Source: a virus
Strand: one strand, 5' to 3'
DNA length: 57,778 nt
IMG/VR virus record: IMGVR_UViG_3300032164_000017
Location: 1 to 57,778 of that record
Shown: one piece after another, positions 1-57,778 of the stretch
How positions within the stretch are numbered: the stretch's first letter is position 1
Layout of the letters: every line of letters begins with the position of its first letter
Program-made: the position numbers and the translations under genes
The notes under the pieces: model-generated
The model's input: the letters and a program-made list of their open reading frames with translations, nothing else
Told to the model about the DNA's origin: nothing
Database searches by the model: none

Positions 1-1
1 G

Positions 2-166
2 GCGGCGACCGACGTGCAGAAGAACGTCAACCCCTCGAAGGAGGAACCACAGGGCCGGGAGCAGGAGAAGCAGGATGTTGATCCGAACGCTGTTGCTGTT
101 GCTGCGCATCTGACGGAGGAGCCGGAGACGGCGCCTCTGGAGGAGTCGTCGCCACCGGCAGCGTGA
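2..166 (+). CDS. C-terminal end of an unidentified protein (5' cut by window edge)
   Basis: An open frame enters from the left edge and ends at a TGA at 164-166, giving 54 codons of an acidic, Glu/Pro/Ala-rich tail. It is followed only ten bases later by a strong intrinsic terminator (176-226) on the same strand, which is the main reason to believe it. No domain is visible in the fragment. It overlaps the 3' end of the convergent minus-strand gene at 27-368, which is unusual. Confidence 0.55.
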   Translation, partial: AATDVQKNVNPSKEEPQGREQEKQDVDPNAVAVAAHLTEEPETAPLEESSPPAA

Positions 167-368
167 TCAGAACTGGACGGCCCCCCGCAGGTTGCACAAC
201 AACTTGTGTGGGGGCCGTCGTTTTTTGTTCTTCGGGTTCTTCTGTGAACAGATCACTTACCCATTCACGAACAGGTGCAGTGAGCTGCTGGCCCAGGTCG
301 GTACGTAGAATGCCCGCGTGCTTCGTCATGAAGTAGCGAGCAGCACTCTTGAAGAACGTGGGTGTCAC
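27..368 (-). CDS. Hypothetical protein, last gene of the portal operon
   Basis: 113 aa, not recognised. The first 55 residues look like an ordinary folded segment. The rest is Pro/Gln/Ala-rich, with a run of five Gln, and is probably disordered. It starts with GTG, whose last two bases overlap the TGA of the upstream gene (GTGA), so it is likely translated by coupling after the 150-aa gene. Its 3' half overlaps a convergent plus-strand gene and that gene's terminator, so the C-terminal extent is less certain than the start. Confidence 0.6.
   Translation of the reverse strand: MTPTFFKSAARYFMTKHAGILRTDLGQQLTAPVREWVSDLFTEEPEEQKTTAPTQVVVQPAGGRPVLITLPVATTPPEAPSPAPPSDAQQQQQRSDQHPASPAPGPVVPPSRG
176..226 (+). 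terminator. Intrinsic (rho-independent) terminator
   Basis: A perfect 10-bp stem (176-185 with 210-219) encloses a smaller 6-bp stem (GCACAA with TTGTGT, one G-T pair, CAAC loop). It is followed by G and six T (221-226). The T-run lies on the plus side only, so it ends the plus-strand gene that stops at 166. It sits inside the coding sequence of the convergent minus-strand gene. Confidence 0.85.
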
Positions 369-817
369 GACGATACCTCGTCCTCGCTCTTCTTTACTTT
401 ATCTAGCGGGGTGAAGTAACTGACTGCGATGACCATGGTACCGTCATTCAGTGTTTTGCGTTCTTCCCAGCGCAACATTGCGGAACCGTCGAGGATACGA
501 TTCATCAGTGCTTCGTAGTCCGCGGAATCATCCCGATCTTCGTACTCGAAACCAGCGTCTTTGCTGCCCCCTACCATCTGCTGACCCATGATGAAGCGCT
601 CGAAGTGCGCACGCAGGTTGTATTGAGGTACTCCCTCGGGTCTTGATTCACCTGGAGGCGGTTCATCGGTGATGATCTTCTCACCCTGGGGGATGGGGTA
701 CTGCGTCGGGAAGAGTTGAGGTATTGTGACGTTGGCGCCGCCCTTGCCGTTGTCATCCGGGAACTCCGACGCACGCTTCACCACCGAGGCGATGCTCTCT
801 TCTTGGCCCTTTCCCAT
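365..817 (-). CDS. Hypothetical protein downstream of portal
   Basis: 150 aa, no family recognised. It is hydrophilic and acidic near the C terminus (SEDEVSS) and has no membrane segment. It lies three bases after the portal stop and is coupled to the next gene by a GTGA overlap, so portal, this gene and the 113-aa gene form one minus-strand unit. Genes beside a phage portal are often head-assembly or scaffold proteins, but nothing in this sequence shows that directly. Confidence 0.75.
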   Translation of the reverse strand: MGKGQEESIASVVKRASEFPDDNGKGGANVTIPQLFPTQYPIPQGEKIITDEPPPGESRPEGVPQYNLRAHFERFIMGQQMVGGSKDAGFEYEDRDDSADYEALMNRILDGSAMLRWEERKTLNDGTMVIAVSYFTPLDKVKKSEDEVSS

Positions 818-820
818 GAG

Positions 821-2539
821 CTAGCCTCCACCTTGCGCCTGGCGTTTCGCAGAGTACTCAGTCTGTGTTTGCTGTTCTTCCAGACGCTGCACCACACAGC
901 TGTACATCACGTAGTCTTCGACTTGCAGGGCGTGGAGTCGGCTCTTACGCATGCCCGCGTCGAGGCCCATCAGTTCTTGTACGATCTGATCGGCTTGTCC
1001 GATGACGGCTTGCTGGTCGTACTGCAAACCCGTCTGACCGAGCATCGCCTGCGAACGTGCTTGTTGTGCGAGGGACTGTTGTAGTTGCTGTGTCTCCTGC
1101 TGCATCTTCTGTTGGAAACGAATTTCGTCGAGCTGCTCTTGCAGACGACGTTCCCGTTCCTTCTTGAGGTCGAAGTCGTTGAGTTCTGCGATGGTCGTGT
1201 TCGAGATGAGTTGCGACTGCTGGTTCAGTTGCAGGATGAGCTGCTTCTGCTGTACGTCATCGATGAGCTTGAACTCGGTGAGTTCTACTTCAACGTTGGG
1301 CCAGCCCAGCATTTTGCAGGAGCGGGTGGTGACCCACTGGAGCAGTTCGTTCAGCTCGCCCGTGTAGGTGAGGAGCTGATTTTCCAACATACGAAGCGTA
1401 ATCGCAGACCCAGTGAACGACAGCCCGCCGTAGATGAATTCGCGTGGAATACCCATCGCAGCGATGATGGAGTCTTCAGCTTCTTTCACTTCACCGAGCG
1501 TGAGCAAAGCCCGGCCATCGCCACCGATCTGGAGCGAGTCAACAGGCACACCCGAATGGAAGATGGTGAGCGGGTCTTTGCGATGGCGTCCCAGACCGCG
1601 CTTGACCTCTTCGAACATGCGCGAGAGCGAGATGGTTTGGATGGGGTCTGCGTTCGCGGATGTTTGCTTGGGAAACAACACCCGGAAGGGCACGAGATGA
1701 TCGAGCGCAATCGCTTCATTCGCCTTGCGCAGAATCGCCGTGTAGAAGAAGAGCTTGATGGTGCTCGTCAGGGGTGGAAATCCCCACTGAGGATCGATGC
1801 CCGCAGGGGGTGCGACCTTCATGTGGTAGACATGGCCATCCTTGAACCGAAACATCTTGTTGTCGCGCGCTGCGGCGATGAATTCGAGGGGCAAGTGATT
1901 CAGCAACAGTTTGTTGCCTTGCCGGATGCGGTTCTTGATGTCGGGTGGGATCGAGTAGTAGTAGATGGATTTTCCCGAGATGGGATCGTGATCGATGTCC
2001 ATCTGTTTGGGGTCCCAACGGATGATGTGAATCTTGTGGGGGTCCGTCAGTCGCCGATCGATGACCTTGCCTCGCACCGTGCGGCGGCACTTGCGACAGG
2101 TGTATTCGAAGGTCATCGGTGTGTACTTGAAGCGGTAGTTCACGTGTTGGATGTTGACGAGCTTGTTGCACTGGGGGCACTTCAGAAAACGCGCGAAAGG
2201 TTGGTACAGGGAGATGAAGGAATTGCCGTAGATCCAACGGTCGCGTCCTGCAAGGATGAGAATCTCTTTCACGCGCAGGGTTTTTTCGAGCAGTTCCTTC
2301 ACACGATCTTCTGCGCCCCGGTTGGTGGTGTTGTAGGAGATGTCCGTGATGGGGTATTCGGAGAACTTCTTCAACGCAGCAAAGACCTGTGCTGAGTTGT
2401 AGTAGAGGTACTCCATCCACGCGAAGAGGTCGCGCAAGCGCCGGGGTACGAATCCGGTCACGAAGTCGAACATCGGATTGGGATGCGCTGTATTGTTTCG
2501 ATACAGGGATTCCAGATCCGTCAGGGCCATATCAGACAT
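821..2539 (-). CDS. Portal protein with inserted zinc-binding motif
   Basis: 572 aa. The portal forms the ring at the special capsid vertex through which DNA enters and leaves. The call rests on overall character: an N-terminal alpha/beta region, the segment around AAMGIPREFIYGG that is typical of portal stem and wing regions, and a long Gln-rich helical C terminus (about 430-560). Residues C121, C124, C148 and C151 form a CxxC...CxxC zinc knuckle, an insertion seen in some large-phage portals. Start is ATG with GAGGAAG upstream, divergent from the gene at 2579. The terminase lies some 19 kb away, so packaging genes are not clustered. Confidence 0.85.
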   Translation of the reverse strand: MSDMALTDLESLYRNNTAHPNPMFDFVTGFVPRRLRDLFAWMEYLYYNSAQVFAALKKFSEYPITDISYNTTNRGAEDRVKELLEKTLRVKEILILAGRDRWIYGNSFISLYQPFARFLKCPQCNKLVNIQHVNYRFKYTPMTFEYTCRKCRRTVRGKVIDRRLTDPHKIHIIRWDPKQMDIDHDPISGKSIYYYSIPPDIKNRIRQGNKLLLNHLPLEFIAAARDNKMFRFKDGHVYHMKVAPPAGIDPQWGFPPLTSTIKLFFYTAILRKANEAIALDHLVPFRVLFPKQTSANADPIQTISLSRMFEEVKRGLGRHRKDPLTIFHSGVPVDSLQIGGDGRALLTLGEVKEAEDSIIAAMGIPREFIYGGLSFTGSAITLRMLENQLLTYTGELNELLQWVTTRSCKMLGWPNVEVELTEFKLIDDVQQKQLILQLNQQSQLISNTTIAELNDFDLKKERERRLQEQLDEIRFQQKMQQETQQLQQSLAQQARSQAMLGQTGLQYDQQAVIGQADQIVQELMGLDAGMRKSRLHALQVEDYVMYSCVVQRLEEQQTQTEYSAKRQAQGGG

Positions 2540-2578
2540 CGGCGCTTCCTCAATTCATCTGAAAGGAGAATAGGTTAG

Positions 2579-3046
2579 GTGGCATCTGATTACAAGCGTG
2601 TGGTCTGCAACTTCTGCGTCCACAAGGTGAATTGTGAAGGATTGCGTGGACGCTTTTTGTGTGGACTCTGTCCCAAAGCACTGCTCTGTACCATGCACGG
2701 AGCCCTGGGGACTCCCGCCTGTACCTTCGTGACCGAGAGATGGACTGCAACTTTACCGAGTAAATGTCTGCTTGCAGCCAGTCTGCTGCCTGCGCTGGTC
2801 GATAAAGGGTCGAGTCAGTCTCTTGCGGTGAGCTTCGCAGAACCTCAAGAACTTCTGCCAGGGGGTGACGACGATGCGAACTGGATTTGTCCACGCTGTA
2901 GTCTCCCTCACTTGCAGAAAAAGGTCCATCACAATTGGAACGCAGGCATCGGTCGCAAGAATCAGTTGTCCACCGAATACAGGCTGGTCTGTTCGATTTG
3001 TGGCCTTGACGAGCGCAAAGTGCATGGAGTAATGTCGGCGAGATAA
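2579..3046 (+). CDS. Small cysteine-rich zinc-ribbon protein
   Basis: 155 aa from a GTG start with a good AAGGAGA site. It holds two cysteine clusters. One is N-terminal (CNFC, then C residues in LCGLCPKALLC). The other is a C-terminal zinc ribbon of the CPRC...CSIC type. Such proteins usually bind nucleic acid or act as adaptors, but the specific role cannot be read. It is the first gene of the plus-strand operon, and the helicase start follows its stop by two bases. Confidence 0.75.
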   Translation: MASDYKRVVCNFCVHKVNCEGLRGRFLCGLCPKALLCTMHGALGTPACTFVTERWTATLPSKCLLAASLLPALVDKGSSQSLAVSFAEPQELLPGGDDDANWICPRCSLPHLQKKVHHNWNAGIGRKNQLSTEYRLVCSICGLDERKVHGVMSAR

Positions 3047-3048
3047 AC

Positions 3049-4944
3049 ATGGAAACGCAAGTTCTAAAAATCACGAGCCTCAACGGAACGCCTGTTTTCG
3101 TCATCTACAGCACTGATCTCTCGTTCAAAAAAGTGTTCGGTGCCGTGACCAAGAAAGGTACGTTGCTCTGGTATTTTCCTGCGTTTTATCCCGTCTACAA
3201 GCTCGTGCTGAAGGATCTCAAGGCTCTGAAACTTCGGTTCGAAGTTTCAGAAGCGGCTCGCAATGCCATCGCACAACTCGAACGTTACGACGAACGTGTC
3301 GAGAAGCACGTATTGCCTCCGGGGTTCGCGTTCAAGACACAACCTTACGAGCATCAGCTCGAGGGGTTCATCCACGTGCTGTACAACATGCGCGTGGCAC
3401 TGTTCTACGCATGCGGCTTGGGCAAAACGAAAATCATCGTCGACTGGCAACGCGCCATCAACGCCAAGCCCCTCATCCTCTGTCCGCGTGTGGTGCTTCA
3501 TGTATGGGCTACGGAAGCAGCACGCCACGGGATTAACCAGGAGTACCGCATCATTGATGGACTGAGTCGCGAAGAGAAGAGTGCGCAGATCGCAGACGCG
3601 AAGAACTACTCAGGGATGGTCATCACTTATGGTTCTGCGCGACTCTACCTCGAGCAGATCCAGGCTGAGTTTCCCTACAACGCCATCGTCGCGGACGAGT
3701 CGCACTACATCAAAGACGCGCGCAGCGGTCGCACAGAGGCAGCGTTAACGCTGAGTCGCAAACCGAGTCGACGCGTCATCATGTCGGGGACACCTTCGAC
3801 AGGTGATCCTCGAGACATGTACTCGCAGTTTCGGTTTCTTTCACCTTGCTTCATGCCGGAGTCGTTCTGGAAATTCAAGCAGACGTTCTGCCGTACAGCG
3901 CCGATGAACAAGCGCATCGTGATTGGGTACAAGAATCTCCATGTACTCAACGAACGCGTGCGCCTGGTTGCGCTTCGTCGTACGAAGAAAGAGTGCCTGG
4001 ACCTACCTGAGCAGTACGTCGTTGACCTGCCCATCGACATGAAACCGAGTCAGCAGAAGTTCTACAACACGATCATTCTTTCGGAAGAGTTCGATGAATT
4101 GGCTCAGGCACTGATGCGCGAAGAGAAGATCCTCACGGAGCAGGGCCTCATCGACATCCCGAATGCGGCGGTACTCGTCAATAAACTTCTGCAAGTCGCG
4201 TGCGGCTTCATGTACCTCAAGGCAGATGTGCCCAACATCTGCGATGGATGTGCACACCTACGCGACTGCGTCGATGCGCACATCAAGCCGTACACTTCAA
4301 AGTGTCAAGTGAACTCAACGCCTGCGCCGTCCATTGTGCAGAGGATGCAGGAGAACGCGAAACTCGAAGTACTGATCCATAAGCTCGATGAGATCCTCGT
4401 GGAGCCCACCCACAAGTGCATCATCTGGGCGCAGTTTCGTCCGGAGATGGACTGGATCGAAGAAGCGATCAAGGACCATTGGAAGAAAACCAAACGCGCA
4501 TTCACGCTGGTACGTGCAGACGGAAATACGCCCAACGTGGCTGTGCCCGCAGCGAAGTTCGAAACAGACGAGTCCTGTCGCATTTACCTCGGACAAGTGG
4601 AAACGGGTGTGGGCATCACGTTGAATGCCGCAAACTACATGGTCTACTTCAGCCTGCCCTGGAAGCTACTGGCGTATGATCAGTCCATCGATCGAAACCA
4701 TCGCGTAGGGCAACGGCGAGATGTGACGGTGTTTCGACTGTTGTGCAGACACACCATCGATATTCACATTGCACGCGGGCTCTCCATGAAACGCACGGTG
4801 TCGGACACGATCATTTCAGCGTTGACGTGTGCGCGTTGCGATCGTCGTGAACGTTGTGCTGACCTTGGCATCGTTCTTTTCGAAGAGGGATGCCGTTACC
4901 AACGGGACGTACAGCGTCACGTTGCGAGAGCAAGGCAGGTTTAA
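3049..4944 (+). CDS. SNF2-family DNA helicase/translocase with cysteine clusters
   Basis: 631 aa. SNF2 (superfamily 2) enzymes translocate on duplex DNA using ATP; in phages they act in replication or recombination. Visible motifs are Walker A ACGLGKT (121-127), DESH (216-219) as motif II, SGTP (246-249) as motif III, and the motif VI segment beginning Q545 (QSIDRNHRVGQRR), which is characteristic of SNF2. Two Cys clusters are added: CDGC...C...C between the lobes, and a C-terminal CARC...C...C. Either could bind zinc or an Fe-S cluster. The C terminus is basic. The gene lies directly upstream of an unknown protein and a PD-(D/E)XK nuclease. Confidence 0.9.
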   Translation: METQVLKITSLNGTPVFVIYSTDLSFKKVFGAVTKKGTLLWYFPAFYPVYKLVLKDLKALKLRFEVSEAARNAIAQLERYDERVEKHVLPPGFAFKTQPYEHQLEGFIHVLYNMRVALFYACGLGKTKIIVDWQRAINAKPLILCPRVVLHVWATEAARHGINQEYRIIDGLSREEKSAQIADAKNYSGMVITYGSARLYLEQIQAEFPYNAIVADESHYIKDARSGRTEAALTLSRKPSRRVIMSGTPSTGDPRDMYSQFRFLSPCFMPESFWKFKQTFCRTAPMNKRIVIGYKNLHVLNERVRLVALRRTKKECLDLPEQYVVDLPIDMKPSQQKFYNTIILSEEFDELAQALMREEKILTEQGLIDIPNAAVLVNKLLQVACGFMYLKADVPNICDGCAHLRDCVDAHIKPYTSKCQVNSTPAPSIVQRMQENAKLEVLIHKLDEILVEPTHKCIIWAQFRPEMDWIEEAIKDHWKKTKRAFTLVRADGNTPNVAVPAAKFETDESCRIYLGQVETGVGITLNAANYMVYFSLPWKLLAYDQSIDRNHRVGQRRDVTVFRLLCRHTIDIHIARGLSMKRTVSDTIISALTCARCDRRERCADLGIVLFEEGCRYQRDVQRHVARARQV

Positions 4945-4945
4945 C

Positions 4946-5563
4946 ATGCCAAAGATCACGATCACGTACAGTCACGATGAGTTTGTTGAGTTCATCACGG
5001 GGATGCTCGCAGTTCAGGGTTTGAAGCCGATGGCAGGCATCGTATTTGTACCGGACGCAGCTACTGATTCGCATGACGTAGACGACGTGCGCTTCGGTGT
5101 CGTCATCGACTGTGAACCGGGTCCTCTCAGCGAGAAGTGTCCCTCGTGTGGGGTGAAGCTCACGAACGGAGTGCCCGTCACCTCGGGACCCATACGTAGT
5201 TTTACGCCCGCAGAAATCGCAGAGGAGCGTGTCAAGTTGACTGCGGAGCTGCGTACCACGACAACGGCTCCTCGTGAGTACCCCGTCGATGAAGAGACGC
5301 ATGAAGTTCAAGATCCGGGCATCATCGATGAAGAACTGGGCGAGTCTTTCGCGCCTCCTTCTCCCAATGAAGGATTGCCATCCGTACATACCTCGGTCGC
5401 TGAAGAACCTGCGGAGGGTGGCGGTGACCCTATGAAAGCGTTGCTTGCGCAGAACAAACGTCTGACTGCGGTACGTACGCGTGAACGCGAAGCCCGCTTG
5501 GGTAAAGGCGGTGGCAGGGCCATGCCGGGTGAGTCCACGCGTCCCCCGAAGTCAGGAAGGTAA
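4946..5563 (+). CDS. Hypothetical protein between helicase and nuclease
   Basis: 205 aa, not recognised. I place the start at the ATG one base after the helicase stop, preceded by AAGGCAGG. A longer upstream frame exists but overlaps the helicase and has no ribosome site. There is one CxxC (CPSC) near residue 65, an acidic middle, and a basic Arg/Gly/Lys C-terminal tail that could bind nucleic acid. Its place between a helicase and a nuclease suggests a partner role, which is inference only. Confidence 0.75.
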   Translation: MPKITITYSHDEFVEFITGMLAVQGLKPMAGIVFVPDAATDSHDVDDVRFGVVIDCEPGPLSEKCPSCGVKLTNGVPVTSGPIRSFTPAEIAEERVKLTAELRTTTTAPREYPVDEETHEVQDPGIIDEELGESFAPPSPNEGLPSVHTSVAEEPAEGGGDPMKALLAQNKRLTAVRTREREARLGKGGGRAMPGESTRPPKSGR

Positions 5564-5568
5564 AGCGG

Positions 5569-6516
5569 ATGGCCAAAGGAAGAGAAGAACTCGCGAACGA
5601 ACCTGTCATCGATATTGATGACAAGCTGCGCGAACACATCGCGAAGAACACGCCGGTAGGTGGGTATCAGTTGCCCACGGGGTACTTGAGCCACTCGCAA
5701 ATTGCGATGTACCTCAAGTGCCCGATGCAGTACTACCACCGTTACATCTGTGACAACAAGCGCCCGCCGGGCGTTGCGATCACTCTCGGTTCGGGTACCC
5801 ACAAAGCCGCAGAGTTCACGCACCATCACATCGTGGATCACAACGTACCTGCACCGGTGGAGCAAGTCGTCGCTGCTTTTTCGGACAGCTTCGATCACAA
5901 CGCAAAGGATGTTCCTGCCGAAGATTGGAAGGTAGAGGGTGTCAATCAAGGGAAGATCAAGGACACGGGCATTCAGCTCGTCAGTCTCTACAACCGTATC
6001 CTCGCACCCAAGGTCAAGCCGCAGGTAACGGCTAACGGCACACGCGGTATCGAAAAGAAACTCGAGATCAATGTCGAAGGTGTCCCTCTCGTAGGCTTTA
6101 TCGACCTCATCGATACCAACGCCGACGCCATCATGAGCGAAGAAGAGCGGACGCTTCTCAAGCAGTACGGCTCCGATGTTCCCGAGGTTTTCCGCACCGC
6201 CATTTCGGATTTCAAGACGCGTTCGAAGTCGGTTAGCGAAGATGAAATCAGAGGTTCTTTGCAACTCACGATCTACGCGTACGCCGAACAGATCAGTCTT
6301 GTCCGTTACGATGAGCTGCTGAATCAAAAGGTGCCCAAAGTAAAACGCATCCACAGCATGCGTACGACCCAGGACTACAAGTGGATGTTCGAGATCGTCA
6401 CGGGCGTTGCGCGTGCCATCACCGCAGGCGTATTCCCGCCATGTGATCCCACGTCGTGGGCCTGCACACCCAAGTGGTGCGGTTATTACTACATGTGTCG
6501 CGGCAAAGCCCGCTGA
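5569..6516 (+). CDS. PD-(D/E)XK nuclease with Fe-S type cysteines (RecB/Cas4-like)
   Basis: 315 aa. It resembles RecB/AddB/Cas4 exonucleases (PDDEXK_1 type). The catalytic core is D179 in GFIDLID and D214-F-K216 in ISDFK, followed by a QLTIYAYA helix that matches the family's Q-x-x-x-Y motif. C51 (LKCP) plus C299, C304 and C310 near the C terminus fit the four-cysteine 4Fe-4S arrangement of AddB/Cas4. The expected activity is exonuclease or DNA-end processing. Start is ATG with AGGAAGG. A second, diverged member of the same superfamily lies at 12694-13527. Confidence 0.85.
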   Translation: MAKGREELANEPVIDIDDKLREHIAKNTPVGGYQLPTGYLSHSQIAMYLKCPMQYYHRYICDNKRPPGVAITLGSGTHKAAEFTHHHIVDHNVPAPVEQVVAAFSDSFDHNAKDVPAEDWKVEGVNQGKIKDTGIQLVSLYNRILAPKVKPQVTANGTRGIEKKLEINVEGVPLVGFIDLIDTNADAIMSEEERTLLKQYGSDVPEVFRTAISDFKTRSKSVSEDEIRGSLQLTIYAYAEQISLVRYDELLNQKVPKVKRIHSMRTTQDYKWMFEIVTGVARAITAGVFPPCDPTSWACTPKWCGYYYMCRGKAR

Positions 6517-6528
6517 GAGGAGTGCACC

Positions 6529-7782
6529 GTGAAGCCCGAGTACATCAAACATCTCCGTGACCACGCGAAAGAGATTCGAGAACAGTTCGCTGAGCTGTGG
6601 GAGAAGGCGGGGGTGGGACCAATCACTCCGGCGCAGGCACAGAACACGCTCGACGTGCTCTATGACCGTACGCACCTCGACATCCTCGAGACGATCAAGG
6701 ACTACACAGACTATTTCCCCACCGTACAGTGTTACCCTGGACGGCTCACAGCAGTCGATGCTCTCTGGTGGCTTGACCACGCGACTGCGGGCATCACTGA
6801 GTGGGGCACCATACGTTGGTTCTCTTCACGCAAGGTCACGCACCTTGAGAAGTGCACGGATAAGGCTGCGGCCGAAGCTCTCGCGAAGCGCCGTGGCGGT
6901 ACCGTCGTCGAAAAGAAAGGTGTGTTCTTCGCTCAGTGGATCGGGTTGCCCGGTGCGTGTACACACTTCGTGGTGTCTGCGACCGGTATTCCGTTCATGC
7001 TCCTCCGTCTCTTCGATGGCGCATGGGGTGAACCCAAGCGCAACGGAGACGCCATTCAGGTGGAGATGGTCAACGCGCTCGTCTGTCACCTCAACGGTCA
7101 CGATTGGTGCTACTGGGCTGGAAAGCTCCCTCCAGCGTTACTCGCGGTGCAGCGTCCCGAAGCACTCGAGAAGTCGTTTCGAGGTGCGACGCACATGCTG
7201 CCGTACACGTGGGAGCAAGTCATCACGAACATCAAGCTGAAGCGCCTCTGCGTGGCTGCGACGATGCGCCCTGGCGGCGCACGTATGTCTCGGCAACGAA
7301 TGAGTCAGCACACCGACTGGCGCGAATCAAAGTACGACATGGGTCCACTCTGGCCACTTGATCTTTGCAACGATGCGGCGTACGAAACATACCCCATCGA
7401 TTCCTACAGCTTCATGGAGCGTTTCGTGAAAGCTCCGGGTGCAGATGCCGTTGTGAACATCAATGAACTGCATGCGCTCGAAGAGCAAGCTGCCAGTGAG
7501 ACTGACGACGTGGATCGTTGGGACGCGGATGAAACGCTGAACAACGCACAAGAGATCCAGCAAGCCCTCGTGGACCTCTACGGACCGGCGATTCTTCCCA
7601 AGTACGGTGTGGATGGGAATCTCGGCGCAGAGAGCACCACAGCAACAAAACACTTCCAGCAAGACTGGAACAAGCACCAGCCTACAGACCGCATCAAGGT
7701 CGACGGTGTGCCTGGCACCGAGACCCGTAAACGTTTAGTCCAGGCTCTCCATGCGGATGGCTTCCGCACAACGCCTCTCTGA
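6529..7782 (+). CDS. Endolysin: N-acetylmuramoyl-L-alanine amidase with peptidoglycan-binding domain
   Basis: 417 aa, GTG start with GAGAGGAG. The middle matches the amidase_2 family, which cuts the amide between MurNAc and the stem peptide. The zinc ligands are H84 (LDHATAG), H261 (QHTDW) and D270 (KYDMGP), with the family's HFVVSATG (146-153) and E179 in QVEMVN. The C-terminal 65 or so residues carry the helix, DG and GxxT pattern of PG_binding_1 (YGVDGNLGAEST, VDGVPGTET). About 80 N-terminal residues are an unrecognised helical extension. There is no signal peptide, so a holin or other route is needed. The gene sits in the replication operon, not beside the spanin-like genes at 39.5 kb. 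Confidence 0.82.
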   Translation: MKPEYIKHLRDHAKEIREQFAELWEKAGVGPITPAQAQNTLDVLYDRTHLDILETIKDYTDYFPTVQCYPGRLTAVDALWWLDHATAGITEWGTIRWFSSRKVTHLEKCTDKAAAEALAKRRGGTVVEKKGVFFAQWIGLPGACTHFVVSATGIPFMLLRLFDGAWGEPKRNGDAIQVEMVNALVCHLNGHDWCYWAGKLPPALLAVQRPEALEKSFRGATHMLPYTWEQVITNIKLKRLCVAATMRPGGARMSRQRMSQHTDWRESKYDMGPLWPLDLCNDAAYETYPIDSYSFMERFVKAPGADAVVNINELHALEEQAASETDDVDRWDADETLNNAQEIQQALVDLYGPAILPKYGVDGNLGAESTTATKHFQQDWNKHQPTDRIKVDGVPGTETRKRLVQALHADGFRTTPL

Positions 7783-7794
7783 AAGGAAAAATCG

Positions 7795-8202
7795 ATGAAG
7801 CTCACTGTGACACTCAAATGCGACCGCTCTGGCCGCACATTCGACAAAGAGATCGAGACCAGCGAGGTCGCAGCATACGAAGCCCGACAGAAAGTGCGTG
7901 AGGACACCCTCGCCAAGATCGAGGAGTTCTTCAAGGTGATCCCGGCGCAGGAACTGCCGGACCTCGTCTGCGTCTACCAGGGCAAGCTCCGTGCGTTCAT
8001 CAACGTCATTCCGGAGTACAACGACAAGGCAGTGGATCGTCTTCTCGAACAGCTCTTTCACGTCAGTGATCCTTCGGCACGCGTACGCAAAGCGAAGGTC
8101 ACGCGCAGTGCCAAGAACGGTGGCGAGAAGAAAGAGAAGGCCGACAAAAAAGCTGGCAAATCGGGGGTACAAGACAAGGCTGCATCCACATCTAACTCCT
8201 AA
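7795..8202 (+). CDS. Hypothetical small protein with lysine-rich tail
   Basis: 135 aa, not recognised. The first 100 residues look like one small alpha/beta domain. The last 35 are Lys/Ala/Gly-rich and probably disordered, which is common in phage nucleic-acid-binding proteins. It follows the endolysin by 12 bases with a clear AAAGGA site, within the same operon. Confidence 0.75.
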   Translation: MKLTVTLKCDRSGRTFDKEIETSEVAAYEARQKVREDTLAKIEEFFKVIPAQELPDLVCVYQGKLRAFINVIPEYNDKAVDRLLEQLFHVSDPSARVRKAKVTRSAKNGGEKKEKADKKAGKSGVQDKAASTSNS

Positions 8203-8213
8203 CGGAGGCTACG

Positions 8214-8399
8214 ATGTCCGAGAAGGAGTTTGAAAAACTGGGCGTAGAGGAAAGTGAAGACGCTAAAACAGCGTCACGCAACCTCGATGACACAGCGCGA
8301 TTTTGTCCACGCTGTGGCACCTCGCTCGAGTCTGTCGAGAACACCAACGTCTTGACGTGCCCCAAGTGTGGCACCTTGCCGTTCGAACAGAAGCCATGA
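8214..8399 (+). CDS. Tiny zinc-ribbon protein
   Basis: 61 aa. An acidic N terminus is followed by a textbook zinc ribbon, CPRCGTSL...CPKCG (C31, C34, C49, C52 region). Its size suggests an adaptor or inhibitor that binds another protein or nucleic acid. It has a good GGAGG site and an ATGA overlap with the next gene, so the two are translationally coupled. Confidence 0.8.
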   Translation: MSEKEFEKLGVEESEDAKTASRNLDDTARFCPRCGTSLESVENTNVLTCPKCGTLPFEQKP

Positions 8400-8623
8400 G
8401 CAAGAGACGCGATAGACTCGTGCAGGAAATCGTCGAGCGGTACAAGCTCATCCGCGCGATTCACACGTGCGTCTATACCCGGGTGGGTGTGGACATTCAG
8501 CAAGTCGCACCAGAGTTCTTTTTTCTGGTGAACGACATCCTGGAGGGCAAACCGATAGACGTATCCTGCCTTCGCTTCGTGGACATGGAACGTGTCTACG
8601 AGTTTCTGAAGGAGGACAGATGA
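8396..8623 (+). CDS. Hypothetical small protein
   Basis: 75 aa, not recognised. The start is the ATG at 8396, which overlaps the previous TGA (ATGA); the longer upstream frame lies over the zinc-ribbon gene and is rejected. It is mainly helical, with no membrane segment. Its stop overlaps the start of the next gene in the same way, so this is a tightly coupled run of small genes. Confidence 0.75.
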   Translation: MSKRRDRLVQEIVERYKLIRAIHTCVYTRVGVDIQQVAPEFFFLVNDILEGKPIDVSCLRFVDMERVYEFLKEDR

Positions 8624-8976
8624 CTCGTTTTGATAGCTTGTTGGACGGTCTTCACACAGTCGCCACGACGATGGCTAAAGCCACCGCACGGAAGAAGCGC
8701 ATTAACCGTGAGCAGGTGAAGGCCATCATGAACATCGTGACGACGATAGCGAACGCTGTAGGTCTTGCCATCCCGCAGGCCAGGCCCGCTGCGTTGGTGT
8801 TGAGTGGTTTGCAACATGCTGTGCCGCAAGCTCTCATCCCAGAGAATCCCCTGTTCAGTAAGTTGCGTGCAGTGAACAACGAGATCGATCAGACCACAGG
8901 CGAACAGAAGATGCGCCTCGAAGCTCAGCGTGATTTGCTGCTTCGCCTCATCGAAGAACAAGAACATACCCGATGA
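8620..8976 (+). CDS. Hypothetical helical protein
   Basis: 118 aa from the ATG at 8620, with AAGGAGGA just upstream and an ATGA overlap with the previous gene. An N-terminal basic helix is followed by two weakly hydrophobic stretches (about 43-55 and 62-72) and a charged C-terminal helix. The hydrophobic parts are broken by Gln, Arg and Pro, so a holin role is possible but not supported well. It is coupled to dCTP deaminase by another ATGA. Confidence 0.7.
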   Translation: MTRFDSLLDGLHTVATTMAKATARKKRINREQVKAIMNIVTTIANAVGLAIPQARPAALVLSGLQHAVPQALIPENPLFSKLRAVNNEIDQTTGEQKMRLEAQRDLLLRLIEEQEHTR

Positions 8977-9635
8977 TTCTGACAGGATCTGAGATCGTAA
9001 AGGCACAAGAGCGGGGCGAGCTGCGCATCGATCCCTTTGTGATGTCGCAGCTCAATCCCAACAGCTACAACTTGCGCTTGGCGTCGACGCTGCGGGTGTA
9101 CACCGGGGGCGTAGAACCTGGTATGTTGCCGGTGTCTTCAGTGGTCTTGGATTGTCGCAAGGACAACCCGACGTACGCCTTCGAAATCCCTGAAGAGGGC
9201 CTCGTACTTTACCCGGGAAAGTTGTACCTGGGTGCCACCGTCGAGTATACCGAGACAGCGTTCTACGTTCCCATGTTGGACGGTCGTAGTTCTTTCGCAC
9301 GTCTCGGTCTCTCGATTCACCAAACAGGTGGCTTTGGGGACATCGGTTTCCGTGGTCACTGGACCATCGAGATTTCCTGTGTGGAACCCATTCGGATCTA
9401 CGCAGGTCTTGAAATTTGTCAGATTCGTTTTCAAGCTGCGTGTGGTGAACGCACGCTTCAGTACGATCAGATTCCCACGAGCAAGTACGCGCACCAGGTA
9501 GGACCAACTTCGAGTCGTTTGTTTCAGGAGACAACAAGGAGACAGCATGACAACCGAGAAGATGACAGAACAGCCGACCAAGCCGGCAACACCGCCTCCA
9601 GCGCCAAAGATGGAGGCCAAACCGTCGAACGGTGA
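8973..9635 (+). CDS. dcd: dCTP deaminase (Dcd/DUT family)
   Basis: 220 aa. The family deaminates dCTP to dUTP, feeding dTTP synthesis, and some members also hydrolyse dUTP. The core motif is clear: GRSSFARLGL (104-113), HQTGGFGDIGFRG (116-128), then TIEI with catalytic E133. Usual family length is about 190 aa. The last 29 codons run over the start of the ParB gene in another frame and are rich in Arg, Asp, Gln and Gly, so they look like a by-product of the overlap. Start overlaps the previous stop (ATGA). With NrdJ at 34 kb it marks a phage that manages its own nucleotide pool. Confidence 0.9.
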   Translation: MILTGSEIVKAQERGELRIDPFVMSQLNPNSYNLRLASTLRVYTGGVEPGMLPVSSVVLDCRKDNPTYAFEIPEEGLVLYPGKLYLGATVEYTETAFYVPMLDGRSSFARLGLSIHQTGGFGDIGFRGHWTIEISCVEPIRIYAGLEICQIRFQAACGERTLQYDQIPTSKYAHQVGPTSSRLFQETTRRQHDNREDDRTADQAGNTASSAKDGGQTVER

Positions 9636-10602
9636 GGACAAGAAGACCGAGAAGAAGCCCGAGAAGAAGCCCGAGAAGCAGATGACCAAGGACGACAAGA
9701 ACATCATCCAGGTGCCCGTCGATGACATCGTCCTCGAGAAGGGTGCCAACCCACGTCAGACCTTCGATCGAGAAAGACTGACCAACCTGGCGCAGTCCAT
9801 GAAGCACGTGGGTCTGATGAACCCCCTCACGGTTCGTCTGAAGGACGGCAAGTACTACCTTGTGGCGGGTGAGCGTCGCTACAAGGCTGCCAAGATCGCA
9901 GGCTTCAAGACGGTGCCCGTGCAGATCAAGACGTACACCGATGGACAAGCGACCTATGCGCGCTTCACCGAGAACGCGCAGCAGGAGAAGCTCAATCCCA
10001 TCGAGTTCGCACAGTCGCTTCAAGGCATGATCGGGCAGACCATCGAGCGCCCCGCGACGGAGGGCAAGCCCGCCAAGCCCGAGGTCGTCAACGCCAAGAT
10101 CGCGGCGGAGATCGCGAACATCTCGCAGGCCGCAGTGAGCCAGTATCTCGCGCTCCTGGCGTTGCCCAAGCCGATCCAGGAAGATCTTCGGGGAGGCAAG
10201 GTGACCTTCGCCCAGGCACGCGTCATCTGCGGTGCCAAGGAACACGATGAGCAGATGAAGCTCTACAGCAAGATCAAGTCCGGAGAGACCAAGCGTGCTT
10301 CGGACGTCAAGGACGCTGCCGAGAAACAGCGCGCCAAGAAGGCGACCAAGTCCGATGGCAAGCGCCGGGGGCGCCCGCCACAGACTGATTCCGACAAGCC
10401 CAGCATCCGTCAGGGCCTGGAGGAAGCTCTCGAGCGTCTGCGTCAGGTGAAGCTCGAAGTGCGGGCGAACAAGGAAGTGCGTGAAGGCCTCGCCACTGCG
10501 TACGAGCGCTTCGACCGCTCCAAGAGCGACGACAAGAAGCTCTTCTACCGTGGGGTCATCGCGGCGCTGGAGTGGAACGCCGGTCTGCGCGAAAGCTTCT
10601 AG
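9547..10602 (+). CDS. parB: ParB-like DNA-binding protein
   Basis: 351 aa. The ParB N-terminal (CTPase/sulfiredoxin-like) domain shows GERRYKAA (108-115) and TENAQQEKLNPIE (141-153). A helix-turn-helix follows (about 190-212, AEIANISQAAVSQYLALL). The N-terminal 50 residues are a Pro/Lys/Glu-rich disordered lead, and there is a GRPP basic patch near 280. No ParA ATPase is in the window, so a regulatory or DNA-organising role is as likely as partition. Start is ATG with AGGAGA, inside the end of dcd. Its stop interlocks with the sigma gene's stop in a CTAG palindrome. Codon use is visibly richer in G/C-ending codons than in its neighbours. Confidence 0.85.
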   Translation: MTTEKMTEQPTKPATPPPAPKMEAKPSNGEDKKTEKKPEKKPEKQMTKDDKNIIQVPVDDIVLEKGANPRQTFDRERLTNLAQSMKHVGLMNPLTVRLKDGKYYLVAGERRYKAAKIAGFKTVPVQIKTYTDGQATYARFTENAQQEKLNPIEFAQSLQGMIGQTIERPATEGKPAKPEVVNAKIAAEIANISQAAVSQYLALLALPKPIQEDLRGGKVTFAQARVICGAKEHDEQMKLYSKIKSGETKRASDVKDAAEKQRAKKATKSDGKRRGRPPQTDSDKPSIRQGLEEALERLRQVKLEVRANKEVREGLATAYERFDRSKSDDKKLFYRGVIAALEWNAGLRESF

Positions 10603-11435
10603 TTCACCAGCACATCGCTACTGTTGCGAATGTTCAATCTCAACAGTCGCGATTTCAAATCCTGAAGTGCTTCCTCTTTGATCTGCCGTACACGCTCAGA
10701 ACATACTCCGAGTTTCTGTGCAATCTCACGTAACGTCTTGGGCTCTTCACGCAATCCGAAGTACGCAATGACGACGTACGCCTGACGATCTTTCATGGAT
10801 CTCAGAATTTCATGAAGCAGCCCTAGCGCGTGCTGTTCCAACGCTTCATGTTCATGATTGCCGATGATCGCTTCAGCTTGTTCGGCCGCGTCTTCGAAGG
10901 AAACGTAGCTGAGTCCTACGACTTGACCTTGCTGACGAGCCCGGTGATGTTCTTTTTGTTTGTAGGGTGGGATGTGAACTAGCGAGGATTCGTACAGCTC
11001 TGTGCGTATCGCTTCTGAGATCCACCACGCTGCGTACGTCAAGAAACGCGTGGTGTAACGTTCAGCATCACATTGACGCAAGCGTGCAGTGCAGTGACTG
11101 CACCGTTGGTGTTTGGATGCTGCGACGAAGTTCTGTTTCCCACACCGTCGACATTTGATGACCCAGGGTCGGTAGCGATCGACTGCGACCATCAGACCTA
11201 CGTTACCCGCTGCGATGAGGTTCTTCAGGAACTCGGTATCGCCGCGGTAGTACTGTTTCGCGGTCTTGATGACGAAACGCAGATTGCCTTCAACAAGTCT
11301 GCGTTTCGCATCAAGGTCGCCGTGCTGATGGTAGCGTTCGAAGAGGGCTTGTTCTTCACTGGCGTTTTCGGGCATGCGCGCAGAACTGACGTCTCTGAAG
11401 TATTGTGCGTAAATTCGATCCTCTTCAAAGCGCAC
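10599..11435 (-). CDS. Sigma-70 family RNA polymerase factor with zinc knuckle inside region 2
   Basis: 278 aa. Sigma region 2 is clear: LVEGNLRFVIKTAKQY (48-63), DTEFLKNLIAAGNVGLMVAVDRY (66-88), then FLTYAAWWI (131-139). Region 4 with its helix-turn-helix is at about 203-267 (LREIAQKLGVCSERVRQIKEEAL). In ordinary sigma factors regions 2.2 and 2.3 are nearly contiguous. Here about 40 residues with C95, C98, C112 and C115 are inserted exactly there. The protein would redirect host RNA polymerase to phage promoters. It is the only minus-strand gene between two plus-strand operons and starts at GTG with GGGGAGG, downstream of its own promoter-like sequence. Confidence 0.88.
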   Translation of the reverse strand: MRFEEDRIYAQYFRDVSSARMPENASEEQALFERYHQHGDLDAKRRLVEGNLRFVIKTAKQYYRGDTEFLKNLIAAGNVGLMVAVDRYRPWVIKCRRCGKQNFVAASKHQRCSHCTARLRQCDAERYTTRFLTYAAWWISEAIRTELYESSLVHIPPYKQKEHHRARQQGQVVGLSYVSFEDAAEQAEAIIGNHEHEALEQHALGLLHEILRSMKDRQAYVVIAYFGLREEPKTLREIAQKLGVCSERVRQIKEEALQDLKSRLLRLNIRNSSDVLVN

Positions 11436-11461
11436 GGCAACCTCCCCGGGTTAGTGGCGCA

Positions 11462-11491
11462 AGTATATCAAATTAACCCTCAAAGATGCAA
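11462..11491 (-). promoter_or_regulatory. Sigma-70-like promoter for the sigma gene
   Basis: On the minus strand TTGCAT (11486-11491) and TATACT (11462-11467) are separated by 18 bases, in an A+T-rich stretch that stands out from the surroundings. It lies 27 bases upstream of the sigma GTG start, leaving a short leader with the GGGGAGG site. The -10 matches 5 of 6 consensus bases and the -35 matches 4 of 6. Confidence 0.5.
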
Positions 11492-11537
11492 TTTTTGCTA
11501 TCGTTAATGTTTATCTAACCGACATTCGACGAGGGGC

Positions 11538-11567
11538 TTGACATACGAAAAGTTGCCGAGGTAGGCT
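11538..11567 (+). promoter_or_regulatory. Possible promoter for the plus-strand replication operon
   Basis: A perfect TTGACA (11538-11543) is followed after 18 bases by TAGGCT (11562-11567), a poor -10. The -10 lies in a small inverted repeat (CGAGG at 11557-11561 with CCTCG further right), which could be an operator. It is 35 bases before the start of the 333-aa gene, and it is back to back with the sigma gene promoter. Confidence 0.4.
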
Positions 11568-11601
11568 CAGAGCCTCGCACACACCTAGGAGAAGAGACAA
11601 C

Positions 11602-12603
11602 ATGGCGAAGACAACCAAGGGCCAAGAATCCACCCCTACCACCCCCGAAACGGAGGCTTCAGCACCAGGAAACGGCGGTACCCCACCACCCGGAACCAAT
11701 CTCCCCGCTACCACCCAGGCCGCACCCACGCTGGACGAGTACCGCCAGGTGTTCGCTCCGGCTCGGGATGCCATGATCACAAAGCTCGAGGCGCTCTCAG
11801 CGAGCTTGACCGATGCTCCCAAGGCCGCAGTCGAACAGCTCATCAAGTCCGCGAATCCGCACCGTAAGGGTCGTGAAGAGATGGAGTCCAGGTGGCTGAT
11901 CCCCACCATCCGTCTCGTGCAGGGCATGACCAAGGAAAAGCCCGATAAGGCTGTTCCGGGTGATCTCTTCACCACGAGCGGCTACATCTTGCCACAGCCC
12001 TTCAAGGTGACACCGCTCTACACCTTCCAGGCCAACCGCATGTTCCCCGAAAGCGGTGGAGGTGGCAACAAAGCTCCGGTGTGTTTCGCACCGGATGCCA
12101 AGTACGGCAAGCCGTTCGGGGAGTGCCTCAGGTGCGCCAACCTACCTCTGGGCCAGAATGCAGCCGGCGCCATCACAGACTGCGACAACGGCCTCTGCTT
12201 CGTGGTGCTGTCCGAAGACCTGAAGCTCTATCGCATGGAGTTCTTCAAGACGAGTCGCAAAGCTGGCGTTCGCATGGATCAACTCTCGGCTGCCTGTGAC
12301 AATATCTGGGAACGCTGGTTCACGATCAAGACCCAGACCCAGACCGGGGGTGGCAACGAGTGGTCCGTCTTCCGCGTGGCAGCAGCGGGCGAAGACACGC
12401 CTCCGCACATCCGGGCAGCTGCGGACATCCTCTACGATCTCATTCACGCCGAACGCAAGGTCTTCCTCAAGCTCTACTACGACTCCATCGCACGCGGTGA
12501 CGCGGTGGCGGCAGGCGTCAACGAGCAGGTCGATCTCAATGCCATGGGCATGAATACCGAGGCGGGAGGAGACAACCCGGACCTGTCGGACGGGGGGATC
12601 TAG
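11602..12603 (+). CDS. Probable zinc-containing single-strand DNA-binding-like protein
   Basis: 333 aa. The N terminus (about 40 residues) is Pro/Thr/Ala-rich and disordered. The middle has cysteines spaced C-FAPDAKYGKPFGE-C-LR-C...DC...LC, a pattern I associate with a phage family of presumed single-strand-binding proteins. It then has FVVLSEDLKLYRMEFFKTS, and ends in a Gly/Asp-rich acidic tail as SSB proteins do. This is family resemblance from memory rather than proof. It is first in the operon with nuclease, primase-helicase and polymerase. Codon use is G/C-ending and it has a strong AGGAGA site, so it may be highly expressed. Confidence 0.55.
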   Translation: MAKTTKGQESTPTTPETEASAPGNGGTPPPGTNLPATTQAAPTLDEYRQVFAPARDAMITKLEALSASLTDAPKAAVEQLIKSANPHRKGREEMESRWLIPTIRLVQGMTKEKPDKAVPGDLFTTSGYILPQPFKVTPLYTFQANRMFPESGGGGNKAPVCFAPDAKYGKPFGECLRCANLPLGQNAAGAITDCDNGLCFVVLSEDLKLYRMEFFKTSRKAGVRMDQLSAACDNIWERWFTIKTQTQTGGGNEWSVFRVAAAGEDTPPHIRAAADILYDLIHAERKVFLKLYYDSIARGDAVAAGVNEQVDLNAMGMNTEAGGDNPDLSDGGI

Positions 12604-12627
12604 CTTCATCACCTCGGAGACCGTATT

Positions 12628-12662
12628 CCGCTGGCTTGCGACTGCACATCGCAAGCCAGCGG
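12628..12662 (+). terminator. Perfect 14-bp stem-loop after the SSB-like gene
   Basis: Bases 12628-12641 and 12649-12662 form a perfect 14-bp inverted repeat with a 7-base loop, about 25 bases after the stop of the SSB-like gene. Only a weak T-run follows (GTTTG), so it may be a partial terminator, an mRNA-end stabiliser or a processing site that sets expression of the first gene above the rest of the operon. Confidence 0.6.
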
Positions 12663-12693
12663 CGTGCGTTTGATCTATCCAAAGGATTACAGC

Positions 12694-13527
12694 ATGACCA
12701 CTAACAATGCGATCATGAAACACGCTCCGTGGTCTTATTCCAAAGTCAACGCAGCACTGACCTGTCCCTTCAACTTTCACCAAAAGTACGTGAAGAAGGC
12801 GAAGGCTGTTGTAGCTGAGGCCCAGGAAACGCGCATTGGAGTGGTTGTTCACAAGATTTTGGAGTGGACGGATATGGGACTCAGTGTCAACGAGGCCTTT
12901 GTCCGTGCGATGGATTCTTTCGACTTGACGCACGCAGTTGCACTCGAAGTACAGACGTTTCGAGCGGCGGTTGAAGAGTGGGTGGCAGGGTTGGCATCCT
13001 TCTGTACGAAATACAAAGTCGTCAAGCGGTATCCTGAGAAAAAAGTTGCACTCAATCAGCATTTCATGATCACCGGCTACAACAGTGACGACTGCCTCAT
13101 TCGAGGCAACATCGATTTAACCCTATTCACGGGCTACGGACAGGGCGTGGTTATTGATCACAAGAGTGGCACACTCAAGAAAATCGACTACCACCAAGAT
13201 CAGCTCGAGTTGTATTGCATCATGGCTGATGCGCTGGTCAAAGGTGTAACCAGCGTTCGTGCAGCATTGCACTTCGTGGGAGCAGACCCCAATAGAAAAG
13301 GAAAGAGAACCACCTGGTTGCCGGAGTATAGCGTCGACGTGGTTCGTTCGACGTTCCGCAACAAGTGGATGAGTCTCCTCGAGCGTGCTGCACTTGTAGC
13401 AGAGGATGTTGATCCTCAACCAAAGCCGTGCTGGCTATGCAACTTCTGTGGCTATCAGTCGGTATGCCCGGGGAGGATGCCTACGAATGCCAGGGAAGAA
13501 AGGCGGGAAGCAAGCTCAGAGCAGTAA
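12694..13527 (+). CDS. PD-(D/E)XK nuclease with 4Fe-4S cysteines (Cas4/AddB-like)
   Basis: 277 aa from the ATG with AAAGGA eight bases upstream; an upstream GTG at 12664 lacks a site. The order of motifs matches RecB-like nucleases: SYSKVNAALTCP (14-25, C24), GVVVHKILEW, D141 in GNIDLTL, D155-H-K157 in VIDHKSG, and HQDQLELYCIMADAL (Q-x-x-x-Y). C246, C249, C252 and C258 complete the Fe-S set with C24. It probably degrades or trims DNA ends, in host DNA breakdown or recombination. It is diverged from the first copy at 5569 and lies directly upstream of the primase-helicase, overlapping it by 41 bases. Confidence 0.87.
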   Translation: MTTNNAIMKHAPWSYSKVNAALTCPFNFHQKYVKKAKAVVAEAQETRIGVVVHKILEWTDMGLSVNEAFVRAMDSFDLTHAVALEVQTFRAAVEEWVAGLASFCTKYKVVKRYPEKKVALNQHFMITGYNSDDCLIRGNIDLTLFTGYGQGVVIDHKSGTLKKIDYHQDQLELYCIMADALVKGVTSVRAALHFVGADPNRKGKRTTWLPEYSVDVVRSTFRNKWMSLLERAALVAEDVDPQPKPCWLCNFCGYQSVCPGRMPTNAREERREASSEQ

Positions 13528-16500
13528 AACCAGTACATCAGCCATCAAACAGATCTGGGGGCAAATAGACGCCAACGACTGGTTGCACATTCTGCGTACG
13601 GCGCGTCCGTCCACGAACTGGACCTACGCGAGGAGACAGATCAAGGGGAAGTGTCCCTTCCATGAGGACAGCCAAGCTTCGTTCATCATAGACCTCGACC
13701 GGCAGCAGGCGAAGTGCTGGGGCGGCGACTGCGGCAAGTACTACTGGGACCCCGTTCGGTTCTTCAAGGACCTGAACGAGGGGAACATGACCTACCCGAA
13801 GGCCCTTCTCGAGCTGAAGGACCGCTTCAACATCAAGATCTCGAAGCACCTCATCAGCGAGGTGGGCAAGCGCCAGCGCCACCGCGACATGAAGAAGTTG
13901 CTCTTCGAGGTGATGCGGGGAGAGCTGATTGATTGTGTCGCGATGCGGCGCATGCCCTCGCCGGAGCCCGATTTGTTTTACGCGCGAGATGCCGTCACGT
14001 ACCTCGAGCAGCGCGGCATCAAGGACATGTACCACTTCCTGCCCATCGGCGTGTTCCCGCCGAAGCTCCGTCTCGAACGATTGATCAACAACCGCCTCCA
14101 GCTCATGCCCAAGGAGAAGTCACAGTACTTCAAGGGCGTGTGGGAGGAGATCGCGACGTATCTCGATGCGCCCTGGAACGACACCGCCTGGATGGGCGCG
14201 CTCGTGTTCTTTACGGGCTCGAGCCCGAACGACGTCTGCAAACTGAAGTTGCGCAAGGTCCCCCACCGCCAGGGCAACATGTACATGCCCCAGGACTTCT
14301 CCAAGGACATCTGCTTCGTACACGATGACAACGAACTGAACAACGGCGCCTTCGGGCTCTTCGGCGTGCCTCCCTACTGGCAGCACATCGGAAAAGAGAA
14401 CCAGACCTTCCACTGGGTGGAAGGGGAATTTGATGCGCTGACCATCATGTACAACCAGTTCATCGATGGCGGGCAGATCTTGTCGATGGTGTTCGCAGGC
14501 GGGGGAAGCTCGACGTGCGGCTTGGACGCGCTGAAGGGCTTCCGCTTCGACATGGGCTACGTCGTGGGTGACCTCGACGACAAGGGCCCCGCCTTCATCC
14601 AGAAGGTCCTCGAGCAGACCTCGCACCTGCCGGTGAAGGTCTTTGAGTGGCCCGATGAGTACAAGCGCGACTTGCAGAACAAGCCGCTGGACAAGAACGA
14701 CCCCGACAAAGCGGTGATCATGCGGGGCCTGGAGAAGTTCCAGCGCGAGCTGCGCGATGAGACGAACTTCACTCCGCCGCACGTGTGGTGCCTCGCGGGT
14801 GCCTCGAAGGAGATGAGCGGCATCGATCGCGATGACATCCGGCAGCTCACGAACAAGGCGGCGAACTGGGGGAGGTACGTTCGCGATGAAAGTGAACAGC
14901 ACGTCTTTGTGAACGAGTTGTCGAAGCGCTTCGGGGTTTCTTCGGGACAGATCCTCTCCGAGATCAAAGTCGGTGATGAAGACGAGGATGCGTTCATCGA
15001 GCGGCTGCGTGCAACCTTCGCAAGTCGTCTTCAACCCATGCATGCTTACCGCACCGCTACGTCCCATATGATGCGTGTATGGGATCGGCAGACTCAGGAC
15101 ATCTACGAGTTCGCGATTGCTGAGAAACCGCGCATCCTGACGACGATCTCTGCGATGTCTGGAAAAGATCCACTCCAGTTTGTGAAAGATGAAGTGGGTG
15201 AACCTTCATTCTTGGAAGTCGATGAGGATGAATCAAAGAGCACGTACATCGCACGAAGCAACAAATGTGCGGACTACATCTCGTACGCGATTACGCGGCT
15301 CTCGAATGCCTTACCAGCAGATTCGTTGGTGCGTCGCATGGGTGCCGGTTTGCACTGTGTCGCGCCCACTCTCGATGACCCTGACGAGATTTTTCGACTT
15401 TACCTGGTAAACGGGACAGCTCTTTATCGGGGTGATTACAACGACCTCGGGAATGTAGTCTGGCGGCGGATGCCAGGACCCTGTGACGGCTCCATTGTCA
15501 TACATGCAGAAGGTGCAATCCGACCACGTAAGCTCTTGCCCTTTATCAATTCCGAAGCTGATCTCAACAAGCAATCCACCATAGGGTTGCGTGAGATGTA
15601 CGACACCCTGTTTGGAATGATCAGCAAAGGCTGGGTCTTCAAACAGCACGTCGTCACGTCTGAACTCCTGGCCGCGGCGACAATGTTGCTTCCCGTGGCT
15701 GCTTGCGTACCGCGTCAACCCATCTTCATTCTCAACGCAGAAGCCTCGAGCGGTAAATCGAGCTTCATCGGTGGGTTCATCGGACGTACGAACTTGCCAT
15801 CCGTCAACGTGATTCATCAAGCGTACTATACGGACAACTACACTGTAGCGGGAATTCGTCAATCATCGAATCACGGTAGCTTCTGTATCTGTCTCGATGA
15901 ATTCGAAGACAAAGGCGGCAATGACCGACGCAGTGGCGTTATTCGAGGGGTGCTTCAGCTCTTCCGAGGGCACTCCAATGAAGAAGGCACCACACTCATG
16001 GGCACAGCACACGGCGTAGCTCAAGAGTTTCGATTTCATTGCATGGGTTTTGTAGCAGGTATCCGAGGTCTGGAGGACATTGCTGACATCAGCCGGTTCA
16101 TCCAGATCGAGATGAACAAGCAAGTACATCGTGAATCTCCTGAGACAGCTCTTCTGCGTGAGTTCGGTGCGGAGAGAATTCAAGAGGTACGGAATAACCT
16201 ACCGCTCTTGATGTTTCAGCATGCGAAAGAGTTCCGCGAGGCCTACTACCGCATCGTAGAAGAGTACCGTGGTGGCGGTGGGCTTGAATTCGGGAAGATG
16301 ACACGAAGTCTCAGTCACTTCTATCCCATGATGGCCATCATGTCGATCTGTGGAAAGGACTACCACAAGTTCATCCATTCCTACTTCAAGCAGCACCGGC
16401 GTAATCTCGAACGCGTGGCTAGCCTCGCGTTGAACAGCGATCTCCTGGATGATGTGTTCTATACACCTGCCATCCGCATGCCGACTCTCGAAGGATCGCG

Positions 16501-17032
16501 TCCACGTAGTGTGAATGAGATTTTGAACGGCGATCAACCGGAGATTCTGAATCAATCTGGCAGCGGGGTTTACTACGACCGTGCACGGAAGTGGTTGGTA
16601 GTACATTGGCCTGCTGCCAAAGGTGAACTGGTCCGTAACAAAGAACTTCGTGACAAGTCTTCGGACCTCCTGGTGCAGTACGCATCTCGCAGTCCCTACT
16701 GTGTACCTGATGAAGAAGCACGGCGTGATGGCGTGTTTGCGCGCCTCCACAAGTACATGGGTGCAGCCATCTTCAGAAACTCGTACACGGTGTTCGATGT
16801 TACGACCATCGTGAATGCAGCTGCACAGGTACCCAAAGCTAAAGGTCGCGAAGACATCGACATGCTCGATGAGTACCGTGAGAAATTTTCAAGAGTCGTC
16901 ACACCGAAGCCGCCGGTACGTGCGAAAAAAGCGGAGGTCAGTGGTACAAGTAGTGGCTCTTCACCCGTTACTGTCACGTCAGATGCGTCTTCGGACGATG
17001 ATGATGATGACGATGGAGGTTTGAACTATTGA
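13487..17032 (+). CDS. Primase-helicase fusion protein
   Basis: 1181 aa. The N terminus is a DnaG-like CHC2 zinc finger (C56, H59, C77, C82). A TOPRIM catalytic fold follows: E312 and E314 in VEGEFDAL, then D362, D364 and D365 in GDLDD. The C-terminal half has a P-loop NTPase with Walker A ASSGKSS (K757) and Walker B CLDEFED (D804, E805), presumably the helicase. The protein ends in an Asp-rich tail. I start at the ATG at 13487 because GGGGAGGA lies nine bases before it. Base composition switches sharply near 14,880, between the primase and ATPase halves, so the gene may be a recombinational joining. Confidence 0.85.
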   Translation: MPGKKGGKQAQSSKTSTSAIKQIWGQIDANDWLHILRTARPSTNWTYARRQIKGKCPFHEDSQASFIIDLDRQQAKCWGGDCGKYYWDPVRFFKDLNEGNMTYPKALLELKDRFNIKISKHLISEVGKRQRHRDMKKLLFEVMRGELIDCVAMRRMPSPEPDLFYARDAVTYLEQRGIKDMYHFLPIGVFPPKLRLERLINNRLQLMPKEKSQYFKGVWEEIATYLDAPWNDTAWMGALVFFTGSSPNDVCKLKLRKVPHRQGNMYMPQDFSKDICFVHDDNELNNGAFGLFGVPPYWQHIGKENQTFHWVEGEFDALTIMYNQFIDGGQILSMVFAGGGSSTCGLDALKGFRFDMGYVVGDLDDKGPAFIQKVLEQTSHLPVKVFEWPDEYKRDLQNKPLDKNDPDKAVIMRGLEKFQRELRDETNFTPPHVWCLAGASKEMSGIDRDDIRQLTNKAANWGRYVRDESEQHVFVNELSKRFGVSSGQILSEIKVGDEDEDAFIERLRATFASRLQPMHAYRTATSHMMRVWDRQTQDIYEFAIAEKPRILTTISAMSGKDPLQFVKDEVGEPSFLEVDEDESKSTYIARSNKCADYISYAITRLSNALPADSLVRRMGAGLHCVAPTLDDPDEIFRLYLVNGTALYRGDYNDLGNVVWRRMPGPCDGSIVIHAEGAIRPRKLLPFINSEADLNKQSTIGLREMYDTLFGMISKGWVFKQHVVTSELLAAATMLLPVAACVPRQPIFILNAEASSGKSSFIGGFIGRTNLPSVNVIHQAYYTDNYTVAGIRQSSNHGSFCICLDEFEDKGGNDRRSGVIRGVLQLFRGHSNEEGTTLMGTAHGVAQEFRFHCMGFVAGIRGLEDIADISRFIQIEMNKQVHRESPETALLREFGAERIQEVRNNLPLLMFQHAKEFREAYYRIVEEYRGGGGLEFGKMTRSLSHFYPMMAIMSICGKDYHKFIHSYFKQHRRNLERVASLALNSDLLDDVFYTPAIRMPTLEGSRPRSVNEILNGDQPEILNQSGSGVYYDRARKWLVVHWPAAKGELVRNKELRDKSSDLLVQYASRSPYCVPDEEARRDGVFARLHKYMGAAIFRNSYTVFDVTTIVNAAAQVPKAKGREDIDMLDEYREKFSRVVTPKPPVRAKKAEVSGTSSGSSPVTVTSDASSDDDDDDDGGLNY

Positions 17033-20000
17033 GTTCGTTGGATAAAAAACCACCATGCAGCGCTTGCGCCTTTTATCATGAGAGGCGCATCGCTGCACGG
17101 GGGTCCAACAAAGCGCTCATTGTTTTAGTGGGCGATTGTCCTTCGCCACAGTTCCCTGAGGGAGGAGAACCCTTCCAGGATCGTAACGGTATCTCGATAG
17201 GCATGGCTCTGAAGCGTCTTCAGGTGTACTACAACACTTTGCCCAACGGTCCGGCACGGTGGTTTAATCTGAAGCCCTACAAGACCTACGTGGTGCAGTG
17301 CGTCCACGTCGACAAACCTAAAAAAGATATCGTCACACGCTGTCGTCAGACCTACCTTGACGTCGACCTCGCCATCATCAAGCCACGTCTCGTCATTGCC
17401 TGTGGCGCCATGCCTTTGCAAACGCTCTTGCGTGACCCGAAAGCGGCGTTCGAAGACAACCGTGGTTCATTCATCGCACGTACCTTATCTGTGGGTGAGA
17501 GTGAACAGCACCCCTACGAACTCTTCACAACGTATTCTCCCAAAGCGGTGCTCGCGAAGCCTGGTCTCTACGATGAGATGTATCGTGATTTACAGCGTGC
17601 ATTCCTGCACGCAGAAGGTTGCGACGCGGTTACAGTCATTCCGGAAGAGACGCTCCGCAAGAATTATCGCTTTCCCGATACGGTCCAAGAAGTCAAAGAA
17701 GTGTGCGATGAAATACTCACATACGCCAATAACGGTGCGGACCCGAACAAACACTTCATCGCGGTAGATATCGAGACCTCGTGTCTGGAAATGCACGACC
17801 CCACAGCGAAGATCATCATGGTCTCTTTCGCCTGGGCGCGCATGCGAGCGACGTCCATCTTCATCGATCATCCACGGAGACGCTGGTCTCCAGAAGATCG
17901 AGAACAGATCGTTGCACATGTGCGACGAGTACTAGCATCTGACAAACCCAAAGTCCTTCATCACGAGAAATTCGACCGGCAAGGTATCGTGCATCGATAC
18001 GGCTGGGAATTGAACAACGTGGTCTGGGACACCATGGGCGGTGAACACCTCCTCGAAGAAGACAAGAAGGGTGCGTATGGACTGAAGATACTCACTCGTT
18101 CGCGTCTTCCCGAGTACGCAGGTTACGAAGACAAGGTCGCTGAGATTCGCGAAGAGCATGGTGGTGGTACGCGGGCTGATGAAGCCAAGCGCTTTCGCAA
18201 AGCAACGCTCGAGTATCAAAAGGCGTGTACAGAGTACACCACTCTGATGAGCGAATACGACCTCTCCTACGGTACCTACCTGACGGAACTTACGGAGTGG
18301 GAAGCCAAAAAAGACGCAGAGAAGTTGCGTGCGGATGCTGCACGCAAAGCCAAAGAGCCCGACAAGACATTGCGGTCCATGAACAAAGATGCGTATGGAC
18401 CGAAACCAAAGAAACCGCACAAGCCGAAGGAGCCCAAAGAACCTGTACACCATGAGCCCTTCGACTTCACGATGATCGATCCAGAGGATCTGAAGCTGTA
18501 TGCGGGTGTTGATGCAGACGTGACGCGTCAACACGCCGTCACACAGAACACGCGGATGGCCGCAGAGCACAAGAAGGATGTGGCTGACTGCCTACGCTTC
18601 AAGAAGACACCTCCGCTGCCTTTCAAACGGCTCATGAGCACGCACGTCATTCCGACCAGTCGTACGCTAGCGGACATCGAGTTCACGGGTTTCCCTGTGG
18701 ACTTGCCTTACCTGGAAGAGCTGGATGCAAAACTCGAAATTAAAGTAGCCGAAGCGCAGTCCAAGCTTTTTGAGATGGCGGGCGGTGAGTTTGTGATCGA
18801 TAACCCAGCGGCGCTGGGCAAGATCATGTTCAACGACGGGTTCTACCAGAACGGGCAGAAGGTTCTGGTTCCTCGTGACAGCAACATCAAGCACACCAGT
18901 CGAGGACAGACCAAATCCGATGAGGGAACGCTGAAGTACATTGCGAACACGTATGGCTTCGACTTCCCGCGTCTGATCTTGGACTATCGGAAAGCTCGCA
19001 AGGCGCGGGCACCCTTCCTCATCAACGTTCGTGAGCATGCTCGCTTCGATCGACGCATGCATGCTTCATTTCACTTAGCGGGTACGGGTACAGGGCGGCT
19101 GTCTTCGTCCAATGAGAATTTGCAAAACATCCCCAAGAAGCTGGCGGGAGTCAATATCAAGAAGATCTTCATTCCGCCTCCGGGATACACGCTCATCAAC
19201 ACAGATGCGAAGGGCGCAGAGATTCGCATCTTCGCTACCTACTCCCACGATGAAAAGTTGATCAAAGCCATCCTTGATGGTCTCGATACGCACAGTTTCT
19301 TCACTTCTCAGGTCTTCGGTGTCACCTACGAAGATGTCGAGATGGCGCGTGATCTGTGCGACCGCTACTACGCGGGTGAGCCCATTGATGGAGCGATCGT
19401 CAAAAACGCAGAGGCGCTGGTCCGCAAACGCACCAACTGCAAACGTGTGGTCTTCGGTACTCTCTACGGGGCCATGGCTGCCAAGATTGCAGAGACCGCG
19501 GGCATCTCGCTCGAGGAAGCTCAACGGGTCATCGATTTGATGTTCAAGATGTTCCCGTCGATCCCAGCCTACATCGAGAGCACCCAGAATGAAGTACGCT
19601 TCTTCAACTGGGTGGCCACACTCACAGGCCGCAAGCGACGTTTTCCGCTTTCGGTAGTGCGCATGTTCCGCAACCGCTGCTTCCGGCAGGCGGTGAATTT
19701 CAAGATTCAGAGCACCAGTTCAGACATCGTGCTCTGGGTCATGAATCAAATTCACCCGGTTGTGAAGCATGATCTGCGGGGTCAATTCCACGCCACTGTG
19801 CACGATTCGATCGTGTTCTCGGTTCCACACGCGTACGTGCCTCAGGTCAAGGACATCATGTACGAGTACGGAACTCGACGAGCACAGATTGAATTTCCCT
19901 GGCTTTCTGTGCCTTTCTTGTGGGATGTTGAAGCAGGTCCTTCCTACGGTGAAGTCACCGACGTCAACAAATACCTACAAGGACAGCTCTATCATGACAA

Positions 20001-20073
20001 AATCACAGCGGCCGAAGAAGTCATCACCGACGAAGAAATCCGAGACGAAATCAACGAGTCCTTGGCAAGTTAG
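17029..20073 (+). CDS. Family A DNA polymerase fused to an N-terminal uracil-glycosylase-like Fe-S domain
   Basis: 1014 aa from a TTG with GGAGGT eight bases upstream, overlapping the primase stop. Residues 1-200 resemble family 4 uracil-DNA glycosylase: C10, C13, C91 and C105 match its Fe-S ligands, and GEPF and IKPRLVIACG match its fold. However, the usual catalytic-loop HP is replaced by SP (TYSPKAVL), so base excision may be lost. The DEDD exonuclease follows (D247, E249; HHEKFDRQGI; YAGVDADVTRQ). The polymerase carries motif A with D726 (TDAKGAEIRI), motif B K805...F809...Y813-G814, and motif C H925-D926. A charged Lys/Pro-rich insert lies at about 400-475. This is the likely replicative polymerase. 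Confidence 0.92.
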   Translation: MSSLDKKPPCSACAFYHERRIAARGSNKALIVLVGDCPSPQFPEGGEPFQDRNGISIGMALKRLQVYYNTLPNGPARWFNLKPYKTYVVQCVHVDKPKKDIVTRCRQTYLDVDLAIIKPRLVIACGAMPLQTLLRDPKAAFEDNRGSFIARTLSVGESEQHPYELFTTYSPKAVLAKPGLYDEMYRDLQRAFLHAEGCDAVTVIPEETLRKNYRFPDTVQEVKEVCDEILTYANNGADPNKHFIAVDIETSCLEMHDPTAKIIMVSFAWARMRATSIFIDHPRRRWSPEDREQIVAHVRRVLASDKPKVLHHEKFDRQGIVHRYGWELNNVVWDTMGGEHLLEEDKKGAYGLKILTRSRLPEYAGYEDKVAEIREEHGGGTRADEAKRFRKATLEYQKACTEYTTLMSEYDLSYGTYLTELTEWEAKKDAEKLRADAARKAKEPDKTLRSMNKDAYGPKPKKPHKPKEPKEPVHHEPFDFTMIDPEDLKLYAGVDADVTRQHAVTQNTRMAAEHKKDVADCLRFKKTPPLPFKRLMSTHVIPTSRTLADIEFTGFPVDLPYLEELDAKLEIKVAEAQSKLFEMAGGEFVIDNPAALGKIMFNDGFYQNGQKVLVPRDSNIKHTSRGQTKSDEGTLKYIANTYGFDFPRLILDYRKARKARAPFLINVREHARFDRRMHASFHLAGTGTGRLSSSNENLQNIPKKLAGVNIKKIFIPPPGYTLINTDAKGAEIRIFATYSHDEKLIKAILDGLDTHSFFTSQVFGVTYEDVEMARDLCDRYYAGEPIDGAIVKNAEALVRKRTNCKRVVFGTLYGAMAAKIAETAGISLEEAQRVIDLMFKMFPSIPAYIESTQNEVRFFNWVATLTGRKRRFPLSVVRMFRNRCFRQAVNFKIQSTSSDIVLWVMNQIHPVVKHDLRGQFHATVHDSIVFSVPHAYVPQVKDIMYEYGTRRAQIEFPWLSVPFLWDVEAGPSYGEVTDVNKYLQGQLYHDKITAAEEVITDEEIRDEINESLAS

Positions 20074-20908
20074 GACAACCAGCGTCGCTGGACACACGCT
20101 GGAGGTATCACGCTTCGAGCTAGGCAAGCGAAGTGCAACGTGTGAGATCGCGGAGTCCGAGATCGATAAGATTCCGGTCGAAGCGATCATCAGCAAGGAA
20201 CCCGTGCCCCCTGCGGTCTTTGCAGATGCCGAGCCTCCCACGGTAGTAGCGCCTGGCAAAGAGGAAGAGAACGCGGCGCTGTGGAAGCAGTACCGTGAAG
20301 CCAAGGATCGTTTCGAAAAGGCGCACGCCAACGCCGTGCCCATGCTCAAGGTCAACCTGTGGGTTCCTGTCACAGTGGTAAAGAGTGTGAAGATGGATGG
20401 TCACGCCGTGCGCATCTTCCATACGCCGCGTGGTCCCATCATGGGCATGGTGACGAGTGAAGACTCCACCCGCATGTGGCTCTACTCACCGTGTTTCCTG
20501 GACTGCAATGTCCAACGAGGTCGTGTTCATTACCTCCCCATAGCGTTTGCCGGTTACGAGTTCGTGTTGTACAAGACTGGCATCGGGGAGAGTGTGCCGC
20601 AGGAAGCGGAGATCGAAGGCTACCCGCATTTCGTGGAACGCAACCGTGCCGGGGACTACACGTTCCGGATGAAGGCAGCGTATCATCACATCGATGCGGA
20701 CTATCCCGAAGACTCCAAGCTCATTTCGGCAGACATGGCGCCGCGAGACGCGCTCCTAGGGCTGTTGCTGACAACTGATGCACGTGAGCAACAGATGGTT
20801 AACCAAGCACGTCAAGCACAAGCGCAACAGCAGGCGCAACTAGCTGCACAACAGGTTGCGCAGCCTACTGCACAGCAAGAAGCACCTGCTGCTTCTGCCG
20901 CTGAGTAA
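19994..20908 (+). CDS. Hypothetical protein after DNA polymerase
   Basis: 304 aa, not recognised. I start at the ATG at 19994 (AAGGACA upstream), which overlaps the polymerase end by 80 bases in another frame. A later start has no clear ribosome site. The N terminus is basic Lys/Ser-rich, the middle (about 30-250) looks like a folded alpha/beta region, and the C terminus is Gln/Ala-rich with VAQPTAQQ-type low complexity. As the last gene of the replication operon it may be a replication accessory, but that is inference. The RNA-like array follows 35 bases later. Confidence 0.75.
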   Translation: MTKSQRPKKSSPTKKSETKSTSPWQVRTTSVAGHTLEVSRFELGKRSATCEIAESEIDKIPVEAIISKEPVPPAVFADAEPPTVVAPGKEEENAALWKQYREAKDRFEKAHANAVPMLKVNLWVPVTVVKSVKMDGHAVRIFHTPRGPIMGMVTSEDSTRMWLYSPCFLDCNVQRGRVHYLPIAFAGYEFVLYKTGIGESVPQEAEIEGYPHFVERNRAGDYTFRMKAAYHHIDADYPEDSKLISADMAPRDALLGLLLTTDAREQQMVNQARQAQAQQQAQLAAQQVAQPTAQQEAPAASAAE

Positions 20909-20942
20909 TGTCCTGCATTGTCCGTAATTGTCGATTCAGACA

Positions 20943-21113
20943 TAACTCGCAAGAGTTAGGTGGCGTAACGCCACCACTGTTCACTCTTGCCCTTTGGCTA
21001 GTGTGAATAGTTGGTAGGGCCCGAGCATTTGCGAAAATGCGCGCTCGAGCCGCGGCCGAACTCCGATGCTATATCCGAAGGAGGCGGCCCCGCGGGCCCC
21101 TGCAAACGTAGTG
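20943..21113 (+). ncRNA. RNA-like unit 1
   Basis: TAACTC-GCAA-GAGTTA (20943-20958) abuts GGTGGC-GTAAC-GCCACC (20959-20975). Next is a 9-bp stem, 20976-20984 with 21003-21011 (one G-T pair). Then a GGGCC/GGCCC closing helix (about 21017-21021 with 21095-21099) encloses two arms. The first arm has a GCGA tetraloop (21027-21038). The second is G+C-rich and pairs CTCC 21061-21064 with GGAG 21080-21083. The unit ends in TGCAAACGTAGTG. This is the most complete member of the array. Confidence 0.55.
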
Positions 21114-21124
21114 AATCGACACAG

Positions 21125-21261
21125 CGAGTCTCTTGAACTGGATAGATACTTTCATTGTACTCGGGTGGCGTAACGTCACTCATTGATGGGTTCGCACGGC
21201 GAACCGAAAGTCAAGGAACACATCGAAGACCTCGTCGAACTGGGGGCCTTGCAAACGAAGT
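21125..21261 (+). ncRNA. RNA-like unit 2
   Basis: CGAGT (21125-21129) pairs with ACTCG (21159-21163) and leads directly into GGTGGC-GTAAC-GTCACT (stem with two G-T pairs, loop 21170-21174). A 7-bp stem follows, GGTTCGC-ACG-GCGAACC (21189-21205). CAAGG 21212-21216 can pair with CCTTG 21247-21251. The unit ends in GCAAACGAAGT. The stem before the pentaloop hairpin is longer and less regular than in the other units. Confidence 0.45.
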
Positions 21262-21343
21262 ATTCAGTTCAGAGTGCGTACCAAGCCGCCGCCACCAACG
21301 GTGGCAACGTATCGCGAGCTAAGTAGAGTGACGCTCTAGATCT

Positions 21344-21485
21344 GGGTGGCAACACCCGACGGTGTAACGCCGTCATCGTTATTGCTGAGCCTTGCACACG
21401 CACGGCTCTGCGCGTGATATGTGTGGCTCCACGGCCACCGCCCTCGCTAGCACTCGTGCGGAGGCCGATTACGCCACAACGAAGT
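21344..21485 (+). ncRNA. RNA-like unit 3
   Basis: GGGTG-GCAA-CACCC (21344-21357) abuts GACGGT-GTAAC-GCCGTC (21358-21374). This has the same two loops in the same order and spacing as unit 1 but entirely different stem bases. Several local stems follow (GAGCC/GGCTC, GTGGC/GCCAC), and the unit ends in AACGAAGT. Just upstream, GCCACC-AAC-GGTGGC (21291-21305) and TAGAG-TGACG-CTCTA (21324-21338) form additional hairpins. Confidence 0.5.
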
Positions 21486-21516
21486 AGAGCGTTGAACACA
21501 GGTACACTCTAGATAA

Positions 21517-21672
21517 TCCACGTCAGGTGGAGATGGCGGAACGCCATCATGCTTTCATCGAGGGCAATGTTTCCCCCAACTTCCCGATCTCGATCCCTCG
21601 CTTACGACATTTTCATACAGCCGAAAATGTCGAGACTCGGTCTCTCGCACGGGAAGCCGTTTGAAACGAAGT
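21517..21672 (+). ncRNA. RNA-like unit 4 with possible pseudoknot
   Basis: TCCAC-GTCAG-GTGGA (21517-21531) abuts GATGGC-GGAAC-GCCATC (21532-21548). CGAGGG (21559-21564) can pair with CCCTCG (21595-21600), while CTTCCC (21580-21585) can pair with GGGAAG (21651-21656). These two helices cross, giving a potential pseudoknot. A 9-bp stem (21606-21614 with 21623-21631) and the final AACGAAGT complete the unit. It ends five bases before the terminase stop. Confidence 0.5.
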
Positions 21673-21676
21673 GGAG

Positions 21677-23227
21677 TTAACCTGTGAACTGAAGATCAAG
21701 GAGCACAACCTTCGCAGCCATCCATGCGAATAGCTGTGCATGGAAACAGTCATCAGGCTGTGTGGGTGCATGCCGCCATACCTTCTGTCCCATCAAGGTG
21801 ACCTCTTCATAGATGTTGAGAGCATCCTCGATGGGTACGCTCATGTACTCAAGCTTTGGGTAGATCACACCGCCCCGCTTGAGGACCATGAAGAAATTGT
21901 CCATGAGCGTGGTGCGATCGGCGTAGTAGCTGTTGGCGTCTTCGTTCCAGACGAGTGGCGCAGCTTGAGCTTGATACTTGAGCTGCGCCACTCGATTGTT
22001 GCCCAGGCGCGCTTTGAGCAGGTTGTTCGCAAGGTGACCTTCACCCCGGTCCCCAATGACGAAGGAGCAGTTGTAATTGTTGAAGACTTCCGCGACGTCA
22101 TCCACGACTGCGACAGGGTTTGTTACCGGGTAAATTCGGAAGTAGAGGGTCTTGAGCTTGTGGTCCTGGGTGATACCGAAGATCCACACAACGGTTCGAC
22201 TGACACCCTCTGTACCGCCTCCAGACCAATCTACGCCTCCGACGACGTGACTGAACATCTCTTGATTTGCGGGAGGCGTACGGTAGATGTCGTACTCCTT
22301 GCACAGACTTTGCAACTCTTCTTTGCTGATGAGGCGCGCACCCAGCGCGTCAGAAACACCCAGCACCTCGTTCTTGAACTTGGTGGTCGAATAGCGCTCG
22401 AGCTTGTTTACAATACGCTGCCAACGTGAGGGAATCTCGTTGTTGAGTGGCAGCATGGGCTGCGAGATGTGGAATGCTTTGAGCGTAGACCCCGGGTTGA
22501 AGTCGTACCACTGCCCTTCGCGAGGTTGGAGTCGGTGGCTGCACTTGAGACAGATGGGCCCGGTTTTTCCGATGGAACGGTCTGTCTCGATGAAGTTCCA
22601 GCGCCCACAGCCTTCGCACTTCATGATCCATTCGGTGCGTGAGCTAATGGACCACAGGTACTCGATGGTGTTTTCCATCGTCTTGGGCGTACCTGCGTAG
22701 GTCTCGTAGCCGTAGTTTGAGTTGCCCATGCACTCGTTGATGACGGGGATCACTTCTTCGTAGAGGATGTCCTGGACCTCGTCGTAGCACACACGGTCGG
22801 CTGTATTGCCGCGAGCGCGATCGGGATCGCTAGCTGCATACGTGAATTTCACCTCGGCGCCGTTACGGAACATGCGCAACATTGTACGGTGGGTGAAGTC
22901 AGTCGCAGTCCAGTACTTGCGAATGAGCGGCGAGTAGAAACATGTCTTTCCGAAGCGCGTGTTCGAGAACGTCTGTGTCTGCTCTTCTGACGGAGACACG
23001 TAGAGGTTCCGGAAGTGTGGAATCCCAATGCTCTCACAGATGATGAAGTTACACAGCGAAGTGCTCTTCGCGACCTGCCGGCCACACTTCAACAGCAGTC
23101 CCTGGTACTGACCATCGTAGATGTCAGGATAGAAGGGATAATCGACCAGGGTAAACGGAGCACCACTCAAATGGAGCAGCTTCTCAGCTAGTTGTGACCG
23201 CCGTTGCGCTGGAAGGTCATCAGTCAT
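21677..23227 (-). CDS. terL: Terminase large subunit
   Basis: 516 aa. It is the ATP-driven motor and nuclease that packages phage DNA. ATPase motifs are Walker A KCGRQVAKST (47-56), Walker B CYDE (D149, E150) and the coupling motif TYAGTPK (176-182). A zinc knuckle C204, C207, C226, C229 sits between the ATPase and nuclease, as in lambda GpA-like terminases. The RNase H-like nuclease shows D333 (GGVDWSGGG), D393 (IGDRGEG) and D492/D493 (PDDCFHAQ). The ATG has no clear ribosome site and lies 34 bases from the divergent plus-strand gene. No small subunit is recognisable in the window. Confidence 0.93.
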   Translation of the reverse strand: MTDDLPAQRRSQLAEKLLHLSGAPFTLVDYPFYPDIYDGQYQGLLLKCGRQVAKSTSLCNFIICESIGIPHFRNLYVSPSEEQTQTFSNTRFGKTCFYSPLIRKYWTATDFTHRTMLRMFRNGAEVKFTYAASDPDRARGNTADRVCYDEVQDILYEEVIPVINECMGNSNYGYETYAGTPKTMENTIEYLWSISSRTEWIMKCEGCGRWNFIETDRSIGKTGPICLKCSHRLQPREGQWYDFNPGSTLKAFHISQPMLPLNNEIPSRWQRIVNKLERYSTTKFKNEVLGVSDALGARLISKEELQSLCKEYDIYRTPPANQEMFSHVVGGVDWSGGGTEGVSRTVVWIFGITQDHKLKTLYFRIYPVTNPVAVVDDVAEVFNNYNCSFVIGDRGEGHLANNLLKARLGNNRVAQLKYQAQAAPLVWNEDANSYYADRTTLMDNFFMVLKRGGVIYPKLEYMSVPIEDALNIYEEVTLMGQKVWRHAPTQPDDCFHAQLFAWMAAKVVLLDLQFTG

Positions 23228-23261
23228 GAGATAAATGTAGGGAAAATTGGAGGAATTTACA

Positions 23262-23687
23262 ATGCCAACCTTTCATGTTCGGCTTACAGACCCGGCAGAA
23301 ATCGTCATGGTACGTAGGGCACTTGAAGAGGGGAAGATCGTTCTGGTGTCTTTCGCATCGCAGATGACACACTATCCGATGCTCATCGGACCAGACACTG
23401 CGTTTACACACATCGGTTTCGAGAAGTCCTACGGGGGAGGACCTACCGGCGCCGGGTACCACTACGTGGGTCTGATGGAGTACGGTGGACTCTATCCGTT
23501 TCAACTCGGGTTCCTGCACGCTGGCTACGTCAAAGAGAAGTTGAAACTCAAACACAGGGGCTGCGCAGGCAACATCACAGTGTTCCTCAACGCGCTCGGA
23601 CACCCCGACGGGGTGTTCCAATACCTGTCCACGATCCCGATGCTGGGGGATCATCCTGACCATGAGTCGGAGGCTCTTCATGTCTAA
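23262..23687 (+). CDS. Hypothetical protein upstream of MoxR ATPase
   Basis: 141 aa, not recognised. The start is the ATG preceded by GGAGGAATTTACA; a TTG at 23247 lies inside that ribosome site and is rejected. It begins with HVRLTDPAEIVMVRRALEEGKIVLVSFASQMTHYP, which reads as a small alpha/beta domain, and is rich in Gly and Tyr. Its stop overlaps the ATG of the MoxR gene, so the two are probably coupled and may act together. Confidence 0.75.
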   Translation: MPTFHVRLTDPAEIVMVRRALEEGKIVLVSFASQMTHYPMLIGPDTAFTHIGFEKSYGGGPTGAGYHYVGLMEYGGLYPFQLGFLHAGYVKEKLKLKHRGCAGNITVFLNALGHPDGVFQYLSTIPMLGDHPDHESEALHV

Positions 23688-25077
23688 GACCAAAATAACC
23701 GCCGAAGAGGAGAAGTTTTACTCCAAACTCGGCATCAGTTTGACCTCGCTCAAGGGGGCCAAAGAAGCCATTGAGGTCAACAGAACCACCGGAAACGTGA
23801 TCTGTCTCGTCGGACCTGCGGGGATTGGCAAGACACACATCACAGCGCAAATCGCGGAGAAGCGCGTACCGCGAAAGGCGTTCGAGTGGCATGGGCGTAC
23901 CTGGGAAACGTCGGTACCGCTCATCGTGATGTATCTGGCTCACATGCAAGCGGAAGACACGGGTGTACCCTACCCCTCGCGGGCGAGGCGTAATGAGTTG
24001 CTCAAGGAGTGCGATCTCTTCATGCGCATCGCGGCACAAGCGCAGAACGGCATGGGAGTCACGGCCCGGGAACACGCGCTCGTGATCGCTGAGCGGGTAC
24101 TCGCGAGCACGTCGGTGCAAGATGAGGGGACCTTCGAGTTCCTCATCAACAAGCAACTTCAGGACCTGCCGCAGGAGGGTATCCTCTTCCTCGACGAGTG
24201 GAATCGTGCTGAGAAGCAAGTCATCAAGGCCTTCTTCACTCTGCTTGAAGACCGTGCAATCCATGGACAGCGCATTGTTCCGGATGGTGTACAGATCGTT
24301 GCAGCGATGAACCCTTCGGACGGTGCGTACAGCGTGAACGAAGCAGAGAAGGACCACGCGTTCAGGCGAAGGTTGTCCTTTGTTGCAGTCACATGCAACA
24401 CGGGTGCATGGCTCGAATACGCGATGAATCGGTTCCATCCGCACGTTGTCAATTTCATCAAAGCGATCCCCGACGCACTCTATGACATCAAACTTCGTGA
24501 CGCAGGCAAAGCTTTCCCGTGCCCCGCGACGTGGGAGAAGGTGAGTCGTATCCTTCAAGCCATGGAGAGAGATGGTAAGGACATCCTTTGTAACGGCGTG
24601 GAGCTGAGTGTCTGTGGGCACATCGGCCAGGCGACCGGAACGCAGTTCATGGCCTATGTGAAGGACAACGAAACCCTCATCAATCCGGATGAGGTCATCC
24701 ACAAGTACACAGAAAAGAGTCCCGTTCGCAAAAAGGTGCTCAAGCTCATCGAGACCGCGCGCAACGATGTTCTTAACGAGGTCTGTACGGGTGTGGCCAT
24801 CATGCTGCTCACGTCCAAACCGGATCCGACCACAGTCTCACCAAACGTGGCTCGCTTCATGGGCGATCTTCAGCCGGAGATGGCAGTCAGCTTCATTGTG
24901 CACAAGCTCACTGCTGCCACAGAGGATGTGCAGGGTGCTGAGAGCTACCTCAACAACCTCTCTGTCGCAATGCATGACCAGCCGCCCTACCAGAAGCTCT
25001 TCGAGGACATCCATGAAGCCATGGAGAAAGCTCGAGCGGAAATCAAAGAAGGGGGAGCGGATCCACTAAAGACGTAG
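23680..25077 (+). CDS. MoxR-type AAA+ ATPase
   Basis: 465 aa from the ATG with GGAGG six bases upstream. MoxR ATPases act as chaperones that remodel partner proteins, typically with a VWA-domain protein. Motifs are Walker A GPAGIGKT (45-52), Walker B ILFLDEWNR (168-176), sensor 1 AMNPSD (209-214) and the arginine-finger segment HAFRRRLSF (226-234). The C-terminal 200 residues are helical and family-specific. Its natural partner, a metallopeptidase-VWA protein, is encoded 1.8 kb downstream on the same strand, separated by two minus-strand genes. Confidence 0.88.
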   Translation: MSKTKITAEEEKFYSKLGISLTSLKGAKEAIEVNRTTGNVICLVGPAGIGKTHITAQIAEKRVPRKAFEWHGRTWETSVPLIVMYLAHMQAEDTGVPYPSRARRNELLKECDLFMRIAAQAQNGMGVTAREHALVIAERVLASTSVQDEGTFEFLINKQLQDLPQEGILFLDEWNRAEKQVIKAFFTLLEDRAIHGQRIVPDGVQIVAAMNPSDGAYSVNEAEKDHAFRRRLSFVAVTCNTGAWLEYAMNRFHPHVVNFIKAIPDALYDIKLRDAGKAFPCPATWEKVSRILQAMERDGKDILCNGVELSVCGHIGQATGTQFMAYVKDNETLINPDEVIHKYTEKSPVRKKVLKLIETARNDVLNEVCTGVAIMLLTSKPDPTTVSPNVARFMGDLQPEMAVSFIVHKLTAATEDVQGAESYLNNLSVAMHDQPPYQKLFEDIHEAMEKARAEIKEGGADPLKT

Positions 25078-25830
25078 ACGCCCCATGTCCGACTCGTATT
25101 GTACGAGGCGATCTGCCAGGTAGACTTGTACCGCCGCGAGCCTTGCGAGTTGAACATCGATCGCGGAATCGGTGAACTGCTTCTTACGTAGGTCGATGCG
25201 CTGAAGACGTTTCCACGCCTCTTGCACTTCGGCTTTGTTCGCCCCGGAGCCATCGCGGCTCAAAACATCCAACTCTTTTTGGGCGAAGGAGAGCAGCTGC
25301 GGGGCCATGATGAAACCGGCTCGATGAAGAACGATGGCAGTATAGCGAACAGGTTCACGATCAAAGGCAGGAGACTCGGGTACTTCATCGGATTGTCCGT
25401 AAAGCATTTCTGCTTCATAGACCGCCCAGTTGAGTTGCGCAGGTGTCGCTTCTTGAAGTATCGCTCCGTCACTGAGTACGTTGTTGAACGCCATCGTGGT
25501 GTTCTCGAAGGCGTTCACTTCAAACCAAAACGCAGGAATCATGGTCAACGTCATGGCCGCTAGAATCTTGTCGCGGTTGAGTACCGAAACATCGATACCT
25601 TTGCGGTCGAGCGTTAACCAGATGGATTCGGGTTCCCAGGCACGAAAACCAGCGCCACAGACAGCACTGACGGCGCGGTAGCAGCCCGTGGCTGTGGTAT
25701 GCGGATCACGCAACATCTCCGCAGCCACGGTCTGTTGCTCCGAGTCGCCTTCTTCCAGTGCCGCCATCTTGGCACGTGGAACGCTTGCTGCGACACGAAG
25801 CAGATATTGCTCGAGGTCAGCTAATTCCAT
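25066..25830 (-). CDS. Hypothetical protein between MoxR and VWA genes
   Basis: 254 aa, no family recognised. It is mostly helical, with Ala/Leu-rich segments and a C-terminal half that may form a coiled coil. It overlaps the end of the MoxR gene tail to tail by 12 bases. It follows the other minus-strand gene (25840-26832) by nine bases, so the pair form a small operon opposed to its surroundings. No ribosome site is obvious, which suggests translation following the upstream gene. Confidence 0.7.
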   Translation of the reverse strand: MELADLEQYLLRVAASVPRAKMAALEEGDSEQQTVAAEMLRDPHTTATGCYRAVSAVCGAGFRAWEPESIWLTLDRKGIDVSVLNRDKILAAMTLTMIPAFWFEVNAFENTTMAFNNVLSDGAILQEATPAQLNWAVYEAEMLYGQSDEVPESPAFDREPVRYTAIVLHRAGFIMAPQLLSFAQKELDVLSRDGSGANKAEVQEAWKRLQRIDLRKKQFTDSAIDVQLARLAAVQVYLADRLVQYESDMGRLRL

Positions 25831-25839
25831 TGTTACGCG

Positions 25840-26832
25840 TTACGGCACTTGATGTTTGAGGATGATTTTCAGGTCCAGAGGAAGCGTGGGCATCACCTGT
25901 GCCAGTTTGGTGACGTCCACGTTTCCTTGCTTGTCAGTGATCTCCTTGAGCATGTCGGGACCTACCACGTCACCCCAAAATGAACTGGGCAGGGCTGCCA
26001 GTTTCGCCATCGAGACGAGTCGTCCCGCGAGGTCGACGTTGTCATCTGCGATCTTCGTGGTAGTGTTGAAGACGGTGCGGATGGGGTCCGGCAGGTCTCG
26101 GTCGTAGTGCTTCTCGAGTCCAGCCATCTTGTCGAGCTTGGCCAGGGTATCGGCTGCGGTGACCAGCTCATCACGATCTTGGATCTCACCCTGATGAAAC
26201 GCCGAAGCGAGCTTCTCGTAAGCACGCTGGAAGAGTGGGTCCTTGGTAGCACAGCGACGCGCTTCGATGAAGTCACATGCCAGCTTGGTAGTGCAGACCG
26301 TCATCCCGGCCATGCGATGTGTCTCCGGGTTGAGACTCACTCCCATGTCTCGTGCCTTCTTGACCAGGTTGATGAAACCTTCAGCCCGGTCTTCGATGCC
26401 GAGACGTGGGTACTGCTCGAGAAGGATGGTCTCGGCGACCTTCACATCTTCGGCAGTTTTGACACGAAGTCGTTTCAGACGGGGCAGGAGATACATGTCG
26501 TCGGGCTCGAGAATGGGAGCGGCTGCGACTTTGGTACGTGTCACTGCCGTGTTTACCCCGTAAATCTCAACAGCACGTTTCAGATTCTCGTCAACCTCGA
26601 TGGGAACAGCCGCGCACTTCTCTCGGTAGAGATGAGAGAGCACGGTGTTTTCAGCGTTGTTGATGGGAAAGAGACGGCGTTCGGGCCATGCGAAAGCCGA
26701 GTTGGGAAGCGCGCCGATCTGATTCTCGTCCAGGTCTGCGTGTTTCACGAAATCCGCGGCTTGCGGATTTTCTTGGAGAAGCAAGTACAATGTCGCGTAA
26801 GCAGGATCGTGATACTGGTCACGAGTCTCCAT
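25840..26832 (-). CDS. Hypothetical protein, minus-strand insert
   Basis: 330 aa, not recognised. I start at the ATG at 26832 because GGAGG lies nine bases upstream. The reading frame stays open much further upstream, but that part lies over the VWA gene and contains a Leu/Ser-repeat sequence typical of antisense frames. It is helical, with a region rich in Lys and Asp near the middle. Together with the 254-aa gene it interrupts the MoxR-VWA pair. A structural or regulatory role cannot be told apart. Confidence 0.7.
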   Translation of the reverse strand: METRDQYHDPAYATLYLLLQENPQAADFVKHADLDENQIGALPNSAFAWPERRLFPINNAENTVLSHLYREKCAAVPIEVDENLKRAVEIYGVNTAVTRTKVAAAPILEPDDMYLLPRLKRLRVKTAEDVKVAETILLEQYPRLGIEDRAEGFINLVKKARDMGVSLNPETHRMAGMTVCTTKLACDFIEARRCATKDPLFQRAYEKLASAFHQGEIQDRDELVTAADTLAKLDKMAGLEKHYDRDLPDPIRTVFNTTTKIADDNVDLAGRLVSMAKLAALPSSFWGDVVGPDMLKEITDKQGNVDVTKLAQVMPTLPLDLKIILKHQVP

Positions 26833-26910
26833 GGGATTCAGCCTCCAATGCCACGGTAAAACTTCCCCTAATTGGATGGTGGATCCCCCTGATCTGTCAA
26901 GAGGAAATTC

Positions 26911-28341
26911 ATGAAGATTTCGCTCTCCGAGGGGTTCACGTACCTCCAGTCTGCGAAACAGCGGAACTTTTTCGCACGACTCATCAGCGCCCTGTCTCGT
27001 GTAGAGCAGCCTGGTTTGGGTACGCTGGCTGTTGGCATCAATCGACAGGGCAAGTTTGTTTTGTATTACGACCCTGCGTTTTTGGGAAAACTTCACTTCA
27101 TCGAGCTGGTTCTCAGTCTCGAACACGAAGTTTACCACATCATCCTGGACCACATTCCGCGATATCTGGACCTCCTCAGCAGTCTTGTCGATGACGAGGA
27201 GAAGAAGCGTTTTCAATCTGTTATGAACGTTGCCGCAGATTGTGCAGGCAATGAATTGATGCGGGCTGAAAACGGTTTCGATGACCAGTACAAGGACTGG
27301 TTCTACGGTTCCGAAGCGACCGATGGGCGTGCATTCATCATCCCTGAGACCTTCAACCTTGCACGTCTCCAGCCCTTCGAGATCTACATGTTTCAGCTCA
27401 TGGCACAGGTCAAGAAGGCAACCAAGCAGTTTCAGAATGGGGCGTCGATGGACTTCTACTCGTTGCCCATGAAAGGGGGCCAAGGCCAAGAACCGAGCCC
27501 GGGACAGGGACAAGGACAGGGACAGGGCAAAGAGCAAAAGAAGGAAGACAAGTCACCCTCTGCAATGCTCTCAGCATACTTCAACGAGAAGACCAACGAC
27601 CGCCATCAGTTCTGGGCACAAGGTTGCGGTGAAGAGAAGCCCAACGCAGAAGAATTGCAGGGTCTCGCTGATAAGCTTCGGCAAGAGGCTACTAGCATTG
27701 TGCGTACGGCTGTCGAGGAACATCTCAAATCTCGCGGCACGATCCCGGCAGGTCTCCAAGAGTACATCGAAGCGATGCTCGCCCGGCCCACCATCCCGTG
27801 GCCCAAGGCGTTGCGAGACTGGGTATCGAGAACACATCAGTCGAAGCTCGAACGGGGCATGTCGCGTCCTAGTCGTCGATTGCACGGGGTACCCGACATT
27901 CTGCCGTTCCCCGGTCACGAGCGCGACCGCCGGTTCACGATTCTCTACGCTCTCGATACGAGCGGTTCGATGAGCACGGAAGACTGCAAGCTCGGTCTGA
28001 CCGAACTGGTGAACATCATCCATGCAGAACCCGACGTGTCTCTACACGTGATGTACTGCGACGCGGAACTGCACACTGTTTACAAAGTAGAGTCGGTGGA
28101 CCAGATCGACTTCACTATAGCGGGACGTGGCGGCACTGACTTCAACCCTCCGTTCATACGCTGTCGGGAACTCCTTCGCGGAGAGTCCGCACCCGACATC
28201 TTGATCTACGCCACAGATGGTTACGCACCCGCGCCCGAACCCGATAATCGCGTACCTATCCCTGTGGTCTGGCTCATCACACCGACGGGTCAGGTTCCAT
28301 CAGAGGACTACGGGCATCACATTCGCATGGAGCCCTTCTAA
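26911..28341 (+). CDS. Metallopeptidase-like and VWA-domain protein (MoxR partner)
   Basis: 476 aa. It matches the predicted metal-dependent peptidase plus VWA architecture (COG3864/DUF2201 type). The N-terminal domain carries HEVYH (H72, E73, H76) and H81. A Gly/Gln-rich linker lies at about 188-215. The VWA domain has the MIDAS residues D349-T-S-G-S353, the T in GGTDF (about 409) and D in YATDGY. In bacteria such proteins work with MoxR ATPases, as in RavA-ViaA-like pairs. Start is ATG with GAGGAAA. The next gene starts within its stop (TAATG). Confidence 0.85.
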   Translation: MKISLSEGFTYLQSAKQRNFFARLISALSRVEQPGLGTLAVGINRQGKFVLYYDPAFLGKLHFIELVLSLEHEVYHIILDHIPRYLDLLSSLVDDEEKKRFQSVMNVAADCAGNELMRAENGFDDQYKDWFYGSEATDGRAFIIPETFNLARLQPFEIYMFQLMAQVKKATKQFQNGASMDFYSLPMKGGQGQEPSPGQGQGQGQGKEQKKEDKSPSAMLSAYFNEKTNDRHQFWAQGCGEEKPNAEELQGLADKLRQEATSIVRTAVEEHLKSRGTIPAGLQEYIEAMLARPTIPWPKALRDWVSRTHQSKLERGMSRPSRRLHGVPDILPFPGHERDRRFTILYALDTSGSMSTEDCKLGLTELVNIIHAEPDVSLHVMYCDAELHTVYKVESVDQIDFTIAGRGGTDFNPPFIRCRELLRGESAPDILIYATDGYAPAPEPDNRVPIPVVWLITPTGQVPSEDYGHHIRMEPF

Positions 28342-28988
28342 TGGACCCCAACGGCATCGTCAAGATTCGCGTAGCGAGAAACCAGGTAGCGAGTTTCCCC
28401 TTCGATGTGTTCTATCTCGTGCCTATTGCGCATCGTGAGATTCTTCCGCGACTCTTTCCTTGGTCCCTTTGCGTACCCATGACGACAGAGGTGATCTTGC
28501 GTGTGACAGCCTTGAAGGTGCACAAGCAAGAAGACCGTCCCCACGATCAAGATCGAATCAAGGATATTCACTGGCAACCCATGGCGATTCGGTTGACGAG
28601 CCTAGAGGTTGATCTGGCACACACGTTCATGATCGTACCGATTCTTCCTCTTGTTCCACGAAAACCGGAGTCATCAAAACAAGTAGCGAAACGCCTGCCG
28701 GGGTACCTACTCGCAAAGCGCCATCGCATACTTCGAACTGAACACGACGCATACAAAGGTACCTTTCAAGACATCATCAACGATTCCGTAGTTCTCTTTA
28801 CTCCCAATGGGCCCATCCGCCCTGTGTGTAGGAAGTGTCCGCGGCATCTCTTGCATATACAGGGAAAGTGCGAACTAGGAAGCCGCCCTTGCTATGAGGA
28901 ACTTGTCCTCAAAAGGTCACCCTATGAGCAGTTACCTACAGACAACGCTGACCACGTTCCCGATACCAACGCACCTGTTGGCGGCTGA
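28341..28988 (+). CDS. Hypothetical protein with C-terminal cysteine cluster, before the reverse transcriptase
   Basis: 215 aa, not recognised. It starts within the stop codon of the VWA gene and its end overlaps the reverse transcriptase start, so all three are probably translated from one message. The C terminus carries CRKCPRHLLHIQGKC...C, a likely zinc site that could contact nucleic acid. The rest is a basic alpha/beta region without known motifs. Confidence 0.72.
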   Translation: MDPNGIVKIRVARNQVASFPFDVFYLVPIAHREILPRLFPWSLCVPMTTEVILRVTALKVHKQEDRPHDQDRIKDIHWQPMAIRLTSLEVDLAHTFMIVPILPLVPRKPESSKQVAKRLPGYLLAKRHRILRTEHDAYKGTFQDIINDSVVLFTPNGPIRPVCRKCPRHLLHIQGKCELGSRPCYEELVLKRSPYEQLPTDNADHVPDTNAPVGG

Positions 28989-29973
28989 TCAACCTCTTCC
29001 GTTCATCCTGGACGATTTCTCTCTTGCACTGTACCTCGGCGTAAGATGCAAAACGCTCTGGTACTGCGTGACCGCCAAGAAAGATCTCTACTCCACGTTC
29101 ACAATCGCCAAGGCCAATGGAAAGCGCCGGCCCATTCACCATCCAAAGCGTATTTTGAAGTACGTACAGCGGCGCGTTGCACAGGTGATCCTATCGCGGC
29201 TCCCCGTGCTTCCTTGCGTAGGTGCGTACGTGAAAGGCAAGAGCTGCCGCGATAGTGCTGAGCAGCATGTACAGAAGAATGTGCTCATCAAACTCGATCT
29301 GAAAGACTTCTTCCCTTCCCATACACGTACCCGTGTCCGTAACTTCTTCAAAGACCTAGGATACAGTCACTGGGTCGCGGGCTTGATCGGTGATTTGTGT
29401 ACCGTGCACGAAAAAGGCCGTCACTTTGTACCGCAAGGAAGTCCTGCCTCTCCTTCGCTGTGCAATCATATTGCCCAACGCTACCTGGATACACCCCTCC
29501 TGGCGGCCCTTGCAGGTTCTGGCTGGACGTATACGCGCTATTCAGATGATCTTGCGTTGAGTCATGCAGACGCTGTTACGCGTGGTGAAGTTGATGCCCT
29601 CATCGCACGTGTCGATACGCTCGTGAAAAGTGCGGGCTACCGTGTGAACTGGAAGAAGCTGCGTATTCAACGTCCACCAACACGTCAAAAGATGTTGGGT
29701 ATGGTTGTGAATCAACATCCAAACATACCTCGCGACGTGTACCGACGCTATCGCAACATCATCTTCAACTGCCTCGAGTACGGCTTCTTCCCAAATGCCT
29801 TGCGCTATGGGGGTGAGTTCATCGATGCACCGCAAGCATTCGCATCGCATCTACGTGGCAAGGTGAGCTATTTCCAGAGCATCAATGCAGAGCATGGCGC
29901 AAAGCTGGCCGAGGTTCTTCAGCTCGCCCTCGAAAGACATCAAGATGAGAACTTCGAAGACGTCTATCCCTGA
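28924..29973 (+). CDS. Reverse transcriptase, retron-type
   Basis: 349 aa from the ATG with AAAAGG upstream. RT motifs are complete: KANGKRRPIHHP (63-74), LDLKDFF (124-130), PQGSPASP (170-177) and the catalytic YSDD (206-209). Two retron signatures are present in altered form: SAEQH (111-115) where retrons have NAxxH, and LG before MVVN (258-263) where they have VTG. No msr-msd-like sequence can fit directly upstream, because the preceding gene overlaps the start. The gene is embedded in an operon with VWA, a zinc protein and a 511-aa protein, so it may be a phage-carried defence or exclusion gene, or have a new role. Confidence 0.9.
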   Translation: MSSYLQTTLTTFPIPTHLLAADQPLPFILDDFSLALYLGVRCKTLWYCVTAKKDLYSTFTIAKANGKRRPIHHPKRILKYVQRRVAQVILSRLPVLPCVGAYVKGKSCRDSAEQHVQKNVLIKLDLKDFFPSHTRTRVRNFFKDLGYSHWVAGLIGDLCTVHEKGRHFVPQGSPASPSLCNHIAQRYLDTPLLAALAGSGWTYTRYSDDLALSHADAVTRGEVDALIARVDTLVKSAGYRVNWKKLRIQRPPTRQKMLGMVVNQHPNIPRDVYRRYRNIIFNCLEYGFFPNALRYGGEFIDAPQAFASHLRGKVSYFQSINAEHGAKLAEVLQLALERHQDENFEDVYP

Positions 29974-31480
29974 CCTGGATCGCGTCGTGACTATCTGTGC
30001 CGGGAAGGAGACGCGTTACAGCCAATCAACTTCCCGACTAGGCCTTGTCTTCTGTGATCGTACACGGGACCTTACACGCACTGAACAAATCAACATCATG
30101 CTGGATAAAGAAGTACGCGAAATCTTCGGTGACTACTTCTACGGCATGCTCATCACGTTTGAACCTGCGAAATACTACTACCATAACAGCGTGCACAAAG
30201 CGCGGGACTTCCCACAAGCCTTCTACGTAGTAGCGGGTGGCGAAGGACTCTTCGCGATTGGTGATGAAGTTCCCTTCTTCATCATGCAGGGTGACAAGTT
30301 CTTTGAGACGACACGTAAAGAGCTTTTCATGCGATGTGCGTTGATGCAGAAATGGATCGGTTGTAATACCTGTTCCTGGCAGGGAGATCGTTGCACGTTC
30401 ACGTTTCGCAAAGAGGACCCTGTAACAGATGCACCACCGCTCACTGCACAACTACCCTTTGCGTTCATGCACGGTCGCCCTTCGTGGGATGATTCATTTC
30501 TTGAACGTATTCAGTATCTAGATTTCGAGGATTGGAAAGAGCGCCAGGTGCGCACTTGGCGTGACACCCTCGCAGGTTTCACGTATGTGCCTCCCGCAGC
30601 GGGACATGGCAACCCTCTGCAACCGGGTCTCAACGCTATCCAGGCACCCTTTCAAGTCAACTTCTCGGGTGTGGAAGACGTACAGGGGATGTTCTCGGAC
30701 CGAAGTGCCGCCGGTCGTAAAACTGCACTCTTCAAAATCCGGGAGTGCTCTCAGTGCTACTTCGGTGGCACGGTCAGACGCTACAATAGTGAGAAGACTA
30801 GACCTACGTCATGCAATCAATACGCACCACGGCACTGCAACCACGGCGCATGGACTGAGGAACGCTTGCATGCGTACACGATGGAGCTAGCAACCAAGGC
30901 CATCAAAACGCGTTCACCGTTCTCCATGGAAGAAGTTTGGCGCATTGCACGGGTCGCAGGTATTCCATTCCAGGTGAAAGACCCCCGCACTGGATGTAAG
31001 CGTGAGTGGCAAGTAGGCCGCCTCGTCGATTCAGGTGAGCGTATCTCGATTCAGTTAACACGTACCTCAATGAGTTCGGATGCACGGGGTGACCATCGAA
31101 ACGTTCATTCGCTCGAAGAGCTACGCACCTTCGTTCCTGATTTTCTCTGGGAACACTTTCAGCAAACGGAACCACCCATTAACGAAGACCAGTTCGCACT
31201 GTGGTTGCAACTCACCTCCGCAAGACACGGAAGAAGTTATTCGTTCTTTTACAGTACCAAAAAACACTGTGGCTACGGTAATTACACGCCTTCGATTCAC
31301 TCAGTTCGACTCGATACATATGGTTCCGTGGAGTACGAGACCGTCATGTCACGACAACGTCGAAAGGTGCGCCTTCGGACATTCTCGGATATGTACCATC
31401 ACTTCGGAAATCTGCTGCTCTTCGGGATTCATGATCGAGAGCCCGTGCAGAATCCAAAGTTTGATACCTGGGTGCGCTAA
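29945..31480 (+). CDS. Large cysteine-rich protein linked to the reverse transcriptase
   Basis: 511 aa, not recognised. The start at 29945 overlaps the RT end by 29 bases, which implies coupled expression. Two cysteine groups are visible: CNTCSWQGDRC (about 140-150) and CSQC...CNQYAPRHC (about 265-300). The C-terminal third is rich in aromatic and basic residues. There is no membrane segment. Its fixed neighbourhood makes it the best candidate for an RT partner protein. It ends tail to tail with the minus-strand gene at 31477 (4-base overlap). Confidence 0.72.
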   Translation: MRTSKTSIPDLDRVVTICAGKETRYSQSTSRLGLVFCDRTRDLTRTEQINIMLDKEVREIFGDYFYGMLITFEPAKYYYHNSVHKARDFPQAFYVVAGGEGLFAIGDEVPFFIMQGDKFFETTRKELFMRCALMQKWIGCNTCSWQGDRCTFTFRKEDPVTDAPPLTAQLPFAFMHGRPSWDDSFLERIQYLDFEDWKERQVRTWRDTLAGFTYVPPAAGHGNPLQPGLNAIQAPFQVNFSGVEDVQGMFSDRSAAGRKTALFKIRECSQCYFGGTVRRYNSEKTRPTSCNQYAPRHCNHGAWTEERLHAYTMELATKAIKTRSPFSMEEVWRIARVAGIPFQVKDPRTGCKREWQVGRLVDSGERISIQLTRTSMSSDARGDHRNVHSLEELRTFVPDFLWEHFQQTEPPINEDQFALWLQLTSARHGRSYSFFYSTKKHCGYGNYTPSIHSVRLDTYGSVEYETVMSRQRRKVRLRTFSDMYHHFGNLLLFGIHDREPVQNPKFDTWVR

Positions 31481-32472
31481 GCGGCGGGATCGTAATCAGG
31501 CTTGAGTGTTTTGATGGCTGCAAGTGCTGCGTCCGATGCAGCCTGTGCCACGACGTACGCAGCCTGTGCATCCTCGTAAGCCGTGCGTTTCTGGGACAGT
31601 GTCGTCTGCGCAGTCGCAAGATCAGACTGCGCAGACGTCACTGCTACGTCCTTGTTGTTGCATTCAGTGGTGAACGTTCCAAGGTTCGTCGCAGCTGTGG
31701 ACAGCGCTGTGTTTGCATTGGCTTGCTTGGTGCCGAACACGGTTTGTGCTGCGATGAGAATGCTCTCCGCAGCAGGATTGGTTCCTGTTGTCGCTGCACG
31801 GTACGTCTCGGTAGCTGCTCGAAGGGTCTCTGCATCCTGGTAGAAACCCGTGCCGGATTTCATTGCATCGTAGAGAACCTGGAAGTAACCCTTGAACTGG
31901 TAGCACTTGTCCCGTTGTGTCTGTGCCGTGGTGAGCGCCGTAGCTTTGGCGTCTGCATCCGTCTTCGCAGTGGTGTAATCCGTAAGCGCACTGTCGCGTG
32001 TTTCTTTAGCTGTGGCCTCCGAGGTGAGCGCCGTTTGGTAGTTATCAACCAAGGCCTGGAAAGCGCTCGAGTCCACTCGAGGATGGATAGTTTCTTCGCT
32101 GGTTGCGACAAAACCTGTTGAGTACGTGTGCCAGTCCTCTACCAGCTCATCGATGCGACTCTTGAGAACATCCTGGGCTGCGACACCCGTATCAAGGTTG
32201 TCGTAGATAAAGCGGCAGGAAATTACCCGGTAAAGTGTCCCTTGTACGAGGACAACCGCAGCACGGTCTTCCAGAAGTTCCGTCAGGTCTGCAATGGTGG
32301 CCACACGGGCGAACGTATCCTCTTTGGGATCGTTTACGTCGTTGATCTGCATCACAAAGATAGCAGACGTGGGAAGATCGCCTTTATCGGTAACTTGAAT
32401 GACGATGACGAATTTCTCAACTTCGTTGATCGTCTCAGCGTTACGCGTTTGGACTGTTTTGGTGTCAGCCAT
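31477..32472 (-). CDS. Possible virion protein with N-terminal paralogous domain and coiled-coil tail
   Basis: 331 aa. Residues 1-120 share the pattern of the two genes upstream of it (an LPxxxFV-like strand followed by RVATIADLTELL). Residues 130-331 are Ala/Thr/Gln-rich and strongly helical, probably a long coiled coil or fibre. Last gene of a three-gene minus-strand operon; its start lies two bases after the previous stop. Fibrous Ala/Thr-rich proteins in phages are often whisker or decoration proteins, but this is inference. Confidence 0.65.
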   Translation of the reverse strand: MADTKTVQTRNAETINEVEKFVIVIQVTDKGDLPTSAIFVMQINDVNDPKEDTFARVATIADLTELLEDRAAVVLVQGTLYRVISCRFIYDNLDTGVAAQDVLKSRIDELVEDWHTYSTGFVATSEETIHPRVDSSAFQALVDNYQTALTSEATAKETRDSALTDYTTAKTDADAKATALTTAQTQRDKCYQFKGYFQVLYDAMKSGTGFYQDAETLRAATETYRAATTGTNPAAESILIAAQTVFGTKQANANTALSTAATNLGTFTTECNNKDVAVTSAQSDLATAQTTLSQKRTAYEDAQAAYVVAQAASDAALAAIKTLKPDYDPAA

Positions 32473-32474
32473 GG

Positions 32475-32858
32475 TCAGCTCTGCGTGAGGGTGAAGGTTT
32501 GTGTACCTGCAAATGCCCCTTCAGCTGTGTTGAATTCATTGACAACGCCTTGAAGACGTACTGTCGTTACGTGGATGAAGTTGAGGGCATCTGTAAGGAG
32601 ATCGAACAGCCGCGTGACCGCGCTCGCTCGATACCGATCCAATCCAGCGGATACCGCTGCACTCTTGGTGTCGGGCCACGCTTCAAGGTCGTAGAGCATG
32701 GCCACGTAGAGGTACACATCGTCACTGGTGTTGAATACGAAAAGTGCAAGGGGAAGCTCTTCGGATGCGTCAACGACGTAATGCACTTGATACTTCACGC
32801 TTCCGTCGGCTTGCGGCACAACTGTGTTGGTTTGCGTAACCTTTATTGAAGTGCTCAT
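32475..32858 (-). CDS. Small paralogue of the flanking possible virion proteins
   Basis: 127 aa. It has the same layout as the N-terminal domains of its neighbours: strands, then ELPLALFVFNTSDD and YVAMLYDLEAW, where the neighbours read VATIADLTEL and VATLEDLAKY. It is coupled to the 215-aa gene by an ATGA overlap. Function unknown; it probably assembles with its paralogues. Confidence 0.65.
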   Translation of the reverse strand: MSTSIKVTQTNTVVPQADGSVKYQVHYVVDASEELPLALFVFNTSDDVYLYVAMLYDLEAWPDTKSAAVSAGLDRYRASAVTRLFDLLTDALNFIHVTTVRLQGVVNEFNTAEGAFAGTQTFTLTQS

Positions 32859-33502
32859 GCGGGATACGTCTCCGTCTCCACGCCCGCGAAGGTTGCTCCG
32901 TGGATGTTGGCTTGGTTCACAAGAGAGCTGACGTAGACTTCATTGGAGCTGACGCGATCCAATGCGCGCTGTACCGTGTCGAACTCTTGGGTCCAGTGAC
33001 GCCGTAAAAAAGGATCTGATCCCGTGGTGGTGTATCGGTATGTTTTGCCCGTGCCAGTGCCTCGCGTCACTGCTTCAGTGCTGTCTTTGAGCGTCCATGC
33101 CACGTTCGCTTCAGCGCGAGGAAACGGTTTAACCGAATTAACGAGTACGTAGTTGCCTGTGGGTTCTACATAGGTAACCACAAACGTGGCCGATACGAAG
33201 TTGGTGTTCATCCACGCCGCAGGAGGGCTGGGGATGATCAGGTGATCTCCAGTAATCGCACCTATGGATAAGAACTGGCCCGGTGTCGTGGCCTCGAGGC
33301 GAATGAGAGGATTTTCGACGTACTTCGCGAGGTCTTCGAGAGTGGCGACACGTTCCCACAATTCCACTTCGTCAGCAGGTCCAGGATTTACAACGAAGAG
33401 TGGGTACATGCCAGAGGGATCTGCACTGGTGATCCACGACGTCACGCAGTAGCTGTTTGTGAGAAGAGTTTTCTCTTGTCTGAGGGTCACTGTCACGGAC
33501 AT
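32855..33502 (-). CDS. First of three paralogous possible virion proteins
   Basis: 215 aa, not in a known family. An N-terminal domain with MYPLFVVNPGPADEVELWERVATLEDLAKYV matches the other two genes in this operon. The C-terminal half is beta-rich. The start lies just downstream of a promoter-like sequence (33535-33563) in the divergent gap before ruvC. Confidence 0.65.
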   Translation of the reverse strand: MSVTVTLRQEKTLLTNSYCVTSWITSADPSGMYPLFVVNPGPADEVELWERVATLEDLAKYVENPLIRLEATTPGQFLSIGAITGDHLIIPSPPAAWMNTNFVSATFVVTYVEPTGNYVLVNSVKPFPRAEANVAWTLKDSTEAVTRGTGTGKTYRYTTTGSDPFLRRHWTQEFDTVQRALDRVSSNEVYVSSLVNQANIHGATFAGVETETYPA

Positions 33503-33534
33503 TGTCTTGATCTCTCAGGCTAACTCGTGTACGA

Positions 33535-33563
33535 ATAGTAAGTCACAGTGAGTGCGTAGACAA
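33535..33563 (-). promoter_or_regulatory. Possible promoter for the three-gene operon
   Basis: On the minus strand TTGTCT (33558-33563) and TACTAT (33535-33540) are 17 bases apart, each matching 4 of 6 consensus bases. They lie about 33 bases upstream of the ATG at 33502, in the 74-base gap between divergent genes. Confidence 0.35.
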
Positions 33564-33576
33564 GTCTGATGGGCCA

Positions 33577-34137
33577 ATGGCGACGTATGTTGGGATTGAC
33601 CAGGCACTGAACAAGATCGGCGTCTGCGTCCTCCTGGACGGGGTTTCAGTGAGCTTGCACTTGATCAAGACGCCTCGCAATTTGCGAGGGACGGAGCGGC
33701 TTACTTTTCTACGAAACCAACTCGAAGCACAGCTCGTATCGTATCGGGGGAACATCACGCACGCGGCACTCGAAGCACAGTCGTTAGGTTCACTGGGCGA
33801 TATTGACCAGCTTGGTCAAATCAACGGTGTTGTGCAGATTGTGCTCGCAGACCTCGGTATAGCCCATCCGCTTCTCGTGCCTCCCGCCACCTTGAAAAAG
33901 TTCGTGACAGGTCATGGCAGTGCGTCAAAAGCACGCATGATGCAAGCGACGACCAAATACTGGGACGTCACGATTGAGCAAGATGACCTCTGTGACGCAC
34001 ATGGTCTTGCACGTGTTGCTGAAGAAGTTCACGAACAACGATCTAGGGTTCGTCATCAGATCGAAGCGACGCTGAGTTTGACGCGACCACGCAAGAAACG
34101 TCCTCGTCGAAAATCGACAAACGATAGCACACTGTAA
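33577..34137 (+). CDS. RuvC-like Holliday junction resolvase
   Basis: 186 aa. The RNase H-fold catalytic residues of RuvC are in place: D8 (VGIDQALNKIG), E66 (ALEAQS), and D137 and D140 (QDDLCDA). It cuts branched DNA formed during recombination and replication, which would be needed before packaging. A basic C-terminal tail (RPRKKRPRRK) probably binds DNA. It starts a new plus-strand operon that continues into NrdJ. Confidence 0.87.
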   Translation: MATYVGIDQALNKIGVCVLLDGVSVSLHLIKTPRNLRGTERLTFLRNQLEAQLVSYRGNITHAALEAQSLGSLGDIDQLGQINGVVQIVLADLGIAHPLLVPPATLKKFVTGHGSASKARMMQATTKYWDVTIEQDDLCDAHGLARVAEEVHEQRSRVRHQIEATLSLTRPRKKRPRRKSTNDSTL

Positions 34138-34156
34138 GTTGCTTGGAGGGTGGCGT

Positions 34157-36913
34157 ATGCCGGATCTGGAGATCTTTGCGAATGTTGACATTGTTCCCGA
34201 AACAGTAGCTGCTGTGACAGTTCAAAAGCGCGGCCGGCTCTCCTACGAATCGCGTTTCTGCCCCGATGGGCAGTATCCCTACACGATGGTGCAATGGAAA
34301 ACCACCGATGTGTCACTCAAAGATCAAGACACCGGCGCCATCATCTTCGAGCAACTCGGGGTAGAAGTTCCCATTACATGGTCTGACCGCGCTGCGCTCA
34401 TTGTGGCGCAGAAGTACTTCTACGGCAAAGAAAGCACAGCAGAGCGTGAGACGAGCGTGCGACAGGTTGTAGGACGTGTAGTCAACCGCATCCTTGCGTG
34501 GGGCCTGGAACAGAGTTACTTCGCCACCGAAGATGATGCTGTCGCATTTGCAGCCGACCTCACATATCTTTTGCTCACCCAGCGCGGCGCGTTCAACAGT
34601 CCTGTGTGGTTTAACCTCGGTATCGATGCACGTCAACAACAAGTCAGTGCCTGCTTCATCAACTCTGTTGCTGACAATATGACGTCGATCGCTGCGTTGC
34701 AAGAAACCGAGACCATCATCTTCAAGCAGGGTAGCGGGTCAGGCGTAAACCTATCTGCGTTGCGCAGCAGCAAAGAACGTCTCTCCGGGGGTGGTATCGC
34801 ATCGGGACCCGTATCGTTCATGCGCGGGTTAGATGCGTGGGCAGGCATCGTGAAGTCGGGTGGAGGAACACGACGAGCAGCTGCGATGCGGGCACTCAAC
34901 GCGAACCATCCGGACATCGTTGAATTCAGCACCTGCAAGGCCGAACAGGAACACGTCGCACAGCTTCTTGTGAAAGCAGGGCTCTCTGCTCACTTCGATG
35001 ACCCCAAAGGCGCCTATGCGCTCATTCGCTTCCAGAATGCAAACCACTCCATCCGTGTCACCGATGAATTCATGACCAAGGTGCTCTATGCAATGGAGCA
35101 CCCTGATGAAGAGGTTCTCTGGGACTTGCACGCGGTGGTAACCGAAGAAGTAACTGATCGTATCCCCATCCTTGGTCTCTGGGAAAAGATCTGCCAGGCG
35201 GCGTGGTCCTGTGGGGATCCCGGCATTCAGTTCGACAGTACGTTCAATGCCTGGCATACCTGTCCCAGTGATGGTCGCATCAACTCTACAAATCCATGCG
35301 GTGAGTTTGCGTTCTTGGACGATAGCGCCTGCAACCTAGCCAGCCTCAACCTGATGCGCTTTCGCAAGCTCGATGGCACACTTGACATCGAATCACTGAA
35401 GCAAGCTGTGGACGTCTTCGTTCTCGCTCAAGACATCCTGATCGATAAAGCGGACTATCCGACAGCTGCAATCAAAGAGAACTCAATGAAGTACCGCCCA
35501 CTGGGCCTCGGCTACGCCAATCTCGGTGCGTATCTCATGTCGATAGGGCTGCCTTACGACAGTGACACAGGTCGTCAGATCGCATCGGAAGTGACGTCAG
35601 TTATCACATCACAAGCGTACCTCGCATCGGTGAATCTCTCGATCACTCGAGGTTCCTTCGAAGCATACGATCGCAATCGCGCGGCCATGCTCGAGGTCAT
35701 GCGCAAGCACATGACCGCAGCACAGGAGCGCGATCTCGGATCCGTCTCGATCTGGGATGAAGTCATCGAACAGGGTGCACTACATGGGTTCCGCAATGCA
35801 CAGGTTACACTGTGTGCACCTACCGGAACGATTTCTTTCATGATGGACTGTGACACGACCGGCGTGGAGCCTGAGGCCAGTCTTTACAAGGTAAAGAGCC
35901 TGGTGGGTGGCGGTACAGTCGTAATGGAGAATCGCATTGTCGAGATGGCTCTCGATAAGCTCACTTACCAACCTCCGACGCGCAAAGAGATCCTGCGCTA
36001 CCTCGCACGTCACAAGCATCTTGACGGGTGCAGTCAGCTTCTCAAAGAGCACCTGTCTGTGTTCGACTGTGCGATTCCGTCTGCGGGTAAGCGTGTGCTG
36101 AGTCCCATGGCCCACGTGAAGATGCTTGCAGCAATTCAACCGTTCATCTCAGGCTCCATCAGCAAGACCGTGAACCTACCTCATGAAGCAGCGCCCGAAC
36201 AGATCGGAGAGGTCTACATCAAGGCTTGGCAACGAGGCATCAAGAACATCGCGGTCTATCGTGACAACTGCAAAAAGAGTCAGCCGCTCATTACCGCAGT
36301 GCTGATGCCTACCGTAGAAGATGCAGCGCCGCGTATCGTAAGACGCAAGCTCGCCAACCATCAGACGAACATGCATCGTATTCGGTTCGCGTTTCAGAAC
36401 ATCAAGGGCTACATCCTCGCTACGCCCTATGAAGACACGGGAATGCCTGGGGAGATTTTCGTACGTCTTTCGAAAGAAGGTTCAACCATTCAAGGTCTTG
36501 TTGATGGCTGGGCTCAGTCTATCTCCTATTGTCTTCAGTACGGAGTTCCTCTTGCTGTCCTTGTGCAGAAGTTCAGTCACACCAAGTTCGAACCCATGGG
36601 CTATTCCGCAGACCCAGACATTCGCTTTGCGCATTCCATCTACGACGCGATCGTGCGCAAGCTTGGTGCAGTTTTTCTACATGCACAGATGAGCAACGGT
36701 CACGACGATAGCGCAGACGCACCGGGCGTTTCACTAGCAGAAGAGGGTTTTATTGTGGACAATGACACAGACCCAGCGCTGGATCTGCAACGTATGACAC
36801 CCATGAGTACGTATATGGATGCACCCCCATGTACTGAGTGTGGTGCCATCATGGTTCGCAACGGGTCCTGTTACAGTTGTTCCACCTGTGGTGCAACATC
36901 CGGATGTAGCTAA
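34157..36913 (+). CDS. nrdJ: Class II (adenosylcobalamin-dependent) ribonucleoside-diphosphate reductase
   Basis: 918 aa from the ATG with GGAGG; a TTG at 34139 is rejected. It reduces ribonucleotides to deoxyribonucleotides. The active site shows N379, C381 and E383 (NPCGE), the partner cysteine C166 (SACFINS), and the allosteric-region GSGSGVNLSALRSS. No small subunit gene is present and the C terminus is a zinc ribbon (CTECG...CYSCSTCG) as in NrdJ proteins, so class II is favoured over class I. The host or environment must supply B12. The gene lies next to RuvC. Confidence 0.9.
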   Translation: MPDLEIFANVDIVPETVAAVTVQKRGRLSYESRFCPDGQYPYTMVQWKTTDVSLKDQDTGAIIFEQLGVEVPITWSDRAALIVAQKYFYGKESTAERETSVRQVVGRVVNRILAWGLEQSYFATEDDAVAFAADLTYLLLTQRGAFNSPVWFNLGIDARQQQVSACFINSVADNMTSIAALQETETIIFKQGSGSGVNLSALRSSKERLSGGGIASGPVSFMRGLDAWAGIVKSGGGTRRAAAMRALNANHPDIVEFSTCKAEQEHVAQLLVKAGLSAHFDDPKGAYALIRFQNANHSIRVTDEFMTKVLYAMEHPDEEVLWDLHAVVTEEVTDRIPILGLWEKICQAAWSCGDPGIQFDSTFNAWHTCPSDGRINSTNPCGEFAFLDDSACNLASLNLMRFRKLDGTLDIESLKQAVDVFVLAQDILIDKADYPTAAIKENSMKYRPLGLGYANLGAYLMSIGLPYDSDTGRQIASEVTSVITSQAYLASVNLSITRGSFEAYDRNRAAMLEVMRKHMTAAQERDLGSVSIWDEVIEQGALHGFRNAQVTLCAPTGTISFMMDCDTTGVEPEASLYKVKSLVGGGTVVMENRIVEMALDKLTYQPPTRKEILRYLARHKHLDGCSQLLKEHLSVFDCAIPSAGKRVLSPMAHVKMLAAIQPFISGSISKTVNLPHEAAPEQIGEVYIKAWQRGIKNIAVYRDNCKKSQPLITAVLMPTVEDAAPRIVRRKLANHQTNMHRIRFAFQNIKGYILATPYEDTGMPGEIFVRLSKEGSTIQGLVDGWAQSISYCLQYGVPLAVLVQKFSHTKFEPMGYSADPDIRFAHSIYDAIVRKLGAVFLHAQMSNGHDDSADAPGVSLAEEGFIVDNDTDPALDLQRMTPMSTYMDAPPCTECGAIMVRNGSCYSCSTCGATSGCS

Positions 36914-36925
36914 AGAGGATCACAC

Positions 36926-37135
36926 ATGCCTACAAAAACAGAGAACGGTAACGAACGCCCGTGCAGCAACTGTGAAAAATCAACACGGTTGGACCAGGCG
37001 ATGGTGATCAACGACAAAGGGCGGCTCATTGCGGTAATCTGCGAAGAGTGCCAGCAGGCAAAAAAGATTCAGGTAACCCTAGTCAAAAAGAAGCACCAGT
37101 GGAATTTCTATCAGTACTTCCCCGTGGAGACATAG
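36926..37135 (+). CDS. Tiny zinc-binding protein
   Basis: 69 aa with CSNC (about 13-16) and CEEC (about 39-42), a compact zinc-ribbon arrangement, and a basic segment KKIQVTLVKKKHQ. Possibly nucleic-acid binding. It lies 12 bases after nrdJ with a GAGGA site. Confidence 0.72.
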   Translation: MPTKTENGNERPCSNCEKSTRLDQAMVINDKGRLIAVICEECQQAKKIQVTLVKKKHQWNFYQYFPVET

Positions 37136-37143
37136 GCTATGCG

Positions 37144-37434
37144 ATGTCCGAGACGAAGATAGAACGCTTCCTCGGTCTAACACCCGTCATCAAGCGCATC
37201 GCACACTACTACCTGTGCTTGGGGTTCGGCGAATACAAGCCACAACATCCACACTATGACCGTATCGTGGTTCGTTTCCTTTACGACTTTGCAGAGAATC
37301 CCTTGGTGCCTGGCGAACACGCGGGCGGCACCGTTGTGGAATTCTTCCTGGGCGACGTACGCGTGAAGTGGGTAGAGTTCCGCTGTCAGGTTGTTGGTGG
37401 TGGTGGGAAGCCTATCGTTCAAGCAGTCGACTGA
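37144..37434 (+). CDS. Hypothetical small protein
   Basis: 96 aa, not recognised. Start chosen at the ATG at 37144; the longer frame runs over the zinc-binding gene. It reads as a mixed alpha/beta domain with a Gly-rich loop near the C terminus. Same operon as nrdJ. Confidence 0.65.
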   Translation: MSETKIERFLGLTPVIKRIAHYYLCLGFGEYKPQHPHYDRIVVRFLYDFAENPLVPGEHAGGTVVEFFLGDVRVKWVEFRCQVVGGGGKPIVQAVD

Positions 37435-37447
37435 AAGGAGAAACACC

Positions 37448-37678
37448 GTGCGTATCCTAATCGTTGCTCTGGTGCTCTGGGCAGGTTGCGGCTCTCCTTG
37501 TCAGCAGGTCAAAGCGACTCGTTGCAACGCTCAGATCGTGGAGCTGTGCGGCTCCAACCAAAAGTGGCAGCGCGTTCTTGACTGCACGCAGGTGAAGCCG
37601 GTCTCCAACCCCAATGCGCCGAAGGACTGGGTGTGCGGGGAGACCACGACGGGTCACACTTGTGTACCCAAGAAGTGA
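37448..37678 (+). CDS. Small secreted or lipoprotein-like cysteine-rich protein
   Basis: 76 aa, GTG start with AAAGGAG. It has a short signal-like N terminus (MRILIVALVLWAGC). The lipobox would be W-A-G-C, where the -3 residue is atypical (usually L, V or I), so either lipidation at C13 or ordinary export is possible. Five further Cys suggest disulphides in the periplasm. A role in lysis (outer spanin) or surface exclusion is possible but not shown. Confidence 0.6.
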   Translation: MRILIVALVLWAGCGSPCQQVKATRCNAQIVELCGSNQKWQRVLDCTQVKPVSNPNAPKDWVCGETTTGHTCVPKK

Positions 37679-37682
37679 TGCG

Positions 37683-38015
37683 ATGAGTGCTGTGGCCTGG
37701 GCACTTTTTGGTTCGATGTGTATATTCGAGTTGATAGCTGATGTGCTTGGCAAGCAGTATGCGCTCTCCGGCACCCCCTTGTTGGGATGGTCAGCCTTGG
37801 GCGGCTACATGGCAGCCAATAGTTCGTGGGTGGTTGCCCTGCGCAAGGGGTTCCTGCTCAGCTTGGGTGGTGTCTACTTTGGTGTTATTACCGGAACATT
37901 CTGCGTAGTGATTGGGTGTGTTTTCTACAAGGAGCCCGTGTCTAGGTTGCAGATGCTGGGCATGACGCTAGGTATAGTAAGCAGTGGGCTGTTAGCAATG
38001 GGCGGAAAGACGTGA
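37683..38015 (+). CDS. Small multidrug resistance (SMR)-like membrane transporter
   Basis: 110 aa, the usual SMR length, with four hydrophobic segments (about 3-20, 33-52, 58-80, 90-107). E16 in the first segment (FELIADVLGK) aligns with the conserved Glu of EmrE. The loop FYKEPVSRLQMLGMTLGIVSSGLL matches the family's last two helices. SMR proteins export cationic compounds or guanidinium by proton exchange in the inner membrane. It follows the signal-peptide gene by four bases. A transporter in a phage is probably a cargo gene that benefits the infected cell. Confidence 0.75.
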   Translation: MSAVAWALFGSMCIFELIADVLGKQYALSGTPLLGWSALGGYMAANSSWVVALRKGFLLSLGGVYFGVITGTFCVVIGCVFYKEPVSRLQMLGMTLGIVSSGLLAMGGKT

Positions 38016-38070
38016 CCGCTGTATGGACTTGCAGTCCAACGCTGAAGCTGGGAGGTGAAGAGGTGAAGCG

Positions 38071-38328
38071 ATGAGAGATGATCCCATCAAAAGGATCGTT
38101 ATGGACAATATCATCGGGCAGCACGTTGTGGCGGATGGGTATCCTCTCTATGATGCTCCAGATTCGATTATGCTGGCCAGGTATATCGAGCATCAGCTTC
38201 GTCGATCTGAGGAGTCTGGACGAACCAGTTTCTGGGCTTCGCAGGTTGCTGTTCCTTGTTTGAACAGTGCAATCGTTAAGATTCGCGAGTTGCAGAAGCA
38301 AATCGATGAACTGAAGTCTAGAAGTTAG
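38071..38328 (+). CDS. Hypothetical small helical protein
   Basis: 85 aa, not recognised. It ends in a coiled-coil-like KIRELQKQIDELKSRS. It has a GAGGTGAAG-type site. The 55-base gap before it contains a 6-bp hairpin with a 3-base loop (38024-38038). A+T content is higher here than in the surrounding operons. Confidence 0.6.
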   Translation: MRDDPIKRIVMDNIIGQHVVADGYPLYDAPDSIMLARYIEHQLRRSEESGRTSFWASQVAVPCLNSAIVKIRELQKQIDELKSRS

Positions 38329-38330
38329 AT

Positions 38331-38582
38331 ATGAAAATGCCCGCCAAGCACCAGTGCCTTCTTGTAGACCTTCAACTCCTGGCCCAAGAAGTGAGACTAG
38401 CATGGATCAGAGATCGTCTGAATGATATTTGGTTCAGCGGAAAAGGTCCTGCTGGAGGGGAGATTCTCGATAAGTATAAAGAAGAGTTTGAAGCTCTTTT
38501 GCAAGAAGAGTTGAACTTGCAATCCGAATACCAGAGGGGGTCATGGAGAATAGGCAGAAATGAAAATGCCCGCCAAGCACCA
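38331..38582. repeat. 23-base direct repeat pair (38331-38353 and 38560-38582)
   Basis: The two copies, beginning ATGAAAATGCCCGCC, are identical over 23 bases and 229 bases apart. The offset is not a multiple of three, so this is not a protein repeat. Both copies begin with a potential start codon. In the second copy a TAG follows 13 codons later. Confidence 0.8.
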
Positions 38583-38876
38583 TTGCTTAGCGGGCCAGTA
38601 GAGTGTGAACCTGACTCAAAGGTAGCTCTCCCGGAGGAGGGATGCAAGATGCGCCGTTGGCGATATCGTGCGTGGCGTCTTCCCAATGGATCGAAAGTGG
38701 TCTGTGTGCTAGATCGCGAATTTCCGCCATCGCCTGATTACGACATTCAATGGGAGCATCAAACAAGTAATGGAAGATTTGGAGTTGATGTGATCTCACG
38801 TGAACAAGCTAAGATCTTGTTACGTGGTCCACGAACTCCATGCGAATGGGATGTTGATACGTTGAAAGGGGAATGA
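38331..38876 (+). CDS. Hypothetical protein with internal repeat and possible internal start
   Basis: 181 aa as one open frame, not recognised. Its first 23 bases (38331-38353) recur exactly at 38560-38582, in a different frame. The second copy also forms a strong hairpin (38567-38594, six outer and five inner pairs). There is no good ribosome site at 38331. An excellent one, GGAGGAGG, precedes an in-frame ATG at 38649, which would give a 75-aa product starting MRRWRYRAWRLPNG. The stretch may hold two genes, or a small gene behind a decayed duplicate. It looks like a recently rearranged cargo region. Confidence 0.5.
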   Translation: MKMPAKHQCLLVDLQLLAQEVRLAWIRDRLNDIWFSGKGPAGGEILDKYKEEFEALLQEELNLQSEYQRGSWRIGRNENARQAPLLSGPVECEPDSKVALPEEGCKMRRWRYRAWRLPNGSKVVCVLDREFPPSPDYDIQWEHQTSNGRFGVDVISREQAKILLRGPRTPCEWDVDTLKGE

Positions 38877-38878
38877 TC

Positions 38879-39484
38879 ATGCTGACTCCAGAGCTGACAC
38901 GAAACTTCTGGGACCACATGCTGAAGACGTTTGGCGCCGTGGCAACGCAGAAGGGCGATGCCGAGCTGATGAAGGTCGTGGCCACGGTCCTGGATGCGTT
39001 CGGCGTGCAGGACAAAGAGCAGTTCATGAAGGACTTCGTGACCACCCTGGGCCGTACCATCTACATCCCCTTCGAGGTCGGGATCGAGATTCCCCGCTGG
39101 CCACTTTGGGCGCAGGTCCGCGTGTGCGGCCACGAGTGTGGTCACGTCGTGCAGGGCAACCGCGAGGGTTGGGCCACCTTCGACTCGCGCTATGTGACCT
39201 CCTCCAGCTTCCGCGCGGGCTACGAGGCTGAGTGCTACGGGATCGACATGGAGCTGGAGTTCTGGCGGCTGGGCTCGTCTGGCTTTGATCCGTTCCGGTT
39301 TGCTCAGGAGCGCCCACTGAGCCTCAAGAACTACGGCTGCAAGGCAGCAGAGATCGAGCAAGCTCAGCAGATGCTCACCATCCGCGCCGGGCTCGTCGCG
39401 CAGGGTGTGGTTGAGAGCGTGGCTGCACAGACGGCGATCCCGTGGCTCGAAAAGAACGTGCCGGGACTACGCGTTACTTCTTAG
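38879..39484 (+). CDS. Zinc metallopeptidase-like protein
   Basis: 201 aa. It contains H85-E-C-G-H89 (HExxH zinc motif), and YEAECYGID 26 residues on could supply the third ligand (E116). No signal peptide or membrane segment. Start at 38879 places AAAGGGG at normal spacing; an ATG six bases earlier is too close. The gene is clearly richer in G+C and in G/C-ending codons than the genes just before it, suggesting a separate origin. It ends tail to tail with the lysis genes (11-base overlap). Confidence 0.65.
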   Translation: MLTPELTRNFWDHMLKTFGAVATQKGDAELMKVVATVLDAFGVQDKEQFMKDFVTTLGRTIYIPFEVGIEIPRWPLWAQVRVCGHECGHVVQGNREGWATFDSRYVTSSSFRAGYEAECYGIDMELEFWRLGSSGFDPFRFAQERPLSLKNYGCKAAEIEQAQQMLTIRAGLVAQGVVESVAAQTAIPWLEKNVPGLRVTS

Positions 39485-39953
39485 CGTAAGCGACACCAAG
39501 CCCTACCGCTACACCCGTAGCAACGAGGGCTACGCCTCCACCGATGATGCCCCAGAGCCAGCTGTAGGTGGGCTTGTATTTGTAGGTGTTCTTCTCTTCG
39601 ATCTCTTTCTTGAGCTGTGTGATCAAGTTCGTAATACGAACTTGATCCAACCCCTGTACCTTCCTGTACGATTCGACGAGCTGATTGTTTTTCTCGGTGA
39701 GCTTCTTGTAATCCTCAAGCTGTTGTTGCAGAAGAGGGGCAGCGTCGCGCCACAAGGCGCAGTCGTTGTCCTTCTTTTTTAGCTCCAGCGCTCCCGCCGT
39801 GTCGTAGGTAGCATGGAACTCCGTGGGACAGAGCTTCATCGTCCAGGGCGGCAGCACCTTCAAGTTCTTGGGCTGGTCGCCCACCTTTACAGGATCCGCG
39901 TGAGCCACCAACGAGAGTAGAAGAGGGAACAGGAGACAGAGATTACGCATCAT
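39474..39953 (-). CDS. Spanin-like envelope protein: signal peptide, coiled coil, C-terminal membrane anchor
   Basis: 159 aa. An N-terminal signal (LCLLFPLLLSLVAHA, cleavage after AHA) is followed by a charged coiled coil (about 75-120) and a C-terminal transmembrane helix (about 130-155). This topology fits a periplasm-spanning protein such as a spanin component that joins inner and outer membranes in the last step of lysis. No lipobox cysteine is at the signal end, so it is not a classic lipoprotein spanin. The start overlaps the preceding gene by 11 bases, with GGGAGGAG before the two adjacent ATGs. Confidence 0.6.
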   Translation of the reverse strand: MMRNLCLLFPLLLSLVAHADPVKVGDQPKNLKVLPPWTMKLCPTEFHATYDTAGALELKKKDNDCALWRDAAPLLQQQLEDYKKLTEKNNQLVESYRKVQGLDQVRITNLITQLKKEIEEKNTYKYKPTYSWLWGIIGGGVALVATGVAVGLGVAYAKK

Positions 39954-40368
39954 TGATCTCCTCCCACGACTTCAGGCCCTCGAGCTTCTTTTGACGCTCG
40001 GCATGGGCTGTCTCGAGCCTCTTCAAGTCCTTGTCACGAGCTTCGATGATTGCGGCGAGTAGTTGCCTATCAGCCGTCAGACTCTCTTGGTCTGCTTTTT
40101 CTTTAGCTACTTGCGCTTCATGTTCTTTCTGCGCGAGATCGACTTTGAGCTGTTCAAGTTCCGTACGAGCTGCGGCCAGTTCTTTGGCGCGCTTGTTGGC
40201 CAAGTACGCCGCATAGGCCATGGTGATGAAACTGATCAAGGCCAAGACGATAGCGGTGATGTAACCCCAAACACCGCCATCTTCTTTTTTGGTCTGGACC
40301 TCTTTGTTACGATTTGTGATGGACTTGATCAGCTCATCAAGCTTCTTGCTGAGGTCGGTGGTATCCAT
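39943..40368 (-). CDS. Membrane-anchored coiled-coil protein (possible inner spanin or holin partner)
   Basis: 141 aa. A charged N terminus leads into one transmembrane helix (about 33-57, WGYITAIVLALISFITMAYAAYLA), followed by a long charged coiled coil to the end. This is the layout of i-spanin proteins. With its overlapping downstream neighbour it makes a plausible two-gene lysis unit after the tailspike gene. No ribosome site is evident. Confidence 0.6.
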   Translation of the reverse strand: MDTTDLSKKLDELIKSITNRNKEVQTKKEDGGVWGYITAIVLALISFITMAYAAYLANKRAKELAAARTELEQLKVDLAQKEHEAQVAKEKADQESLTADRQLLAAIIEARDKDLKRLETAHAERQKKLEGLKSWEEINDA

Positions 40369-40371
40369 TGC

Positions 40372-43194
40372 TTAGAAAATGACGTTGAGAGGATCAGAAC
40401 TCGTGGCTGTTTGCCAGAGGTTAGCGGTTCCATTATCTTGGATAGCCGTGTTTCCTGCTGCACCTTTTTTGATCGTGTTGCCAGTCACGACTGTACGCAT
40501 CACACTCGTAGCCAACAGAATGATGTACTTACCCGTGGCTGTGGTACCGGTGTTGTGAATACGATTGCTCGTGATCGTATTGTACGCATTGGCACCGTTG
40601 ACGAACGAGAGGTTAATCATTCCCGGCGATGTAGACACCATATCGTTGAACTTGAACGAGCAGTTGTTGACCGAATTCCGGTACGTGTAATTTGCACCGG
40701 AGATTGTCGCTGCCATTTCGACCAAACAGTAGATCGCGTTGGCAAGCGTGGACCGAATGGTGCATGCTTCAATCGTGACGTCTGTCGTATCAATGACGTA
40801 CCAACCGTGTGTCAAGTATCCTGTTGCACCAAGTTCAATCTTGCAATCGTCGAACATCGATTCAGGTTGGATACCGCTGAAACACGCGTAGTAGGCTGCG
40901 ATATCGGTATGCGTGAGACCGCTAAGGTCCACGTATACATCTTCAAAAACCCCACTGCCTTCGATCGTGTAACGCTGTGCTGCCGCACTCTGATCACCAA
41001 ACACCGTGAACTGTGCTGCACCGGATGGCGCACCCGACATGACGAAGCCACTAAGCTTCGCATTCCGTATCGTAACAGGCCCTCCAAAGCCCGTCACACG
41101 TACATAGGGGACGAGGTAGTTCAATATGAACCCATCGCCACCTGATGTAGGAATCTTGCCGGCGTTGATGATCGTGAGGCCATCGACAACACCGTTAGGA
41201 GATACGAGAATGATGGGTGAGTTATTGGCGGCAAAACGCAATAACTGATTCGCCATGTTGAAGTAAAGGTTTGTAGCAACAAGCGCATCTGCTTGCACAT
41301 TCAACAAACTAGTGTAGATGTCTCCCGTACCCGTAACGGTCCACTCGACATTGTCCAGACGAATGATGCCGCCTTCAATCGAGACCACCCATTGTGCCGT
41401 GGTGAAAGGAGAACAGATGATTTTGGTGTTCGAGATAACGAGCCGTACACCGGCGGTGGCGTTAAGACCTATGTTGTTATCTGGCACGGTGATTGTGCAG
41501 TTGTCAAACATACCGCTTGAGCCACCGGCGGCCATATAGATGAGCTGTTGACCAACCCCTGTACCGGTGATTTGGGTATCCAACACGCGAAGTTTGGCTG
41601 TAGATGTCACATTGAGCAGTCTTCCATTGCCCGTTAACTGACACTGTTCGATCGTGACGTTTGCCGCTTGTACGTCTAGGAGATCCGGGCCTGAGCCCGA
41701 GATCAGATTCACGTTTTCGATACGTGAACCCGCTGCACTTGACGTGAACGTCATAGCGTAGCCGCTTGGATGGTTAGCCGTGATCGTAACACCCTCCTCC
41801 ACACCAATGATGCGTATGGCCTTGGTTGTAGAGAGATTTACGCTGAAGGTGTATGACCCTTTTCGTACATGGATGGTACCGCCATTGGCGGCGGCAAGCG
41901 CCAAGAACGCGGCTCTCAGACCACCTGGACCATTGTACTGGCCTCCAGTGGATGCAGATCCATCCGTGACAGAGACAAAGACACCTGTGTGCCCACGTAG
42001 TGCATAGACCTGTTCGTCGATGTTTTCGAAGGCTTCACGGTTCGTAAGCGCCGGGTTGTGGGGGTGTGTGCCCGTGCTAACGCGCTTGACACCCTCATTG
42101 ACACCGTCGTAGCAGTTGTAGAGACCTGCCATGCCATTGTAAGCCCAAGAGATCTGCAAACTATCGAATCCAAGAGGCGCAGGATAGCCGACTTGAATGA
42201 GTGAACCATCCGCGAAGAGCAACGTGGTAGAGTTGATTGCTTTACAGATAGGAATGCAATTCGGAATCTTCTCGGGCTGACGACGTGAGTTGAAGAGCTG
42301 TCCAGCGGTCAGTACGTAGTTTCCATTCTCGTACGTGCTTTGGAGCCGCCCACCAGTGCCTGTGGTGTCCACGTTCTTGTCGTACCAAACCCCGATCATG
42401 TCGCCTTCTTGGATCCGGTTTGCCGTGGATGCCGCAAAGAACGTGGCTAACACCGTGGGTGTGATCGTGTGCAACACACCCGCAACGCCCCCTTTGAGGA
42501 AACGCTGTGTGTAGTCGCCACTCCACTGTGGCGCACCCCAAAGCGCAGCCGCATTGGTGCCGGTAGAGCCCGAACCGAGAGATGCGAGCACGAGAGTGTT
42601 GGCTGCTGACACGTTCACAGCCGTGATCAGATCGTTGCACGTAGTCGTGCCCGACACGATCGTGATGTAGATATGATTCAGGTTCCCAGATGCGCCCTTC
42701 AACGTTACCGTGAGAGAGGCCCCCGCAACAATCTCCACGGAAATAGCGTTAGCATCGGCAGCTGGAAAGGCACTGCCTTCCCATTGTTTCTTCACAGAAG
42801 TGAACACCACTTCGTTGCTCGAAGGTGTTCCAACACTGAGGCTGGCTTTTGACGATCCCACGTAGGGGTACGATGTTGAACGTCCCGGAGATCCGAACGA
42901 AACCAACACAAGGTCGGTGCCTAGGAGGAAAGTTCCACTGTTGGCAGGATAGACACCTTCGAACGTAGTAGGGTTGCCTGGAACGGCGCTGTAGAGGTGT
43001 GTGTTTGTATCTGCCAAACACGCGTATTCACGCATCACAGTACGCAGCAATTCCGTGCGCAACCGTGCATTTTCCGTGGGTCGTCGAAGGACCGCCTGGT
43101 TGGCGGCTTCACCATCTGCCACAGGGAGAATCGCAGCCGACTCGGGATAGCCGGTGTCACCATTACTGGAACGGAAATCAATGACTTGGCGCAT
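40372..43194 (-). CDS. Tailspike with right-handed beta-helix
   Basis: 940 aa. The first 100 residues probably attach to the baseplate. Residues 100-400 are beta-rich. From about 420 a pectate-lyase-like parallel beta-helix begins (GGTIHVRKGSYTFSVNL, then many short strands with N, T and V ladders such as RIENVNLISG and VTIEQCQLTGN). Such spikes bind and often cleave surface polysaccharide, so this gene probably sets host range. No catalytic residues can be named. Start is ATG with AGGGAGA. Confidence 0.82.
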   Translation of the reverse strand: MRQVIDFRSSNGDTGYPESAAILPVADGEAANQAVLRRPTENARLRTELLRTVMREYACLADTNTHLYSAVPGNPTTFEGVYPANSGTFLLGTDLVLVSFGSPGRSTSYPYVGSSKASLSVGTPSSNEVVFTSVKKQWEGSAFPAADANAISVEIVAGASLTVTLKGASGNLNHIYITIVSGTTTCNDLITAVNVSAANTLVLASLGSGSTGTNAAALWGAPQWSGDYTQRFLKGGVAGVLHTITPTVLATFFAASTANRIQEGDMIGVWYDKNVDTTGTGGRLQSTYENGNYVLTAGQLFNSRRQPEKIPNCIPICKAINSTTLLFADGSLIQVGYPAPLGFDSLQISWAYNGMAGLYNCYDGVNEGVKRVSTGTHPHNPALTNREAFENIDEQVYALRGHTGVFVSVTDGSASTGGQYNGPGGLRAAFLALAAANGGTIHVRKGSYTFSVNLSTTKAIRIIGVEEGVTITANHPSGYAMTFTSSAAGSRIENVNLISGSGPDLLDVQAANVTIEQCQLTGNGRLLNVTSTAKLRVLDTQITGTGVGQQLIYMAAGGSSGMFDNCTITVPDNNIGLNATAGVRLVISNTKIICSPFTTAQWVVSIEGGIIRLDNVEWTVTGTGDIYTSLLNVQADALVATNLYFNMANQLLRFAANNSPIILVSPNGVVDGLTIINAGKIPTSGGDGFILNYLVPYVRVTGFGGPVTIRNAKLSGFVMSGAPSGAAQFTVFGDQSAAAQRYTIEGSGVFEDVYVDLSGLTHTDIAAYYACFSGIQPESMFDDCKIELGATGYLTHGWYVIDTTDVTIEACTIRSTLANAIYCLVEMAATISGANYTYRNSVNNCSFKFNDMVSTSPGMINLSFVNGANAYNTITSNRIHNTGTTATGKYIILLATSVMRTVVTGNTIKKGAAGNTAIQDNGTANLWQTATSSDPLNVIF

Positions 43195-43206
43195 GGGATT
43201 CTCCCT

Positions 43207-43725
43207 TTACACGGTAAACTGGAGGGTCCAGTCATACTCGAGTGCAATAGCCGCGGTCTTTTCGATCGCAGCGTGGAGTTGACGTGCCCAACACATGAGG
43301 CTACCACCCACATCAGCACTCCAGAGGGTACCACGTGTGAAAAGGCCCGCTTCACGGTAAGTGTTTCCATTACCTGCGGTACCTTCCATGAAGGCGTGCA
43401 AGGTGAGTTCCCCGGACCCACCATTGAGCTTTTCGAGGTCAGTCAGTTGACGACGAACCGCTGTTATTTCAGCCATGAGGTTCGTATCGTTGCGAGACGT
43501 TGCTGTGCTGCTCGTCCCGAAACGCATTGAACCGAGCTGAAATTGAGCCGCAGGTGTGTCCGTAGCGCGTTGTGCGAGAAGAGCGCGTACGATGTCACCT
43601 GCTTCATAGGTGATGGTGTTGCGCTTGACGATGGTGCGGAGAATGGTTCCAGTAATCGCATCCCGCACGCGTACACGCAAAATTCCAATCATTCGAAGAC
43701 GCGACACAAAGGTAGATTTTGACAT
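43207..43725 (-). CDS. Tail fibre/baseplate connector-like protein
   Basis: 172 aa. The C-terminal pattern NTYREAGLFTRG...WARQLHAAIEKTAAIALEYDWTLQF is typical of phage tail proteins that lie just before fibre genes. There is no clear ribosome site at this ATG; a second ATG 11 codons later is possible. It is placed between the large baseplate protein and the tailspike, consistent with a connecting role. Confidence 0.65.
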   Translation of the reverse strand: MSKSTFVSRLRMIGILRVRVRDAITGTILRTIVKRNTITYEAGDIVRALLAQRATDTPAAQFQLGSMRFGTSSTATSRNDTNLMAEITAVRRQLTDLEKLNGGSGELTLHAFMEGTAGNGNTYREAGLFTRGTLWSADVGGSLMCWARQLHAAIEKTAAIALEYDWTLQFTV

Positions 43726-43761
43726 GTAGGACTCGTTTCGTCGTACCTATGGTAGGCCAGG

Positions 43762-46700
43762 TCAGGGTACTGGCACAACCTTGATTTGTAGAGGACGTTC
43801 AATGAGATCCATGCGCTTTGGATCTCCCTCCAGGCGCCAGTGAATGTTCGTCTCAGGGTTCAGTGCTGGCCCTGCAAGAATTGCTTCAGCCATGGAAAGC
43901 GCTGTGGCGACACGCCGTACCCCGTCGTTACCCGCGATCGAATCCATGATGCGCAAGTACATCCCATCGTAGGGAGAGCCGCGCGTAGCGTCGGCGTCTG
44001 ATGTGCGCCAGGGTCGGAAGAGGGCTGTGGACGATTTGAAATGACCATCGAACGTCACGAACCCATCCCGAGGTTCTTCCGATGGGAAACTCCAAAGGAT
44101 ATCTGTGGCACTTGCGATAGCTTCTTGAAGAACAACCCGCGTGGGAGACAGTACGCTTGCGATGCGTACCAATCCAGCGTAGTCCGTGCTCGATTCATGG
44201 ATGGTGATGTACTGATGGTCGTGCAGTCCACTCTCGAACTGGGCACGCAGATCTTCAAAGTACACGTACGATCCTGCATTGACCACTGTTGCGCCCCGCC
44301 AGGCTTCACGGCGCACACGTGTCAACCCCGGGTCATTGCAACCAAGCACGTAGGGGGTATCTCCCAGGGCCGGATTAGCACTCGCAGCTGCGGTGGTCTT
44401 GATGGAGCTGTAGGCGACCGTGTAGCTGCCGCTGGGCCATGTCGTGAGTGGATAGATCCTACCTGCCTTCTGATCCACGTAGAAATCAACCCACTCAATG
44501 AGCGAAGCAGGTCCGGTGATCTTCCACGAGATCAGGGGATAGTTCGTGAGCTGTGTGTACCCAGGAGGGGTGGTAGCTGTAAGCGCCTCACTGGCCACAG
44601 GTACGTTGAACCGCCAAACATCGCCTAGATTCCAAGACAGCGATTGAATGGTAAGGGTTTGTTCTCCAACAAGTACTTCTTCTTCATCGACAGTGAGCTT
44701 GACGTCGATTTGTACATCAGATTCCAGCAGGCGCATCACATCAAGGAAACTACTCGTAGGTTCAATGTAGACGTATTTGTAGCTAGGCTTCGCGATGAGC
44801 ACGAGTTCTTGTAAGTCTCGAATGAACGACCCTGAGAACTTCTTGAAAGCAATTGGGTCAACGTGGACGTAGCACACGTGGTACTTGAAAAACGTGTTCA
44901 ACAACACATTGGCAAATCGACGGCGTTTCGCTGGCAATGCGGGGTTCGCTGGAACATTTCCTTCATCATCGGCGCCGATGAAGAAGCCAGGGTCTCCTAG
45001 CTCAGGTCCGTCGAGGGCACCAAGCGTATTTTCGTATAGTGCAGGGACGCTGGTACGCCGAAGCACACTCTCACCGGGCAAAAGTTCTTGCGGGATGATG
45101 ATGCTTTCCCACCAGGTGGGGTCCTGCACGTAATCCGTGACCACGAACATGAGGGTCAGGGGTTCAAAACTCAAGAATGCAATGTCAGGGTCTCCCGTGG
45201 TCCATGCGACGATATCTTCACGCATGGGCGTATCTTTGGGATACACGTATTCAGCGGTAGATCCGTCGGGCCGGAGAGTACGAATGACGTCTTGATCAGC
45301 GGCACTCGTATCGTATGCACGCAGCAACTCACCATCATCGCGGATAACGGGAAGACTTCCAATCACGTTGAGTGCAGACTCAACGTGTTGAAGGGTGGGA
45401 CCCAGCATGTAGAGCTGAAAGACACCGCGAATGAACTCACGGTAGGTCTCTGAGGATGGCTGGAAGCGATTGATGAGATAACCGTAGTTCTCATAGAGAT
45501 GGTACTTGTCCACCTTGGCGTCGGGCGCCCAGAGCGCGACCTCATTGACGCTCATCTCAAGATCATCGCCGTTCAATTCACCTGTTGTGCCTGTAGCGAG
45601 GATGATGCGCAGCCACGCGTAGTTCACATTGACGGGTGTGACGAGGCCCCACGTACCCGCAAAGCGACCTATCTGAATGAGTGTGCCCGCTCGACTATCG
45701 AGGCGATAGTCCACGCCATCGACCACATCGTGCAGACCACCTGTGTATTGGTCACCTACACCCGCGAAAACCTCTACGGAACCATCGACTACGTAGAAGT
45801 GATCAAGGTCTCCAATATACCCATCATGCACCGAATGGGTGATTGCGGTGTTGTTCGGGTCTGGGTAGACCACGGGCAAGTCGAACAGCGCCTCGAATGC
45901 CCCAAGTACCTTCTTGACGCGATACGTACCTGCGTTGGTGATACCTACGAGTGTCGCACCTTCGATCCAAGACAACGCACATGTGAGACCCGTCTCGACC
46001 ATGAAGACGCCAGAGAGCTTGCAGACCTTGCCGGTGGGGTCATCGTATTCCGCAATGGTGTAGACGTTGTTTTGACCCAGGCTGCTTCCTGTGACTTTGA
46101 TTTGGGCTCCGACCATGCCACGAACAAGCGGATTCTGCGACGGACCTCCTGTCCATGTCAAAGTACCGTCGAGGGCGATATTCGCGGTCCATGCAATAGC
46201 GCCACAATTTCCCAGGGTCACATAGCGCTGTTTGTCTGAACCTGCGAACTGGTCTGCGGGTGGCGCAGCAAGGGAGATATTGAACGTAGCTGCATTTTCA
46301 CCAACGTTCCAGAGAGTAGAGCCCGCAGTACCCGTCTTATCCGTGTTCACTGGAACAAAGAGTGTCGGCTCTTCGATGACTTCACTGTCGGGTGACTCAC
46401 GAAGCACGACATAGTCAGCAATAGTGTGTACACCCGCAGGAGCCGGCGTGTCCGTGGATAGATACAGGCGGTCGTGGCGCACTACGCCTACGATGAAGTC
46501 TTGGGGTACGCTTGCAAGCGCTGCGTTATCGAAGACACGAATGATGTCTCCTTTGCGGACACCCAAACCCAACGGTGCGTTTGCGTACCACGACCCGCGC
46601 TGAAGCGTTCCCCCTTCTTCGAGTGTACGGCGACGGGTTGGATCGTCGAATCGTCCCCCGGACTCAACGACAAGAGAACGCTGAGCAAAGCCTTCGCGTG

Positions 46701-47397
46701 CAACAAACTCCGCATCAATGAGCGTGGCCTGAAGCGCACCGTTGTTCAAATCGGGCAGTGTGAACGTACCTTGTAGCAACAACGTGTAGTCGTCGACCTT
46801 TTCAGCGACCAAAAACACTTTGTTGTTACCTGATCCGCTGTTCAAAAGCTGAAGCCACTGTCCGTATTTCGCTTTTGCGAAAGGTTGAGTGCCATCAACG
46901 TCCACGTACAACCGCGTGAGCGCTCCGATGCCATAGGTGAGCAACGAACCTGTGTTGGATTGACCCAGCGTACGCATGGTACGTCCAGCCGGGTCCTCAG
47001 TGAATCGAAATTGGTAGTTCGTGCTATCAATTTCGTAGCCACTTTGTTCTTCGATGGACGCAGTAGGATCGATGACCTTGTTTTGCAAGATGTGTGCTTC
47101 TATCAGCGTATCAGGCAGAGATGCAACCAGACGGTCATCGAGGGGGTTGAACGCTTCATCGTAAATCAGGTGATCTTCGCGAAGCGTGACGAGCTTGAAA
47201 AACTCCGTGTTGAAGAGAGGAGTCTCTACAATAGAGATATTGAGAAAGGACGACAACATATCAAGGTAGCCTTGTGCCAAAAGCACCTCTGAACCTTGAT
47301 AGATTGCAGTCAGCTCATCCGAGTCTGCATAGAACTTGACCCAAAAATCAGACAGTCCATGCAGTAGCGTACGCAGGTTATTTCCGATGGTGGCCAT
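43762..47397 (-). CDS. Large baseplate-associated protein
   Basis: 1211 aa, not assigned to a named family. The start overlaps the stop of the baseplate J-like gene by one base (TAATG), so the two are coupled. The first 130 residues are helical; the rest is strongly beta-structured, with many Asp/Gly turns. Size and position after the J-like gene suggest a wedge or tail-tip protein. It has none of the sequence repeats seen in the Ig-like gene. Confidence 0.7.
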   Translation of the reverse strand: MATIGNNLRTLLHGLSDFWVKFYADSDELTAIYQGSEVLLAQGYLDMLSSFLNISIVETPLFNTEFFKLVTLREDHLIYDEAFNPLDDRLVASLPDTLIEAHILQNKVIDPTASIEEQSGYEIDSTNYQFRFTEDPAGRTMRTLGQSNTGSLLTYGIGALTRLYVDVDGTQPFAKAKYGQWLQLLNSGSGNNKVFLVAEKVDDYTLLLQGTFTLPDLNNGALQATLIDAEFVAREGFAQRSLVVESGGRFDDPTRRRTLEEGGTLQRGSWYANAPLGLGVRKGDIIRVFDNAALASVPQDFIVGVVRHDRLYLSTDTPAPAGVHTIADYVVLRESPDSEVIEEPTLFVPVNTDKTGTAGSTLWNVGENAATFNISLAAPPADQFAGSDKQRYVTLGNCGAIAWTANIALDGTLTWTGGPSQNPLVRGMVGAQIKVTGSSLGQNNVYTIAEYDDPTGKVCKLSGVFMVETGLTCALSWIEGATLVGITNAGTYRVKKVLGAFEALFDLPVVYPDPNNTAITHSVHDGYIGDLDHFYVVDGSVEVFAGVGDQYTGGLHDVVDGVDYRLDSRAGTLIQIGRFAGTWGLVTPVNVNYAWLRIILATGTTGELNGDDLEMSVNEVALWAPDAKVDKYHLYENYGYLINRFQPSSETYREFIRGVFQLYMLGPTLQHVESALNVIGSLPVIRDDGELLRAYDTSAADQDVIRTLRPDGSTAEYVYPKDTPMREDIVAWTTGDPDIAFLSFEPLTLMFVVTDYVQDPTWWESIIIPQELLPGESVLRRTSVPALYENTLGALDGPELGDPGFFIGADDEGNVPANPALPAKRRRFANVLLNTFFKYHVCYVHVDPIAFKKFSGSFIRDLQELVLIAKPSYKYVYIEPTSSFLDVMRLLESDVQIDVKLTVDEEEVLVGEQTLTIQSLSWNLGDVWRFNVPVASEALTATTPPGYTQLTNYPLISWKITGPASLIEWVDFYVDQKAGRIYPLTTWPSGSYTVAYSSIKTTAAASANPALGDTPYVLGCNDPGLTRVRREAWRGATVVNAGSYVYFEDLRAQFESGLHDHQYITIHESSTDYAGLVRIASVLSPTRVVLQEAIASATDILWSFPSEEPRDGFVTFDGHFKSSTALFRPWRTSDADATRGSPYDGMYLRIMDSIAGNDGVRRVATALSMAEAILAGPALNPETNIHWRLEGDPKRMDLIERPLQIKVVPVP

Positions 47398-49394
47398 TAT
47401 GCTGCGCGCTCCACGACAGCGATGGAATCCGTGAGTGCCAGATAACGAATCACGTCGTCTGTGAGGCCATAGTCGAGAGGGTTGTCAAGCCCATCGATCG
47501 CGTCACCCGGGTTGAGTTGTAGCTCGTCGAGCTGTGTGCTGTTCGAGGGTACGGAAACCGCCTCAGTCGTTTCGAAGCGCACTACACGCCCATCAGGTAC
47601 ATGCACGTCATAGGTGATGACGAAAGGATAGACGTGTCCAATATCAGGGTACGTCTCCTTGAGGAAATCAGAGAGTGTGGAGACGTCCAGTACTTCTGTG
47701 GAGGAAAAGTTGTTGATGAATGCAACCAGCGCCGCCGCTGCTTCAGTGGCATCGACAGTCGTCGTGGCTGACTTCTTCAAGCGATACTCGACGGTGCACA
47801 TCAAGTACGCAGGATGAAACCCCTTCACAAGAGGGTTCTCTGCGGAAATGCGTTGGCGGCGTTCCACAACGTAGCCAGCGATGCTGCTGAAACTACCCAA
47901 GGTGTCGTAGGTGACTTTGCAGGTTTTCCCATCGTACTTACCGAGGTCACCGGTAGGGCCTACGAGAACATCGGCATAGCTCATCATCGACTGATGGTTC
48001 TCGGGGTTGTGTACCACGATCTGGTACTCATTATCGGGGGCTACTTGAGGTTGCGGCGCGCTGTTCACACGTACATTCAAATGCACCAGGTTGTCGGAAG
48101 GATCCGCATCAGGGTCGGATGGGTCATTGATGGTCACGTCTTTGATGGTGTAGAGCGGGCCACCCGGAAGCACGATACGCCCTGTGTTTTGCACCTGACG
48201 TGATGTTTCGCCTGTAGTCTGTGCGCTGATGACGTCTTCGAAATCAGGCATCCAAACACCAATGGACCACGTAACCACCCCTGGAGGCGTCTCTTCGTCG
48301 GTGGCGACAGGAAAGGGTACGCGTTCTGAAACGTAGAGTTCTGCATCGCGTACTTCGCGGATGGCGAAGTCACGTGCCTCGAGCGGTAGACCTTTCCACA
48401 CTCGAAGAACCATACCTGGAAGTACCCCTAAACCGGGGAACGTGGTGAGGGTTCCATCGACGTATGTGGGATCCCTGAAGACGTTGATGATGTTGTCGGG
48501 ACGTGCGAATTTCGCCCCGACGACGCCAGTGAAGGAAGTCTCGATCACAGGCAAATCCACGTAGATGTCTTGGTGGCCACCCACGTGCAGCTCGAGCTGG
48601 GTAGCTACTTCGCGTATCCGATCGCGAACCATCTCGTTGTCGCCCATGCCGATGACGGTCAGCGCACGAATTTCACCGTAACGGTCACGCAAAACGGCGT
48701 CGCATGAGCGTGCATTGATGAGGTTGCGTACCGTAATGAGATTGGTGCTGCGATCTACAACGTCAGCCGTACTCTCAATGCCATCTCCACCGATACCCTC
48801 TACAAGTGTTTCGACGTATGTCACGTAAGAACTAAAGGGATCGAATCCCGCAAAGCGTCCGGGTTGAATGTTGTAACCTGGACCTGTTGCAGAGGCGACC
48901 AGCGGAATGCGAAATGTGTAGTCGATGACCACACCATCCGAATCGAACTGTGCAACGAGGTCCTCCGAAGGGACATGAAGGTCCTCTGCGTTGTTGTCGA
49001 GCACGAAGACGAGCGAGCTGGATTTGTAGAAGCGTGTCTGGGCCGCGATGTCGACGTCCACACGTTCTGATGCGTGTCCGTAAGCCGAGACCCGTGAAAA
49101 CGTCCCCCGGTGCCGTGCCGCGAACCAGTTCGACAAGATCTCGTCTGCGGCATCATCGGCGGCTTCGGCGTCATCACTGATATCGATTTCAGTGATCTTC
49201 TTCAAGCTCTGCCGAGCACGGATTTGTTCATCTGTTTTGCGCAAGAGAGCGAAGGTGTACGCAACGCTCTTGATCGCGAGATCACGTAGTGCTGATCCGT
49301 CGGTGTAATCACCATCGACAATCTTGTCCGCTGCGAATTCTGCCAGGAAGTTTTCTGCGTCTTTGACGTCTTGAAGACTGACGGTGATTGCCAT
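47397..49394 (-). CDS. Baseplate J-like protein
   Basis: 665 aa. The N terminus has the family's DGSALRDL segment (about 33) and helical stretch, then GTFSRVSAYGHASERVDVDIAAQTRF and YNIQPGRFAGFDPFSS, which match the beta-sandwich of baseplate J/T4 gp6-like wedge proteins. It forms the ring that triggers sheath contraction. ATG with AAGGAAG, three bases after the gp25-like stop. Its presence is the strongest sign of a contractile tail. Confidence 0.85.
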   Translation of the reverse strand: MAITVSLQDVKDAENFLAEFAADKIVDGDYTDGSALRDLAIKSVAYTFALLRKTDEQIRARQSLKKITEIDISDDAEAADDAADEILSNWFAARHRGTFSRVSAYGHASERVDVDIAAQTRFYKSSSLVFVLDNNAEDLHVPSEDLVAQFDSDGVVIDYTFRIPLVASATGPGYNIQPGRFAGFDPFSSYVTYVETLVEGIGGDGIESTADVVDRSTNLITVRNLINARSCDAVLRDRYGEIRALTVIGMGDNEMVRDRIREVATQLELHVGGHQDIYVDLPVIETSFTGVVGAKFARPDNIINVFRDPTYVDGTLTTFPGLGVLPGMVLRVWKGLPLEARDFAIREVRDAELYVSERVPFPVATDEETPPGVVTWSIGVWMPDFEDVISAQTTGETSRQVQNTGRIVLPGGPLYTIKDVTINDPSDPDADPSDNLVHLNVRVNSAPQPQVAPDNEYQIVVHNPENHQSMMSYADVLVGPTGDLGKYDGKTCKVTYDTLGSFSSIAGYVVERRQRISAENPLVKGFHPAYLMCTVEYRLKKSATTTVDATEAAAALVAFINNFSSTEVLDVSTLSDFLKETYPDIGHVYPFVITYDVHVPDGRVVRFETTEAVSVPSNSTQLDELQLNPGDAIDGLDNPLDYGLTDDVIRYLALTDSIAVVERAA

Positions 49395-49397
49395 TGG

Positions 49398-49847
49398 TTA
49401 CTTCCTTGTCGCAAGGTCAGGTAGACGAATAGTCAGCTCTTTATTGGCCAAGCTGCGTACAGTCACCCACGCTTCGAAGCCGTCTTTTCCCATTTCTTGA
49501 AACTGAGTTAGCACCGCGGTAAGCAGTAGTTCATCTGTTGCGGGCTGTGTTTTGCGTTGAATGGTTTGAATTTGCGTGTTGCAATCTTCGATCGCGAGCA
49601 TCACTACATCGCGAAGGTCTTGCATGTTGGTGATGTTGGTTCCGATCAGTCGCGAGAACTCGGTGCCGTATTCGGGCTCTGTTGGATCGCTTCCCTTGGG
49701 TGTCATGAAGCACTTGAGCCACTGACAGGTGAGCTTCCAGACACCACGAACTGCAACCGTACGACTGAAACCAGCCGTGAAGAATTTGAAACCAAGCACG
49801 TCTTCCGGTTTCTTCGATTGGAAGTAGAAGTCGTAACGATCAGCCAT
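49398..49847 (-). CDS. gp25-like baseplate wedge protein
   Basis: 149 aa from the ATG at 49847, which overlaps the stop of the amidase gene (ATGA). The pattern EPEYGTEFSRLIGTNITNMQDLRDVVMLAIEDCNTQIQTI matches the gpW/gp25 family: a near-invariant FGT-like start, then helices, then a conserved acidic residue before the strand region. It is adjacent to the J-like gene, as usual in myoviruses. Confidence 0.75.
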   Translation of the reverse strand: MADRYDFYFQSKKPEDVLGFKFFTAGFSRTVAVRGVWKLTCQWLKCFMTPKGSDPTEPEYGTEFSRLIGTNITNMQDLRDVVMLAIEDCNTQIQTIQRKTQPATDELLLTAVLTQFQEMGKDGFEAWVTVRSLANKELTIRLPDLATRK

Positions 49848-51265
49848 CAGACAGCCTTTCCTGTATCTGTGCCGCCGACCTTCCACGTGCCCGTGTCGTA
49901 GTCGTACGTCAAGATACTACCCGCGACCGCTGTGGGTTTGCTCGCCAAGGCGTTAGCTTGTTGTGCCGTTTGCGCTGAACTCTTCCCGACGATGCTGCTC
50001 AGCGTTGTGGCTTGTCCTTCGGCTTGTTTGTAGATAGCTCTTCGACTTTGCGCTTGCATACCCGTGGCACGTTGAAGCGCAACAAGCTTATCACGTTGTG
50101 ACTGGAGGAGTGCTCGCTGACCGGGGTTACTACTCCGTGCCATTGCGGCAGACAGATCCGAGATGCCCTTGAACTCGGATGGGTCCAATTTTGCCACGAA
50201 GACATCCGTGGCAAGGTTGAACCGCATCTTGTTCATCATGTTCCAGAGCTGGTCCCACCCGGAAACCGCTGTCTTCAAGAAGTCATTACCGGGTAAACCC
50301 CGTTCTCCCGGTGGAATGTCGAACTGGGCTGTGGCGTCTACTTTGGTGAGTCGATGTTTACCTTTCGCACGTGCTTTCTCGGAGAACACAGCCGCTTCAG
50401 CTGAGTCACTAGGGTAAAACACATCACGATGTTGAATGTAGCCACCCCTGTGTGCTGCAACCTGCTGACGGATAGGCCCGTTCTCTCGACGTGCGTAGAA
50501 GTGTTCAATGGCAGGTTGTGCCGTCTCGAGTTTCTTGCATACGATGGCAAGCGCCAGCATTTGCCGATCGGTGTAGGGCATCAGTGCAGCTGACTTGTAC
50601 TTGCCGTTGGGTAGCCGTGGCTTACACAACGCGGGTTCCAATTCGAATCCGATACTAACCGCGTTGTTCCCAAACTTCGTCATTTGAATCTCGCCACCGC
50701 CATGGAAGGCTAGATCGTTCGCATCTACACTCCACACCACATCACCGCGGCGACTCACACAACAATGAATCGAAGTGCGGCTTTCGGGTGGGCGCGGTTT
50801 CTCAAGGGTTAAGCCGCACAGCTGAGTGATACCTGCGAACCAGCGATTAGGGTGATGACCGTTCTCATCTCCGGGTGGTTTTTGTCCGTTAGGGTTGTTT
50901 TTGTACCAACCGTAATCCCAGGTGTACCCGAATGAGTGAAAGAACAACCAGGACCAAGCACGTAGTTTGCCATGTGGCGTTACTTTGTAACAACCTTCCG
51001 ACGGAGGAAGGTAAGCCCAGTTGAACTTCTGGGGATGATTGGTGAGTCCTTCGCCACTGATGATGTAACGTGGGTCTGAAGAGGTTTTCGCAGCTTCGCG
51101 TACTCCTCGGTATACGTCACGATTCCTATTGAAATACCTCTGGAGATCGCGCATGCGTTTACTGACGATGCGATCGATCTCGCCACTACTGAGAATCCAG
51201 GACCCACCAGCGGGTACTCCGCGGCCTCCTCCTTCTTCGCGATAGCTTTTCTTGCTCGAAGGCAT
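49847..51265 (-). CDS. Virion-associated amidase (tail lysin)
   Basis: 472 aa. Residues 100-290 match amidase_2: H110 (WLFFHSFGY), SIHCCVSRRGDVVW with H167, AFHGGG with H188, NAVSIGFELE, and IQHRDVFYPS with H279. The long C-terminal half is helical and Gln/Ala-rich and may anchor it in the baseplate. Because it lies between hub and gp25-like genes it is likely carried in the particle, to open peptidoglycan at entry, while the 417-aa amidase at 6.5 kb serves lysis. Confidence 0.8.
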   Translation of the reverse strand: MPSSKKSYREEGGGRGVPAGGSWILSSGEIDRIVSKRMRDLQRYFNRNRDVYRGVREAAKTSSDPRYIISGEGLTNHPQKFNWAYLPPSEGCYKVTPHGKLRAWSWLFFHSFGYTWDYGWYKNNPNGQKPPGDENGHHPNRWFAGITQLCGLTLEKPRPPESRTSIHCCVSRRGDVVWSVDANDLAFHGGGEIQMTKFGNNAVSIGFELEPALCKPRLPNGKYKSAALMPYTDRQMLALAIVCKKLETAQPAIEHFYARRENGPIRQQVAAHRGGYIQHRDVFYPSDSAEAAVFSEKARAKGKHRLTKVDATAQFDIPPGERGLPGNDFLKTAVSGWDQLWNMMNKMRFNLATDVFVAKLDPSEFKGISDLSAAMARSSNPGQRALLQSQRDKLVALQRATGMQAQSRRAIYKQAEGQATTLSSIVGKSSAQTAQQANALASKPTAVAGSILTYDYDTGTWKVGGTDTGKAV

Positions 51266-51271
51266 GGAGTA

Positions 51272-51985
51272 CTACCGCTTCCTCTTCAGAGCGTCCTCGA
51301 AGAGGTCTTTCATCTTTCGCTTCTGATATGAGAGTTGACCTTGCGTCATTTTGAACTTACGCATCAACTCTGTATTCGAAAGCGTCTCCGCGCCTCCGTA
51401 GCCCGTGACATGTTCGAAGAGCTGTTGGTGTTCTGGTGACATGTCGTAATAAACAAAGCCAACGATCGGGTCTTCGGTGTCTGCGATGGGAAAAGCTGAC
51501 GGGTTGAACTCACCCGAGGTGAGTAGTTCTCGTCGATTGTGGGCTCTTCGAAATTCTTCTGTCCGCGTGTTTGACCACCCCAGGTGATCCGCGAGTTCTG
51601 AACTGGTGGGTTCTCGTCCCAATTCGTTGTTAAGCTGCTCTTGACCCACGCTGAACGTGGTCATGCTTACCGCTTTGTGTTCGGGCAGCCTCGCCGCTTG
51701 GGTGTGCGTATACACCGTGCGACTGAGCTTCTGGAGCTGGTTCGTCACGTGCGTGGCCAGTGCTGCGCCTCGATTCGGGTCATACGTGCGAATGGCTTCT
51801 ACGGCGAGAGCCTTAGCACGCGTCTCGAGCATGGACCGTGCGAGTGTCCCACCCCAGCGGTTCACGGCTTGCGTGGTCACGGGTTGCAAATGGTTCAACA
51901 GCTGTTGAAGGTCGTGATCGCTCTTGGTACGATTCCATTGCTGCCAGAGACGTACATCTTCAGCCTTTGTGGACGTCATGGTCAT
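51272..51985 (-). CDS. Sigma-70-like factor encoded in the tail gene cluster
   Basis: 237 aa from the ATG at 51985 with AAGGTGA; it overlaps the hub gene stop (ATGA). The middle reads as sigma regions 2-3: AVEAIRTYDPNRGAALATHVTNQLQKLSR, then ARLPEHKAV and LGREPTSSELADHLGWS. The C terminus has a region 4-like helix-turn-helix (SNTELMRKFKMTQGQLSYQKRKMKDLFEDAL). It lacks the zinc insertion of the sigma at 10.6 kb. It may be a late regulator or a virion-packaged factor; its place in a structural operon favours late expression. Confidence 0.7.
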   Translation of the reverse strand: MTMTSTKAEDVRLWQQWNRTKSDHDLQQLLNHLQPVTTQAVNRWGGTLARSMLETRAKALAVEAIRTYDPNRGAALATHVTNQLQKLSRTVYTHTQAARLPEHKAVSMTTFSVGQEQLNNELGREPTSSELADHLGWSNTRTEEFRRAHNRRELLTSGEFNPSAFPIADTEDPIVGFVYYDMSPEHQQLFEHVTGYGGAETLSNTELMRKFKMTQGQLSYQKRKMKDLFEDALKRKR

Positions 51986-54669
51986 CGGCTCACCTTGACT
52001 GAAGAGTAGATTCTCGCACGATAATCGAGCAAAATCTTGTCCCATTCTGCTCGAAGCACTGGAAAATCTTCAGCAACGGCAGTGGGTGCACTCCCCTGGA
52101 GCCCTTGTTCTTCATTGGTTGCTTTGGTCGCGTCTACTGCACCTTTGAGCTTGCGAATGCGCACGTAGTAGCGGGCTGAGTGCGCAGAAGACCCATCGTC
52201 GTACGCCATGTCATCGATGGGCGTCTCGCGCATCCCGTTGATGAAGATGATGTACTCTTCGAGTGTGCAGATGGGGCGTGCACAGTACTGCATGGCGGCA
52301 TCGTAACTATCAAAGTAAGGCTCGTAGCCGGGCTTCGGAACGATGTCCTTGGTTGCGGATAGGTTATGCGACAGTCCTTGTTTGCGCTTGGCGGGGTCAG
52401 TGATACGCGCAATCTCACTGGTGATACTCGCAAGCGCTGCTTTTACGATTTCGGGAGTCACATCTTCAGCGGATGTGAGCGTGGACCCCGCAGTCGCGAG
52501 CGCTTCACGAATACCTACTGTCTGTATTTTGCCCCCCTGTTCACTATCCCCTACGGACAAAACCTTCGCGGCTACTTGTAGCGAACCGTAAGCTTCGAGC
52601 ACCTTCTTAGCGCCTTCCAAATCCACTTTGCGCTTTTTGATGGTCTCTTCGTTCAAACCCTCGATGGTGATGTCCTCAAGTGTGCCATCCGCTTTCACGA
52701 ACGAGAGCAGATCACGATACTGGAACACCGCAGGCCGGGTTACGGGATCAGGACGACGGTAAAAGAGGGCCTGGTAGAACTGGTCAGCGCGGCTGAAGTG
52801 TTGGATGACGTCACGGATCTCCGGAATCGGTTCGGGAGGTGCAGCTGCTGTTGCGAGTCCAATACGATTCGTGATCGCAGGGCTCTCCATCTCGTTGGCA
52901 ATATCCTGGAAGAACTCATAGATGGTACGGGCATAGCTGAAGTTCGCCGATGTGCCTACGCCATTCGCGGAGAACTGCTGAGTAACGTTCATCAAATAAC
53001 CAATCACGTGCATCTTCGCCTGGAAATCATCGAAGATCATCATAGGAAAGCCCGGTACGAGATAAGGATGAAACGCACACTCTGCGGCGCCGCCACGTTG
53101 CGAGTAGACCTGTCGGAAGAACTCGTACTGCGCGTAGAGAATGTAAAGATCCTGATCCGTGACTGACGTACCCGTCTCGGGAACCACGGACTTGTCTGTG
53201 CCTGTTGCGACGGGTTTTCCTGTAGGTACTCCGCTTCCTTGATTCTGAGATGCGAAATACATCAACCACGGAGGTGCAGGGTAGCGCGCTGTCACAGGTC
53301 CCTTGAAGAACTCTTCTGGCCAAAGAAGGAGGTTCTTACCGGTCTCGTTGGGTGTTACACCTTTGCGCTTGTCTTGATATTTTTTGTCGGCTTCTGGTGG
53401 ATACGCTCGCGCCAGTGCGTTGAGGAAGAATTCCTTGGTCTTGGTCTTCGTCTGCGCTGCGGTGAGGTTAACAAGCGCACTGTCCTCGAAGTAGAGCCGC
53501 GTGGGCTGCGTAGCATAGTTCTCATTGTACTGAATGGAGGGCGTCATCGAGGGGAAGATGACGTTGCAGCACGGGGGTAGCCCAAAGAACATCTGCGGCT
53601 TGACAAAATAGTTGGTTAGCCGCACTGGTTTTTTCGGATCGATCAATCCTGCATCATGTGCACCCGGTTTGAAAAAGCTCTCCGGCATGAAGAGGCCGGT
53701 CTGCTTTGGTGTGACAAGCTGGGGACGTCCAAAGATAGACCCGTTGGTGTAGGTGCCCACAGCTGCTGCCGTGGGAAGCATCGCGAGTTCCATGTTCACG
53801 GTGTCGAGCACTTGCTTCAGGATCGTATAGATCGACCCACCCGACATCTCAGACACGACGTGATTCTCAATGGCTTTGACCGCTTGCTCGGATTGGACCG
53901 CGCGCAGGATCGGGAAGATCCCTGCGGGCTGGTTCGCAACAGGATCACCTGTCGCATCATGCTGTTCATCGAGAAACGGCAGCGCGACCCATTTGTTATG
54001 GAATTGTTGTCTTCTCGTCCAGCGCGAGAAGAAGTTCACGGCTGGTACGCATTTCTTGTCTTTAGGTGCGTTGTCCGCAATGAGTCCCCGAACTACGTTG
54101 TACGCAAGATCGAAGGGTCGCGTGATGTATCCCTGGTCTCCCGTTGTGATCAAACCCTTCTTGAAAAGCGAATACGGGAACACCGCCGCAGCCTGGTTGA
54201 TCTGCGATGCGTCTTGCTTGGCACCCATGACACCGCTAGCTACGGTGTCCACATTGGTCATGTAGAACAAGAAGAGCTGCGTCCAAACCGCGATGTCCAT
54301 GAGGGCATGGAACGTGATCGCCCGGCCTCCAGAACTGTTGCTATAGCCCCAGCCTACGATCTCTCCTTCGAAGAGCAGTCGCCACGTTGGACGTGAAGGA
54401 TCGATGTACTCATCCAGGAAGAAGAGCACAATCGGTACGCGATCCTGCGCTCCGAAACGTTGAAGCGCGGTGTCCGGGAACATCGTGATCTGTGCTTCAG
54501 GGATCTTCCACACCCCGTAGCTCACCGTTGCTGATGTGATGGGGCACTCGATGCCTGCGATGTAACAGAGAACCGGTGCGCGGTGTGGGAGGTTACTCGA
54601 GAAGGTCACACCATTGCGTGTTCCGCTTCGGTAAACAACGGGGTCATAACTCTGCGTGGTCCCCGGCAT
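51982..54669 (-). CDS. Probable baseplate hub/tail protein
   Basis: 895 aa. The ATG lies just after the stop of the Ig-repeat gene. The first 150 residues resemble hub proteins of the gp27/gpD kind: a strand-rich start, then WRLLFEGEIVGWGYSNSSGGRAITFHALMDIAVW. The remainder is an unrecognised mix of beta and helical parts with a Lys/Glu-rich C terminus. Its neighbours (Ig-repeat protein, amidase, gp25-like) fit a central tail component. Confidence 0.65.
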   Translation of the reverse strand: MPGTTQSYDPVVYRSGTRNGVTFSSNLPHRAPVLCYIAGIECPITSATVSYGVWKIPEAQITMFPDTALQRFGAQDRVPIVLFFLDEYIDPSRPTWRLLFEGEIVGWGYSNSSGGRAITFHALMDIAVWTQLFLFYMTNVDTVASGVMGAKQDASQINQAAAVFPYSLFKKGLITTGDQGYITRPFDLAYNVVRGLIADNAPKDKKCVPAVNFFSRWTRRQQFHNKWVALPFLDEQHDATGDPVANQPAGIFPILRAVQSEQAVKAIENHVVSEMSGGSIYTILKQVLDTVNMELAMLPTAAAVGTYTNGSIFGRPQLVTPKQTGLFMPESFFKPGAHDAGLIDPKKPVRLTNYFVKPQMFFGLPPCCNVIFPSMTPSIQYNENYATQPTRLYFEDSALVNLTAAQTKTKTKEFFLNALARAYPPEADKKYQDKRKGVTPNETGKNLLLWPEEFFKGPVTARYPAPPWLMYFASQNQGSGVPTGKPVATGTDKSVVPETGTSVTDQDLYILYAQYEFFRQVYSQRGGAAECAFHPYLVPGFPMMIFDDFQAKMHVIGYLMNVTQQFSANGVGTSANFSYARTIYEFFQDIANEMESPAITNRIGLATAAAPPEPIPEIRDVIQHFSRADQFYQALFYRRPDPVTRPAVFQYRDLLSFVKADGTLEDITIEGLNEETIKKRKVDLEGAKKVLEAYGSLQVAAKVLSVGDSEQGGKIQTVGIREALATAGSTLTSAEDVTPEIVKAALASITSEIARITDPAKRKQGLSHNLSATKDIVPKPGYEPYFDSYDAAMQYCARPICTLEEYIIFINGMRETPIDDMAYDDGSSAHSARYYVRIRKLKGAVDATKATNEEQGLQGSAPTAVAEDFPVLRAEWDKILLDYRARIYSSVKVSR

Positions 54670-54671
54670 GA

Positions 54672-56990
54672 TTAGCTCAACGCATTCTGTTCGAGGACCT
54701 TGGCCAGGCACACCATGACACATGCAAGCGGCACAAGATCATTGGGCTGGTCTGTGCGCAGGTACGACCAGAGAAGCTCACGATGCTCTTTGGGCAAACC
54801 TAGCGCAGTCAGTTCAGCGAGAGCTGCATTAAGCAATCCCGGTTTACGGCGTAAAGCAGCGTCGATCTGAATCGCCGTATGCTTGTAGCAGAGCTTCGCT
54901 GCCTTCTCAGCAGCTGTGGGGGTCGGTGCGAGGTTGCGCAGCAACGCCCCTAGTTCGCCCAGGTTGGCACGTAGATAGATGTGCCGAATGGCCTTGATAG
55001 GATCAGGACGTGCCTGGACTACCGTGAGCAAGTATTGGCGCAACTGTTCCGTGTAGTACAACGTTGAGGCCGCGTGGTCATAGGGAACAAGCAACGATGT
55101 TTCAAAGTCATTGATCGGTCCCGTGAAACACGTGGGATCCACGTTGACCAGGAATGTCCAGGTAGACGTAACAGGAACGCCTGTGAGGTCTGCAATGCTT
55201 ACACGCACCGTTACTTCAGTACCGTAAGGAATATCTGTTTCTTTATCAACAACCACATCCCAACCGTTGAACAGATTGGCTACGATGGAACTTGCGGGAC
55301 CATTCCAGCCAACTTGGAACACGCCATTTTCGATCGCGACTTCGGTGCCTGCGGTTATTTGAATGGACGCCTTCACAACCAGAATGTTGTCCCAGCACGT
55401 AAATCCGATATGTGTAGCGGGTGCAATGTTTTCCCCAAGTGGGAACTCATCTTCGATCACAGGTTCGGTAGCGTCCGATACCTGGAACGTGTAGCTCGTA
55501 TCGAGATGATTGGGCACCGTCGCGAGGTCATCTGCGACCACCCGGATTGTGTTTGTAAGGATAGGAAGAGGATCATTTGGATTGATGAGGTACCGGTACC
55601 CTCCACTAATGGGTGTCCGCGACACCACAAAGCCAGGTTGCTGTACCTGATTTTGATACGCGATGGTTCCGTTGACATAGATCTGGACACTATCAGCTTT
55701 GACACCGGCACCATCGTCCAACACATCCAGTTGAACATTGGTGAATGGATAGACATCGAGTTGGCCAGGTATGGGGTCTTCGTTGTCGAGGTAAGGCGCA
55801 TCCGCATCCAGCGTGCGGAATGCGTACGACGTATCCAGCACGTTGGGAGGTGACTCGAAGTCCGTTGCATAGACTTCAACGGTGACCGTTTGCCACGACG
55901 AGAAATCCGTGTTCGGATTGATGACGTAGCGCCATCCTGTGGGCAGATGCGTTGCCGCGACTGCGAAACCCGGCTGCGCTGTTTGTGATTGCCACGCAAT
56001 TACACCAGCAACCGTAATCACTACGGACGCTTCATCAACATCAGAATCATTGTCGAGAATTTCAAGGGTGATGTTGGTATTGCGCGCGACGTCTGTATCG
56101 CCACCTGCGGGAACTACGTTGTCCAGATGCGGAATGGACGTGTCTGCGATGCGGAACTGGTAGAGCGTGTCGAGAACATTCGTGATGACCGCGAGGTCTT
56201 CTGCGTAGACACGTACATCTACGACTTGATACGACGTGAAAGGAGCCGTCGGATCTATCGTAATGCGATAACCTAGCGGCTGTGTGATGCGTGCAGATGA
56301 AGGTCCATTGTATGGTGCCACAAAGGAGTCTGTGTCACCTCGATACGCAAGTGCCCCTTCGATGTAAACACGTACCGTCGAGAGATTCACACCCTCGCCG
56401 TCATCGTGGATGTCCACTTGTACATTCGTCGATGGCGGATTGGGTACCCAAGGAGGTGCCGCGGCGGGATACTGATCATCGATGTAGGGTGGCACCAGGT
56501 CGGGATAAAAGTCGTTGGTCAGATCCTCCTGCATGCCGGGGTAACCCGACGTGAACATGCGGATGTCAGACGGGGTGGTGTACGTCGTCCGCTGCTGGCC
56601 GGTGAAGTCAGTCGTCTGCAACGTGATGACGTTCCCTTGGAAGTCCATCACTCCGCCAGCGAAGCAGGTCACCCGATAGGAGAAGACCTGCTGGTTGGCG
56701 GTCGCCAGATCGATGGTCGTGTCGTTGATCCAGATGGTCCGCACGACCTCGAGCGGCTCACCACCGGACACCTTGGCGATGGCGAAGCTTGCAAGGTCCA
56801 GCGTCGCAGCGTGGTAGACACTGCCTGCCTGCCGGTACTCCAGCATGAGCTTGCGGTCGAAGACCAGCCGCACGGTGTTGGGATCGGTGCTGGTCGCGGA
56901 TACCAGGACTGGACCCGTGAGTCCACCGCCTGCCGCGATGGTCTGCTTCTCGACCGCCCAACCGATGCTGTTGTAGAGCGTGAGGCTCAT
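54672..56990 (-). CDS. Virion protein with tandem Ig-like repeats
   Basis: 772 aa. From about residue 165 to 590 there are four units of about 100-110 residues, each built around P(H/Y)(I/L)D, TNV/ITL, LDDGAGV or DNDSDV, a VxVYVxGxxAYQ strand, GWRYxINP, and PNVLDTxYxF. These are bacterial Ig-like beta-sandwich repeats, common on phage surfaces for weak carbohydrate binding. The first 150 residues are a separate beta domain; the last 150 are helical. The N-terminal end is richer in G+C than the rest, the change falling near 56,500. Confidence 0.75.
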   Translation of the reverse strand: MSLTLYNSIGWAVEKQTIAAGGGLTGPVLVSATSTDPNTVRLVFDRKLMLEYRQAGSVYHAATLDLASFAIAKVSGGEPLEVVRTIWINDTTIDLATANQQVFSYRVTCFAGGVMDFQGNVITLQTTDFTGQQRTTYTTPSDIRMFTSGYPGMQEDLTNDFYPDLVPPYIDDQYPAAAPPWVPNPPSTNVQVDIHDDGEGVNLSTVRVYIEGALAYRGDTDSFVAPYNGPSSARITQPLGYRITIDPTAPFTSYQVVDVRVYAEDLAVITNVLDTLYQFRIADTSIPHLDNVVPAGGDTDVARNTNITLEILDNDSDVDEASVVITVAGVIAWQSQTAQPGFAVAATHLPTGWRYVINPNTDFSSWQTVTVEVYATDFESPPNVLDTSYAFRTLDADAPYLDNEDPIPGQLDVYPFTNVQLDVLDDGAGVKADSVQIYVNGTIAYQNQVQQPGFVVSRTPISGGYRYLINPNDPLPILTNTIRVVADDLATVPNHLDTSYTFQVSDATEPVIEDEFPLGENIAPATHIGFTCWDNILVVKASIQITAGTEVAIENGVFQVGWNGPASSIVANLFNGWDVVVDKETDIPYGTEVTVRVSIADLTGVPVTSTWTFLVNVDPTCFTGPINDFETSLLVPYDHAASTLYYTEQLRQYLLTVVQARPDPIKAIRHIYLRANLGELGALLRNLAPTPTAAEKAAKLCYKHTAIQIDAALRRKPGLLNAALAELTALGLPKEHRELLWSYLRTDQPNDLVPLACVMVCLAKVLEQNALS

Positions 56991-56991
56991 G

Positions 56992-57774
56992 TCAACCTAC
57001 CGCCATGGAGAGGGGCTGGTGTGCGTCGTCCTGGAAGCCCTTCCAGTAGATCGTGTGCGTCGTGCGATTCACAGCCCAGATTCTGTCTGGCCTGGCCATG
57101 CCCACGATCAAGATGGGCGTCGCGCCATCGGTCGCGAGCTTGACCGAGGAGATCGTAGCGTAGTCACCAAGGACCTCGTGCGTGGCCCCCGAGCCCACCT
57201 TCCCGTAGAAGAGAGTCGAGATGCCCGTGGCGAGGTCCATGACGTAGACGCCCTCGTTGCGCGCATAGAAGAGCAGGCCAGCAGCATCATCGAGAGTCAT
57301 GGAGTCTTGGGCCAACGCTCCGTTCGTGCCGGAGTCCACCGACCCCGCAAGGGTGTACTCGTGGTCCTCGAGCCACGTACCGCCACCGCCTCCCAGGACC
57401 GTGGACCAGTTCGAGTAGTGTGTGATCCAGAGCTTGACCCGGTTGTGCGCGAGGATGTCCTTGGACGTCGGACGGAAGATCGCCCAGCTCGTGGCCACGG
57501 TCTGCGTACCGATGCCATAGTCGGGCGTGTTGAGGTGTGCGTTGCCCGTGCCCTCGAACTTCCACCGCTCCCACTTGGACAGGTACACACCGCCGTTGTT
57601 GGCGATCAGACGGTACTGGAAGCCGCCATCGTGAAGGATGTCGCACCAGTTCGCACGGTTGTGCTGAAACTGCCAGTTGTCGAAGTGCGACGCGGTGACA
57701 CTGCGAGCGGAGTTCCTGAATGCGATGCAACCGTTGGCCGAATCTCTCGGCCACACACCAGTCGTCAGCTCCAC
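56992..57774 (-). CDS. Tail or structural protein, 5' end probably beyond the window
   Basis: 260 aa visible. The frame is open to the right edge; the GTG at 57774 is the first possible start but nothing marks it as real. The sequence is Trp/Gly-rich and beta-like (WERWKFEGTGNAHL, TWLEDHEYTLAG), with LLFYARNEGVYVMDLATGISTL resembling one blade of a propeller. It is strongly G+C-rich with G/C-ending codons. Its end overlaps no gene and leads directly into the Ig-repeat gene. Confidence 0.6.
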   Translation of the reverse strand: MELTTGVWPRDSANGCIAFRNSARSVTASHFDNWQFQHNRANWCDILHDGGFQYRLIANNGGVYLSKWERWKFEGTGNAHLNTPDYGIGTQTVATSWAIFRPTSKDILAHNRVKLWITHYSNWSTVLGGGGGTWLEDHEYTLAGSVDSGTNGALAQDSMTLDDAAGLLFYARNEGVYVMDLATGISTLFYGKVGSGATHEVLGDYATISSVKLATDGATPILIVGMARPDRIWAVNRTTHTIYWKGFQDDAHQPLSMAVG

Positions 57775-57778
57775 GTTG

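Follow-up and report, generated by a model that had tools for sequence, protein, structure and literature searches.

A tandem array of P1-closed domains beside a viral terminase gene: a candidate modular phage RNA family without a match in Rfam 15

The DNA between an open reading frame and the convergent gene for the large terminase subunit (terL) of a virus holds an array that we read, with better than even confidence, as a structured plus-strand noncoding RNA from a family without an Rfam 15 entry, built of tandem autonomous domains that would each be a binding module within a multivalent scaffold or binding platform. Comparison of sequences supports the RNA family itself well, and a scaffold or binding-platform role is the probable one. 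A plus-strand transcript of the array would fold into tandem domains, each closed by a helix termed P1; the conserved loop and junction letters would form a tertiary or protein contact, each domain would be one binding module, and in the infected cell the whole array could then serve as a multivalent scaffold or binding platform. The conservation of loop and junction suggests such a contact in each domain, and the tandem copies suggest multivalency. This modular phage RNA family is preferred because it accounts for all the observations.

The array fills the sole noncoding gap of at least 250 bases (20909–21676) in the window, that is, the whole stretch of 57,778 nucleotides analysed. Upstream it is bounded by the stop of the open reading frame 19769–20908 (plus strand), for which no family match was found, and downstream by terL. 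The last helix reaches about position 21686, antisense to the 3' end of terL. The features are as follows.

17029–20073, plus strand: UDG-exonuclease-PolA fusion; in relatives, the gene next upstream of the array is usually its homologue
20909–21686, plus strand: whole putative RNA array, intergenic, with four tandem units, its 3' end antisense over the last terL codons
20929–21121, plus strand: unit 1, with P1 TGTCGATTCA (20929–20938) / TGAATCGACA (21112–21121) and junction G ... AACGTAG (21105–21111)
20943–20958, plus strand: P2 of unit 1, TAACTC-GCAA-GAGTTA
20959–20975, plus strand: P3 of unit 1, GGTGGC-GTAAC-GCCACC, a G-NNA-C triloop
21133–21272, plus strand: unit 2, with P1 TTGAACTGGATA (21133–21144) / TATTCAGTTCAG (21261–21272), P3 at 21163–21181 and AACGAAG at 21254–21260
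21291–21328, plus strand: tail-only submodule, hairpin GCCACC-AAC-GGTGGC (21291–21305), then TAAG and the repeated 3' arm TAGAG (21324–21328)
21329–21494, plus strand: unit 3, with P1 TGACGCTCTA (21329–21338) / TAGAGCGTTG (21485–21494), P2 GGGTG-GCAA-CACCC at 21344–21357, P3 at 21358–21374 and AACGAAG at 21478–21484
21497–21686, plus strand: unit 4, with outer helix CACAGGT (21497–21503) / ACCTGTG (21680–21686) and P1 ACTCTA (21506–21511) / TGGAGT (21672–21677)
21517–21531, 21532–21548 and 21665–21671, plus strand: inner parts of unit 4, respectively P2 (TCCAC-GTCA-GGTGGA), P3 (GGAAC loop) and AACGAAG
21677–23227, minus strand: terL (phrog_675), the convergent neighbour and the query for relatives

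The polypeptide encoded at 17029–20073 combines uracil-DNA glycosylase, 3'-5' exonuclease and family A DNA polymerase domains. Elsewhere in the window, 34139–36913 (plus strand) encodes a class II (B12-dependent) ribonucleotide reductase.

Folding of the 768-nt region is stronger than that of its shuffles, with a z-score of -7.05 for the plus strand and -4.05 for the minus strand. The global minimum-energy fold is poorly kept between the window and L001, a relative whose terL is 95% identical (72 of about 253–280 pairs in common); the whole-length fold was therefore dropped as a structure and a domain model was adopted. The scan of the window for promoters and terminators stayed at chance level (1 terminator found and 0.9 expected).

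All four hairpins with a GTAAC or GGAAC loop that a sequence-only reading of this DNA had picked out are present (the P3 hairpins above, each of 7 bp with a G-NNA-C triloop), with 204, 195 and 174 bases from one to the next, in line with the spacing it gave, and GCAA hairpins directly abut P3 in units 1 and 3. The repeats it listed are there as well: AACGAAGT at 21254, 21478 and 21665, absent from the rest of the plus strand of the window, its variant AACGTAGT at 21105, and CTCTAGAT at 21334 and 21507, ahead of the P3 hairpins of units 3 and 4. The hairpins of its unit are thus real and its extent was drawn too small: P1 closes the unit, and AACGAAG is the 3' side of the P1-closed junction. 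In unit 4 P1 is shorter and is lengthened by the outer helix out to 21686, and the P2 loop is not of the GNRA type. The idea that GNRA loops are confined to the plus strand is only mildly favored by the relatives, where 4 lie on that strand and 1 on the other.

Comparison with L001 shows stems that change while staying paired. In unit 2, two pairs of P3 change from G-C to A-T and from G-T to G-C, and one pair of P1 from G-T to G-C; in unit 1 the P2 loop changes from GCAA to GCGA and the P3 loop from GTAAC to GAAAC. Where the window has one tail-only submodule, L001 has two.

Relatives were found via the terminase, starting from six close IMG/VR loci and extending to 80, and from each of them the slot was extracted, which runs from the upstream gene (most often polA) to terL. 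This yielded 36 non-redundant IMG/VR slots of at least 250 bases, about 24 kb in all (24.5 kb in the triloop count), and most of the 36 contain such units. Perfect G-NNA-C triloop hairpins of at least 6 bp number 53 in the 24.5 kb of slots against 0.4 in shuffles; 4 were counted in 42 kb of upstream coding DNA, and none in 54 kb of terL on the same strand. Outside these IMG/VR loci, a DNA similarity search of isolate phages gave nothing beyond chance, no terL relative was found in bacterial genomes, and a scan of the whole genome of Salmonella phage Arash, the isolate with the closest terL (33%), showed no array. As a separate observation on the loci near terL, the DNA polymerase gene of L016, on the RNA-sense strand, appears to hold a mini-intein that starts with C-V-S-E-N-T and ends with V-N-H-N before S-S-S-D-E-N-M-Q-N; the stretch that it splits is continuous in L015 and L017.

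The domain that emerges is enclosed by P1, a long-range helix of 6–12 bp whose arms lie 100–200 bases or more apart. In most cases the last base of the 5' arm is a purine and G comes next, and (A/C)G stands just before the 3' arm, within the consensus AACNHAG (AACGNAG in the window). The interior usually has one hairpin, then the abutting P3 (6–8 bp, G-N-(A/T)-A-C triloop) flanked by purine-rich sequence on its 5' side and U-rich sequence on its 3' side, followed by variable arms and the tail. A single closed domain of 150–180 bases is found in L031, L032, L034, L025 and L026; the number of domains differs between arrays, and a genome may hold several arrays. The stems of P1 and P3 have wholly different letters between units with complementarity kept. 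Thus the P1 arms GTCGATTCA, GAGAACTTA, TTGCTGCTTA, CTATTGTCG and ACTTCACTTA share no sequence, and each is fully complementary to its own partner.

Since MAFFT cannot align unrelated stems, the search relied on a descriptor, with shuffles as the control, and not on a covariance model. The descriptor P1+G...P3...(A/C)G+P1' gives 54 matches in the 36 slots (24 kb) against 0.1 in Markov shuffles; the P1 partners were picked by complementarity, and P1 covariation rests on this shuffle control, not on a homology alignment. Outside the slots, 296 kb of the same strand yield 8 matches. The opposite strand yields 9 over 320 kb, and within the window the descriptor matches at the array only and on the plus strand only. 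When P1 was chosen by length alone, as the longest helix enclosing each P3 with the flanking letters ignored, the next base was G in 38/58 cases, and the 3' arm was preceded by AG in 25/58 and by CG in 12/58 (37/58 together). Tail positions -7 to -5, which played no part in selection, read A-A-C in 42/66, 35/66 and 35/66 units, respectively. Inspection by eye for pairing between the two free loop letters and the two free tail letters revealed no consistent pattern. The proposal of a new noncoding RNA class made from the letters of the window holds up in the relatives, in which loops, junction letters and pairing are kept while stem letters change. The letters of the P3 loop are lineage-specific and not universal, because the lineage of L038, L040 and L044 has GTTCC or GTACC; the loop conservation expected by the sequence-only reading applies to the GNNAC lineages and fails in this one.

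Within P3, the non-Watson-Crick pairs read on the proposed sense strand comprise 16 G-T/T-G and 5 A-C/C-A (p = 0.027), so that the wobbles are mainly G-U on that strand, which fits RNA rather than DNA. The sense bias of terminator-like sites in the relatives (9 vs 1) is on the side of RNA as well, although several of these sites are P3 hairpins. A mismatch test over all slot hairpins found no strand bias (14 vs 14), and folding z-scores over 22 slots are alike on the two strands (mean -5.4 vs -5.2), unlike those of the window. The wobbles bear on a DNA-level explanation, namely a replication origin, a pac/cos site or a recombination site made of DNA hairpins beside the terminase. The inverted repeats are strong and terL and polA are the neighbours, as such an element would have it, but besides the one-strand wobbles the P1 arms lie 110–190 bases apart, the slot is below 100 bases, with little or no sequence, in many relatives, and such arrays are also found elsewhere in the genomes, among tRNA genes for instance. 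We regard a DNA element as very improbable, and the origin or packaging site next to the terminase that was suggested earlier is not supported by these comparisons.

The further arrays were seen when nine relatives were taken whole or nearly whole and scanned. Arrays away from terL were found in G014 (64.2–64.8 kb, 4 units), in G001 (101.1–101.8 kb) and in G012, where one at 132.0–132.5 kb has 3 units followed by GAGCCCGTGCAACGCGGGCTCTTTTTTT, with an intrinsic terminator at its end, and another at 22.1–22.3 kb lies on the same strand as two flanking tRNA genes. Single units were found at 89.0 kb of G001, 13.1 kb of G012 and 8.2 kb of G015, among others. A second location, array B, is shared by G014, G012 and G015 in conserved synteny, with homologous flanking genes (39–62% identity) and a dNMP kinase adjoining. 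With regard to other features of these genomes, the 198-kb G001 has a stretch of about 7 kb with 38 tRNA genes and a tmRNA (L098, its positions 100001–120000), G012 also has a tmRNA (L137), and G014 contains a gap of 1,760 bases without long open reading frames at 107572–109331 (L148). A tRNA or tmRNA array was discarded as an identity for the units, as ARAGORN detected none in the window and none in 20 terL-slot loci.

These positions also weigh on a packaging RNA that would work with the neighbouring terminase in the way of phi29 pRNA. The phi29 pRNA is a single short RNA, and Rfam includes the phage pRNA family. Both are structured phage RNAs, the pRNA being tied to packaging and the window array adjoining a packaging gene, and the array holds its place beside terL across about 50% terL divergence. 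Nevertheless, the array is multi-domain with no constant number of units, arrays lie elsewhere in the same genomes and so are not tied exclusively to the packaging motor, relatives with a similar terL have a slot without an array, and no Rfam match was obtained; a phi29-type identity was rejected, and a packaging role appears highly improbable. Just as slight is the chance that the array is a set of self-cleaving ribozymes processing itself into units of about 150–200 nt, a possibility raised earlier: unit length and the strict junction letters would fit it, but none of the self-cleaving families of Rfam matches, nor was any cleavage motif recognised.

A more serious, though still unlikely, alternative is that the arrays are 3'-UTR elements, in which the domains form the structured end of the upstream mRNA and would stop 3' exonucleases or insulate one operon's transcription from another's. 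Most of the arrays looked at, which are up to 1.5 kb long, begin shortly past the stop of a same-strand gene, and the terL slot lies between convergent genes. Terminator-like sites in the relatives are 9 in sense and 1 in antisense orientation, the sense ones occurring in several lineages and several of the sites being P3 hairpins with a U-rich tract, in keeping with the U-rich sequence directly 3' of P3. However, a terminator can do without a conserved triloop, an AACNHAG junction or P1 closure over 150 nt, and the length of the arrays also speaks against this explanation. So does a promoter-like box, GGTA(T/C/A)AA(G), which in many lineages stands between the upstream stop and P1, 1–25 nt past the former and about 5 nt before the first P1; by its position it may be a phage-specific promoter of an RNA starting at P1. 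Examples are seen in the terL slots of L015, L018, L053, L058 and L063. The box was not found in the window array, and GGTAYAAG was discarded as a part of every array, since many lineages have it in the terL slot but it is missing from the window and from array B.

The repeated P3 hairpins call to mind a protein sponge of the CsrB/RsmY type, which would titrate a host or phage RNA-binding protein. Such sponges and the present arrays have in common many hairpins with one loop motif and unrelated stems, and the copy number differs among relatives. The loops of the slots read GTTAC, GTAAC, GCTAC, GCAAC, GAAAC and GATAC, with a few others, that is GNWAC and not the GGA of CsrA ligands, so the array was not assigned to that type; the hairpins here are set in closed multi-helix domains whose P1 and AACNHAG junction are also conserved, features that a sponge made of plain hairpins would not require, and one lineage has the GTTCC/GTACC loops. 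A sponge is thus a doubtful reading, less likely than a 3'-UTR element.

Returning to the modular RNA family, some arrays contain a single P1 5' arm (head) and several exact copies of the 3' arm (tails), each after its own hairpin and AG. The GGTACTG head of L063 faces eight CAGTGCC tails, the CAGTTCA head of L002 five TGAACTG tails and the TCGTCTG head of G001B four CAGACGA tails; L064 has four tails per head and L060 three. About 0.01 is expected by chance for each of these sets (8, 5, 4, 4 and 3 copies). The window has a simple form, with TAGAG at 21324 and 21485, TGGAG at 21672, and heads CTCTA at 21334 and 21507; the head of unit 3 is a further possible partner for the TAGAG of the tail-only submodule. 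As one head facing many identical tails cannot pair with all of them at once in the same molecule, either the pairings alternate inside one molecule or several molecules share them. We tentatively propose a class of repeated-domain phage RNA in which one P1 5' arm pairs with several identical 3' arms, which could give switchable intramolecular forms or a multi-molecule RNA network or cage during infection. Dscam pre-mRNA, in which a docking site faces several competing selector sequences, works alike; the comparison is of mode only, this being a phage RNA with no splicing, and no homology is claimed.

No match to Rfam 15 at the gathering threshold was found for the window and 31 loci, the covariance models of GOLLD, ROOL, phi29-type pRNA and ribozymes included, and nothing appeared on the array region up to E = 5, GOLLD again included. 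A literature search found no description of such an array RNA. GOLLD and ROOL are the nearest known kind, both being large ornate phage RNAs of unknown function that often lie near tRNA genes (PMC12286853). GOLLD is phage-encoded, at least 800 nt long, with many helices, a conserved 3' part and variable arms; ROOL is a phage or prophage RNA of about 660 nt with no known protein partner (PMC12286853). One array here (in G012) likewise lies among tRNA genes. However, the present RNA would consist of a small domain in tandem and in varying number, with P1 closure and a G-NNA-C triloop; neither GOLLD nor ROOL is described as a tandem repeat of one domain in PMC12286853. The novelty would lie in the RNA family and its architecture, large phage RNAs as such being already known.

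GOLLD and ROOL belong to a small set of large structured phage RNAs, for none of which a function is known. Because a simple constrained module recurs here in varying number and at several sites per genome, minimal one-domain constructs can be made and probed directly, and the size of the module suits in-line probing and cryo-EM. The strict junction rule, the free stems and the arrangement of one head with many tails make concrete predictions on tertiary contacts and competing pairings.
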